From the IMG/VR virus record IMGVR_UViG_3300027771_001047, positions 1 to 38,069 of that record: a stretch of DNA of 38,069 nt. One strand, given 5' to 3'. The DNA is from a virus. Every line of letters starts with the position of its first letter. Position 1 is the first letter of the stretch. The notes under the pieces were generated by a model, which made no database searches, was not told the origin of the DNA, and saw nothing but the letters and a program-made list of their open reading frames with translations. Positions 1 to 38,069 of this stretch are shown here, piece after piece. A program made the position numbers and the translations under genes.

Positions 1-2
1 AC

Positions 3-221
3 TTTAAATATTTAAACAAGTATTGGGATAAAACAGTTAGTGTACATATAAATGACGACAACTTGTTAGAATCAATTCAACGGTTAGGTAACAGTCTTAT
101 TGATGAATTAGACGTTCCTATTGCAAGCAATCCATTAGATGCCCAGCAAAGTAAGTTCTTCAAAGCAGTATATCAACATCCGTCGAGGACAGATCATCAA
201 AGGTTTATAGAAAAGTTATGA
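3..221 (+). CDS. C-terminal end of an unidentified protein (5' truncated by window edge)
   Basis: An open frame runs in from the left edge and ends at TGA 219-221, giving the last 72 residues of a protein (ends ...HQRFIEKL). The stop overlaps the next gene's ATG in the ATGA arrangement that recurs through this operon, which argues that it is a real translated gene. The visible part is mixed charged and hydrophobic, with no cysteine motif or membrane segment. I do not recognise a family. By position it belongs to the same tailoring operon as the radical SAM gene that follows. Confidence 0.7.
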   Translation, partial: FKYLNKYWDKTVSVHINDDNLLESIQRLGNSLIDELDVPIASNPLDAQQSKFFKAVYQHPSRTDHQRFIEKL

Positions 222-1624
222 GCAACGAAACCGACAGAATACAAAATGTAAAAGACATTACTAATACTATAAGTCCTACTTTTTGTTTAGCCAAGTGGCA
301 TCACACTACAATTTATTTACATACCGGCGACACACACAGTTGTTATCATCCATCACCTCATCATATACCTCTTGAAGAAATTGAAAAAGATCCTTCGGCA
401 CTTCACAATACAATAGAAAAGAAAAAAGAACGTGCATTAATGTTAATAGGTGAACAGCCTAAAGGATGTCAGTACTGTTGGAATGTTGAAAAGCTTAGTG
501 ACACACATATTAGTGATAGACATGAGCGTAATGCAGGCATTTACAATCAACACAGACTAGAAGAAATTGTTAATAGTCCGTGGGACTTTAATATTAACCC
601 TGAATACATTGAATTAGCATTTAGTAATGAATGTAATTTTAAGTGCGGATACTGTCATCCTATGGCTAGTAGTTCATATGACGCAGAAATAAAGAAGCAT
701 GGTCCTATGCCAGTTAAAAATCACACATTAAATGTTGATTGGTTTAAACCTTATGCTGAAGATGAAAATCCTTACATAAAAGCTTGGTGGAAATGGTGGC
801 CAGAAGTAAGTAAAACACTAAACATTCTTCGTCTTACTGGCGGAGAGCCTCTAATGCATAAAAGCACTTGGAATTTATTTGAACGTTTAAAAGAAGATCC
901 TAAACCCCAATTAGAAATAAATTTGAATAGTAACCTTGGCATTAAAGAAGCAATGGTTAAAAGATTAGCAACAAATGTTAAAGAATTAAAAGATGATAAA
1001 AAGATTAAAAACTTTAAATTATTTTCTAGCTTAGATTCGTGGGGTGCTCGGGCAGAGTATATACGCACAGGATTAAAACTAGATTTATGGGAAAAGAATT
1101 TAAATCATTACATATCAATAACAAATGCTCCAGTTAGTATCATGTGTACATTTAATATTTTAAGTGTAACTTCGTTTACACAATTTTTACAGAAAATTTT
1201 AGATTGGCGAACACAGTATCAAGCAACAATGAATCCAGGAGGATATGGAAGACGTATTAGATTTGATACTCCTTATCTAAAAGAACCATTACAATACGAT
1301 ATGATGATATTGCCTAAGGAAGAATTTTTGCCGCACTTTGATAAAATATTAGAATTTATTAACGATAACAAAGATGACAACGATGCTACTAAGTTTACAG
1401 AACTAGAGTATCAAAAGTTTCGTCGTGTGCGTGATTACTTTGCTACAGCTAACTATGATGAAAAAAGAGTTAAAGAAGGTCGTATAGATTTTTATAATTG
1501 GTTTAATGAGTATGATCGTAGGCGCAATGTAAACTTTTTAGAAACGTTTCCTGAAATGGAAAACTTTTATAATCACTGCGGCGAATTAGCAGAAATTGCA
1601 AAGTCTCAACCAGAGTCAGATTAA
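218..1624 (+). CDS. Radical SAM protein, twitch/SPASM-like, phage type (paralogue of the gene at 7884)
   Basis: 468 residues. The canonical radical SAM cluster motif CX3CX2C (CNFKCGYC) lies at Cys139, Cys143 and Cys146, and the SAM-binding GGEP at about 208-211 (LTGGEPLM). Upstream, cysteines at 23, 42, 84 and 87 (SCYHP, GCQYCW) look like ligands of an auxiliary cluster, placed N-terminally. Such enzymes cleave SAM reductively to a 5'-deoxyadenosyl radical; the substrate here is unknown. The first 90 residues align without gaps to the protein at 7884, so the two arose by duplication. The start is ATG in an ATGA overlap with the preceding gene. Family call is firm; reaction unknown. Confidence 0.92.
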   Translation: MSNETDRIQNVKDITNTISPTFCLAKWHHTTIYLHTGDTHSCYHPSPHHIPLEEIEKDPSALHNTIEKKKERALMLIGEQPKGCQYCWNVEKLSDTHISDRHERNAGIYNQHRLEEIVNSPWDFNINPEYIELAFSNECNFKCGYCHPMASSSYDAEIKKHGPMPVKNHTLNVDWFKPYAEDENPYIKAWWKWWPEVSKTLNILRLTGGEPLMHKSTWNLFERLKEDPKPQLEINLNSNLGIKEAMVKRLATNVKELKDDKKIKNFKLFSSLDSWGARAEYIRTGLKLDLWEKNLNHYISITNAPVSIMCTFNILSVTSFTQFLQKILDWRTQYQATMNPGGYGRRIRFDTPYLKEPLQYDMMILPKEEFLPHFDKILEFINDNKDDNDATKFTELEYQKFRRVRDYFATANYDEKRVKEGRIDFYNWFNEYDRRRNVNFLETFPEMENFYNHCGELAEIAKSQPESD

Positions 1625-1638
1625 CGATATGTTTTACT

Positions 1639-1674
1639 ACTAAATACTATTATATGCTACTATAATAGAAAGGA
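1639..1674 (+). promoter_or_regulatory. Possible promoter and Shine-Dalgarno for the TTG-started gene at 1681
   Basis: The 56-base gap holds ACTAAATA (1639-1646, one mismatch to the late box NATAAATA) and TATAAT (1661-1666) without a good -35 box. GAAAGGA at 1668-1674 lies 6 bases before TTG 1681 and is the main argument for that start codon. The promoter assignment is weak. Confidence 0.35.
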
Positions 1675-1680
1675 CGTATA

Positions 1681-2415
1681 TTGGAACATGTAACAGACGT
1701 ATTTGGTACTGAAATCTTTAAGAACGCTTCTGAGTTTAAATCAGCTAAGCCAATACCTTTAGGTATTATGGATAACTTCCTCCCAAAAGATCTTGCACTA
1801 AGCATGTACAACGAAAGCCAAACTATTCCTGACGAGCATTGGAAGACGTTTACAAGAAACGGCAGCCATATGATGGAAGTAAATAAGATGGAGTTAGCGC
1901 CAATTGCGTTTAACACACTTAATTATTTTCATAGTTCAAATTTTTTAAAATTGCTTTCAGAGTATACAGGAATTACAGGACTAATTCCCGACCCGCATTT
2001 AATAGGTGCAGGCTATAGTAAAAGTTTTAACGGTGATATGCTAAACGTACATACTGATTTTAATTGGAACGATCAACTTCAATTACATAGAGTATTAACA
2101 TTTACTTTGTACTTGACACCTGATTGGCAAGTAGACTGGAAGGGTGCATTAGATTTTTATGATAATAAAAAAGAAAATATTGTAACAACTGTAGATACGT
2201 TGTTCAATAGATGTGTAATTTGGCAATATAATAGATTTGGATATCATGGTTATGCTGAACCAATAGAGTGTCCAGTAGATAAAAATAGAACAACTTTTAG
2301 GTTATTTTACTATACTAGTAACAGCACACATTTACCAGACGATCCACCTCACAGAAGTTTATATTGGATTGATGATATATCAAAAATACCTTATGATAAA
2401 AGGACACAAGAATGA
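1681..2415 (+). CDS. 2-oxoglutarate/Fe(II)-dependent oxygenase, prolyl-4-hydroxylase-like
   Basis: 244 residues. A double-stranded beta-helix iron site is readable: HTD (His124, Asp126), a distal His in FGYHG (His189), and an Arg about 14-18 residues later (R203/R207 in RTTFRLFYYT) for 2-oxoglutarate. The spacing fits the P4H-like 2OG-FeII_Oxy superfamily, which hydroxylates proteins, sugars or small molecules. It starts at TTG because a good GAAAGGA lies 6 bases upstream; the next in-frame ATG (residue 30) would cut into the conserved N-terminal strand. It overlaps the next gene by ATGA. Substrate unknown; placed before sugar-modifying genes. Confidence 0.85.
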   Translation: MEHVTDVFGTEIFKNASEFKSAKPIPLGIMDNFLPKDLALSMYNESQTIPDEHWKTFTRNGSHMMEVNKMELAPIAFNTLNYFHSSNFLKLLSEYTGITGLIPDPHLIGAGYSKSFNGDMLNVHTDFNWNDQLQLHRVLTFTLYLTPDWQVDWKGALDFYDNKKENIVTTVDTLFNRCVIWQYNRFGYHGYAEPIECPVDKNRTTFRLFYYTSNSTHLPDDPPHRSLYWIDDISKIPYDKRTQE

Positions 2416-3611
2416 AAATATATACTAAGACAGGAAAAACAAGCATGTATTTTGACAAAAGTATAGTAGAGGTTGTTCACTCTAGGCATCGCTTTGAGCA
2501 AGGATCAGTATTTTGGCATGATCAACATGACGCCGCGCAAAATCGTTTATATTTTAATGACTTTTTAGATTACTCTATATCTAAACACCTACGTCGTGAT
2601 CCTACTTCTAAAATTCTTTTATTTTACGGTGATGAGTATTTTAATAAACTTGACATAGAAATTATAGCTAAAGCTTTAATAGAAACAAAAGTACCAGCTA
2701 ATCAACTTTACATTATATGCATTGACGAAAACTTTAAAAAATGGGCTGGCGATATGTTTACTGAACTTGGATTGCCTAATGTAAATATTACTGTACTAAA
2801 TGTGTTAATGAAAAGAGTTGTTGCACCGCCACTAACACCTACACCAATGAAGTATAGGTTTAGTACTTTTAGTAGAAATTATCTTAAATTTAGATTACAA
2901 CTTTTTTGTGAGTTAATTAAAAAAGATATATTAAAAAACTTTGATTATACATTTAACAACATTATGCCTTATGGTGAAGTTATTACATTTTCACATGATG
3001 AGATGCTTACACATGCAGAAGAAATGGGCTACAGTCGTACTTCAGAATTAACTAACTGGATGTCTAAAGTGCCGTATACTTTAGAATCAACTAACCAATT
3101 TGGCAACGGCTGGCAAGATAAAATGGCAACAGGAATATACGATAAACTTGCATCAGCAGGTATTAGTGTTATAATAGAATCGCATTTTGATCCTTTTTGG
3201 AACTTTAAAGGTCATTCATACGAAGATTTTAGAAAATTTAGTCCTGCATTTCCAACAGAAAAAACATACAAAACTATAGGATGTACTAAACCGTTTATGG
3301 TAGTTTCTACCCCAGAATTCTTAAAAGAATTTAAACAACTGGGATATAAAACGTTTCATCCGTATATAGACGAAACATACGATACAATTGAAAATGACAA
3401 TGACCGTATGAAAGCAATTACGTCTGAAATAGAAAGACTATCGAATTTATCAGATCAAGAGTTTGCCGCAGTGGTTACAAAATGTACAAAGATTGCTAAC
3501 CACAATGCACAAGTTATGCAAACTAAGCAAGCAAACTATTCTTTTCCACTAGAATTTAAATGGGCAGAAGAAATAATGGTAGATACTTTTGCAAAACCTA
3601 GAGTAACATAA
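2412..3611 (+). CDS. Unidentified protein sharing a C-terminal domain with the gene at 4615; possibly glycosyltransferase-like
   Basis: 399 residues. I do not recognise the N-terminal half. The C-terminal third has a motif near residues 295-330 (KPFMVVSTPEFL, LGYKTFHPYIDETYD, then an RM.AI helix) that recurs in the protein encoded at 4615 (HPFIIAG, LGYKTFSPFIDESYD, RMAAI). That pattern resembles the donor-side half of GT-B-like or fucosyltransferase-like proteins seen in marine phages, which is inference. No signal peptide or membrane helix. It is translationally coupled to the oxygenase before it and lies 1 base from the epimerase after it, which supports a carbohydrate role. Confidence 0.75.
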   Translation: MKIYTKTGKTSMYFDKSIVEVVHSRHRFEQGSVFWHDQHDAAQNRLYFNDFLDYSISKHLRRDPTSKILLFYGDEYFNKLDIEIIAKALIETKVPANQLYIICIDENFKKWAGDMFTELGLPNVNITVLNVLMKRVVAPPLTPTPMKYRFSTFSRNYLKFRLQLFCELIKKDILKNFDYTFNNIMPYGEVITFSHDEMLTHAEEMGYSRTSELTNWMSKVPYTLESTNQFGNGWQDKMATGIYDKLASAGISVIIESHFDPFWNFKGHSYEDFRKFSPAFPTEKTYKTIGCTKPFMVVSTPEFLKEFKQLGYKTFHPYIDETYDTIENDNDRMKAITSEIERLSNLSDQEFAAVVTKCTKIANHNAQVMQTKQANYSFPLEFKWAEEIMVDTFAKPRVT

Positions 3612-3612
3612 T

Positions 3613-4614
3613 ATGCACATTTTTATAACAGGTATAGCTGGCTTTTTAGGAAGCCATTTAGCAGATCGCATGATTGAATTAGGTCATGAAGTTTCAGGCA
3701 ATGATACTCTTATCGGCGGCTATGAAGATAATGTAAATCACAAAGCTACTTTATACAAAGTAGATTGTTGTGATAGAGAGCGCATGGCTGACATAATGAA
3801 AGGCGTTGATATTGTTGTACATACTGCTGCAACTGCTCACGAAGGACTAAGTGTAGTAAGTCCAGATTTTATTACTAAAAATATATTTCAAGCAACTGTA
3901 GCTACAGTTAGTGCAGCACTAGAAAATAAAGTAAAACGATTTGTGTATTGCACTAGTATGGCACGATACGGCGGACAAACAATTCCATTTCATGAAGAAC
4001 AAACTCCTGCGCCAGTTGATCCTTACGGCATTGCAAAAGTAGCAGGCGAACAGGTATTAATAACACTTAGCGAAGTGCATGGAATGGAGTGGAATATTGC
4101 TGTTCCTCATAATATAGTTGGACCAAGGCAACGATATGATGATCCGTTTCGTAATGTAATGAGTATAATGATTAATAGAAACTTACAAAGCAATCCTTCT
4201 ATTATATACGGTGACGGCTTACAAACAAGATGTTTTAGTTATGTTGATGATTGTATACAGTGTCTTGAAAAACTTACATTAGATAAAACTATTATAAACC
4301 AAATTATAAATATTGGACCAGATGAAGGAACAATTACTATTAAAGATCTAGCAAAACTTGTAGCTAACAAAACAGGCTGTAACTTAGATCCTATACATGT
4401 AGATGATAGGCCTCAAGAAGTTAAACATGCAATGTGTAGTGCAAACAAAGCAAGAGAACTTTTAAATTATAAAACAACAACTACTTTAGAAACAGCAGTT
4501 GAACACACAGTTCAATATATTAAGAACCGCGGCACAAAGCCTTTTGATTATACTTTTCCTTTAGAAATAGTAAATTCTAGGACACCCAAAACGTGGACAG
4601 ACAGGTTAATTTAA
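3613..4614 (+). CDS. NAD-dependent nucleotide-sugar epimerase/dehydratase (extended SDR)
   Basis: 333 residues, the usual length for GalE/WcaG-type extended short-chain dehydrogenases. The Rossmann glycine motif GIAGFLG is at residues 7-13. The catalytic set is a Thr/Ser at 114-115 (CTSMARYG) and YxxxK at Tyr138-Lys142 (PYGIAK). The C-terminal half carries the expected substrate-domain features, including GDGLQTR and VDDC. Such enzymes epimerise, dehydrate or reduce NDP-hexoses in the cytosol. It sits directly between two genes that share a glycosyltransferase-like domain, so it probably makes or alters the sugar they use. The exact sugar cannot be told. Confidence 0.93.
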   Translation: MHIFITGIAGFLGSHLADRMIELGHEVSGNDTLIGGYEDNVNHKATLYKVDCCDRERMADIMKGVDIVVHTAATAHEGLSVVSPDFITKNIFQATVATVSAALENKVKRFVYCTSMARYGGQTIPFHEEQTPAPVDPYGIAKVAGEQVLITLSEVHGMEWNIAVPHNIVGPRQRYDDPFRNVMSIMINRNLQSNPSIIYGDGLQTRCFSYVDDCIQCLEKLTLDKTIINQIINIGPDEGTITIKDLAKLVANKTGCNLDPIHVDDRPQEVKHAMCSANKARELLNYKTTTTLETAVEHTVQYIKNRGTKPFDYTFPLEIVNSRTPKTWTDRLI

Positions 4615-5943
4615 ATGCATTTTACTTTCGACACTTTAGACTATGGTGGTCAATTTCAGACTGTGCCAAGAAACTTAACTAACTGTAGAGATAAAAATCT
4701 ATCAGGTATTTCTAGATTTACTCCTAGTCCTATAGTAATTGGATTTATGCTACACAGCGATAAGTCTGGCCATACATTTGGATCAACACATGAACGCGGC
4801 CAAATTCATGTTATTGCTACTGGTGTTGCACATGCTCCGTGGGATTGGTGCGGACCTGATAGTATAGGACAAGGATTTAATAACGATGTTCGTAATAGAA
4901 AAAGTTTATTTGATTATCTAACTAAAAAACAACGTAAAGCATTGCGCAAGGGCGGAGCATACTTATTAATAGATCAATCTCATGAAGGGTATCAAACTAA
5001 ATGGTTATGGAGTTGGTTCCATAACAATTGTAAAACTCATAATATTAATCCTAAACAAATTATATATGTTACTGGCAACTTAGATTGCACAGACCAGTAT
5101 AACACTTGGGCAGACAGTTATGCATTAGAAGATAGAATATTAACAATTCCTTATCCCCATTTTGAACCTGTAATTTCTAATATATTAAACGACAACTTAG
5201 AAAAGTATCCAACATTTGAACAGCAGTTAGAATACAAACTAGCTAACATAGATACTATAAAAACTTACAGTGCTTTACAAAAACGTCCAAGAGCACATCG
5301 TGCTTGGTTCTTTAAACATCTATCTGATGCTAACTTATTAGAACATGGCATAAACAGCATGAATGCGTTTCGTATTGAGAATACAAATTACGAAGGTAAA
5401 ATAATGACAGAGGACGAGTATAGATCTGTAATACACCAGCTACCTATGTTACCCCCAACTGTTGGAATAAAAGGATTAAAAACGTTCGCTTCAGATGATT
5501 GCGCACATTATTTAGAAAAATTTAATGAAGAAACAATGTTAGATACATGGCTAACTGTTGTTAGTGAAGCGTCATTTGGCGAAAGCGAAAACGAATGCTT
5601 TATTAGTGAAAAGACATTTAAGCCTATAGCATGCAATCATCCTTTTATAATAGCAGGTAATCAAGGATCGTTGCATCGATTAAGAGAATTAGGATATAAA
5701 ACATTTAGTCCGTTTATTGATGAAAGTTATGACAGTCTACCTACATGGCAACGAATGGCAGCAATTACAGTAGAGCTAACTAGAATAAACAATATGTCTA
5801 TCAACGAAAAAATAGAATGGTATCAAGGCATGCAGGAAATTTTAGATCATAATTATAAACTTCTAAAATTTAAGTCTCACTTTGAAAGCATATCGTCATA
5901 TTCAAACATTATAGAAAAATACACTACGAGTAGGAATAATTAA
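4615..5943 (+). CDS. Unidentified protein with C-terminal 'EKTFKP...LGYKTF' domain; possibly glycosyltransferase-like
   Basis: 442 residues, ATG immediately after the epimerase stop. The C-terminal part has SEKTFKPIACNHPF, a LRELGYKTFSPFIDESYD stretch and an RMAAI helix at about residues 335-385, matching the C-terminus of the protein from 2412. The EKTFKP...HPF pattern is reminiscent of the nucleotide-sugar site of GT-B-fold transferases; this is family resemblance, not proof. The N-terminal 280 residues are unfamiliar, with several Trp-rich stretches. It overlaps the next gene by one base (TAATG). Confidence 0.75.
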   Translation: MHFTFDTLDYGGQFQTVPRNLTNCRDKNLSGISRFTPSPIVIGFMLHSDKSGHTFGSTHERGQIHVIATGVAHAPWDWCGPDSIGQGFNNDVRNRKSLFDYLTKKQRKALRKGGAYLLIDQSHEGYQTKWLWSWFHNNCKTHNINPKQIIYVTGNLDCTDQYNTWADSYALEDRILTIPYPHFEPVISNILNDNLEKYPTFEQQLEYKLANIDTIKTYSALQKRPRAHRAWFFKHLSDANLLEHGINSMNAFRIENTNYEGKIMTEDEYRSVIHQLPMLPPTVGIKGLKTFASDDCAHYLEKFNEETMLDTWLTVVSEASFGESENECFISEKTFKPIACNHPFIIAGNQGSLHRLRELGYKTFSPFIDESYDSLPTWQRMAAITVELTRINNMSINEKIEWYQGMQEILDHNYKLLKFKSHFESISSYSNIIEKYTTSRNN

Positions 5944-6968
5944 TGTATCAAGTACAAGTTAATGAAATAAACAAAAAACTAAACAATAATAAAAAGGCTA
6001 TTATTGCAATAGGTTGCTCTTTTGTACAAGGGCAAGGTGCAGTTGATGACGAGTTATATAATACATACAACTGGAAGTTTACCGAAGGCGAGCCGCTTAC
6101 AATGCAGGCTTCGCCTAAAGAAAGAAAACGTTTAATAAAAAGGCACAGAGGCCTTGTTGGCACTGACTTTGCAGGTAAATTAGATTTTACTATGATGGAG
6201 TATAAAAATTCATTTGTTAATGTACTGTGTGAAAAATACTTTACTGGCGATTACACTCCAATTAATTTAGGAATGAGAGGATGTGGAAACCGTGCTTCGA
6301 TTAAAGAATTATATATGTATCCTGATCTTGATTTGCATAAAGCAGAGGAAATTATAGTTATATATTGCCCAAGCGGTTTGGAAAGATTTGATTTTATTAA
6401 TGACCAAGCAACTGATCATTTTAATTGGAAATGTATGTGGCCTGCTAGTGACCGTGACGGGATGCCAGAGGGCGGTAGAAAGCAGTTATGGACAGGTTAT
6501 GCTAACGAACTGTCAAGTCCTAAATTTGAAATAATGGAGCAACTTGCCCACGTACAAGAGTTAATAACATGGTGCAAAGCTAATAACGCAAAATTAATAG
6601 TTACACCAGGCTTTGATAGAAGATATGATAAAGATTATTTTACAGAATGTCTATCACAGCATGTTAGTCGAAACGAAGATGGCATGACAGTATCTAAACG
6701 TTTAGGCGGAATTATAAAAGGCGCTAGTGATAAAACACATTTAATAGATTTATTTCCATGGGACTCAATGTTTGAGCCAGGCGGATATACTACTTTTATA
6801 GACTTAGTGCTATCAAAAGAACTAACATTACAAGATAAACAAGATCATTACTGTCAGTTTTTAGGACGCGGCAGTCCAGACGGATGGGTAACACCGTGTT
6901 CGCATCCTAGCCAGAAGGCGCATGATTTGTTCGCAAATCAATTATATACACATATAACTAAGGACTAA
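5943..6968 (+). CDS. SGNH/GDSL-type hydrolase-like protein
   Basis: 341 residues. Block I is GCSFVQGQG with the probable nucleophile Ser26, block II is NLGMRGCGN near residues 112-120 (oxyanion Gly and Asn), and the C-terminal HPS motif near residue 320 would provide the catalytic His. SGNH enzymes are esterases, lipases or acetyl-esterases, often acting on O-acetylated polysaccharides. No signal peptide is visible, so it acts in the cytosol or is carried on the particle. It is one of two tandem SGNH genes beside sugar genes, which suggests acyl or acetyl removal or transfer on a glycan. Confidence 0.82.
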   Translation: MYQVQVNEINKKLNNNKKAIIAIGCSFVQGQGAVDDELYNTYNWKFTEGEPLTMQASPKERKRLIKRHRGLVGTDFAGKLDFTMMEYKNSFVNVLCEKYFTGDYTPINLGMRGCGNRASIKELYMYPDLDLHKAEEIIVIYCPSGLERFDFINDQATDHFNWKCMWPASDRDGMPEGGRKQLWTGYANELSSPKFEIMEQLAHVQELITWCKANNAKLIVTPGFDRRYDKDYFTECLSQHVSRNEDGMTVSKRLGGIIKGASDKTHLIDLFPWDSMFEPGGYTTFIDLVLSKELTLQDKQDHYCQFLGRGSPDGWVTPCSHPSQKAHDLFANQLYTHITKD

Positions 6969-6972
6969 CAAG

Positions 6973-7887
6973 ATGGGCAAAAAACAAAGAAGACTATTAG
7001 AAAGGTTTAATATCCTTAGTCCCCCAGTGCAAGAACCAACCCCTAGAGAAGGACCTCTTGGAGATGATGCATTACCTTTTTATATAAATGATCCTAAAAG
7101 GCCATTTACCTTTAAACCCCAATCTGCCAAGCCTAATTTTATTCCTGAACTTGCTGGCACATTTAAAGAAATGGATGGCGACAGGTTCGAAAGTCTTGAA
7201 AAGAATAAAAAAATAAAAGAGAATAACCCTGAATGGCTCTATCATACCAAAGAAGTTAGATACACTACAAATAGAGATGGATATCGAACTTATGAATGGG
7301 ATAAAGTAGATTGGCCAAACGCTATTGTAATATTTGGGTGTTCGTGTACTTATGGAATTGGTGTTGATGACGATCATACATTATCAGCATACTTAGAAAA
7401 ATATTCAGGCAGACAAGTAGTTAACTTAGGAGTAGGTGGCGGCTCAAATAGTTTAATGTTACAAAACAATCTTAACTTACTAGAAAACTTTGGCACACCG
7501 TATGCTGTAGTTAACAATTGGAGTACTTCGGATCGTTTTGAATTCTTTGGTAAACATAACCCTTACCATGCAGGTCCATGGGACGGTCTACAAGTTAATG
7601 GCCCAAGACTAGACAAAGGACCAAGTGATATGATTGATATTGAACAATTATGGAAAAATACTTTTGCAGATCCGTCCCACGAAGCAGGACTTTCATTTTA
7701 CGAAGGACAAATGGGCAAATGGTTATGGGAAGGTAGATGTAAATATGCCAGTATATCATTTTTTTCGGGAAGTCCCTTACATCTTGACAAACAATTTATG
7801 ATTGATAATCAAGCTAGAGATTGTATTCACCCTGGTCTAGGTAATTATAAAGAAATAGCAAAATATTTATGGAAAAGGTTTAAATGA
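6973..7887 (+). CDS. Second SGNH/GDSL-type hydrolase-like protein
   Basis: 304 residues. Block I is FGCSCTYGIG with Ser124, block II NLGVGGGSN at about residues 155-163, and the terminal His motif IHPGLGNY near residue 289. Compared with the gene before it, this protein has an extra N-terminal stretch of about 110 residues rich in Pro, Lys and Asp and has lost the long insertions, so it is a separate paralogue and not a broken half. It follows its neighbour by 4 bases and overlaps the radical SAM gene at 7884 by ATGA. Confidence 0.82.
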   Translation: MGKKQRRLLERFNILSPPVQEPTPREGPLGDDALPFYINDPKRPFTFKPQSAKPNFIPELAGTFKEMDGDRFESLEKNKKIKENNPEWLYHTKEVRYTTNRDGYRTYEWDKVDWPNAIVIFGCSCTYGIGVDDDHTLSAYLEKYSGRQVVNLGVGGGSNSLMLQNNLNLLENFGTPYAVVNNWSTSDRFEFFGKHNPYHAGPWDGLQVNGPRLDKGPSDMIDIEQLWKNTFADPSHEAGLSFYEGQMGKWLWEGRCKYASISFFSGSPLHLDKQFMIDNQARDCIHPGLGNYKEIAKYLWKRFK

Positions 7888-9401
7888 GCGATTATAACGA
7901 ATCAGCAGATATTGCTGAAAATCAACTAAAACGTATTTCACCAAGTATGTGCTACGCTAAGTGGTCTCAAATGTCTATGCATTTAACTAACGGTACTACA
8001 CACAGTTGTTATCATCCTCCGTTACATAAAATTGATGTTAAAGAAATAGTAGACAATCCAAGTGCGTTACATAACACTAAACAAAAAAAGAAAGAACGCA
8101 AACAAATGCTTGCAGGCGAAAGACCTGAGGGCTGTTCTTATTGCTGGAAGATTGAAGACCAAGGCGGGCGTAGTGATAGGATTTATCGCAGCGGAGAGCA
8201 ATGGGCACAAAATTCTAAAACTGATATAATTGAATCGTTAGACACTGGTGACGTTACACCTCGTTATGTAGAAGTAAACTTTAACCAAGCATGTAATTTA
8301 AAATGTTCATATTGTTCTCCGCACCTTAGTACTGCTTGGGAAGAAGAAGTTAATAAGTTTGGTCCTTACAACATTATAGATAATAAAGGTAAATCTGCTC
8401 AACATAATAATATTGAGTATCTAGCAAAAGATGGATTAATGCCACTAAAGGGTAAGCAAGCAGATAATCCGTATGTAACAGCATTTTGGAAATGGTGGCC
8501 TGACTTATATAAGAAACTTGAAGTATTTCGTATTACAGGTGGTGAGCCTCTAATGGATGTTAACACGTTTAAAGTACTTGACTACATCTATGAAAATCCT
8601 AACGCATGGTTAGAAGTTAGTGTAACTAGTAACTTTTGTCCTCCTAAATCTGAGCTAATGACTAAGTTTATTAACAAACTAAAGAAGTTAGAAGAAATAC
8701 AAATTTGGAAAGATGATGAACGCTTTAATCCTGGATCAGGTAACAACTGGTATGTTAATATGGCATTGAAAAATGTTGCTGTATTTGTTAGTGTTGATTC
8801 TGTAGGCGAGCAAGCTGAGTATATTAGAACTGGATTAGACTATAGTGTTATGCAAACTAATGTAGACACATTCTTAGCAGAAACTACTAACACAACAATG
8901 ACATTTATTAATACTTTTAATGCGCTAAGTGTACCTAAGTTTAAAAACTTTTTAGAATATATTCTTTCATTAAGGGCTGAATATAGCAGAGATGCCCAAG
9001 GAATCAAATATGTTCCTATACACGACCCTTACAACACACATGACGATTATGAAATACATCCGCGTCAGCGCATTTGGTTTGATATTCCGCTATTAAGAAA
9101 TCCAGCATGGCAGGCAATACATATTTTACCAGAAGAATTTGATCATTACCTAGTAGATGCAATTGCATTTATGAAAGCAAATGCAAATACTGATAATTTT
9201 ATAGGATTTTATGACTTTGAAATTGAAAAGGCTGAACGTAACTTAGCAGCGTTACAAGCAAGGAATTTAAGTAGTCCTGAGGCACTTGATAGAAACCGCC
9301 ACAACTTAGTTAAGTATTTTGATCAACATGACAAACGTCGAGAAACTAATTTTTTAGAAACGTTTCCTGAATTTACTGATCTTTATAATAATTACTCTTG
9401 A
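7884..9401 (+). CDS. Radical SAM protein, twitch/SPASM-like (paralogue of the gene at 218)
   Basis: 505 residues. CX3CX2C (CNLKCSYC) is at Cys137, Cys141 and Cys144 and GGEPLM at about residues 220-225. The N-terminal block with Cys23, Cys42 (SCYHP), Cys84 and Cys87 (GCSYCW) aligns residue for residue with the protein from 218, and the C-terminal ENFLETFPE-type ending is also shared. It is longer than its paralogue, mainly through an insertion after the cluster motif. Its TGA stop (9399-9401) lies inside the -35 box of the next promoter. Confidence 0.92.
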   Translation: MSDYNESADIAENQLKRISPSMCYAKWSQMSMHLTNGTTHSCYHPPLHKIDVKEIVDNPSALHNTKQKKKERKQMLAGERPEGCSYCWKIEDQGGRSDRIYRSGEQWAQNSKTDIIESLDTGDVTPRYVEVNFNQACNLKCSYCSPHLSTAWEEEVNKFGPYNIIDNKGKSAQHNNIEYLAKDGLMPLKGKQADNPYVTAFWKWWPDLYKKLEVFRITGGEPLMDVNTFKVLDYIYENPNAWLEVSVTSNFCPPKSELMTKFINKLKKLEEIQIWKDDERFNPGSGNNWYVNMALKNVAVFVSVDSVGEQAEYIRTGLDYSVMQTNVDTFLAETTNTTMTFINTFNALSVPKFKNFLEYILSLRAEYSRDAQGIKYVPIHDPYNTHDDYEIHPRQRIWFDIPLLRNPAWQAIHILPEEFDHYLVDAIAFMKANANTDNFIGFYDFEIEKAERNLAALQARNLSSPEALDRNRHNLVKYFDQHDKRRETNFLETFPEFTDLYNNYS

Positions 9402-9426
9402 CAAACAAACTAATAGGTGCTATAAT
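9398..9426 (+). promoter_or_regulatory. Strong sigma70-type promoter (consensus -35, 17-base spacer, extended -10)
   Basis: TTGACA at 9398-9403, a 17-base spacer, then TATAAT at 9421-9426 preceded by TGC (extended -10). Both hexamers are perfect consensus for the bacterial housekeeping sigma factor. Initiation 6-7 bases past the -10 box would fall at about 9432-9434, on the ATG of the next gene. It would drive the run of genes from 9432 to 15525 as an early or middle transcript. Confidence 0.85.
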
Positions 9427-9431
9427 AACAC

Positions 9432-10106
9432 ATGTATGATATTGTATTCATAAGTTATCAAGAACTTAGTGCAGATGAAAATTACGCTGCATTAAAGTTA
9501 CGCTTTCCTATGGCTAAACGTGTGCATGGAATTAAAGGAATACACCAAGCACATATTAAAGCAGCAAAGAAATGTTTTACTAAGATGTTTTGGATTGTAG
9601 ATGCTGATGCAATAATTATGGACGACTTTAACTTTGATTATGTTGTTCCTGATCATCAACTAGATCACGTACATGTTTGGCGCAGCAGAAATCCTATCAA
9701 CCATTTAGAATACGGCTACGGCGGAGTAAAATTATTTCCAAGAAAATTAACTATTGATATGGATACAAATAAGCCTGATATGACTACAAGTATTAGTTCA
9801 AAGTTTATTGCCGTAGATGCTGTTGCAAATATTACAGCATTTAACACAAGTCCATTTGAAGCATGGCGCAGCGCATTTAGAGAATGTGCAAAATTAAGCA
9901 GTAAATCTATTGCGAGGCAAAACAATGAAGAAACTGAAGAAAGGCTTGCAGTTTGGCAGTCCAAAGGACGGGATCAAACTTATGGAAAGTATGCTATTGC
10001 CGGTGCTAATGCTGGCAGGGAGTTTGGGCTTTCTGATAATGCTGACCTTAAACTTATAAACGACTTTGACTGGCTATATGAACAATTTTCAAAACATACC
10101 ATTTGA
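9432..10106 (+). CDS. GT-A-like glycosyltransferase-type protein, possibly translated from a leaderless mRNA
   Basis: 224 residues. The N-terminus (MYDIVFISYQE) looks like the first strand of a GT-A nucleotide-sugar fold, and WIVDADAIIMDD places a DxD-type metal motif at Asp58-Asp60, followed by a plausible acceptor region (HVWRSRNPINHLEYGYGG). I infer a sugar transferase; the donor and acceptor are unknown. The ATG sits about 6 bases after the -10 box, leaving no room for a Shine-Dalgarno. An internal start is possible but would delete the first strand. Confidence 0.7.
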   Translation: MYDIVFISYQELSADENYAALKLRFPMAKRVHGIKGIHQAHIKAAKKCFTKMFWIVDADAIIMDDFNFDYVVPDHQLDHVHVWRSRNPINHLEYGYGGVKLFPRKLTIDMDTNKPDMTTSISSKFIAVDAVANITAFNTSPFEAWRSAFRECAKLSSKSIARQNNEETEERLAVWQSKGRDQTYGKYAIAGANAGREFGLSDNADLKLINDFDWLYEQFSKHTI

Positions 10107-11082
10107 GGACATAACAAGCTTTGGACAAAAGACCTTACTAGGTACGAACTTGTTCACAGTTAGTTGGATCCTTGCTAGATTTTGTAACTATAATTGCAGT
10201 TATTGCTGGCCTTATGCTCGCAGTAGCACTCCTGATCACCAAGATTTAGAAGTATATATTAAAACAATAGACAGTATTAAAGAACAAGCTAGGGCAAACG
10301 GATTTACTGACTTCCATTTTAGTTTTAGCGGCGGCGAGCCTACTGCTTATAAATACTTTGGGAAGGTTATAAACCATTACTGTAGTGATACAGCTCCTGA
10401 ATACCAAAGTATCCACATGACGACCAATCTAAGCCCGGGAAGCAAATGGTGGAACAATTGGTTAGAAGCTACGAGCAGTTTACAGCGTAGAAGTATAACA
10501 GCAAGCTACCATGCGGAGTTTGCAAATGAACAGGAGTTTGGAGATAAATGTCTTCAATTAATGAAAAATAATGTATATATTACAATCAATCAAGTTATGG
10601 TCCCTGAAATGTTTGAAGAGCTTTACGAACGCCTACAGAGATTTGCCGCCAGAGGTATTAATGTTACTCTCAAGCCACAGTCCGATCCTACAGCCTCTCG
10701 TGTGGTATCCGGATATACAGACATACAACTTGACAAATTACAAGCCGGATTCCCACAAAGAATCCCAGACGAATTTAAAAAAATAATACCTTTATTACAA
10801 GTAGAGTTACAAGACAAAGCCGGCAACAAGTACTACATAGATCAAGCTGAACGATTTAATGCCTTTGGATTCAACAAGTTTAAAGGCTGGAATTGTAATG
10901 CAGGATACCAAGGATGTGTTGTACGTGAAAATGAAGTTAAGCGCAGCTACAGTTGCCATGACGAACCCTTAGGCACGTTAGACGGCGGATTTGAGCTCTT
11001 TAAGGCGCCACGTAAGTGCATTACTCCTACTTGTGTAAGCAGTGCAGACAGTAAAATACCAAAGGTAAAGAATGAAGATTGA
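10078..11082 (+). CDS. Radical SAM protein with SPASM-like C-terminus
   Basis: 334 residues from ATG 10078. CX3CX2C (CNYNCSYC) at Cys36, Cys40 and Cys43, then SGGEPTAY. C-terminal cysteines (GWNCNAGYQGC, YSCHDEPLG, KCITPTC) look like an auxiliary-cluster domain. It resembles the protein from 14620 (VSW...CNY.CSYC, SGGEPT, GWKC.AG). A TTG at 10066 extends the frame upstream, but neither start has a clear Shine-Dalgarno; ATG 10078 overlaps the previous gene by 29 bases. Hand-counted lines in this gene run near 40-47% GC, richer than most neighbouring radical SAM genes, so it may be a recent arrival. Confidence 0.87.
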   Translation: MNNFQNIPFEDITSFGQKTLLGTNLFTVSWILARFCNYNCSYCWPYARSSTPDHQDLEVYIKTIDSIKEQARANGFTDFHFSFSGGEPTAYKYFGKVINHYCSDTAPEYQSIHMTTNLSPGSKWWNNWLEATSSLQRRSITASYHAEFANEQEFGDKCLQLMKNNVYITINQVMVPEMFEELYERLQRFAARGINVTLKPQSDPTASRVVSGYTDIQLDKLQAGFPQRIPDEFKKIIPLLQVELQDKAGNKYYIDQAERFNAFGFNKFKGWNCNAGYQGCVVRENEVKRSYSCHDEPLGTLDGGFELFKAPRKCITPTCVSSADSKIPKVKNED

Positions 11083-11683
11083 TATTCAAGATATAAAGTT
11101 TTGGGCTGATGCTATTCGCAATAGTGAAGATCGTGACCGAACCTTAGAAAGTCTTTGGGGAGGACAACTTCAGTCTAAAACATGGCTAATTGAAACACTT
11201 GAACTAAAAACACATATTTCTAATGCTGAATGTGCTATTTTTGGAGGATGGAACGGAGTACTTGCTAGTATGATGTTTAATAGTGAATTAGGAATTAAAC
11301 ATATTACAAGTATAGACATTGATCCTGCATGTGAGCAAACTGCATCAACAATTAATAAACGCCAAGAAATAGATGGCCGGTTTAAAGCAGTTACAGCAGA
11401 TATGTGTGATTACGAATATACAAATGATCCATATTTTGTTATTAATACAAGTTGTGAACACATTACACCGGGCCAATATAACAGATGGTTAAACAAAATA
11501 CCCGAAGGTGCAAAGATAGTTTTACAATCTAATAATTATTATGAATTAAAAGAACACATCAATTGTAGTAGCAGCCTCGATCAATTTATTAAGAAGTCTA
11601 ATCTAACAGAAATACTTATAGCAGAAGAATTACAATTACAAAAATATAAAAGATTTATGATTATGGGAACATTTAATGTATAA
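11072..11683 (+). CDS. Small class I SAM-dependent methyltransferase-like protein
   Basis: 203 residues. FGGWNG at residues 57-62 fits the glycine-rich SAM loop (motif I), SIDIDP at 80-85 the acidic strand-2 motif that binds SAM ribose, and NTSCEH near 127-132 the motif IV region. The target is not evident; there is no recognition domain. It is coupled to radical SAM genes on both sides (11-base overlap before, 8-base overlap after), so methylation probably belongs to the same modification route. Alternative: a methyltransferase-fold protein with another role. Confidence 0.72.
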   Translation: MKIDIQDIKFWADAIRNSEDRDRTLESLWGGQLQSKTWLIETLELKTHISNAECAIFGGWNGVLASMMFNSELGIKHITSIDIDPACEQTASTINKRQEIDGRFKAVTADMCDYEYTNDPYFVINTSCEHITPGQYNRWLNKIPEGAKIVLQSNNYYELKEHINCSSSLDQFIKKSNLTEILIAEELQLQKYKRFMIMGTFNV

Positions 11684-12674
11684 TTACGAAGATATAACTT
11701 CTATACATTTAGAAGTTACAACTAGATGTCAAGCAAGATGTCCTATGTGTCCAAGAAGAGTTCAAGGCGGTCCAGAACTTGACAGTTTAGATCTTACAGA
11801 AATTAGTTACCAAATGTTTACTGAATGGTTTCCTATAAGTTTTGTACAGCAACTAAAGTTCTTAAATATGTGCGGGAACTTAGGCGATCCAATTATGGCT
11901 AAAGATACGTTAGGTATAATGCAATACCTGCGTAAACACAATGCCGGAATGACCTTACAAATGCATACTAACGGGAGTGCTAGAACAGCAGATTGGTTTA
12001 AGGGTCTAGCAGACGTAGGAGTAAAAATTGTATTTGGTATTGATGGACTAAAGGATACACATGCACTATATAGAATTAGTACAGATTACGATAAAATTCT
12101 AAAGAATGCACAAGCATTTATTGATGCAGGCGGCGACGCAAGATGGGATATGTTAGTATTCAAACATAATGAACACCAAGTAGAAGCATGCGAACAATTA
12201 AGCAAAGATATGGGATTCAAAGGCTTTAGTATTAAGCATACTACTAGATTTAAAGACGGACAGTTAGAAGTTATTGATGATAATTACAATGTAACGCATA
12301 TATTGTTACCGTCACAAAAAAGTTTAGAAATGATTGCACCGGCAGAAAAAGCTAGGAACGAATCTATGCCAACTATTAATTGTAAAGCAGTTCAAGATAA
12401 ACAAATGTATATTGCTGCAAATGGAAATGTTAGTCCTTGCTGTTGGCTAGATTTAGAATGGCTACCACAACATAGTTTTTCAAGAATAGACTATATGACG
12501 AAAATTAAAGAATACCCTAATTTACACAAGTATTCATTTACAGACATCTTTGACAACGGCTTCTTCAACAAGATTAGTAGTTGTTGGACTAGTACTGGAC
12601 TTAAAGAATGTTCAAAGCAATGTGGTAGTTTTGATAAACTAAACGCACAATTTGAAAGGCATGAACATGAGTAA
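11676..12674 (+). CDS. Radical SAM/SPASM protein
   Basis: 332 residues. The cluster motif is right at the N-terminus, TTRCQARCPMCPRR (Cys18, Cys22, Cys25). This N-terminal pattern with CPMCPR is common in SPASM enzymes, including peptide-modifying and molybdopterin-type proteins. The C-terminus has a SPASM-like set: a Cys near 233 (INCKAV), NGNVSPCCW near 250, and CSKQCGSF near the end. GGEP is replaced by a GNLGDP-type loop, as in several SPASM proteins. Overlaps the methyltransferase by 8 bases and the next radical SAM gene by 8 bases. Confidence 0.88.
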   Translation: MYNYEDITSIHLEVTTRCQARCPMCPRRVQGGPELDSLDLTEISYQMFTEWFPISFVQQLKFLNMCGNLGDPIMAKDTLGIMQYLRKHNAGMTLQMHTNGSARTADWFKGLADVGVKIVFGIDGLKDTHALYRISTDYDKILKNAQAFIDAGGDARWDMLVFKHNEHQVEACEQLSKDMGFKGFSIKHTTRFKDGQLEVIDDNYNVTHILLPSQKSLEMIAPAEKARNESMPTINCKAVQDKQMYIAANGNVSPCCWLDLEWLPQHSFSRIDYMTKIKEYPNLHKYSFTDIFDNGFFNKISSCWTSTGLKECSKQCGSFDKLNAQFERHEHE

Positions 12675-13974
12675 AACATTTTGTCCTTTACCTTGGATAC
12701 ATTTAGCAACACGACCTAACGGTGACGTTAGAGTTTGCTGTACTGCTAATGCATCAGGTGCTGGACTTAATGATGATAAAACAGTTGGCCTTGTTAAGAA
12801 AGACGGTATTGCTATGAATATGCGTAACCATACTATTGAAGAAGTATGGAACAGTGAGCATATGCGTAACACACGATTACAAATGCTTAACGAACAAGTT
12901 CCGGCAAGTTGCCGCAAGTGCTTTGCAGAAGAAGATAAAGGCATTGTAAGCAAACGTCAGTGGGAGACTAAAGTATGGGAACAACGTTTAGACATTGACA
13001 ATATTGTAGCTCAAACAGATGTTGATGGAAACTTACCTGTTAACATTCCTTACTTTGACTTGCGCCTTGGAAATCTGTGCCAACTAAAGTGTGTTATGTG
13101 CAGTCCACATGATTCAAGTAGTTGGATTAAAGAATGGAAACTGCAAAAGCCTAAGTATACAGATAAAAACTTAATTGCAGAACAAAGTTGGGATGAGGAC
13201 TTCGATTATACTTGGTATAAGAAAGGAAGTTTCTTAGATTCAATGAAACAACAATCGCAGCACATTAAAGAATTGTATTTTGCTGGCGGCGAGCCGTTGC
13301 TAATTCCAGAGCATTATGCTATATTAGAATTCATGGTTGATAATAATTATGCTAAAGATATTTGCATACGATATAACAGTAACGGGTTAAAATTACCTGA
13401 TAAGTTATTTGTACTATGGCAACATTTTAAGAAAATTACATTTAATTTTAGTATAGATGCATATGGTGATAAGAATGATTATATACGTTATCCAAGCAAG
13501 TGGGCTGATATTGAAAAAAACTTATATAAACTTGATACTAGTTTAGATAATATTACAATAAATGTTGCAGCAGCAGTACAATTATTAAATGTTCCGTATA
13601 TACACGAACTAGCTGAATGGAAACAAGATCAAAACTTTAGTAAAGTTAATATAATGCCTTTTGGTGGCGGAATAATTAATACACATTTAGTTTACTTTCC
13701 TAGTTACTTAAATGTTAGAACATTACCTAAAGAACTTAAAGAGTTTACTAAAAATAATATTGAAAAGTTTGTCCAACGTCAGAAGTTTAATACAGATTGG
13801 AACAACCACGCTATGGGTAAACAGCGTTGGGAAGGTATAATTAGTTATATGATGTCAGAAGATTGGTCAGATAAGTTGCCGCAGTTACAAGACTATTTAC
13901 GAGTATTAGATGAAACAAGAGGAACAGATTTTACAAAAGTCTTTCCAGAATTAAGGAGTTTAAAAAATGGATAA
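12667..13974 (+). CDS. Twitch-domain radical SAM protein
   Basis: 435 residues from ATG 12667. The N-terminus is the twitch-type cluster segment: FCPLPWIHLATRPNGDVRVCC (Cys6, Cys24, Cys25), then CRKC at 82-85. The SAM cluster motif CQLKCVMC is at Cys138, Cys142 and Cys145, and AGGEPLL follows near residue 205. Earlier starts exist at TTG 12652 and ATG 12661, but GAAAGG at 12654-12659 is spaced 7 bases from ATG 12667, the best fit, with an 8-base overlap with the preceding gene. Substrate unknown. Confidence 0.9.
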   Translation: MSKTFCPLPWIHLATRPNGDVRVCCTANASGAGLNDDKTVGLVKKDGIAMNMRNHTIEEVWNSEHMRNTRLQMLNEQVPASCRKCFAEEDKGIVSKRQWETKVWEQRLDIDNIVAQTDVDGNLPVNIPYFDLRLGNLCQLKCVMCSPHDSSSWIKEWKLQKPKYTDKNLIAEQSWDEDFDYTWYKKGSFLDSMKQQSQHIKELYFAGGEPLLIPEHYAILEFMVDNNYAKDICIRYNSNGLKLPDKLFVLWQHFKKITFNFSIDAYGDKNDYIRYPSKWADIEKNLYKLDTSLDNITINVAAAVQLLNVPYIHELAEWKQDQNFSKVNIMPFGGGIINTHLVYFPSYLNVRTLPKELKEFTKNNIEKFVQRQKFNTDWNNHAMGKQRWEGIISYMMSEDWSDKLPQLQDYLRVLDETRGTDFTKVFPELRSLKNG

Positions 13975-14623
13975 CCAACAACAAGAACGTGCATTGCTTT
14001 GGAATAGCCTATGTAATATGGGAGACATGGTAAAACTAAAATTAAAAGTTGATGGACACAGTCTTGTACAACAACTAGAGAAGTTTGAAGATAACTGGTG
14101 TCCTTATAATCAAAAGAAAGATACGCACAATAATCGCTGGGGATTACCTGTTACAAGTCATACAGGTGATGTAGCGGAGAATTGGCATTTAAATAGCTTT
14201 GGCCATATGCAACGGTATCACGATGTTAAGATGAAAGAAGAAGACTTTACAACTCCAACAGAAGTGTACAAAGCTATTCCGCAACTTGCTAGTTTAGTAG
14301 ATATATTTGCTCCAGACCTCGGGCGTGTACATTTACTTAGAGTAGATGCCGGAGGATTCTTTCCACCACATAGAGATTATCCTGGAGCAGGTCCAGAATA
14401 TTTTAGACTGTTATGCACATTTGGTAAAGCCCAGCCAGAGAACTATGCACACATACTTGATAAACAGTTAATTTATCCTGATCCAGAATATGTACATTTT
14501 ATTAACTTCCAAAAAGAACATAGTGTGTTTAGTTACACTGATGGATTACATTCATTAATACTTACAGTTAAACTAAATCAACGTACACATGATTTAATTA
14601 TTAAACACAGCATGAGCGAATGA
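13967..14623 (+). CDS. Aspartyl/asparaginyl beta-hydroxylase-like 2OG oxygenase
   Basis: 218 residues. The iron site reads FPPHRDYPG (His135, Asp137) and KEHSVFSY (His185), with RVDAGG leading into it as in the Asp/Asn hydroxylase family. The last strand, LHSLILTVKLNQR, supplies a possible 2-oxoglutarate partner residue (R206). Such enzymes hydroxylate Asp, Asn or other amino acid carbons, in proteins or as free molecules. It lies between two radical SAM genes with 8-base and 4-base overlaps, so the three are probably made together. Confidence 0.8.
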   Translation: MDNQQQERALLWNSLCNMGDMVKLKLKVDGHSLVQQLEKFEDNWCPYNQKKDTHNNRWGLPVTSHTGDVAENWHLNSFGHMQRYHDVKMKEEDFTTPTEVYKAIPQLASLVDIFAPDLGRVHLLRVDAGGFFPPHRDYPGAGPEYFRLLCTFGKAQPENYAHILDKQLIYPDPEYVHFINFQKEHSVFSYTDGLHSLILTVKLNQRTHDLIIKHSMSE

Positions 14624-15525
14624 AATTAACTTACCAAGACAAAACAAAAGAAGATTGGTTTCTTGTTAGCTGGACATTAAGCAACAAATGCAATTATCGG
14701 TGTTCATATTGTCCAGACCACTTACACAGTGGAAGTACTGGACAGCCCCGATGGGATACTGTTGAACGTTTTGTTAAAGGATTTAAGCAACCTAAAAAGA
14801 ATATATGTTACCGACTAAGTGGAGGCGAGCCAACATATTGGAAACACTTTACTGATCTTGCAAAGTTAGTTAAACAGCAAGGACATACGTTTACTTTCTT
14901 AACTAACGGAAGCCATACTGTAGAATACTATAAAACTATTTCTCAGTTTACAGATGGATATATTATTTCGTATCATCCAGAATATGCAGACATAAATCAT
15001 ATAATGGAAGTTATACAAAACTCTAATTGCCCTGTGTTTATTAATTTAATGTTAGCACCAGATAACTTTGAAGAAATGTTTAATGTCGCAGAAGCATTAT
15101 ATAACTGTTCTGACAATGTTGCAATATGGCCAAAGATTATTCTTGACAAATCAAATATTGATGCTATAACTAATACGCCTTACAACTATTCTCAAGAACA
15201 ATTAGATACAATAAAGAAATGGCCTTTCTTTAGACCATTACCTGATAGTAATCTTCATAGAGGAGGATTACTTTTAGATGATAAACCAGTAACAGCAAAT
15301 GATTTAATTAGTACTGATCAAAATAAATTCCAAGGTTGGAAATGCTGGGCAGGACTGCATATGATTAACATTGATATGTGGGGAAACATGTATAGAGCTG
15401 ATTGTCAAGAAGGCGGACCTTTAGGAAACATTGAACGCTATAAATTACCAAAAGAAACTATTATTTGCGGTAAACAATCTTGTGCATGTTTAAGTGATAT
15501 CTATTTAAGAAAAGAGACTGCTTAG
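14620..15525 (+). CDS. Radical SAM protein with SPASM-like C-terminus
   Basis: 301 residues. CNYRCSYC gives Cys24, Cys28 and Cys31; SGGEPTYW follows near residue 67. The C-terminus has GWKCWAG, a Cys near 268 (RADCQEGG), and CGKQSCAC, matching the layout of the protein from 10078 and pointing to a second Fe-S cluster. It is shorter than most SPASM enzymes. The gene ends the plus-strand run and its last 21 bases overlap, tail to tail, with the radical SAM gene on the other strand. Confidence 0.88.
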   Translation: MKLTYQDKTKEDWFLVSWTLSNKCNYRCSYCPDHLHSGSTGQPRWDTVERFVKGFKQPKKNICYRLSGGEPTYWKHFTDLAKLVKQQGHTFTFLTNGSHTVEYYKTISQFTDGYIISYHPEYADINHIMEVIQNSNCPVFINLMLAPDNFEEMFNVAEALYNCSDNVAIWPKIILDKSNIDAITNTPYNYSQEQLDTIKKWPFFRPLPDSNLHRGGLLLDDKPVTANDLISTDQNKFQGWKCWAGLHMINIDMWGNMYRADCQEGGPLGNIERYKLPKETIICGKQSCACLSDIYLRKETA

Positions 15526-16590
15526 TTCAGGGCATACATCATGTATACTTGTATTCCTAATACTATCTAATTTATTTGTATAATTAATAAACGCAGCTAA
15601 TTGTTTATCATTCTTAACGTGTTTATAATTAGTGCCATTTAAAATATGTTGAGGTAAAATTGTAGGATTAAGATATGCTGGTGTTGTTACAACATTAGTT
15701 AAATATATTTCGTAATTGTCTTTTTTAACACTATCAAACCATGTTTGCATTTCTTGTAGATGACAAACATTGTATGTCATCACAGTACCAGCAAAAATAA
15801 CACGATCCATTTTATTAAAATGTTCTAAGTTCTCTACAAGTTGTTGAAACGGAAAGTTGTTGCCGCCACGAATATATTCGTATAGTTTACCAGTTCCTTC
15901 AATACTAATATGCCATTTAGTTTCTTTAAACTGTAATGCAAGTTTGTCGAACTCTTCATCAACTACAGTTCCATTAGTGCTAATATCAAGTGTAATGTTT
16001 TTAGCAAGACCTAATTTAATTAGATAATGCATAATTAATTTATTAGCAGGCTCCATATAAGGCTCACCGCCTTTAATGTTTACGTATTGTAAATTTTTAA
16101 AATACTCTGGATAATCAAATAATCGATCAATTATGCTGCTAGGCATAACCCTATAACCAAATTCTGGATCATGAATAGGACGTTCAATTCCCATGCCTGA
16201 TAATTTTAAATCTTCTTTAACCCATGCTGTAGAGTTAATGCCGCTGCACATTCTACATTTTAAGTTACACAAATTGCTCATATTAAATTCTAAAAAATAA
16301 ATGTCGTTTTTATTTTTTGATTCTTCTTTAACAATAGGATTAAGAACTTGTTCAAAAAACTTACGTCTACTATGACCATTAACTTTTTCCTTCTTAACGC
16401 ATTGTATACAGTTACTTGGCAAACTACCTTGTTCAACAATTTGTTGTGTAGCAATTAATCCAGGATCCTTAAAGATCTCTGGTAATGTATTTTTAAGTAA
16501 ATTGCCGTGCCTGCCAGTGTATACGCAATCAGGAACAACATCGCCGTTAAATCTAATACTTAAAGCATGTCGAGGAGCTAAACAACTCAT
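15505..16590 (-). CDS. Twitch-domain radical SAM protein
   Basis: 361 residues. N-terminal cysteines at 3, 22, 61 and 64 (CIQC) form the twitch-type accessory site; the SAM cluster motif CNLKCRMC is at Cys108, Cys112 and Cys115, followed by KGGEPYME near residue 173. It is the most downstream gene of the minus-strand run starting at 20478, and overlaps the propeller gene before it by ATGA, so it is translationally coupled to it. That coupling is the best hint that the enzyme and the propeller act together. Confidence 0.9.
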   Translation of the reverse strand: MSCLAPRHALSIRFNGDVVPDCVYTGRHGNLLKNTLPEIFKDPGLIATQQIVEQGSLPSNCIQCVKKEKVNGHSRRKFFEQVLNPIVKEESKNKNDIYFLEFNMSNLCNLKCRMCSGINSTAWVKEDLKLSGMGIERPIHDPEFGYRVMPSSIIDRLFDYPEYFKNLQYVNIKGGEPYMEPANKLIMHYLIKLGLAKNITLDISTNGTVVDEEFDKLALQFKETKWHISIEGTGKLYEYIRGGNNFPFQQLVENLEHFNKMDRVIFAGTVMTYNVCHLQEMQTWFDSVKKDNYEIYLTNVVTTPAYLNPTILPQHILNGTNYKHVKNDKQLAAFINYTNKLDSIRNTSIHDVCPELSSLFS

Positions 16591-17747
16591 AATTTAGATT
16601 CCTGTATTATATTTAATTTGTCATCAAACACACAGATAAAATGATCTTGAGTTTTCATGTGATATGTAATTATAGTTATTTGATTGTTGTAAATAATTGG
16701 TCTACCAAACATTATATCTTCAAAATATTTTTCTTTAATAATATTGCCGTTTTCATCAATAACTAGTATAGGACAGCTTGGAGTTCCACTTGGAAAGAAG
16801 TAAGCATGGTTGTTGAATTCAACTCCACACCTAAATCTATATTTTCCACCAAACTCTAATCCAATATCAAATTGGTAACTTTGTTTAGTTACGGTATTAA
16901 ATACTAACCCCCTGTTACTATTAAGCGGAAGTAATTCATCGCCATACGGTACAGCAACAATATTATCACCTAGCATAACACCGCAGTTGTACTTCTTAGC
17001 AAAGTCTACTCCGTTGATAGTGTGATATTGTGCAGTATTTGTTTTTGTATCAAATTCCACAATAGTATTAAGTCCGGGATCTTCACCAAATGGTAAACTG
17101 TATAGTGTAGTGCCTTTAACAATAATGTCTGTATACTTTCGTGTAATAGCTGGATCAATATCTAATTCATAACTATCAAACGATGAGCCATTAAAACTTA
17201 GTAGTGATGTGTACCCTGGCTCGTCACCTCTAGGCATACTCCAATAACGTCCATTACAATATACTGTACCCATGTGTAACTTTTTTCCGTTGTGCGGAAG
17301 CTTGTGTACTGTTACTTCGTTGTCTCGAATATAGATAGCATTGTTAGTTTCTTCGTAACCTAATGGAAAACTAAATGCAGTATCGCCATATGTGGTATTG
17401 GGTTCTCCTCCATGGTTTGTTGCTACGCTATAAAACTGTCCTTTACCTGTAAATGGTAGTTTATGATAAATGGCTTGATTATCTTTTAGTTGGACTACAA
17501 TATTAAACTCGTCATAAATGCCATACGGAATAAACCAAACACTATCGTCAACAACAGCAGTAGCATTTATTTTGCTTGTAACTGGCGGTAAATCCAAATT
17601 AACATAGTTACTATCAGACCACACACTGCTATACTCTTTACACCGCTCTGTTGCAAACGGTGGCGACAATAACGCACCCTTGTATTCTTCTAATATTAAG
17701 TGTTTAATATTTGCTTCTTTGTAAAAGTCTTGGAACGCTTTATACAT
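16587..17747 (-). CDS. Beta-propeller-like repeat protein of the 'hxYxhPhGe' type
   Basis: 386 residues made of about seven repeats of 45-50 residues. Each has an aromatic/Pro/Gly turn followed by a short strand ending in D or N: WFIPYG, FSFPLG, WSMPRG, YSLPFG, VAVPYG, YFFPSG, then a degenerate last copy. This is the pattern of a blade-repeat propeller. No signal peptide, membrane helix or catalytic motif is visible. It overlaps the propeller gene upstream by 8 bases and the radical SAM gene downstream by 4. I do not recognise the family; binding scaffold, glycan-binding protein or modification substrate are all possible. Confidence 0.78.
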   Translation of the reverse strand: MYKAFQDFYKEANIKHLILEEYKGALLSPPFATERCKEYSSVWSDSNYVNLDLPPVTSKINATAVVDDSVWFIPYGIYDEFNIVVQLKDNQAIYHKLPFTGKGQFYSVATNHGGEPNTTYGDTAFSFPLGYEETNNAIYIRDNEVTVHKLPHNGKKLHMGTVYCNGRYWSMPRGDEPGYTSLLSFNGSSFDSYELDIDPAITRKYTDIIVKGTTLYSLPFGEDPGLNTIVEFDTKTNTAQYHTINGVDFAKKYNCGVMLGDNIVAVPYGDELLPLNSNRGLVFNTVTKQSYQFDIGLEFGGKYRFRCGVEFNNHAYFFPSGTPSCPILVIDENGNIIKEKYFEDIMFGRPIIYNNQITIITYHMKTQDHFICVFDDKLNIIQESKL

Positions 17748-18966
17748 TATTTAAATCCAAAGTATGTATTACTTTTTCTATCTTAGTATCAAACACTAGA
17801 ACAGTTTGGAATGTTTCGCTTTCTCCATACGGAAATGCAAAAATTACATCATTGATTATTACGCAGTTATTGTACTTTTCAATAGTAGTTGAATCACTAA
17901 AGTACTCTCCGATATCTATAGTATAATGCGAATCATCACTTGTGTCAACCACTAATATTTCAGCAAGGTCACCTTGACTTTTCCAAGTATCTAACGGTTC
18001 ACAAACACATCCGCCTCTGGGAATATAGTATATCTTACCTGCACTATTTTCAACACCTGTAAAGTATTTTTTACTTTCTTTGCCTATACCTAAATCTTTA
18101 GTATACCATTTATCAAAATAACTATCAATAATAAGCATTTCGCTCCAGTCTTCATCATGCCCTGCAGGAGGAAAATAAATCTTACCATTACGTGCAACTG
18201 TATGACTGTAATACATTCTACTAGTTTGTGTTAGTCCTGTACGTTCACTATGCCAATTTGTTCCGTCAAACTTTAATAAGATATCCCAGTTTGAATTTTC
18301 ACTATACGGCGGAGCATATAATGTACGTCCTACTTTAGCCAACGTAGTAAACTTTTTATTTGTTAATTCTCTATCAACCAAGTCTGGCCAATGCTCGCTC
18401 ATGTCAACAAGATTGTACGTTGAGTCACTACATTTGTACTCAATGCCGTGTTGAAACATTTCAATCTTCCAAGATTCGCCACGTGGTACTCCGTAGATGA
18501 TGCCGTCTATCATCTGTGTAGTATGCCATTTTTTACAATCTTCAAAAGGTACATCTATATGTACATGTTGTATTGAATGGTTATCTAAGTTAATGTGCAT
18601 GGCCCAACTAAACGGATCATGTTCGCCGTAAGGAAGTGCTACAATCTCGTTACTATGTATATGACCCTGTATATACTTGCCTTTGCCTTTAGGAGATATT
18701 TCAATATATTCTACTTCATCTGTTTCAGTATTAACAATTAATATTTTACTTTCATTGTAAGGCAAAAAATATATAAGATGTCGATATACAATTCCGTTTT
18801 GCCATTTTTCAAAACTATCATCTACATCAAGTTTAATTTTTGTAATATCATACGTAGTTGGATCCATCTTAATCATGTAGTCGATGGATGCATTTAAACC
18901 GTATGGCGGAACATAAAGCATTCCGTTGCTACCTATTGTAGCGTAACTAAAGGATTGCGGCGTCAA
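17740..18966 (-). CDS. Second beta-propeller-like repeat protein of the 'hxYxhPhGe' type
   Basis: About 408 residues with eight readable repeats: YVPPYG, YFLPYN, VALPYG, YGVPRG, YAPPYS, YFPPAG, YYIPRG, FAFPYG, each followed by an acidic or polar loop and a hydrophobic strand ending in a D/N turn. It is a paralogue of the next gene with one more repeat. Start: GTG 18984 lacks a ribosome site, while TTG 18966 has GGAG 6 bases upstream (18973-18976), so I chose TTG; the coding frame is open to 18984. It overlaps the kinase-like gene by about 20 bases. Confidence 0.75.
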   Translation of the reverse strand: MTPQSFSYATIGSNGMLYVPPYGLNASIDYMIKMDPTTYDITKIKLDVDDSFEKWQNGIVYRHLIYFLPYNESKILIVNTETDEVEYIEISPKGKGKYIQGHIHSNEIVALPYGEHDPFSWAMHINLDNHSIQHVHIDVPFEDCKKWHTTQMIDGIIYGVPRGESWKIEMFQHGIEYKCSDSTYNLVDMSEHWPDLVDRELTNKKFTTLAKVGRTLYAPPYSENSNWDILLKFDGTNWHSERTGLTQTSRMYYSHTVARNGKIYFPPAGHDEDWSEMLIIDSYFDKWYTKDLGIGKESKKYFTGVENSAGKIYYIPRGGCVCEPLDTWKSQGDLAEILVVDTSDDSHYTIDIGEYFSDSTTIEKYNNCVIINDVIFAFPYGESETFQTVLVFDTKIEKVIHTLDLNNV

Positions 18967-19399
18967 ATTTATCTCCAAATGCACTTGTTAAGTCTGAATG
19001 TAGTTTATTCATAATCTGTTCTTCGGTATATATGCCAATGTTGTCCCAGTCAACCATGCGCATCTTATCACCATCAACCATAATATTACTTAGCACCCAA
19101 TCAAAATGTGCATACGGAGATGTTTCTTTAATATTGTCTAAACAAAAATTATATACTTTTTTAATAAATTTAGGTGTGTGTTCAAATTTACTTGCAGGTG
19201 TGCCAAGTACTTTTTTAACATCAAGAAACTGACTAGTTTCCTCAGACCCCCAATTAATAACATATCCTGGTAAAATTTTATTCATAATAACTACGTGCTG
19301 TTCTAATCTTTCTGGTTCTACAGTAATCCAAACTTTACGAAACCTATCACTAAGTTCATAAACTTTTCTACCTTTTTCTTTATTTTCTTTAATTAACAT
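18947..19399 (-). CDS. Mini kinase of the APH/choline-kinase fold
   Basis: 150 residues. The catalytic loop HFDWVLSN (His98, Asp100, Asn105) and the metal motif VDWDN (Asp117, Asp119) match the HxDxxxxN...hDxD signature of aminoglycoside phosphotransferase and choline-kinase-like enzymes. Members are usually 250 or more residues; this one has a drastically shortened N-lobe (RKVYELSDRFRKVW) and no C-terminal helices after the DWD strand. It could phosphorylate a small molecule, sugar or lipid head group. It sits between a radical SAM gene (2-base gap) and a propeller gene. A phosphatase lies in the next operon. Confidence 0.75.
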   Translation of the reverse strand: MLIKENKEKGRKVYELSDRFRKVWITVEPERLEQHVVIMNKILPGYVINWGSEETSQFLDVKKVLGTPASKFEHTPKFIKKVYNFCLDNIKETSPYAHFDWVLSNIMVDGDKMRMVDWDNIGIYTEEQIMNKLHSDLTSAFGDKFDAAIL

Positions 19400-19401
19400 C
19401 T

Positions 19402-20478
19402 TTATGATAAGCCATATGCTGCCGCCACCTCCGGCAAATAGTCTTTAATATACATTCCGCGCCACTTATCTTGTTTTGTAATTTCTCTCACAAAGTGTTC
19501 AATAACTAAAGGATCAGCTGGATGATTAGCCCATCCATCAACATCAGGATGAATTCCGTGGAATTGGTCTTTTAAACTTTGCGGAGCATTTTTAACATGC
19601 AACCATTCTGGAAGAATTAATAAGTTATCGTAAAGTTTAAAGTTATTTTTTCTAGCATATTCTGTAATTTCGTCATAGTATAAAATATTAAGGAGACTAA
19701 TCGTTGGAGTAACATCTACTACCCTACAAAAATCTGCATACTTTTGTGCGTTGACTTCTATCTCGTTCCATTTACTTCCGTATCTAATGTAATCAATTTT
19801 ATCACTTGCAGCATCTAAACTAAGACTCATAATTACTACATCAAACCGCCGCAGAATCTTTTCAATCTTAGGGTTCCAAAGTGTGCCATTGGTATTAAAC
19901 CTAACTACAACCTTTGGATCAAGTCTATTTAAAAACTTGTCTAAGTGCTTAACCATCATAGGTTCGCCACCTGTTAGATAAACTTCTCTAATAGGCAAGT
20001 TATCAAATCTCTTCATAGTTTCTTCTGAAGCCCAATTAAAGTTTGGAATTTCCAATACTCCGTGCAATGGCTGGATACCTGCTTTTTTCATTTCAATAGC
20101 TTCTTCAGCTATACTACTACTGCTCATTTCCCAGCAACTAATGCATTTAAGGTTGCAGCTATTGCCAAACCTAATATCAAGATGACTTATACCAGGTCCA
20201 TAAAAGTTTCTAACGTATCTAGTACCATCGGGCTTTACCCTAGTACGCATACTATCAATACCTTGTTCTTCTTGTTTTTCACAGCGCACACAAGCCTCTG
20301 GCCAAATATCATTTTCCATTTGCTCAGTTACTTTTGAATGAAACTCCCCATCATACCATTCTTGCGGAGTGTGCGTATGAACTGTTTCTTTATTGTTACC
20401 TTCAAGACTAACGCAGCATAATCGATATTGTCCATCTGATCTTACGCATACTTGGTTGTCTAAATATTTACATCTCAC
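19402..20478 (-). CDS. Twitch-domain radical SAM protein
   Basis: 358 residues. Accessory cysteines at 3, 11, 21/22, 63 and 66 (CVRC); SAM cluster motif CNLKCISC at Cys108, Cys112 and Cys115; LTGGEPMM near residue 168; TNGT near residue 195. The cluster position is identical to that of the protein from 16590, so they are close paralogues. It starts at GTG 20478-20476, supported by GAGGAAG five bases upstream; the nearby ATG is immediately followed by a stop in its own frame. First gene of the minus-strand run. Confidence 0.9.
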   Translation of the reverse strand: MRCKYLDNQVCVRSDGQYRLCCVSLEGNNKETVHTHTPQEWYDGEFHSKVTEQMENDIWPEACVRCEKQEEQGIDSMRTRVKPDGTRYVRNFYGPGISHLDIRFGNSCNLKCISCWEMSSSSIAEEAIEMKKAGIQPLHGVLEIPNFNWASEETMKRFDNLPIREVYLTGGEPMMVKHLDKFLNRLDPKVVVRFNTNGTLWNPKIEKILRRFDVVIMSLSLDAASDKIDYIRYGSKWNEIEVNAQKYADFCRVVDVTPTISLLNILYYDEITEYARKNNFKLYDNLLILPEWLHVKNAPQSLKDQFHGIHPDVDGWANHPADPLVIEHFVREITKQDKWRGMYIKDYLPEVAAAYGLS

Positions 20479-20574
20479 GCAGGCTTCCTCACATTTTTAA
20501 AATCAATAATCTACATTCCATACTATTATTTACATAAGTATTAGAAAGACAACCACATACCTGAACGGATTAAT
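20479..20574. promoter_or_regulatory. Divergent intergenic region between two tailoring operons
   Basis: These 96 bases separate divergently read genes and must hold promoters for both. On the minus strand TGTAAATA (20527-20534) is one mismatch from the late box NATAAATA. On the plus strand I find no convincing -35/-10 pair and only a weak ribosome site before ATG 20575. No terminator-like hairpin is seen. Confidence 0.35.
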
Positions 20575-21291
20575 ATGATTGAAGAACATAAACAAATTCT
20601 AGAACAATACTGGCAACAACACGGTAAAGAACAAAATTATAAATATCCTGATATGTTTGATCCTAAATGGACTATAACAGAAAGCGGCTGGCCGTGGTTT
20701 AAATTAAGTTCCTTAGACGACCAACCTTGGAAAGAAATGCAAGCAGAAGCAGAAGTATTATTAGAACATTTCAAACCGCACAGAGAAGACTACGGACATG
20801 GCTGGTCAAGTCTAACATTACACGGATTGAATGATGACACTCAAAGTCTTAATCAGTACAGTGATAATAGAAAAGAAACATTAGATCAACTTAGCTGGAC
20901 TTGGGTGGCAGATAGTTGTCCAGTTACTAAAAAGTTTCTAACAGATGTTTGGCCTGCAGAGTATTTAAACCGTGTAAGATTTATGTTGTTAGAGCCTGGT
21001 GGTTATATTTTACCACATCAAGACAGGCCTAGTGATCAAAAACGATTAAGTATTTGCAATATTAGTCTCAACATGCCAGAAGGATGCGAAATGGTTATGA
21101 AAGATCAAGGTCGTATACCATTTAATGATAGCGGCTCTGCTATGCTAGTAGATATTTCAAACGAACATGCAGTATGGAATAGAAGTAATAAGCCTAGAAT
21201 ACATATGATTATACATTATGAGCTAGGAAGAAGATTGCGTGATTTTTTCTACGTACTAAGAAGTAGTTATTATACGAATAGAGAACAATGA
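20575..21291 (+). CDS. Aspartyl/asparaginyl beta-hydroxylase-like 2OG oxygenase
   Basis: 238 residues. The motif LLEPGGYILPHQDRP gives His148 and Asp150, SNEHAVWNRSNKPRIHM gives His198 and the 2-oxoglutarate Arg208. This order and the PGG...HxD/E...EHxxxN....R spacing are typical of the Asp/Asn beta-hydroxylase family. The first 40 residues are Gln- and Trp-rich and may bind a partner. It opens the plus-strand run after the divergent region and overlaps the next gene by ATGA. Confidence 0.85.
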   Translation: MIEEHKQILEQYWQQHGKEQNYKYPDMFDPKWTITESGWPWFKLSSLDDQPWKEMQAEAEVLLEHFKPHREDYGHGWSSLTLHGLNDDTQSLNQYSDNRKETLDQLSWTWVADSCPVTKKFLTDVWPAEYLNRVRFMLLEPGGYILPHQDRPSDQKRLSICNISLNMPEGCEMVMKDQGRIPFNDSGSAMLVDISNEHAVWNRSNKPRIHMIIHYELGRRLRDFFYVLRSSYYTNREQ

Positions 21292-22760
21292 GAGATTATA
21301 ACAGTATTTCCGAAGGCGAAAGATATTTTAATACTAGTCAGGTAGATATTCCTGTAGGTGTTGGTATGCTTGATATTAGTAGAGATATTCCTAATCACTT
21401 TGTGCGTGAGCGTTGCTTTAGTATGACATATTGGATGATTAATCAAAGCACAAAACAAGATATTTGCGAGTATAGAGGATTTAATCACAGTGTCAAAGAG
21501 TTATTGTTAGCTAGTAAACTAGCCGGCGATAAAGTTTGTATTATATTAGCACAAGGCATGATGGCACCTAGGCTTTATAAAATTATCAATAAGACTGCAA
21601 AATACTTTAGAGAAAATCCTAACTTTTTTGTAGTAGGACACATTATGGCCAAGCAAGGCAGATATCCCGGACTACACAGACAAATGCTTATAGTTAATAT
21701 AGAAACTTGGGAACGTCTTGGTAGTCCTGACTTTTTAGGACAAGGATTTTTCTGGGACAGAGCTCCTACATATCCTAACTTTAAATTAAGTGACGATACT
21801 ATGAGTGCAGATTATACTCCAGCATGGATTAAATCTGCTGAAGGAACACAGTCTTGTGACGTAGTTGAAGACGGGTCAAACTGGATAGCACTTGCACTTG
21901 ATAATAATATAACTATAGACAATCTTGATTTTGAGATGCGCGAGTGCAAGACATTTTTATATCCTTACGAAAATCCAGACTTACTAGAACGTGCCTGGAC
22001 AAATTTACAAGACGAGTCTTTATTAGATCAGATTGAAAACTTTACTCAACGTGCTTGGTTAAGAAAATTAGGCTATCAAGAGTTTATTGAAAAAGATAGA
22101 GTATATGCGTATAACACAGAACGCCTAAGTGGAGAAGGAGTGAGAGCATCCGCTCCTATAGACAGTATCTTTTCAGCAGCAGCAGGATTTAAAACTCTGG
22201 CACTATTACGAAACAACGGCTTTCATGAGAATACAATAGTTAACTATTATGATTGGTGTGACTCTAGTATTAATTTTAAAAAGCATTTGTTAGAAACATG
22301 GGACGGAGTTGACTTTGACAAGTGGTTACTAGAACACGACTTAGAGTATAATTTTTCTAGTACATACCGCGGCAACTATTCAGAATTTTGGAACAAAGAA
22401 GTTGAAAAAGAATTTGAAAGTGCAGAAAAATTCAAAGAGCTATGGGATAGATACAGAAAATTAGAACATAACTTTTTTGTTATTGACCTAGTTAATGAGC
22501 CTGAAAAGCTTATAGCAGAAATGAATAAACAAACCGGGGTTAAAGTATTATGGACTACTAATATTTGGCCAACTATGATGTTACATTGGAACGTAGACAT
22601 GGATACAATAGAACAAAAGTATTTAAAATTTGAATCAATATTGCCTAAGGATACAGTTCTTTACGGGCAAGATTATTTGGCAAATGATTTGAAAGATAGA
22701 ATAACCAACGGTAAAACAGAAACGCATCCTAGATTCAGTACTGTTTGGAAAAAGTTGTGA
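21288..22760 (+). CDS. Large protein of unknown function
   Basis: 490 residues, cytosolic in appearance, with no signal peptide, transmembrane helix or cysteine motif. Two parts can be guessed: an N-terminal half (about 1-240) with alternating strands and helices, including ILAQGMMAPRLY, FFVVGHIM and HRQMLIVN, and a C-terminal half (about 280-490) rich in Trp, Asp and Glu. The N-terminal part is loosely like a nucleotide-sugar-binding fold, but I see no clear DxD or P-loop. It is tightly coupled by 4-base overlaps to hydroxylase-like genes on both sides, so it may be the partner or substrate-carrier of those enzymes. Confidence 0.72.
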   Translation: MRDYNSISEGERYFNTSQVDIPVGVGMLDISRDIPNHFVRERCFSMTYWMINQSTKQDICEYRGFNHSVKELLLASKLAGDKVCIILAQGMMAPRLYKIINKTAKYFRENPNFFVVGHIMAKQGRYPGLHRQMLIVNIETWERLGSPDFLGQGFFWDRAPTYPNFKLSDDTMSADYTPAWIKSAEGTQSCDVVEDGSNWIALALDNNITIDNLDFEMRECKTFLYPYENPDLLERAWTNLQDESLLDQIENFTQRAWLRKLGYQEFIEKDRVYAYNTERLSGEGVRASAPIDSIFSAAAGFKTLALLRNNGFHENTIVNYYDWCDSSINFKKHLLETWDGVDFDKWLLEHDLEYNFSSTYRGNYSEFWNKEVEKEFESAEKFKELWDRYRKLEHNFFVIDLVNEPEKLIAEMNKQTGVKVLWTTNIWPTMMLHWNVDMDTIEQKYLKFESILPKDTVLYGQDYLANDLKDRITNGKTETHPRFSTVWKKL

Positions 22761-23398
22761 AACGATATATTGAAAAGCACGACGAAGCTAATCTTGGTTG
22801 GACAGTTAAAAAACTATTTAAAGTTGATATAGATAAGTTGCGCAATTGGTATAATGATTTAGAAAACAATTATAATGACTGGAAGTTTGTTATAGGTGAA
22901 CAGCATCATATATGGCAATTTCCTATTAGTGATCCTGAAGCAAAGACAGGACATCGTTTAATGGACGATACAGCATACTATACACTTTGCTGGAACAGTA
23001 ACGAAGTTGGTCCTAAGCCATTTGAACAAGGTTGTGCTAAACCAGAGTATCGAGATGATGACAACGATCAACTTAATCCAAGAGAATGTTTTAGTGGCTA
23101 TGCACTAGACGTTGTAAATAGTTTGCCTATGCGTAGTAAGAAATGGTTAGTAACAATTCATACGCCAGGAACTAAACTAATTACGCACCAAGATAGTCCG
23201 GATAAACTCCGTGTACATATTCCTATACACACTAATGCAGATAGTAATTGGTCTATTGCTGGTGAAGAATATCACATGGAGCCAGGGTGGGCATATATAG
23301 TTAACACAACTATTCCACATAGTGTAGAAAACAAAGGTACAACAGACAGGATACATTTATATGGAAAGGTTTGGACAGATGATTGCCGTAAGTTATAG
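22757..23398 (+). CDS. Asp/Asn-hydroxylase-like 2OG oxygenase, tandem copy 1
   Basis: 213 residues from GTG 22757, which overlaps the preceding stop as GTGA; a TTG start at 22745 is also open. Iron site: LITHQDSPDK (His144, Asp146), TTIPHSVEN (His188), with TDRIHLYG providing Arg198 for 2-oxoglutarate. The stretch between them, LRVHIPIHTN...WAYIVNT, recurs almost unchanged in the proteins from 23797 and 24345, so the three are tandem duplicates. Substrate unknown. Confidence 0.83.
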   Translation: MKRYIEKHDEANLGWTVKKLFKVDIDKLRNWYNDLENNYNDWKFVIGEQHHIWQFPISDPEAKTGHRLMDDTAYYTLCWNSNEVGPKPFEQGCAKPEYRDDDNDQLNPRECFSGYALDVVNSLPMRSKKWLVTIHTPGTKLITHQDSPDKLRVHIPIHTNADSNWSIAGEEYHMEPGWAYIVNTTIPHSVENKGTTDRIHLYGKVWTDDCRKL

Positions 23399-23807
23399 TA
23401 AAAAAGATTTTGTATCTAAAATGCAAAGCACACATATTACAGATAAAACAGTTGAAGATACTAATGACTATTATATTTGTATTGATTCAACTGGCGGTCC
23501 AAACAGTAATCCGTACTTTAATGAATTTCACCCCAATGTATTAAACTTATGTTTTGATGATGTTAGTAAGGATCAAACAAACTGGGGTGACGATATAAAA
23601 GACTACTACACGGCAGTTGCACCAACACTAACACAAATCCAACATATTTCATATTTCCTTAAAGATGCTTGCGGAACAATACATGTACATTGCATGAAGG
23701 GCGAATCACGTAGTAAAGCAGTTGCAGATTATGTAAACAACACTAGATTTGAACACGACGAGAAATATGCCTATACAATTATAAGGGACACATTAGATGA
23801 GCTTTGA
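23379..23807 (+). CDS. Cys-based protein tyrosine/dual-specificity phosphatase-like protein
   Basis: 142 residues. HVHCMKGESRSKA contains the HCX5RS phosphate-binding loop (Cys105, Arg111), and an acidic FDDVSKD about 45 residues before it could give the general acid. Size and motif fit a minimal dual-specificity or related phosphatase acting on phospho-protein, sugar or nucleotide. Start: GAAAGG at 23364-23369 lies 9 bases before ATG 23379; an upstream ATG at 23361 is also open. It interrupts the tandem hydroxylase-like genes, overlapping the first by about 20 bases and the second by 11. Confidence 0.8.
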   Translation: MIAVSYSKKDFVSKMQSTHITDKTVEDTNDYYICIDSTGGPNSNPYFNEFHPNVLNLCFDDVSKDQTNWGDDIKDYYTAVAPTLTQIQHISYFLKDACGTIHVHCMKGESRSKAVADYVNNTRFEHDEKYAYTIIRDTLDEL

Positions 23808-24348
23808 TATAAAAGAAGTTGACGTAGGTATTGAATATGATAATATTAGAACTTACTATAATAGTGTTCAATCAGACTTTAAACATTTGATGTTTACTAA
23901 TGTACAAGATACTGTTGGATCAGAAAAGCATAAAATTAATGGAGTATATGGTTGGGCGATACAAAGTAATTTAGAAGATCTTACTGTGCCTTGTCCGCCG
24001 TGGAATGTACACAAAGATGGTAGTGATAATTATAGAGATACTGAACTAGTATACGGTATAATTAAACAACTTAAAGCACGTTTTAGTGGAACACGACAGT
24101 TTAGTCTTAGCGGACATCCACCCGGAACTGAAATAGCACAGCATACTGATACTGATAAGTATCTTAAAATACATATTCCTATCCTCACAAATCCAGATGC
24201 ATGGTTTGTGTTTGGAGAAAACAAATACACTTTAAAAGTAGGTAAAGCATATATAATAAATACTACACGACTACATGGTACAATTAATAATGGCACCTCG
24301 GATAGAGTACATTTGTTTTTTAAAGTACCAGCGGAGGACTTTATATGA
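23797..24348 (+). CDS. Asp/Asn-hydroxylase-like 2OG oxygenase, tandem copy 2
   Basis: 183 residues, the shortest of the three copies. Iron site: IAQHTDTDK (His116, Asp118), TTRLHGTINN (His160), and SDRVHLFF (Arg170) for 2-oxoglutarate. HPPGTEI before the first His and LKIHIPILTN after it are family signatures shared with copies 1 and 3. The N-terminal 60 residues are reduced. It overlaps the phosphatase-like gene by 11 bases and copy 3 by ATGA. Confidence 0.83.
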   Translation: MSFDIKEVDVGIEYDNIRTYYNSVQSDFKHLMFTNVQDTVGSEKHKINGVYGWAIQSNLEDLTVPCPPWNVHKDGSDNYRDTELVYGIIKQLKARFSGTRQFSLSGHPPGTEIAQHTDTDKYLKIHIPILTNPDAWFVFGENKYTLKVGKAYIINTTRLHGTINNGTSDRVHLFFKVPAEDFI

Positions 24349-25073
24349 GATTATTAAAACCTAAAGATATAACAGACGTTGATGCATTGTTTGATAGCCT
24401 AGAATGGGATATGATTGAATTAGATTTTAGCATTGATAAAGATGACTTAGAATCTTATCATAAAGATCTACGATCACGTTTACAACATCTTTGTTTTAAT
24501 TTTAATTCTAAAGAATACTTACGTCCTGATATATACGAAAGATTTCAAAAAGAAAACGCTGTAGGAAACTATGTAGGAAACGTAGGTGGGTGGAGTGTTA
24601 GTTGGCCTGTAGAACGAGATATACCATGCCCAAGTAAAACACAAGCTAACGTTTCTAAGTACCCAGAATTACAAGACCTTGATGAAGAAAAGTTCTACTA
24701 CGATTGCGTACCAATGCAAGTTTACAAATTTGGTATTCTAAATAAAATGATAGAAACCTTGTCCTTACAAGCTTTAAGACAAATACTGATAGCACTACAC
24801 CCGCCGGGGCTAAAAGTTAACACACATACTGACGGAAAGACTAGAAAACTACATGTTCCATTTCATACTAATACTGATGCAGTTTTTACTTTTGGTAAAA
24901 ACAGAGAACGCAAATATCATATGGAATTGGGCAAAGGTTACATAATTAACACACTTGTACCCCATGGTACAGAGAATCCAGGAAACACAGATCGAGTACA
25001 TTTGTTATCCAGAGTTGACGATTCATTTATGCAACCGCTTTTATCGATAAACTGCAATATAGCAGATAAATAA
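24345..25073 (+). CDS. Asp/Asn-hydroxylase-like 2OG oxygenase, tandem copy 3
   Basis: 242 residues. HPPGLKVNTHTDGK gives His161 and Asp163, NTLVPHGTEN gives His207, and TDRVHLLS gives Arg217. LHVPFHTNTD and the GY-IINT strand match copies 1 and 2. The N-terminus is about 45 residues longer than in copy 2. The gene ends just before a late-type promoter that would start a separate transcript for the propeller-like gene at 25094. Confidence 0.83.
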   Translation: MRLLKPKDITDVDALFDSLEWDMIELDFSIDKDDLESYHKDLRSRLQHLCFNFNSKEYLRPDIYERFQKENAVGNYVGNVGGWSVSWPVERDIPCPSKTQANVSKYPELQDLDEEKFYYDCVPMQVYKFGILNKMIETLSLQALRQILIALHPPGLKVNTHTDGKTRKLHVPFHTNTDAVFTFGKNRERKYHMELGKGYIINTLVPHGTENPGNTDRVHLLSRVDDSFMQPLLSINCNIADK

Positions 25074-25087
25074 TATTAACAGAGGAG
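25065..25087 (+). promoter_or_regulatory. T4-type late promoter box and strong Shine-Dalgarno
   Basis: GATAAATA at 25065-25072 fits the late-promoter form NATAAATA and overlaps the last codons and stop of the upstream gene. AGAGGAGA follows at 25081-25087 in front of ATG 25094, the strongest ribosome site in this plus-strand region. Together they suggest that the next gene is expressed late and heavily. Confidence 0.55.
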
Positions 25088-25093
25088 ATACTC

Positions 25094-26341
25094 ATGAGCA
25101 ATACATATTTTACGCAGGTATTAGACGAACCATATCACTTAGGAAATGGCGAATTTTTATCAGTAATCACTAACGGTAAAGCACGTCACGAAGGCGAAGA
25201 AAGCCGTGATTTTAATAAAGACGCAGGCGCAAGAGCAGGTTTGCTTAGAGTAAACGCTGATGAAACTACATTTGTTGACTTCTTTGACAAAAGCGATAAC
25301 GGTGATAGATACCGTGGTATTGCAGTTGTAGGTAATACAGCATATGTAATGCGTACACAAAAAGATAAAGTAGACAGCACAATTAGAGTAGCGTCAATAG
25401 ATTTAACAACTAATGAAGTTACTATGATCGAAGAAAAAGGTGTAACAGTACACGGTTCAGAAACTCCTAAAACATTCTGTGGACACTTTAACTTTGGTAG
25501 ACCAATCACAGTTGGTACTAAAGTTATTTGGCCACCAGTTATGAGTGGAATGATTATTGTGTTTGATACTGTTGCTAATACATTTACTGTACATGAAACA
25601 GGAGAAAAGTTTGCTTCTATCCATAGTGTATATGTAGAATTATTAAACGAAGTTGTGTTTTTCCCATATGGTAAAACAACTGATATGTTGTTAACACTAG
25701 ACATGACAACAAACACTATTAAAACTCACACAGCACCAACTAAAGGTGCGTTCTATCATGTTAACACTAACGGCGACAAAGCAGTTGGCGCTCCACTAAT
25801 AATGGATGAAACTACAGAATTTAACTTCTGGGTATATGATGGCGTAGACGTAAAGTCAGTTGCTTATAATTCATCTAGTACAGACGATATGGGCGGCCAA
25901 ATGGGTTTCAAATACGGAACTATGAATGGCAGTACATTAGTAACACACACTTGCTGGGAAGGTTCGAAAGCATTTGTATCACTTAATTTAGATACACTTG
26001 CAATTGATAGCTTTGAAACTAATGAGTCATTAGGTAGTAAGCCAGTTATTAATAATGGCGATGTTTACTTGTTTCCGTCAATACAAAATCCAACCATGGT
26101 AAATCCAACCACTAAAGTTTTTAAAGTTGAAGGCATGCTATTAAAAGAAGTTATGGACTTAGGTACTGCAAATATTACTTCAGGGTCAATTAACGATACT
26201 GATAGTGTTACAATGTTAGCACCTTACAAGTTTGATCTTAGTGATGCAGGCTTAGGCGGTGACATGGCTATTGTAGATCTTGATGCTAAAACATCAAAAC
26301 TTCTTCCAGTTAATTTAAGCTTAGAAACTTACAATAGTTAA
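25094..26341 (+). CDS. Third beta-propeller-like protein, probably late and abundant
   Basis: 415 residues of beta-rich repeats: a conserved turn plus strand recurs as WPPVMSG...IIVFD, FFPYGKT...LTLDM, GAPLIMD...FWVYD and YLFPSIQ, related to the 'hxYxhPhGe' blades of the two minus-strand propeller genes but more diverged. Thr-, Asn- and Val-rich composition and a hand-checked line near 43% GC resemble highly expressed virion genes rather than the neighbouring enzymes. No signal peptide is visible. A late box and strong ribosome site support production during assembly. It may be a virion or fibre-associated protein, or the target of the adjacent modifying enzymes; function is not known. Confidence 0.75.
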   Translation: MSNTYFTQVLDEPYHLGNGEFLSVITNGKARHEGEESRDFNKDAGARAGLLRVNADETTFVDFFDKSDNGDRYRGIAVVGNTAYVMRTQKDKVDSTIRVASIDLTTNEVTMIEEKGVTVHGSETPKTFCGHFNFGRPITVGTKVIWPPVMSGMIIVFDTVANTFTVHETGEKFASIHSVYVELLNEVVFFPYGKTTDMLLTLDMTTNTIKTHTAPTKGAFYHVNTNGDKAVGAPLIMDETTEFNFWVYDGVDVKSVAYNSSSTDDMGGQMGFKYGTMNGSTLVTHTCWEGSKAFVSLNLDTLAIDSFETNESLGSKPVINNGDVYLFPSIQNPTMVNPTTKVFKVEGMLLKEVMDLGTANITSGSINDTDSVTMLAPYKFDLSDAGLGGDMAIVDLDAKTSKLLPVNLSLETYNS

Positions 26342-26345
26342 GCAT

Positions 26346-27566
26346 ATGCGTATCTGCATTATAGGTGGAGGTACAACAGGCTGGTGGTGTGCAGGCTACA
26401 TGGAAAAGTTTCTTCCTAATGCTGAAATTACCTTAATTGAATCTAGCACTATTCCTATTATAGGAGTAGGCGAATCTACACTTCCGATGATTAAAACGTT
26501 CTTTGATAAGATAGGCGTTGACGAATCTAAATGGATGCCTGAGTGTAATGCTATACACAAATACGGAAATGTAAAAACTAACTGGGATAAAGCAGACGGC
26601 GAACCTTTTGCTTTTACTTTTTGGTATAATGATAACGATACATTTTCTAAATGGTACAAAGACTACGAAGCAGGTAATAAAACAAAGCATCAAATTAATG
26701 ATGACTTGTATGATAAAGAAGCATGGCGAGCAGTTGCATATCATTTAGATGCTGAAAAGGCTGGACAGTTAATTAAAGATAATTGTAAAAATGTTATCCA
26801 TAAAATAGCAACACTAGATGAATTGCCTGAAGGCTATGACTTATACGTAGACTGTACAGGATTTCGTAGACAGTTTGTTAAAGATAAAACAGAAACAGTA
26901 TACGATCATCATTTAGTAGACCGTGCATGGGTATGTCCATTTGAACAAGATAAAGATATTTCACACTATACAGAATCAATTGCAAGAGAAAACGGCTGGC
27001 AGTTTGTTATTGACTTAACAAATAGAATAGGTACAGGTTATGTATTCTCAAGTCAGCATACAACAGAAGAAGAAGCACTAAAGAGCTTTAAAGAGTACAA
27101 TGCACATAGAACTCCGTTTATGGGTAAAGAGCCTAGATTACTTAAATGGAAGCCTAATATACTAACTAACCCATGGACGGATAATGTTGTTGCTGTAGGT
27201 CTTTCTAATGGATTTATTGATCCTTTAGAGTCTAATGCATTGTTTATGACGCAGTATAGTATTACTCTATTAGTTGATTGTATTAAAAGAAATGCAAAAC
27301 AAGGAGTGTATAATAGAAGTATGCGTAACTTGTGGAAGGAAAACAGCGACTATATTCTACATCATTACATGTTAAGTAAAAGAACAGATACTGATTTTTG
27401 GAAGTATTACAGTGAGTTTGATGTTACAAAAACTCTATGGGACAATTACACTAAACGTGGTAACAAGTATACTAATTTATATCCTGATGCTATATGGGCA
27501 ACACTAGGATTATATCACGATGAGTTCGAACACTACGAGCCTAAAGATTTAGCTCTTTCTTCATAA
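26346..27566 (+). CDS. Flavin-dependent tryptophan-halogenase-family protein with altered WxWxIP motif
   Basis: 406 residues versus roughly 500-540 for classical tryptophan halogenases. The FAD-binding GGGTTGWW lies at residues 7-14, GVGEST at 40-45, the position of the active-site Lys at Lys72 (IHKYGNVKTNW), DCTGFRRQF near 169, and GFIDPLES at 289-296. The WxWxIP signature that marks halogenases reads WQFVID (218-223), followed by the conserved GTGY. It may still halogenate, or may oxidise its substrate. Starts 5 bases after the propeller gene and ends overlapping a GNAT-like gene tail to tail. Confidence 0.85.
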   Translation: MRICIIGGGTTGWWCAGYMEKFLPNAEITLIESSTIPIIGVGESTLPMIKTFFDKIGVDESKWMPECNAIHKYGNVKTNWDKADGEPFAFTFWYNDNDTFSKWYKDYEAGNKTKHQINDDLYDKEAWRAVAYHLDAEKAGQLIKDNCKNVIHKIATLDELPEGYDLYVDCTGFRRQFVKDKTETVYDHHLVDRAWVCPFEQDKDISHYTESIARENGWQFVIDLTNRIGTGYVFSSQHTTEEEALKSFKEYNAHRTPFMGKEPRLLKWKPNILTNPWTDNVVAVGLSNGFIDPLESNALFMTQYSITLLVDCIKRNAKQGVYNRSMRNLWKENSDYILHHYMLSKRTDTDFWKYYSEFDVTKTLWDNYTKRGNKYTNLYPDAIWATLGLYHDEFEHYEPKDLALSS

Positions 27567-28072
27567 TACTTACTAACATTAATACGCCACAAACTTTGCG
27601 GAACGTTGTATAGTTCTATAGTCTGTTCTAAATGCCATACACCTCTTTTAGCAATTAACGGCGCTGCAACATCGTTAGCACGTTTACTTTTACCACCATC
27701 ATCGTTTATGTTAGTACTAATATAAAGTTCTGCATTAGGATTTTGTGCTAACGCCCATTCCATTTGCATAGGTAACATATGACCAAAGTGTATACCTGTC
27801 TTAAAAAAGTCTCTACCACTGCCTAATGTATATCCTGGTAGCTGAGCACCACGAAACAAACAACGATAAGCATTTGTGCTTACTTCGAGTAAAGAATGTA
27901 TACCTGCAATACTAACAATTTTATTATCAACAATAGCAACGGTCCAAGCACCGGTATCTAAACACCATTGCCATTTCATTTTTTCTAAAGAAGTATTATT
28001 ACTAAAGTTTTGACTGTTACAAAACGTTAATACTTTATCTTTATCGTTTGCTGTAGCGAATCTAAATTCCAT
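27533..28072 (-). CDS. GNAT-fold acetyltransferase-like protein
   Basis: 179 residues. The N-terminus MEFRFATANDKDKVLTFC is a typical first strand and helix of the GNAT fold, with TVAIVDNKIVSIAGIHSL as the beta-hairpin (strands 2-3) that precedes the acyl-CoA site. The canonical Q/RxxGxG/A loop is not obvious; YTLGSGRDFFKTG near residues 81-93 may stand in for it. So the fold call is moderate and the activity uncertain. It overlaps the adenylate-forming gene by 11 bases and is probably made with it. Confidence 0.6.
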   Translation of the reverse strand: MEFRFATANDKDKVLTFCNSQNFSNNTSLEKMKWQWCLDTGAWTVAIVDNKIVSIAGIHSLLEVSTNAYRCLFRGAQLPGYTLGSGRDFFKTGIHFGHMLPMQMEWALAQNPNAELYISTNINDDGGKSKRANDVAAPLIAKRGVWHLEQTIELYNVPQSLWRINVSKYYEERAKSLGS

Positions 28073-28736
28073 TCTTCCAAGTAGTTCCGTTTGCTTCTTT
28101 TAATCTTCCATGAAACTCTTTTGTATCCATATCAAAAACATCACCTGTTGATCTGCCATTAATAATACAATGCTGTAAATTTTTACTACCTGATGCTTGT
28201 AATGGGAAAAACATAACATGGTTTTCTTTATAATCAATAGTGTTTAAATCAAAACTAGGACTGTCATAACCGATCATAATAGGTGGTGGTTTTTCAGTCA
28301 TACCGTACCAATTAGCAACTGTTTGTACTCCACGCTCTTTAAATGCATCAATAAATGATTGTTCAATTTTACTTGAGCCTGTAACCATATACCGTACACA
28401 ACTCATGTCTAAGTCTTTAAAGCCTTTTGTCTTTTCTAATAGTTCCAAATGCCGTGGTATTAAAGCTATGTAAGTAGGCTTAACGCTGTTAAATAACTCA
28501 CAGTAGGTATGTGCAGTAAAGTTACTACTAACTAGCTGTGCGCCGCTTATATAAGCAGGTAGAGCTGTTATAGTGTAGTGTGCTATAGTGTTTGCTGGAA
28601 ACACATCTATTACTATATCGTCTTTAGTTAGCCCTATTTCATCAACAGACTTTTGGGCACATTTATTAACGTACTCCCAAGAATGTCTAACAATTTTAGG
28701 TGTATCAGTACTACCTGATGTGAATAATGTAAGCAT
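28062..28736 (-). CDS. Minimal adenylate-forming (AMP-binding) core domain
   Basis: 224 residues, against 500 or more for acyl-CoA synthetases and A-domains. Core motifs are present in order: FTSGSTDTPK (A3, residues 5-14), NWYGMTE (A5, 142-148), TGDVF (A7, 197-201) and HGRLKE (A8/hinge, 209-214). The protein ends 10 residues after the hinge, so the C-terminal subdomain with the catalytic A10 Lys is absent, and the usual N-terminal 150 residues are missing too. The flanking genes leave no room for either part. It lies 47 bases after the tail-fibre gene and may be read through from its late promoter. Confidence 0.78.
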   Translation of the reverse strand: MLTLFTSGSTDTPKIVRHSWEYVNKCAQKSVDEIGLTKDDIVIDVFPANTIAHYTITALPAYISGAQLVSSNFTAHTYCELFNSVKPTYIALIPRHLELLEKTKGFKDLDMSCVRYMVTGSSKIEQSFIDAFKERGVQTVANWYGMTEKPPPIMIGYDSPSFDLNTIDYKENHVMFFPLQASGSKNLQHCIINGRSTGDVFDMDTKEFHGRLKEANGTTWKNGI

Positions 28737-28783
28737 ATTACACTTACTTATTTCTAGAAATGTTTGCTGATGTTAGTTGTGAA

Positions 28784-30079
28784 TTATGCTTCTATAGCAA
28801 TTTGTACCCAAGCACTACCTAAGTATACTACTGTTTGCTTCTTAGTAGAAGCAACACCACTTGGATCCCATGTAGCACCGTCTGCAATAGCAATCATGCC
28901 TTGTGCTGGTGTAGTTGGTTCTGCTGTTAGTACTGCTAGTTTAGCAAATCCGTTAACGTCTAATGTAGCAAGTGGAGAATATCCAGCAGTATTAGCAATT
29001 GCCATATCGCCATTAGCTGCAATACTTGTTGCAACTAATACTGGAACACTAGCAGTGCCATTGTTATTGATCAATCTAATCATACCCTTTGCAGTATCTG
29101 TTGCTACAGTACTAGCAGGATCAATTTGGAATGTTACAACACTTGAAGGAACTAAGTTACCTGTCGATCCATCTAAGCTTCTTGCTTGAATTCCGCCTAA
29201 GTAATCACCAGCCACACCTTGTGTTGGTGTATCTAATGCTCCGTGATAACCAGTAAATGCCATTTTAAAAGCACCACCAAATCCGCTTTGTGCTAAACCA
29301 ACCATGTCAATTGGTGGACTGTTATCTACCACAGTAATTTTTAAGGCAGTGGCATCAGCATCGCCAATTGCACCAATGTTGATATTAAAATCGTTTCTAT
29401 TTCTTAGTACCCCATCAACAGCATAAATTGAACCGTTGTCAATATTAATGCGGCTATTAACGCCATCTACAAGTAATGAACTATCATCGCCAAATATACT
29501 GCCGCTTACATCGCCTACTACAAGTCCTGTATGTGTGCCAGTTGAATTACCTGTGATATCACCTGTTACGTTACCTACAAACCTAGTTGTTGCTGTAATT
29601 GTGCTACCGTTTAGTGCGTTATTATCAGTGTTAAGGATTATAGTACTGTCGTCGCCTACAATATTAATTTTGTAGTTTTGGTCTTCATTAAAGAAATCAC
29701 TAAAGCTTTGTGGTGTAAAGTTACCTGCACCGTCAGCTATTAAGATGTCACCAGGGTATAAATCACCACCGATAAACACGTTGCTTAAATCATTTAACCC
29801 TAAGCTACCTGCTCCAGAGTTATTTGCTGCAACCCACTTGCTAGTACCACTATTATATGTTAGTACTTGATTGTCTTCAGGCGTACTTATATCAGTGTCG
29901 GTAAGTAGTTGTAGCGTAGTTACACCTCCACCACCTGCTCCTGTTACAGCAACTCCACCAGCAGTAGTTCCATCGCCTGCATATAATAGCTTAGTGTCAG
30001 TTGCGAAGATTAGCTCACCCTCTAAAGGTGTTATCAGTTGACGTTGTGCGTCGGTGCCGCGTCTTAGACGTAATGCCAT
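28784..30079 (-). CDS. Tail-fibre or tropism-determinant-type virion protein
   Basis: 431 residues. The start MALRLRRGTDAQR...LEGELIFATDT...LYAGDGTT matches the short N-terminal domain seen on many phage fibre, hyaluronidase and tropism proteins (RRGT...EGE..F.TDT....GDGTT). The middle is Gly-, Asn-, Asp- and Thr-rich, with repeats of the GNVTGDITGNSTG kind typical of a trimeric beta-helix or fibre shaft. Codon usage and a TATAAATA box upstream fit a late structural gene. AGGAGT at 30087-30092 sits 7 bases before the ATG. Probably contacts the host envelope. Confidence 0.82.
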   Translation of the reverse strand: MALRLRRGTDAQRQLITPLEGELIFATDTKLLYAGDGTTAGGVAVTGAGGGGVTTLQLLTDTDISTPEDNQVLTYNSGTSKWVAANNSGAGSLGLNDLSNVFIGGDLYPGDILIADGAGNFTPQSFSDFFNEDQNYKINIVGDDSTIILNTDNNALNGSTITATTRFVGNVTGDITGNSTGTHTGLVVGDVSGSIFGDDSSLLVDGVNSRINIDNGSIYAVDGVLRNRNDFNINIGAIGDADATALKITVVDNSPPIDMVGLAQSGFGGAFKMAFTGYHGALDTPTQGVAGDYLGGIQARSLDGSTGNLVPSSVVTFQIDPASTVATDTAKGMIRLINNNGTASVPVLVATSIAANGDMAIANTAGYSPLATLDVNGFAKLAVLTAEPTTPAQGMIAIADGATWDPSGVASTKKQTVVYLGSAWVQIAIEA

Positions 30080-30110
30080 GTGTTAAACTCCTAGAATATC
30101 TTATTATTAG

Positions 30111-30118
30111 TATTTATA
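30111..30118 (-). promoter_or_regulatory. Late promoter box TATAAATA for the tail-fibre gene
   Basis: The minus strand reads an exact T4-type late consensus TATAAATA about 32 bases upstream of the ATG at 30079. The spacing to the AGGAGT ribosome site is suitable for a short leader. The 62-base gap shows no terminator hairpin for the preceding gene. Confidence 0.72.
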
Positions 30119-30141
30119 CAAAATAAAAGATTACTGATAAA

Positions 30142-30462
30142 CTATCTGCGTCTCTTCATAAAACTTTTAGTTCTACTTTTGACATCTTGTACTACTTTTG
30201 ATGTATTTAGTCTAAAGTCAACATGTGATATTTCATCGTTATATTCTGCAAGAAATGACTCTAAACTTTCTTCAACTCTGTTAATTTCACCTTCTGAGCC
30301 AATGTGAGACTGTTTGTCCATGTCTATTTGCCAAACTTTACCGTCTTTAAAGTATACATGTACACTATGAATGTATTCAATTGGTACAGCCGAGATCTCT
30401 ACGTCTTTAAAGATCTCTGGCCACTGACTTACGACTTCGGGGGGTAGTTTATTTTTAGGCAC
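30142..30462 (-). CDS. Conserved phage protein of unknown function
   Basis: 106 residues. Starts MPKNKLPPEV..QWPEIF and contains YIHSVHVYFKDGKVWQID, a beta-rich acidic middle, then a basic tail (SRTKSFMKRRR). I recall similar small proteins in marine T4-like phages, but no function is established from the sequence. It overlaps the preceding gene by 8 bases and is followed by the tail-fibre late promoter, so it may be a virion accessory or assembly protein. Confidence 0.75.
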   Translation of the reverse strand: MPKNKLPPEVVSQWPEIFKDVEISAVPIEYIHSVHVYFKDGKVWQIDMDKQSHIGSEGEINRVEESLESFLAEYNDEISHVDFRLNTSKVVQDVKSRTKSFMKRRR

Positions 30463-31087
30463 TTGCAGTAGTCTTCTTAACTACAGCTTTCTTTTTCGTT
30501 GGCACTAATTCTTCAGCTTGTCTACGTAGTTCAGCTGCTTCTTTACTTAAACGATCTGCATCACTGCGGAACTTCTTAGCAAGTGATTCGTCAGTAATTA
30601 CACCATTGTCTGCAACAGGTGCAACACTAGGAGCAACCGCTGCCATTTCACTAGCAGTCATTGCAGGCGCTGTTGATTGTTGTACAGTTTTCCCGTCTTT
30701 GCCTGTAACTGCTAAGTCGTTAACTGTAACTCCGCGCTGTTTTGCAATAGCTTCGTTGAGCTCATTTAGTCGAATAGATGAGTTTTGATTAGGAATCATT
30801 TCAACATCGGCAGTGTTTACTTTAACCATCTTACCAGTTGTGTGGAAACGTGCAAGCATGTTACTACCGTCTGATAGTTGTGTACGCATCATAACAGTTG
30901 CTAAGTCATCTGCTTGTTGACCAGATGCTGATTCAACTAACTTGATTAGTGAATCGTGATCGCCAGCTTCTAGATTTTCAGTTGTTACTACAACGCACTT
31001 ATCAGGCTCTCCTGGTAGTACTTTGTATGCGACAATTACTCTACGTTGATTGTTAGCCATTCGGCCTACATGTTTAAGTGCTGCCAT
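30455..31087 (-). CDS. Conserved phage protein, possibly virion-associated
   Basis: 210 residues from ATG 31087, chosen because AAGGAG (31094-31099) lies 6 bases upstream; the frame stays open to 31120. The N-terminal half (KHVGRMANNQRRVIVAYKVLPG) resembles a protein I associate with T4-like marine phages. The region after about 130 is Ala- and Pro-rich, then a Lys/Arg/Ala helical tail (FRSDADRLSKEAAELRRQ) suggests a coiled coil, ending in a Lys-rich tail. Probably structural or assembly related; not proven. It starts 1 base after the stop of the gene before it. Confidence 0.75.
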   Translation of the reverse strand: MAALKHVGRMANNQRRVIVAYKVLPGEPDKCVVVTTENLEAGDHDSLIKLVESASGQQADDLATVMMRTQLSDGSNMLARFHTTGKMVKVNTADVEMIPNQNSSIRLNELNEAIAKQRGVTVNDLAVTGKDGKTVQQSTAPAMTASEMAAVAPSVAPVADNGVITDESLAKKFRSDADRLSKEAAELRRQAEELVPTKKKAVVKKTTASA

Positions 31088-31088
31088 G

Positions 31089-31340
31089 TTATGCTCCTTG
31101 CGCAGGCTGCTGATTTGCAACGGCTGCTAAAAATGTTTCTAATTTGCTGTAAGTTTGTCCTACAGTCATCATCTCGTTAGGCTTAAAAGCGCCACGTTGA
31201 CTAGCAACATCAATAATGCTCTTTAGCGCCTGTAAGTCCTGTACTGTTAAGTCTGGACCCTGTGCTTCACTTGTTTCGGGTGTTGTTGATGCAGGCTCCA
31301 TTTCTGGTACATTTGCTTCAACGGTTGTATCTTCGCTCAT
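31089..31340 (-). CDS. Small conserved phage protein
   Basis: 83 residues. The first 30 are acidic, Thr- and Pro-rich and probably disordered (MSEDTTVEANVPEME); the rest is a short helical domain (LTVQDLQALKSIIDVASQRG) ending in a Gln/Ala tail. A strong AAGGAG precedes the ATG. Unknown function, seen by me as a pattern in T4-like marine phages. Upstream lies the sequence TACGCATAT (31363-31371), also found as an inverted repeat at 35339-35372. Confidence 0.72.
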   Translation of the reverse strand: MSEDTTVEANVPEMEPASTTPETSEAQGPDLTVQDLQALKSIIDVASQRGAFKPNEMMTVGQTYSKLETFLAAVANQQPAQGA

Positions 31341-31377
31341 AAATATTCTCCTTGTATAGTATATATGCGTACTTTAT

Positions 31378-31659
31378 TCATTTGTACTTTAAATGTGGAC
31401 AAGCTAACATGAAATAGCTCATGTCTTTTGTCTCCTCAAATCCTACAGTTAGTACTTGTACTAAAGAATTGTGTTCATCAAGGGTTACGTTTTTACCTAT
31501 AAAGAATCTATTCTTTAGATGTTTGTGAACCCACTTAATTAGGCTGTCTTCTAAATTATACTTTATAGGTAGATTAACGTACTCAAAGTGAGGTAGTGCT
31601 GATTTAACTTGCCTCACTTCAAATACATTTAATGGATTTGGGATTCTATTTTTTATCAT
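31378..31659 (-). CDS. Small conserved phage protein of unknown function
   Basis: 93 residues, mixed alpha/beta and basic, with FIGKNVTLDEHNSLVQVLTVGFEETKDMSYFML in its C-terminal half, which looks like two strands and a helix. Its ATG overlaps the stop of the vWA metallopeptidase gene (ATGA at 31656-31659), so it is coupled to that gene and may be a partner of the MoxR/vWA pair. No catalytic motif. Confidence 0.72.
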   Translation of the reverse strand: MIKNRIPNPLNVFEVRQVKSALPHFEYVNLPIKYNLEDSLIKWVHKHLKNRFFIGKNVTLDEHNSLVQVLTVGFEETKDMSYFMLACPHLKYK

Positions 31660-32963
31660 GCAGCCGCATCGTAGTGTACTGATGTACCAAACGGTCCTTC
31701 TAAGTTTTTATCTCGGTTTGAGTGAATAACAAACACTGTATCACAGTAGTCTGGATCACCCCAGCTATCCCAGGCATACCCGTCTGTAAACATGATTAGT
31801 TTCTTAGGAACATAATCCTGTTCTTTCATGTATGTCCAGTTCGCCATAAAGTCTGTGCCGCCGCCGCCCATTAGTTTGTAATCTAATAAGTCTTTACCGT
31901 CATTAGCAGCAAAATCATCTTCATTATAAACCTGAGTGTCGAAACACCATACTTTAATATTGTAGTCTGGAAACTCTTCCATAATACCTTTAACTTCACC
32001 TAAGAAATCTTTACCTTGCACTTCACCTATTGAACCCGACATATCTATACAGACAGCAACATCAATTGTTTGTTCAAAGTCCATGCTTGGAAGTATTGCA
32101 CCACTCATTTGACCTTTACGTGATGGACGACTAAAAGTATAGTCGCTTCTAATTGTGCTTTGTATTGACTGACGGATAATTTCACGCCAGTTCATTTTAG
32201 GCTCTGTAAGCTCTTTAATCATACGTGCAACTGCGCCTGGAACATTACCTGCTCCTGCACTTTGTGCCGCTGAAATCATGTTTTCTTTAATTTCGTCTTT
32301 AATTTGTTTTGCTTCTTCTTTGCTATACTTAGGCTGACTTTTACTAGTAGAGTTACCGTTGATATCTTCAGACATATTGCCGTCTGATTCGCCGCCGTCG
32401 CCGTCCGCATCTAAATGTTCGTCTAACATTTCACCTAGTTGCTTTAGGAACTCTTTACCATTTTCTTCTGCTTGCTCGTATACATCGTCATATACTTCTT
32501 CGCTGGTCCAACCTTCGTATTTAAAGTCTTGATAACATTTTACAATACTTGGAATAGTTCCAATACGATCACGTACTAGTGTATTGTTTACAATATAGTC
32601 TGCGCTAATGTTATAGATCACAGGATCACGGTCATCTCTACGTCCCATGTGATCAAATACCATATGCAAAATTTCGTGTGCAACAACAAATTCAATTTCT
32701 TTGTTATTCATTGCATTAAAGAATTGTGTGTTGTAGTATAAGTTACGTCCGTCTACTGCGGCAGTACCTAGCCACTCATCGGCAGCAACAATACGCAAAC
32801 GTGTAGCCATGTTGCCAAAGAACGGATGACGCAATAGCAAACCAATACGTGCTGTAATAATACGGTCCATAACTATTACACGCATCTCTTCTAATGCTTC
32901 TGGAGTAATATCCGGATCTGGAGTAAAGTTTTTTAACTTAGTTTGCGTATCTTTAGCAGTCAT
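31656..32963 (-). CDS. vWA-domain protein with HEXXH metallopeptidase-like region (MoxR partner)
   Basis: 435 residues. The N-terminal half has VAHEILHMVFDH (HEXXH at 96-100), a zinc peptidase-like site. After an acidic linker (about 180-205) the C-terminal half is a von Willebrand A domain with MIDAS motif CIDMSGSIG (Asp307, Ser309, Ser311) and later FTDGYAWD. This layout is the DUF2201-type vWA family that works with MoxR AAA+ ATPases. In phages the pair is thought to act as a chaperone or maturation system; the substrate is unknown. Start backed by AAAGGG. Promoters lie just upstream. Confidence 0.88.
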   Translation of the reverse strand: MTAKDTQTKLKNFTPDPDITPEALEEMRVIVMDRIITARIGLLLRHPFFGNMATRLRIVAADEWLGTAAVDGRNLYYNTQFFNAMNNKEIEFVVAHEILHMVFDHMGRRDDRDPVIYNISADYIVNNTLVRDRIGTIPSIVKCYQDFKYEGWTSEEVYDDVYEQAEENGKEFLKQLGEMLDEHLDADGDGGESDGNMSEDINGNSTSKSQPKYSKEEAKQIKDEIKENMISAAQSAGAGNVPGAVARMIKELTEPKMNWREIIRQSIQSTIRSDYTFSRPSRKGQMSGAILPSMDFEQTIDVAVCIDMSGSIGEVQGKDFLGEVKGIMEEFPDYNIKVWCFDTQVYNEDDFAANDGKDLLDYKLMGGGGTDFMANWTYMKEQDYVPKKLIMFTDGYAWDSWGDPDYCDTVFVIHSNRDKNLEGPFGTSVHYDAAA

Positions 32964-32997
32964 TATATTTGCCCTTTCTTTATTAACTTATACATAT

Positions 32998-33025
32998 ATT
33001 ATAGCATCTTTAATAGATATGTCAA
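32998..33025 (-). promoter_or_regulatory. Sigma70-type promoter for the vWA gene
   Basis: On the minus strand TTGACA (33020-33025), 16-base spacer ending in TGC, then TATAAT (32998-33003). Both hexamers are consensus. The sequence right after the -10 box (ATATGTATA) is repeated after the promoter at 34210. Confidence 0.8.
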
Positions 33026-33031
33026 CCATTT

Positions 33032-33039
33032 TATTTATA
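33032..33039 (-). promoter_or_regulatory. Late promoter box TATAAATA
   Basis: An exact TATAAATA on the minus strand lies just upstream of the sigma70 promoter at 32998-33025 and directly after the terminator stem, so the vWA gene can be read both early and late. Confidence 0.68.
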
Positions 33040-33069
33040 AAAGAACAGACGAGCTCAAAAGAGCCCGCC
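33034..33069 (-). terminator. Intrinsic terminator after the MoxR gene
   Basis: On the minus strand the RNA GGCGGGCUC, loop UUUU, GAGCUCGUC forms a 9-pair stem (33048-33069) with two G-U pairs, followed by a U-rich run ending near 33034. It lies 10 bases past the MoxR stop codon. The tail overlaps the late promoter box. On the plus strand the two G-U pairs become A-C mismatches, so it should work in one direction only. Confidence 0.78.
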
Positions 33070-33078
33070 CGTTTTGTA

Positions 33079-34161
33079 TCATGCTTCTTGTGCAGCTTTA
33101 ATATACTTGCCATAACGCTCATGGAATTCATCAAAACATTGCACTTCATCTGGATCAATGGGCAATGAATACTGTGTTAATGCAAGCTTGATGCCCATTA
33201 CTACTAACTCAGTATCAAAGTTATCCATTGAAAAGCGCAGGAAGTTGTTAACTTTGTCATCAAACTTCTTATCGTTCTTGTCTGATGCTTCTTTTAACTC
33301 GTAGCAAAGAGACACAGTTAGGGAGTACATTGCACTGATCTCTTTGGACTTCATCTCTTTTACTTTTCCTGCTAAGATGTCGGATGGGTTAGGCATGCTT
33401 GCGGCAACTTTACGGTGTGCCATAAACTTAAGAGCCAACCCTTCTCCAACTGCACCTGCTACCAAGTCGGTAGTAGTTGCTTCGTCTAGGTCATCGTCTA
33501 GCAATTCGCTAACAAATGTCCAAGAACGAGGTGTTGCAAATGAACGACTTGGGCTTCTAGGATCGAAGTCATATAAGTCTTTCTTTGCAAAAGTTAAGTA
33601 ACCAACAACATCTGTATTGATGTTATTAACTACCGACCACTGGAACCAGTCATCAAATGATACAGCAAGTTCTAAGTGGATAAATCTGTTTGCTAACGGA
33701 GCAGGCATTCTATAAGTAACACCTTTGTCAGCTTCTCTGTTACCAGCCGCAACAATCATTACGTTGTCTGGTAACTTATATTGCCCTACACGACGATTAA
33801 GAATTAACTGGTATGCTGCCGCTTGTACGCTAGGCGCTGCCGAGTTCATTTCGTCTAAAAATAGTACAATATGATCAAATTGAGCAGCAAACTCCTCGCT
33901 TGGAAGTTCGCTAGGTGCGCCCCACACCATTGTACCTGAATTACTGTCGAAGTATGGAATACCTTTAATATCTGTAGGTTCCCAAAGTGACAAACGAATG
34001 TCAATTAAATGTGAATTTGATAGGCTATCAGTAATCTGTTCTACAATCTCAGATTTGCCAATACCTGGTGCGCCCCAAAGAAATATTGGACGTTTCTTCT
34101 TTAGCGCATGCTTGATGCTGTTTTTTGCGCTATTTGGAGTTACTGTACGTGTATTTTCCAT
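33079..34161 (-). CDS. MoxR-type AAA+ ATPase
   Basis: 360 residues. Walker A GAPGIGKS at 30-37, Walker B VLFLDEMN at about 99-106, a sensor-type AAGNREAD near 130, and an Arg-rich RSPSRSFATPRSW segment near 195-207. The order and spacing fit the MoxR/RavA branch. It lies directly upstream of the vWA metallopeptidase-like gene, its expected partner, but with its own terminator between them. MoxR/vWA pairs remodel or activate protein complexes, often metal- or cofactor-containing ones. Whether it serves virion assembly or host takeover is not known. Confidence 0.9.
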   Translation of the reverse strand: MENTRTVTPNSAKNSIKHALKKKRPIFLWGAPGIGKSEIVEQITDSLSNSHLIDIRLSLWEPTDIKGIPYFDSNSGTMVWGAPSELPSEEFAAQFDHIVLFLDEMNSAAPSVQAAAYQLILNRRVGQYKLPDNVMIVAAGNREADKGVTYRMPAPLANRFIHLELAVSFDDWFQWSVVNNINTDVVGYLTFAKKDLYDFDPRSPSRSFATPRSWTFVSELLDDDLDEATTTDLVAGAVGEGLALKFMAHRKVAASMPNPSDILAGKVKEMKSKEISAMYSLTVSLCYELKEASDKNDKKFDDKVNNFLRFSMDNFDTELVVMGIKLALTQYSLPIDPDEVQCFDEFHERYGKYIKAAQEA

Positions 34162-34209
34162 CTTTACTACCCTCTAAGTTATCAGTGCATGTTTTTAAAC
34201 TATACATAT

Positions 34210-34237
34210 ATAATAACACATCTACACGATTTGTCAA
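34210..34237 (-). promoter_or_regulatory. Sigma70-type promoter for the MoxR gene
   Basis: Minus strand TTGACA (34232-34237), 16-base spacer ending in TGT, then TATTAT (34210-34215), one base from consensus at two positions. The leader up to ATG 34161 is about 45 bases, with GAGGG near the start codon. The bases after the -10 box match those after the promoter at 32998. Confidence 0.65.
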
Positions 34238-34253
34238 CCTTTTTCTTTGGTTT

Positions 34254-34631
34254 TTATGGGTTATTTTTCTTATAATCTGCAACTGCTGCCTTAATTGCAT
34301 CTTCTGCTAGTACTGAGCAATGTATTTTAACTGGCGGTAAAGCAAGTTCATGCGCAAGATCTGTGTTTTTTATTTGATCTGCTTCATCTAGTGTCATTCC
34401 CTTAATCATTTCAGTTACTAAGCTACTGCTTGCAATAGCACTGCCACAACCGTATGTTTTAAAACATGCGTCTTCTACAATGCCGTCATCGCCCACTTTA
34501 ATTTGTAAACGCATTACATCGCCGCAGGCTGGCGCACCAACCATTCCAGTGCCAATATTCTTAGCAGGATCCCACTTACCTACATTACGGGGGTTCTCGT
34601 AATGGTCTAACACTTTTTCTGAATATGCCAT
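34254..34631 (-). CDS. iscU: IscU/NifU-type Fe-S cluster assembly scaffold
   Basis: 125 residues, the normal length of bacterial IscU. All functional residues are present: Cys36 and Asp38 (GAPACGD), Cys62 (KTYGCGS), His104 and Cys105 (KIHCSV). The LPPVK motif at 98-102 is the site recognised by the chaperone HscA in the Isc pathway. Start MAYSEKVLDHYENPRNVG is the classic IscU N-terminus. It builds [2Fe-2S] clusters with the host IscS. A phage copy beside eight radical SAM genes suggests it supports cluster supply, which is inference. It has its own late-type promoter box upstream. Confidence 0.93.
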   Translation of the reverse strand: MAYSEKVLDHYENPRNVGKWDPAKNIGTGMVGAPACGDVMRLQIKVGDDGIVEDACFKTYGCGSAIASSSLVTEMIKGMTLDEADQIKNTDLAHELALPPVKIHCSVLAEDAIKAAVADYKKNNP

Positions 34632-34657
34632 AATAATAATCTCTCTTTCATGATATG

Positions 34658-34665
34658 TATTTATT
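34658..34665 (-). promoter_or_regulatory. Probable late promoter box for iscU
   Basis: The minus strand reads AATAAATA, the NATAAATA form of the T4-type late box, overlapping the TAA stop of the preceding gene and lying 27 bases from the iscU ATG. A GAGAGA purine run provides the ribosome site. Confidence is limited because A+T-rich stop regions yield such matches by chance. Confidence 0.45.
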
Positions 34666-35053
34666 TCTGACGAGTAATTGCTTTAGTTAACCCGTATTTA
34701 CGTAAATCTCCGCTGAAAAGAGTTAGCTCAACGGCCTTTCTTTCGTTTGTTACTATAATACTTCTGTTTGTTAAATAATAAGGGCAATCAATAAATTTAT
34801 CAAGATGTATGATTACTTGTGTAGATAACGGTACATCTCTTGGATATGGGATATCATATACAGCTAGATCTATTTCAGTCAGTACATCAAATCCTGCTTC
34901 TGTTAGTCGCAGACCACCTGAGAGCTTATCTCTATTGTTTTTCCACCATATAGGCATGTATTCTGAAACTGTAAGATCATTTATACTTTTACCCAGTTCT
35001 TTTAAAAAAAGCTTAGTATATGTTTCTTTCCAGTTCATCTTGCTCGTACTCAT
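34661..35053 (-). CDS. Conserved phage protein of unknown function
   Basis: 130 residues, MSTSKMNWKETYTKLFLKELGKS at the start, then YMPIWWKNNRDK and GGLRLTEAGFDVL, and a C-terminal RSIIVTNERKAVELTLFSGDLRKYG. I associate this pattern with a widespread T4-like marine phage protein without a known role. The Trp/Arg-rich and basic C-terminal parts could bind nucleic acid, but this is a guess. It overlaps the gene before it by 4 bases (ATGA). Confidence 0.75.
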   Translation of the reverse strand: MSTSKMNWKETYTKLFLKELGKSINDLTVSEYMPIWWKNNRDKLSGGLRLTEAGFDVLTEIDLAVYDIPYPRDVPLSTQVIIHLDKFIDCPYYLTNRSIIVTNERKAVELTLFSGDLRKYGLTKAITRQK

Positions 35054-35340
35054 ACCTCAGTAACTATTTCGCCTGCTGTAAGCTTGTGAACATTAAAGTC
35101 CCCACACTTAAACATTTCGTTTAGTTTCTTAGCAAGATTATGTGCATGCCCGGGATTAGAAAAACTAACTTTCTTATACTTAGGACCTGGATAATTAGTA
35201 AGTGCATTTGCACTCTTAAGATTAAATGGCTTCTCTAAGTAAAACACTGCCCAGATAGCTTCTGCTTCTAATACTTGTTCACTCTTATAAGTCTTGTTGT
35301 TGATGTTTTCTAAAATAACTGTTGGCTTAGGCCTGCTCAT
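35050..35340 (-). CDS. Small conserved phage protein of unknown function
   Basis: 96 residues. MSRPKPTVILENINNKTYKSEQVLEAEAIWAVFY... with TNYPGPKYKKVSFSNPGHAHNLAKKLNEMF, a pattern I associate with T4-like marine phages. No catalytic motif; small alpha/beta, basic middle. It has a late promoter box (35372-35379) and an AAAAGG ribosome site (35351-35356) and starts a short run leading to iscU. Confidence 0.75.
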   Translation of the reverse strand: MSRPKPTVILENINNKTYKSEQVLEAEAIWAVFYLEKPFNLKSANALTNYPGPKYKKVSFSNPGHAHNLAKKLNEMFKCGDFNVHKLTAGEIVTEV

Positions 35341-35372
35341 ATGCGTAATTCCTTTTAATTAACTACGCATAT
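35339..35372. repeat. Nine-base inverted repeat across a promoter and start codon
   Basis: ATATGCGTA (35339-35347) and its exact complement TACGCATAT (35364-35372) are separated by 16 bases that contain the ribosome site. One arm touches the late promoter box, the other covers the start codon. The same nine bases recur at 31363-31371 upstream of another gene. It may be an operator or a hairpin; with a T4-like start site most of the first arm would not be in the RNA. Confidence 0.55.
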
Positions 35373-35379
35373 ATTTATC
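35372..35379 (-). promoter_or_regulatory. Late promoter box GATAAATA
   Basis: GATAAATA on the minus strand fits the NATAAATA late box, 32 bases upstream of the ATG at 35340, with AAAAGG in between. It would drive 35340 and the gene behind it. Confidence 0.58.
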
Positions 35380-35394
35380 TTTTTTTAAAGTTAT

Positions 35395-35937
35395 CTACGC
35401 ACTTAAAAATTCACCACGCATATTTATATTAATGTTTATACGTTCAGCAACATCTGTTTGCATATTACTATTGTGCGGAGTTAATCCATCAAATAATACA
35501 AGTCTATTAGCTACAGATTCAACATCTTGGTCTCCAATAGTAGTAGGACCATTATTGCTATTGAGATAGAAGATAGCAGTATGATGAGGAATTTCCATGT
35601 CAATATGCGGAGCATGTGCTTTCTCAACATTTTGATTAGTATATAGATTACATTTTATTCTAAGTAACTCGTGAGTTTGAAATTTAAGTTTCTCTTCTAT
35701 AAAATGTAACAACATTTCAAAGTCTTTAAAATATTGAGATTCTACATCACGATATTTTTGTCCGTCACCGTTGTCGTGTTCTTTACATCCGTATATATTA
35801 TGTATAAAGTAATAATCATCATCTTTGTGATCTGCAACACCAAGTACAAAGTACCATGGAAACTCTGCTCCCATCATTAAGTGCTGAAACCGTGCAAACA
35901 AGTTCGCCGGCAAAAAGTTATCTACTATCTGTACCAT
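35395..35937 (-). CDS. 2OG-Fe(II) oxygenase, prolyl-4-hydroxylase-like
   Basis: 180 residues. HAPHIDMEIPHHTAIFYLN contains His111 and Asp113, GLTPHNSNM gives His155 and AERININ gives Arg166 for 2-oxoglutarate. This is the compact P4H-like form common in marine T4-like phages, set among core genes rather than in the accessory island. Proposed targets in phages are proteins or nucleic acids; none can be chosen here. It abuts the preceding gene by one base. Confidence 0.85.
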   Translation of the reverse strand: MVQIVDNFLPANLFARFQHLMMGAEFPWYFVLGVADHKDDDYYFIHNIYGCKEHDNGDGQKYRDVESQYFKDFEMLLHFIEEKLKFQTHELLRIKCNLYTNQNVEKAHAPHIDMEIPHHTAIFYLNSNNGPTTIGDQDVESVANRLVLFDGLTPHNSNMQTDVAERINININMRGEFLSA

Positions 35938-36179
35938 TAAAAATTCGATCCTCCATCTAACTTAATAACAATTTCTTCATTACTATTATCTTTAGAATCT
36001 GCTACAAGCTTTTCTAAGTCGCCATGTAAACGAGTCATTACAATGCCTAGCGCAAACGCTAGATTCTTAGCCGTGTTCATATCCAGCTTAACTTCTCTTG
36101 CACGACCTTGTTCAGCAGCCTTAACTGCTTGTAAAAATTGTTGCAATGGAAGTGTGTTTAACGGTTCAACGGTTTGCAA
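35937..36179 (-). CDS. Small conserved phage protein
   Basis: 80 residues, largely helical and acidic at the C-terminus: LQQFLQAVKAAEQG, then EVKLDMNTAKNLAFALGIVMTRLHGDLEKLV. The helix pattern suggests a coiled coil or small binding protein. No function can be assigned. Overlaps the gene upstream by 14 bases. Confidence 0.72.
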   Translation of the reverse strand: MQTVEPLNTLPLQQFLQAVKAAEQGRAREVKLDMNTAKNLAFALGIVMTRLHGDLEKLVADSKDNSNEEIVIKLDGGSNF

Positions 36180-36642
36180 TTGATAACTCCGATCTCATTT
36201 CCATCTCTGTTTTAAATGGACCTTTAAATTCATAACGTTCAATTGTAATTTGTTTAGGACAAAAACTCTTAACCCAGCCTTTGTCAAATTTAATAACGTA
36301 ATAGCCTGCGCAATATGCGCTCTTTGATTTATCTGACTTAGTAAACAAAGGAAGCTTACGTACTACATCATACATAGTATTGAATGGAGTAACACTAGTT
36401 GGAAATCCATGCACTATGTTTTCTAAACTAACGACTATATCTTGGCTAGAGTCATGTTCAGTCCAAACAATATCTGTGCCAAATCGTTTTTTCATTTCAC
36501 GCTTAGTATCAAAGAAACATGTTTCTATCTTACTGCTAAACATATAACGATCATCGTTCCAGGACATTGTGCCAATACGTTCTTCATTGTTTTCAACGAT
36601 CCAGAATTTATCTTTTACTATCGGCTTTGCTTTAATTGTCAT
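36166..36642 (-). CDS. Conserved phage protein of unknown function
   Basis: 158 residues from ATG 36642, whose ATGA overlaps the exonuclease stop; the frame stays open upstream to 36711 but the coupling favours this start. The N-terminus (KFWIVENNEERIGTMSWNDDRYMF) and a YCAGYYVIKFDKGWVKSFCPK segment mark a small beta-rich protein I associate with T4-like marine phages. No catalytic site is visible. Coupling to the exonuclease hints at DNA replication or repair. Confidence 0.75.
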   Translation of the reverse strand: MTIKAKPIVKDKFWIVENNEERIGTMSWNDDRYMFSSKIETCFFDTKREMKKRFGTDIVWTEHDSSQDIVVSLENIVHGFPTSVTPFNTMYDVVRKLPLFTKSDKSKSAYCAGYYVIKFDKGWVKSFCPKQITIERYEFKGPFKTEMEMRSELSIANR

Positions 36643-37625
36643 ACAGGGTACCTCGCTTGTAATGGTTTTGCAAAAGACTGTGCTTGATCTGCAATACGTT
36701 GCATATCCCACTTTGCACAGAATTTCATAAGGCGCATGCCTACTTGATCAACACTTTTAGGCTGCATGTTATCTTCAATAACATCATTAATAATACTTCT
36801 AATGTTACCAGGTTGTGCAGTCAAGTCACATAGTACTACATTGCGCTGATAGTCATCAAGTACGCGATGTTCTACGCCTTCATGATCAGTCCAACGTTGT
36901 AGCATCATGTTATTCCAGTTATAACCTTTTGTGTCTTTATCAGCGTAAGCTTCAATAAGACCAACTTTATTCTTAGTGCCTTTCTTACGCACACCAGGGT
37001 AAGCACTAAACACATTATCACTTGTGTCGCCACGCATACACTTTTCAAACAACATAAAGTCAGGCTGCGGTGCAAGCTTAATCTCTTGTGTCTTCTTTTC
37101 AATAACAGGCGAACCGTCATCGTTAAAATAGCCTTGATCTGTAATAGTTACATTAGCAACACCGTTGTACTGTGTGCAGTTAGGGCCTACTAGTTGTGCA
37201 AAGTCGCCGTCTGTACTAATAATAACACAATGATCATTAGGGTGTGCTTGTACCCAACCTGCAATAAGATCATCTGCTTCTAGTTGCTTGTGTTGCATAA
37301 CAGTACAGTTAGTCTTTTCTGTAACAAAGTTCTTAAACTCGTCAAAGATCTCCCAAAACGCCTTATCGTCTTCACTTTCAGTTACAGTCATCTTATCACG
37401 TGCAACTTGCCTATTACGCTTGTAAGGCTCATAATAGTCTTTGCGCCAGCTACGACCTTCTAAACAGAATACAACATGATCTGCGTTAAAGTCATTCCAA
37501 GCTTTTTTAATACTGTTAAGTGTGATATGTAGTGCCATGCCTACTTTCGTATCAATATCGCCACGTACTACGTGCCGCGCTCGAAAGAAAGTATTAGCTG
37601 TGTCTACTAGTACATAAGTTGCCAT
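36639..37625 (-). CDS. 5'-3' exonuclease / T4 RNase H-like FEN nuclease
   Basis: 328 residues, FEN/PIN fold. Metal-binding acids appear in order: Asp8 (LVDTANTFF), EADDL (116-120), STDGDF (Asp139, Asp141) and GDTSDN (Asp200, Asp203), followed by a helix-hairpin-helix-like PGVRKKGTKN that grips DNA. R/K-rich YKRNRQ near 68-73 fits the arch region. Such enzymes remove RNA primers and flaps in phage replication, as T4 RNase H does. It is slightly longer than T4 RNase H by an insertion near 160-185. Has its own sigma70 promoter. Confidence 0.9.
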   Translation of the reverse strand: MATYVLVDTANTFFRARHVVRGDIDTKVGMALHITLNSIKKAWNDFNADHVVFCLEGRSWRKDYYEPYKRNRQVARDKMTVTESEDDKAFWEIFDEFKNFVTEKTNCTVMQHKQLEADDLIAGWVQAHPNDHCVIISTDGDFAQLVGPNCTQYNGVANVTITDQGYFNDDGSPVIEKKTQEIKLAPQPDFMLFEKCMRGDTSDNVFSAYPGVRKKGTKNKVGLIEAYADKDTKGYNWNNMMLQRWTDHEGVEHRVLDDYQRNVVLCDLTAQPGNIRSIINDVIEDNMQPKSVDQVGMRLMKFCAKWDMQRIADQAQSFAKPLQARYPV

Positions 37626-37657
37626 TGTATTGCCTTTTATTGTGTTAATTTATATAT

Positions 37658-37686
37658 AGTATAACATCATTTATCAATGTTGTCAA
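37658..37686 (-). promoter_or_regulatory. Sigma70-type promoter for the exonuclease gene
   Basis: Minus strand TTGACA (37681-37686), 17-base spacer ending in TGT, TATACT (37658-37663). The TGA stop of the upstream gene (37683-37685) lies inside the -35 box. AAAAGG precedes the ATG of the exonuclease. Confidence 0.78.
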
Positions 37687-38069
37687 CTAACTTCTGACTT
37701 ACCTTTACTAATAGGAACAACATTAATGTATCCAGCACCTCGACTAGTGTCTTCGCCGTCAGCCTCTAGCATGTTATGCACAATGTCACGGAACCATCTA
37801 TCTACAATTTCTTCTTCAGGATCATTCTCTACACCATAACCTGCTTCGACAAGTTGTGCGATAAAGTATTCATTCCAGTCAAGTTCAAAGAAGCCGTTAC
37901 GCACATTCTCTTCGTTAACTTTAATATCGATAACATTTACCCAAGGTTCTTTCTTGCGTGTGTGATAGTCTTTAGGATCACGTTGTTTAAGAAGTTCCAT
38001 CTTTTCAGATTCTACTTTTGCTTTCTCAGCTTCTACTTTGTCTAAGCCTGTTATTTTTTTAATAAAGTT
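37683..38069 (-). CDS. Conserved phage protein, 5' end beyond the window
   Basis: The frame is open from the right edge to TGA 37683-37685, giving at least 128 residues. The first visible 23 (NFIKKITGLDKVEAEKAKVE) precede the Met at 38000 without a stop, so the true start is outside the window. Charged EKAKVESEK suggests a helix or coiled coil; then EPWVNVIDIKVN, FFELDWNEYFI and VDRWFRDIVHN, a pattern I associate with a T4-like marine phage protein of unknown role. Its stop overlaps the next promoter. Confidence 0.78.
   Translation of the reverse strand, partial: NFIKKITGLDKVEAEKAKVESEKMELLKQRDPKDYHTRKKEPWVNVIDIKVNEENVRNGFFELDWNEYFIAQLVEAGYGVENDPEEEIVDRWFRDIVHNMLEADGEDTSRGAGYINVVPISKGKSEVS

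Follow-up and report, generated by a model that had tools for sequence, protein, structure and literature searches.

VirX1, the halogenase of cyanophage Syn10 (PDB 6qgm), is a proven viral flavin-dependent halogenase (FDH) that prefers iodide (PMC8407142). It has the PF04820 fold, a catalytic Lys and Glu and a length of 530 aa, and it is without the helical lid, an absence that has been linked to a larger pocket and a broad scope (PMC7948982). RebH, PrnA and Thal possess the lid, a C-terminal Trp-binding segment and the WxWxIP signature. This signature has been proposed to block hydroxylation, with the roles of its single residues unclear (PMC10696468), and some proven halogenases, among them Bmp5, reportedly do without it (PMC8407142); loss of the motif alone therefore does not mean that halogenation has been lost. 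Two bacterial enzymes of about 500 aa depart from the T,G pair at the halide site: the halogenase Xcc4156 has T,N (PMC7336383), and BrvH, a proven brominating enzyme that keeps WxWxIP, has T,S (PMC5945002). FDHs with S at the Gly position of the Fx.Px.Sx.G tunnel motif also exist (PMC7336383). QhpG has a halogenase-type fold, closest to that of CmlS, and, working with a radical SAM protein, dihydroxylates peptidyl Trp (PMC7876137).

The window analysed here, a stretch of 38,069 nucleotides of viral DNA (IMG/VR record IMGVR_UViG_3300027771_001047), holds a marine phage gene whose product is a shortened relative of the FDHs (Table 1). The product matches PF04820 with E 1e-73 (249 bits, above the curated cutoff of 21) and the PHROG family phrog_2928, 'tryptophan halogenase', with E 2e-87. 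Two viral scans gave 80 loci, and in the combined alignment 34 distinct sequences, all on viral contigs and the complete ones 389-418 aa long, make up the window's branch.

The FAD motif and the catalytic Lys and Glu of RebH, PrnA and Thal are kept in the window FDH; an earlier note on this DNA had listed the FAD motif, GVGEST, the Lys position and GFIDPLES as kept. G7, G9 and G12 of the FAD motif and V41, G42 and E43 of GVGEST are invariant (alignment A1). In the HMMER alignments, where the RebH chain numbering carries a 20-residue offset, K72 corresponds to the catalytic Lys K79 of RebH and E295, within PLES (residues 293-296), to the catalytic Glu E357. Lys occupies the first position in all 33 branch rows with letters there and in 78/78 other family members, and Glu is invariant at the second in 34 branch rows. 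F290, P293 and S296 of the tunnel motif are also kept, with its Gly replaced by A298; G is found in 14 of the 34 branch rows.

Table 1. Features of the window FDH gene and its neighbours (positions in the window).
Feature	Position	Strand	Evidence
PF05118 Asp/Asn-hydroxylase-like 2OG-Fe(II) oxygenase	20575..21291	+	E 5e-14
PF05118 oxygenase	22745..23398	+	E 3e-13
PF05118 oxygenase	23797..24348	+	E 5e-14
PF05118 oxygenase	24345..25073	+	E 2e-6
415-aa protein, ends 4 bases before FDH	25094..26341	+	no family match
PF04820 halogenase-fold flavoprotein (FDH), 406 aa, ATG start	26346..27566	+	ORF, profile, model
GxGxxG FAD-binding motif GGGTTG, residues 7-12	26364..26381	+	sequence
GVGEST, residues 40-45	26463..26480	+	sequence
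K72 = RebH catalytic Lys K79	26559..26561	+	HMMER alignments
N75-V76-K77, branch-specific replacement of RebH I82 (to Asn) and F84 (to Lys)	26568..26576	+	alignment
WQFVID, W218-D223, at WxWxIP position	26997..27014	+	alignments
FIDPLESNA, F290-A298, E295 kept, halide-site T,G to N,A	27213..27239	+	alignments
Partial AMP-binding (adenylating) protein, 224 aa	28062..28736	-	PF00501 E 1e-19
Mtd_N (major tropism determinant N-terminal) domain protein, possible receptor-binding	28784..30079	-	PF18454 E 8e-9

The family signature has lost its second Trp and its Pro, a change already reported in the earlier note, and alignment with RebH and phage homologues does not recover WxWxIP. W218-D223 lies opposite WTWKIP of RebH with no gaps, and the stretch NGWQFVIDLTNRIGTGYVFSS pairs gaplessly with a 21-residue RebH segment, so that WQFVID is no alignment artefact. 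The second Trp is Phe in 34/34 branch members, as against 3/78 other family members, and the Pro is replaced by D in 28 branch members, G in five and A in one, as against P in 70/78 of the others. Chance, misalignment and sequencing error are excluded as sources of WQFVID by the gapless alignment and by the fixation across the branch. Outside the branch, the motif reads WCYNIP in P-TIM40, and several bacterial proteins of the family carry G at the Pro position. Further changes round the tunnel had escaped the earlier note. The residue after K72 that corresponds to RebH I82 is Asn in 33/33 branch rows (2/78 others), and that corresponding to F84 is Lys in 33/33 (0/78 others). At the halide site, T359/G360 of RebH are N297/A298, with N297 found in 34/34 branch members and 18/78 others. 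The signature region and the stretch from PLES to the halide site read GWVWNIPL and PLESTG in VirX1 but GWQFVIDL and PLESNA in the window FDH.

The AlphaFold2 model of the window FDH (pLDDT 79.8, pTM 0.82, with low confidence past residue 360) agrees with PF04820-type FDH structures at Z 34-41, the closest including SttH (Z 41.5), Xcc4156 (Z 40.0) and BrvH (Z 39.8). The best Foldseek matches include Xcc4156, VirX1, SttH and BrvH, with TMq 0.76-0.80 (Z 35.6) for VirX1, and the Foldseek viral library yielded nothing beyond known FDHs and general FAD enzymes. Among the solved relatives listed, lengths are 497-550 aa except in a few distant proteins, CmlS for one, in agreement with the earlier estimate that the protein is about 100 residues short. 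Relative to VirX1 and a Streptomyces RebH-like protein, about 17-20 residues are missing after position 122, 16-19 after 157 and 19-23 after 370, together with the last 37-47 residues; against the Streptomyces protein alone, a 23-residue lid segment is absent and the C-terminus is 37 residues shorter. By alignment position, the segment lost after 370 corresponds to the helical lid of Thal (445-466). Without this lid and with much of its C-terminus lost, the protein is unlikely to act on free tryptophan, and we do not class the window FDH as a tryptophan halogenase.

To assess the history of the branch, we placed 33 of its sequences (L024, a fragment, was excluded) in a quick maximum-likelihood tree, where they are monophyletic with SH-aLRT 100. 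Their sisters (support 99) are two long viral proteins of 507-525 aa, L066 and L067, which carry GWRF; they share with the branch a Phe in place of the second Trp and an Asn where RebH has I82, and differ in their length and in having G or C at the Pro position. The next group out (support 87) is formed by the VirX1-type cyanophage FDHs, in which WxWxIP is mostly kept, and the branch falls outside this group as a separate one with support 100. Since the sisters are long and already have Phe and the Asn equivalent to N75, the change from Trp to Phe most simply arose before the protein was shortened. Intact WxW is also found in short phage FDHs of 381-415 aa (L034, L039 and L121), so the reduced length and the signature change are independent of each other; these short proteins and the long WRF sisters rule out that truncation brought about the change in the motif.

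A branch-profile scan that was limited to two short peptide patterns and covered 84,980 genomes of bacteria and archaea found only relatives of 27-35% identity, which within this scope speaks against a bacterial origin of the branch. With all its members on viral contigs, it is virus-only so far, and the phage branch that the earlier note had supposed is thus recovered, its prokaryote relatives reaching no more than about 35% identity. Within it dN/dS is 0.04-0.13, which indicates strong purifying selection and rules out a pseudogene. One contig (L061:7965-10725) carries two WQF-type FDHs in tandem, the second with GWQFKVAL and WVDPLEANG.

The branch FDHs are found in three genome arrangements. 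In the window type (A), the FDH is accompanied by three to four PF05118 oxygenases, the 415-aa protein, a 179-aa protein, the partial AMP-binding protein and an Mtd_N protein. A PF05118 gene is kept near the FDH in related contigs, the 415-aa protein adjoins it in L002 and L003 and lies one gene away in L009, and the AMP-binding gene is kept in L002, L003, L009 and L067. In arrangement B the order is a tail sheath gene (phrog_11196), an SbmA/BacA transporter, the FDH and phrog_11903, with an oxygenase about 4-8 kb from the FDH in the larger contigs. In arrangement C a protein of about 200 aa overlaps or adjoins the FDH start, and tail-fibre genes usually follow downstream on the other strand. 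This protein is predicted to have a 2OG-Fe(II) oxygenase fold (pLDDT 87.7; proline hydroxylases are its top matches, and AspH is also listed), and its single phage-record match is annotated Asp_Arg_Hydrox. A predicted 2OG oxygenase is thus encoded near the FDH in all three arrangements, and as the contigs within each are related, this amounts to about three independent observations. The branch FDH is often near tail genes, which fill much of such genomes, and we found this proximity too weak to serve as proof of a tail substrate. Some genomes also encode FDHs with intact WxW (GWCWNIPL and GWCWQIPT in G004, GWIWETPL in G008), and the branch is therefore not a mere replacement for those.

Two further observations concern these loci. 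The SbmA/BacA peptide-transporter homologue (L008:6966-7934, PF05992 E 2e-138) precedes the FDH ORF by a gap that can be as short as 58 bases; it is also present in L005-L007, L011-L021, L028, L041-L045, L049-L055 and L061, and has relatives in only 4/50,697 phage records. L067 matches much of the right flank of the window (from 30458 on) at 74-92% identity and has a different, long WRF-type FDH (L067:7986-9506) at the place corresponding to 26346-27566, which suggests gene replacement at a kept locus.

The reading we prefer, to which we give about an even chance of being right, is that of a working halogenase of the hypohalous-acid type with a remodelled tunnel, an open pocket and a substrate other than tryptophan, possibly a protein-bound aromatic group. 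Reduced FAD, bound by the GxGxxG domain, would be supplied by a host flavin reductase and would react with O2 and halide, yielding hypohalous acid, which would pass down a short tunnel to K72 and be steered with the help of E295 onto an electron-rich aromatic carbon. As judged from the alignment, the tunnel wall would be remodelled by Phe and Asp in WxWxIP, by Asn and Lys at the RebH I82 and F84 positions, and by Asn and Ala at the halide site. We favour hypohalous-acid chemistry because Lys and Glu are invariant, and a bulkier substrate than free tryptophan because the lid over it is missing; candidates would be aromatic side chains on tail proteins of the phage or on surface proteins of the host, or else a precursor in whose making the 2OG-Fe hydroxylases encoded nearby take part. 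The earlier proposal of another substrate is thus plausible, and the missing lid segment and C-terminal residues, together with the intact-WxW FDHs in the same genomes, add to it. The family and fold matches, the purifying selection, the place of a proven viral halogenase in the next group of the tree, the occurrence of replacements at the second halide-site position in the active BrvH and Xcc4156, and the nearby 2OG oxygenases all speak for this reading. Against it stand the alteration of WxWxIP at two positions, the two hydrophobic positions after the Lys that are now polar, and the fact that no partner flavin reductase was recognised by Pfam among the window proteins scanned, although the host could supply one.

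The same changes may instead point to a flavin monooxygenase of halogenase fold, a serious competitor that we nevertheless regard as rather unlikely. Because the second Trp and the Pro are replaced, a substrate could reach the flavin hydroperoxide and be hydroxylated, possibly on a protein or peptide as in QhpG. The supposed role of WxWxIP in blocking hydroxylation (PMC10696468) and the N/K pair at the RebH I82/F84 positions are consistent with this, as is the precedent of QhpG (PMC7876137), to which the window FDH is likened by description as a possible functional analogy (a protein substrate and a radical SAM partner), radical SAM genes being abundant in the window. However, the residues linked to halogenation, K72 and E295, do not vary across 33 and 34 rows respectively, Phe for Trp is a conservative aromatic replacement, and in the contigs compared arrangements B and C show no radical SAM neighbours of the window type. 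The match to the LodB-type peptidyl-Trp oxygenases (NCBIfam NF038171) is 18.7 bits against a cutoff of 400, so far below it that identity with a LodB-type maturase is ruled out.

It is rather doubtful that this virus-only branch, its tunnel switched and a 2OG-Fe hydroxylase acting as partner, modifies tail or receptor-binding proteins of the phage after translation by halogenating or hydroxylating their aromatic residues. If true, this would be a natural switch from halogenase to hydroxylase or the first halogenation of a virion protein, of which we know of no earlier case.

That the branch consists of ordinary small-molecule phage halogenases of the VirX1 kind, with a signature changed by neutral drift, seems to us quite unlikely. 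Some active FDHs do have a variant WxWxIP or none at all (PMC8407142), and P-TIM40 and the bacterial family members with G at the Pro position are in line with drift, but the change is fixed in 34/34 members, and at least three more positions round the tunnel have become fixed with it, which drift is not expected to keep. Very unlikely, finally, is a flavoprotein without catalysis on a separate substrate, whether an oxidase or H2O2 source, as the earlier note had proposed in place of a halogenase, or a binding protein: the remodelled tunnel and halide site and the shortened substrate domain would suit it, but selection is strongly purifying, the FAD motif, Lys and Glu are all invariant, and a proven halogenase like Bmp5 is itself reported to lack WxWxIP (PMC8407142).

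Neither the fold nor the existence of FDHs in viruses is new, and the novelty lies in the fixed altered signature of a virus-only branch; in the literature searched, which covered few subscription journals, we found no paper describing it. The branch makes the viral halogenases known so far more diverse than VirX1 had shown and offers a natural experiment on the role of WxWxIP, in which the motif and at least three tunnel positions have changed together while Lys and Glu are invariant, with the longer sister lineage as an intermediate state.

Elsewhere in the window, the region 218-20478 holds at least seven radical SAM genes, three of them above the cutoff for NF033640 (twitch-domain radical SAM), as well as an epimerase, a 2OG oxygenase and numerous genes without a match, and so dense an island of modification or biosynthesis genes is unusual in a phage. 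A 148-aa protein (23361-23807) contains HCMKGESRS, which by eye resembles the dual-specificity phosphatase signature. The nearest phage-record relatives of an AAA ATPase encoded on the minus strand (33079-34161), at 48.6%, belong to Pseudomonas jumbo phages of 284-288 kb in the PA5oct group, a hint that the window may derive from a jumbo phage.
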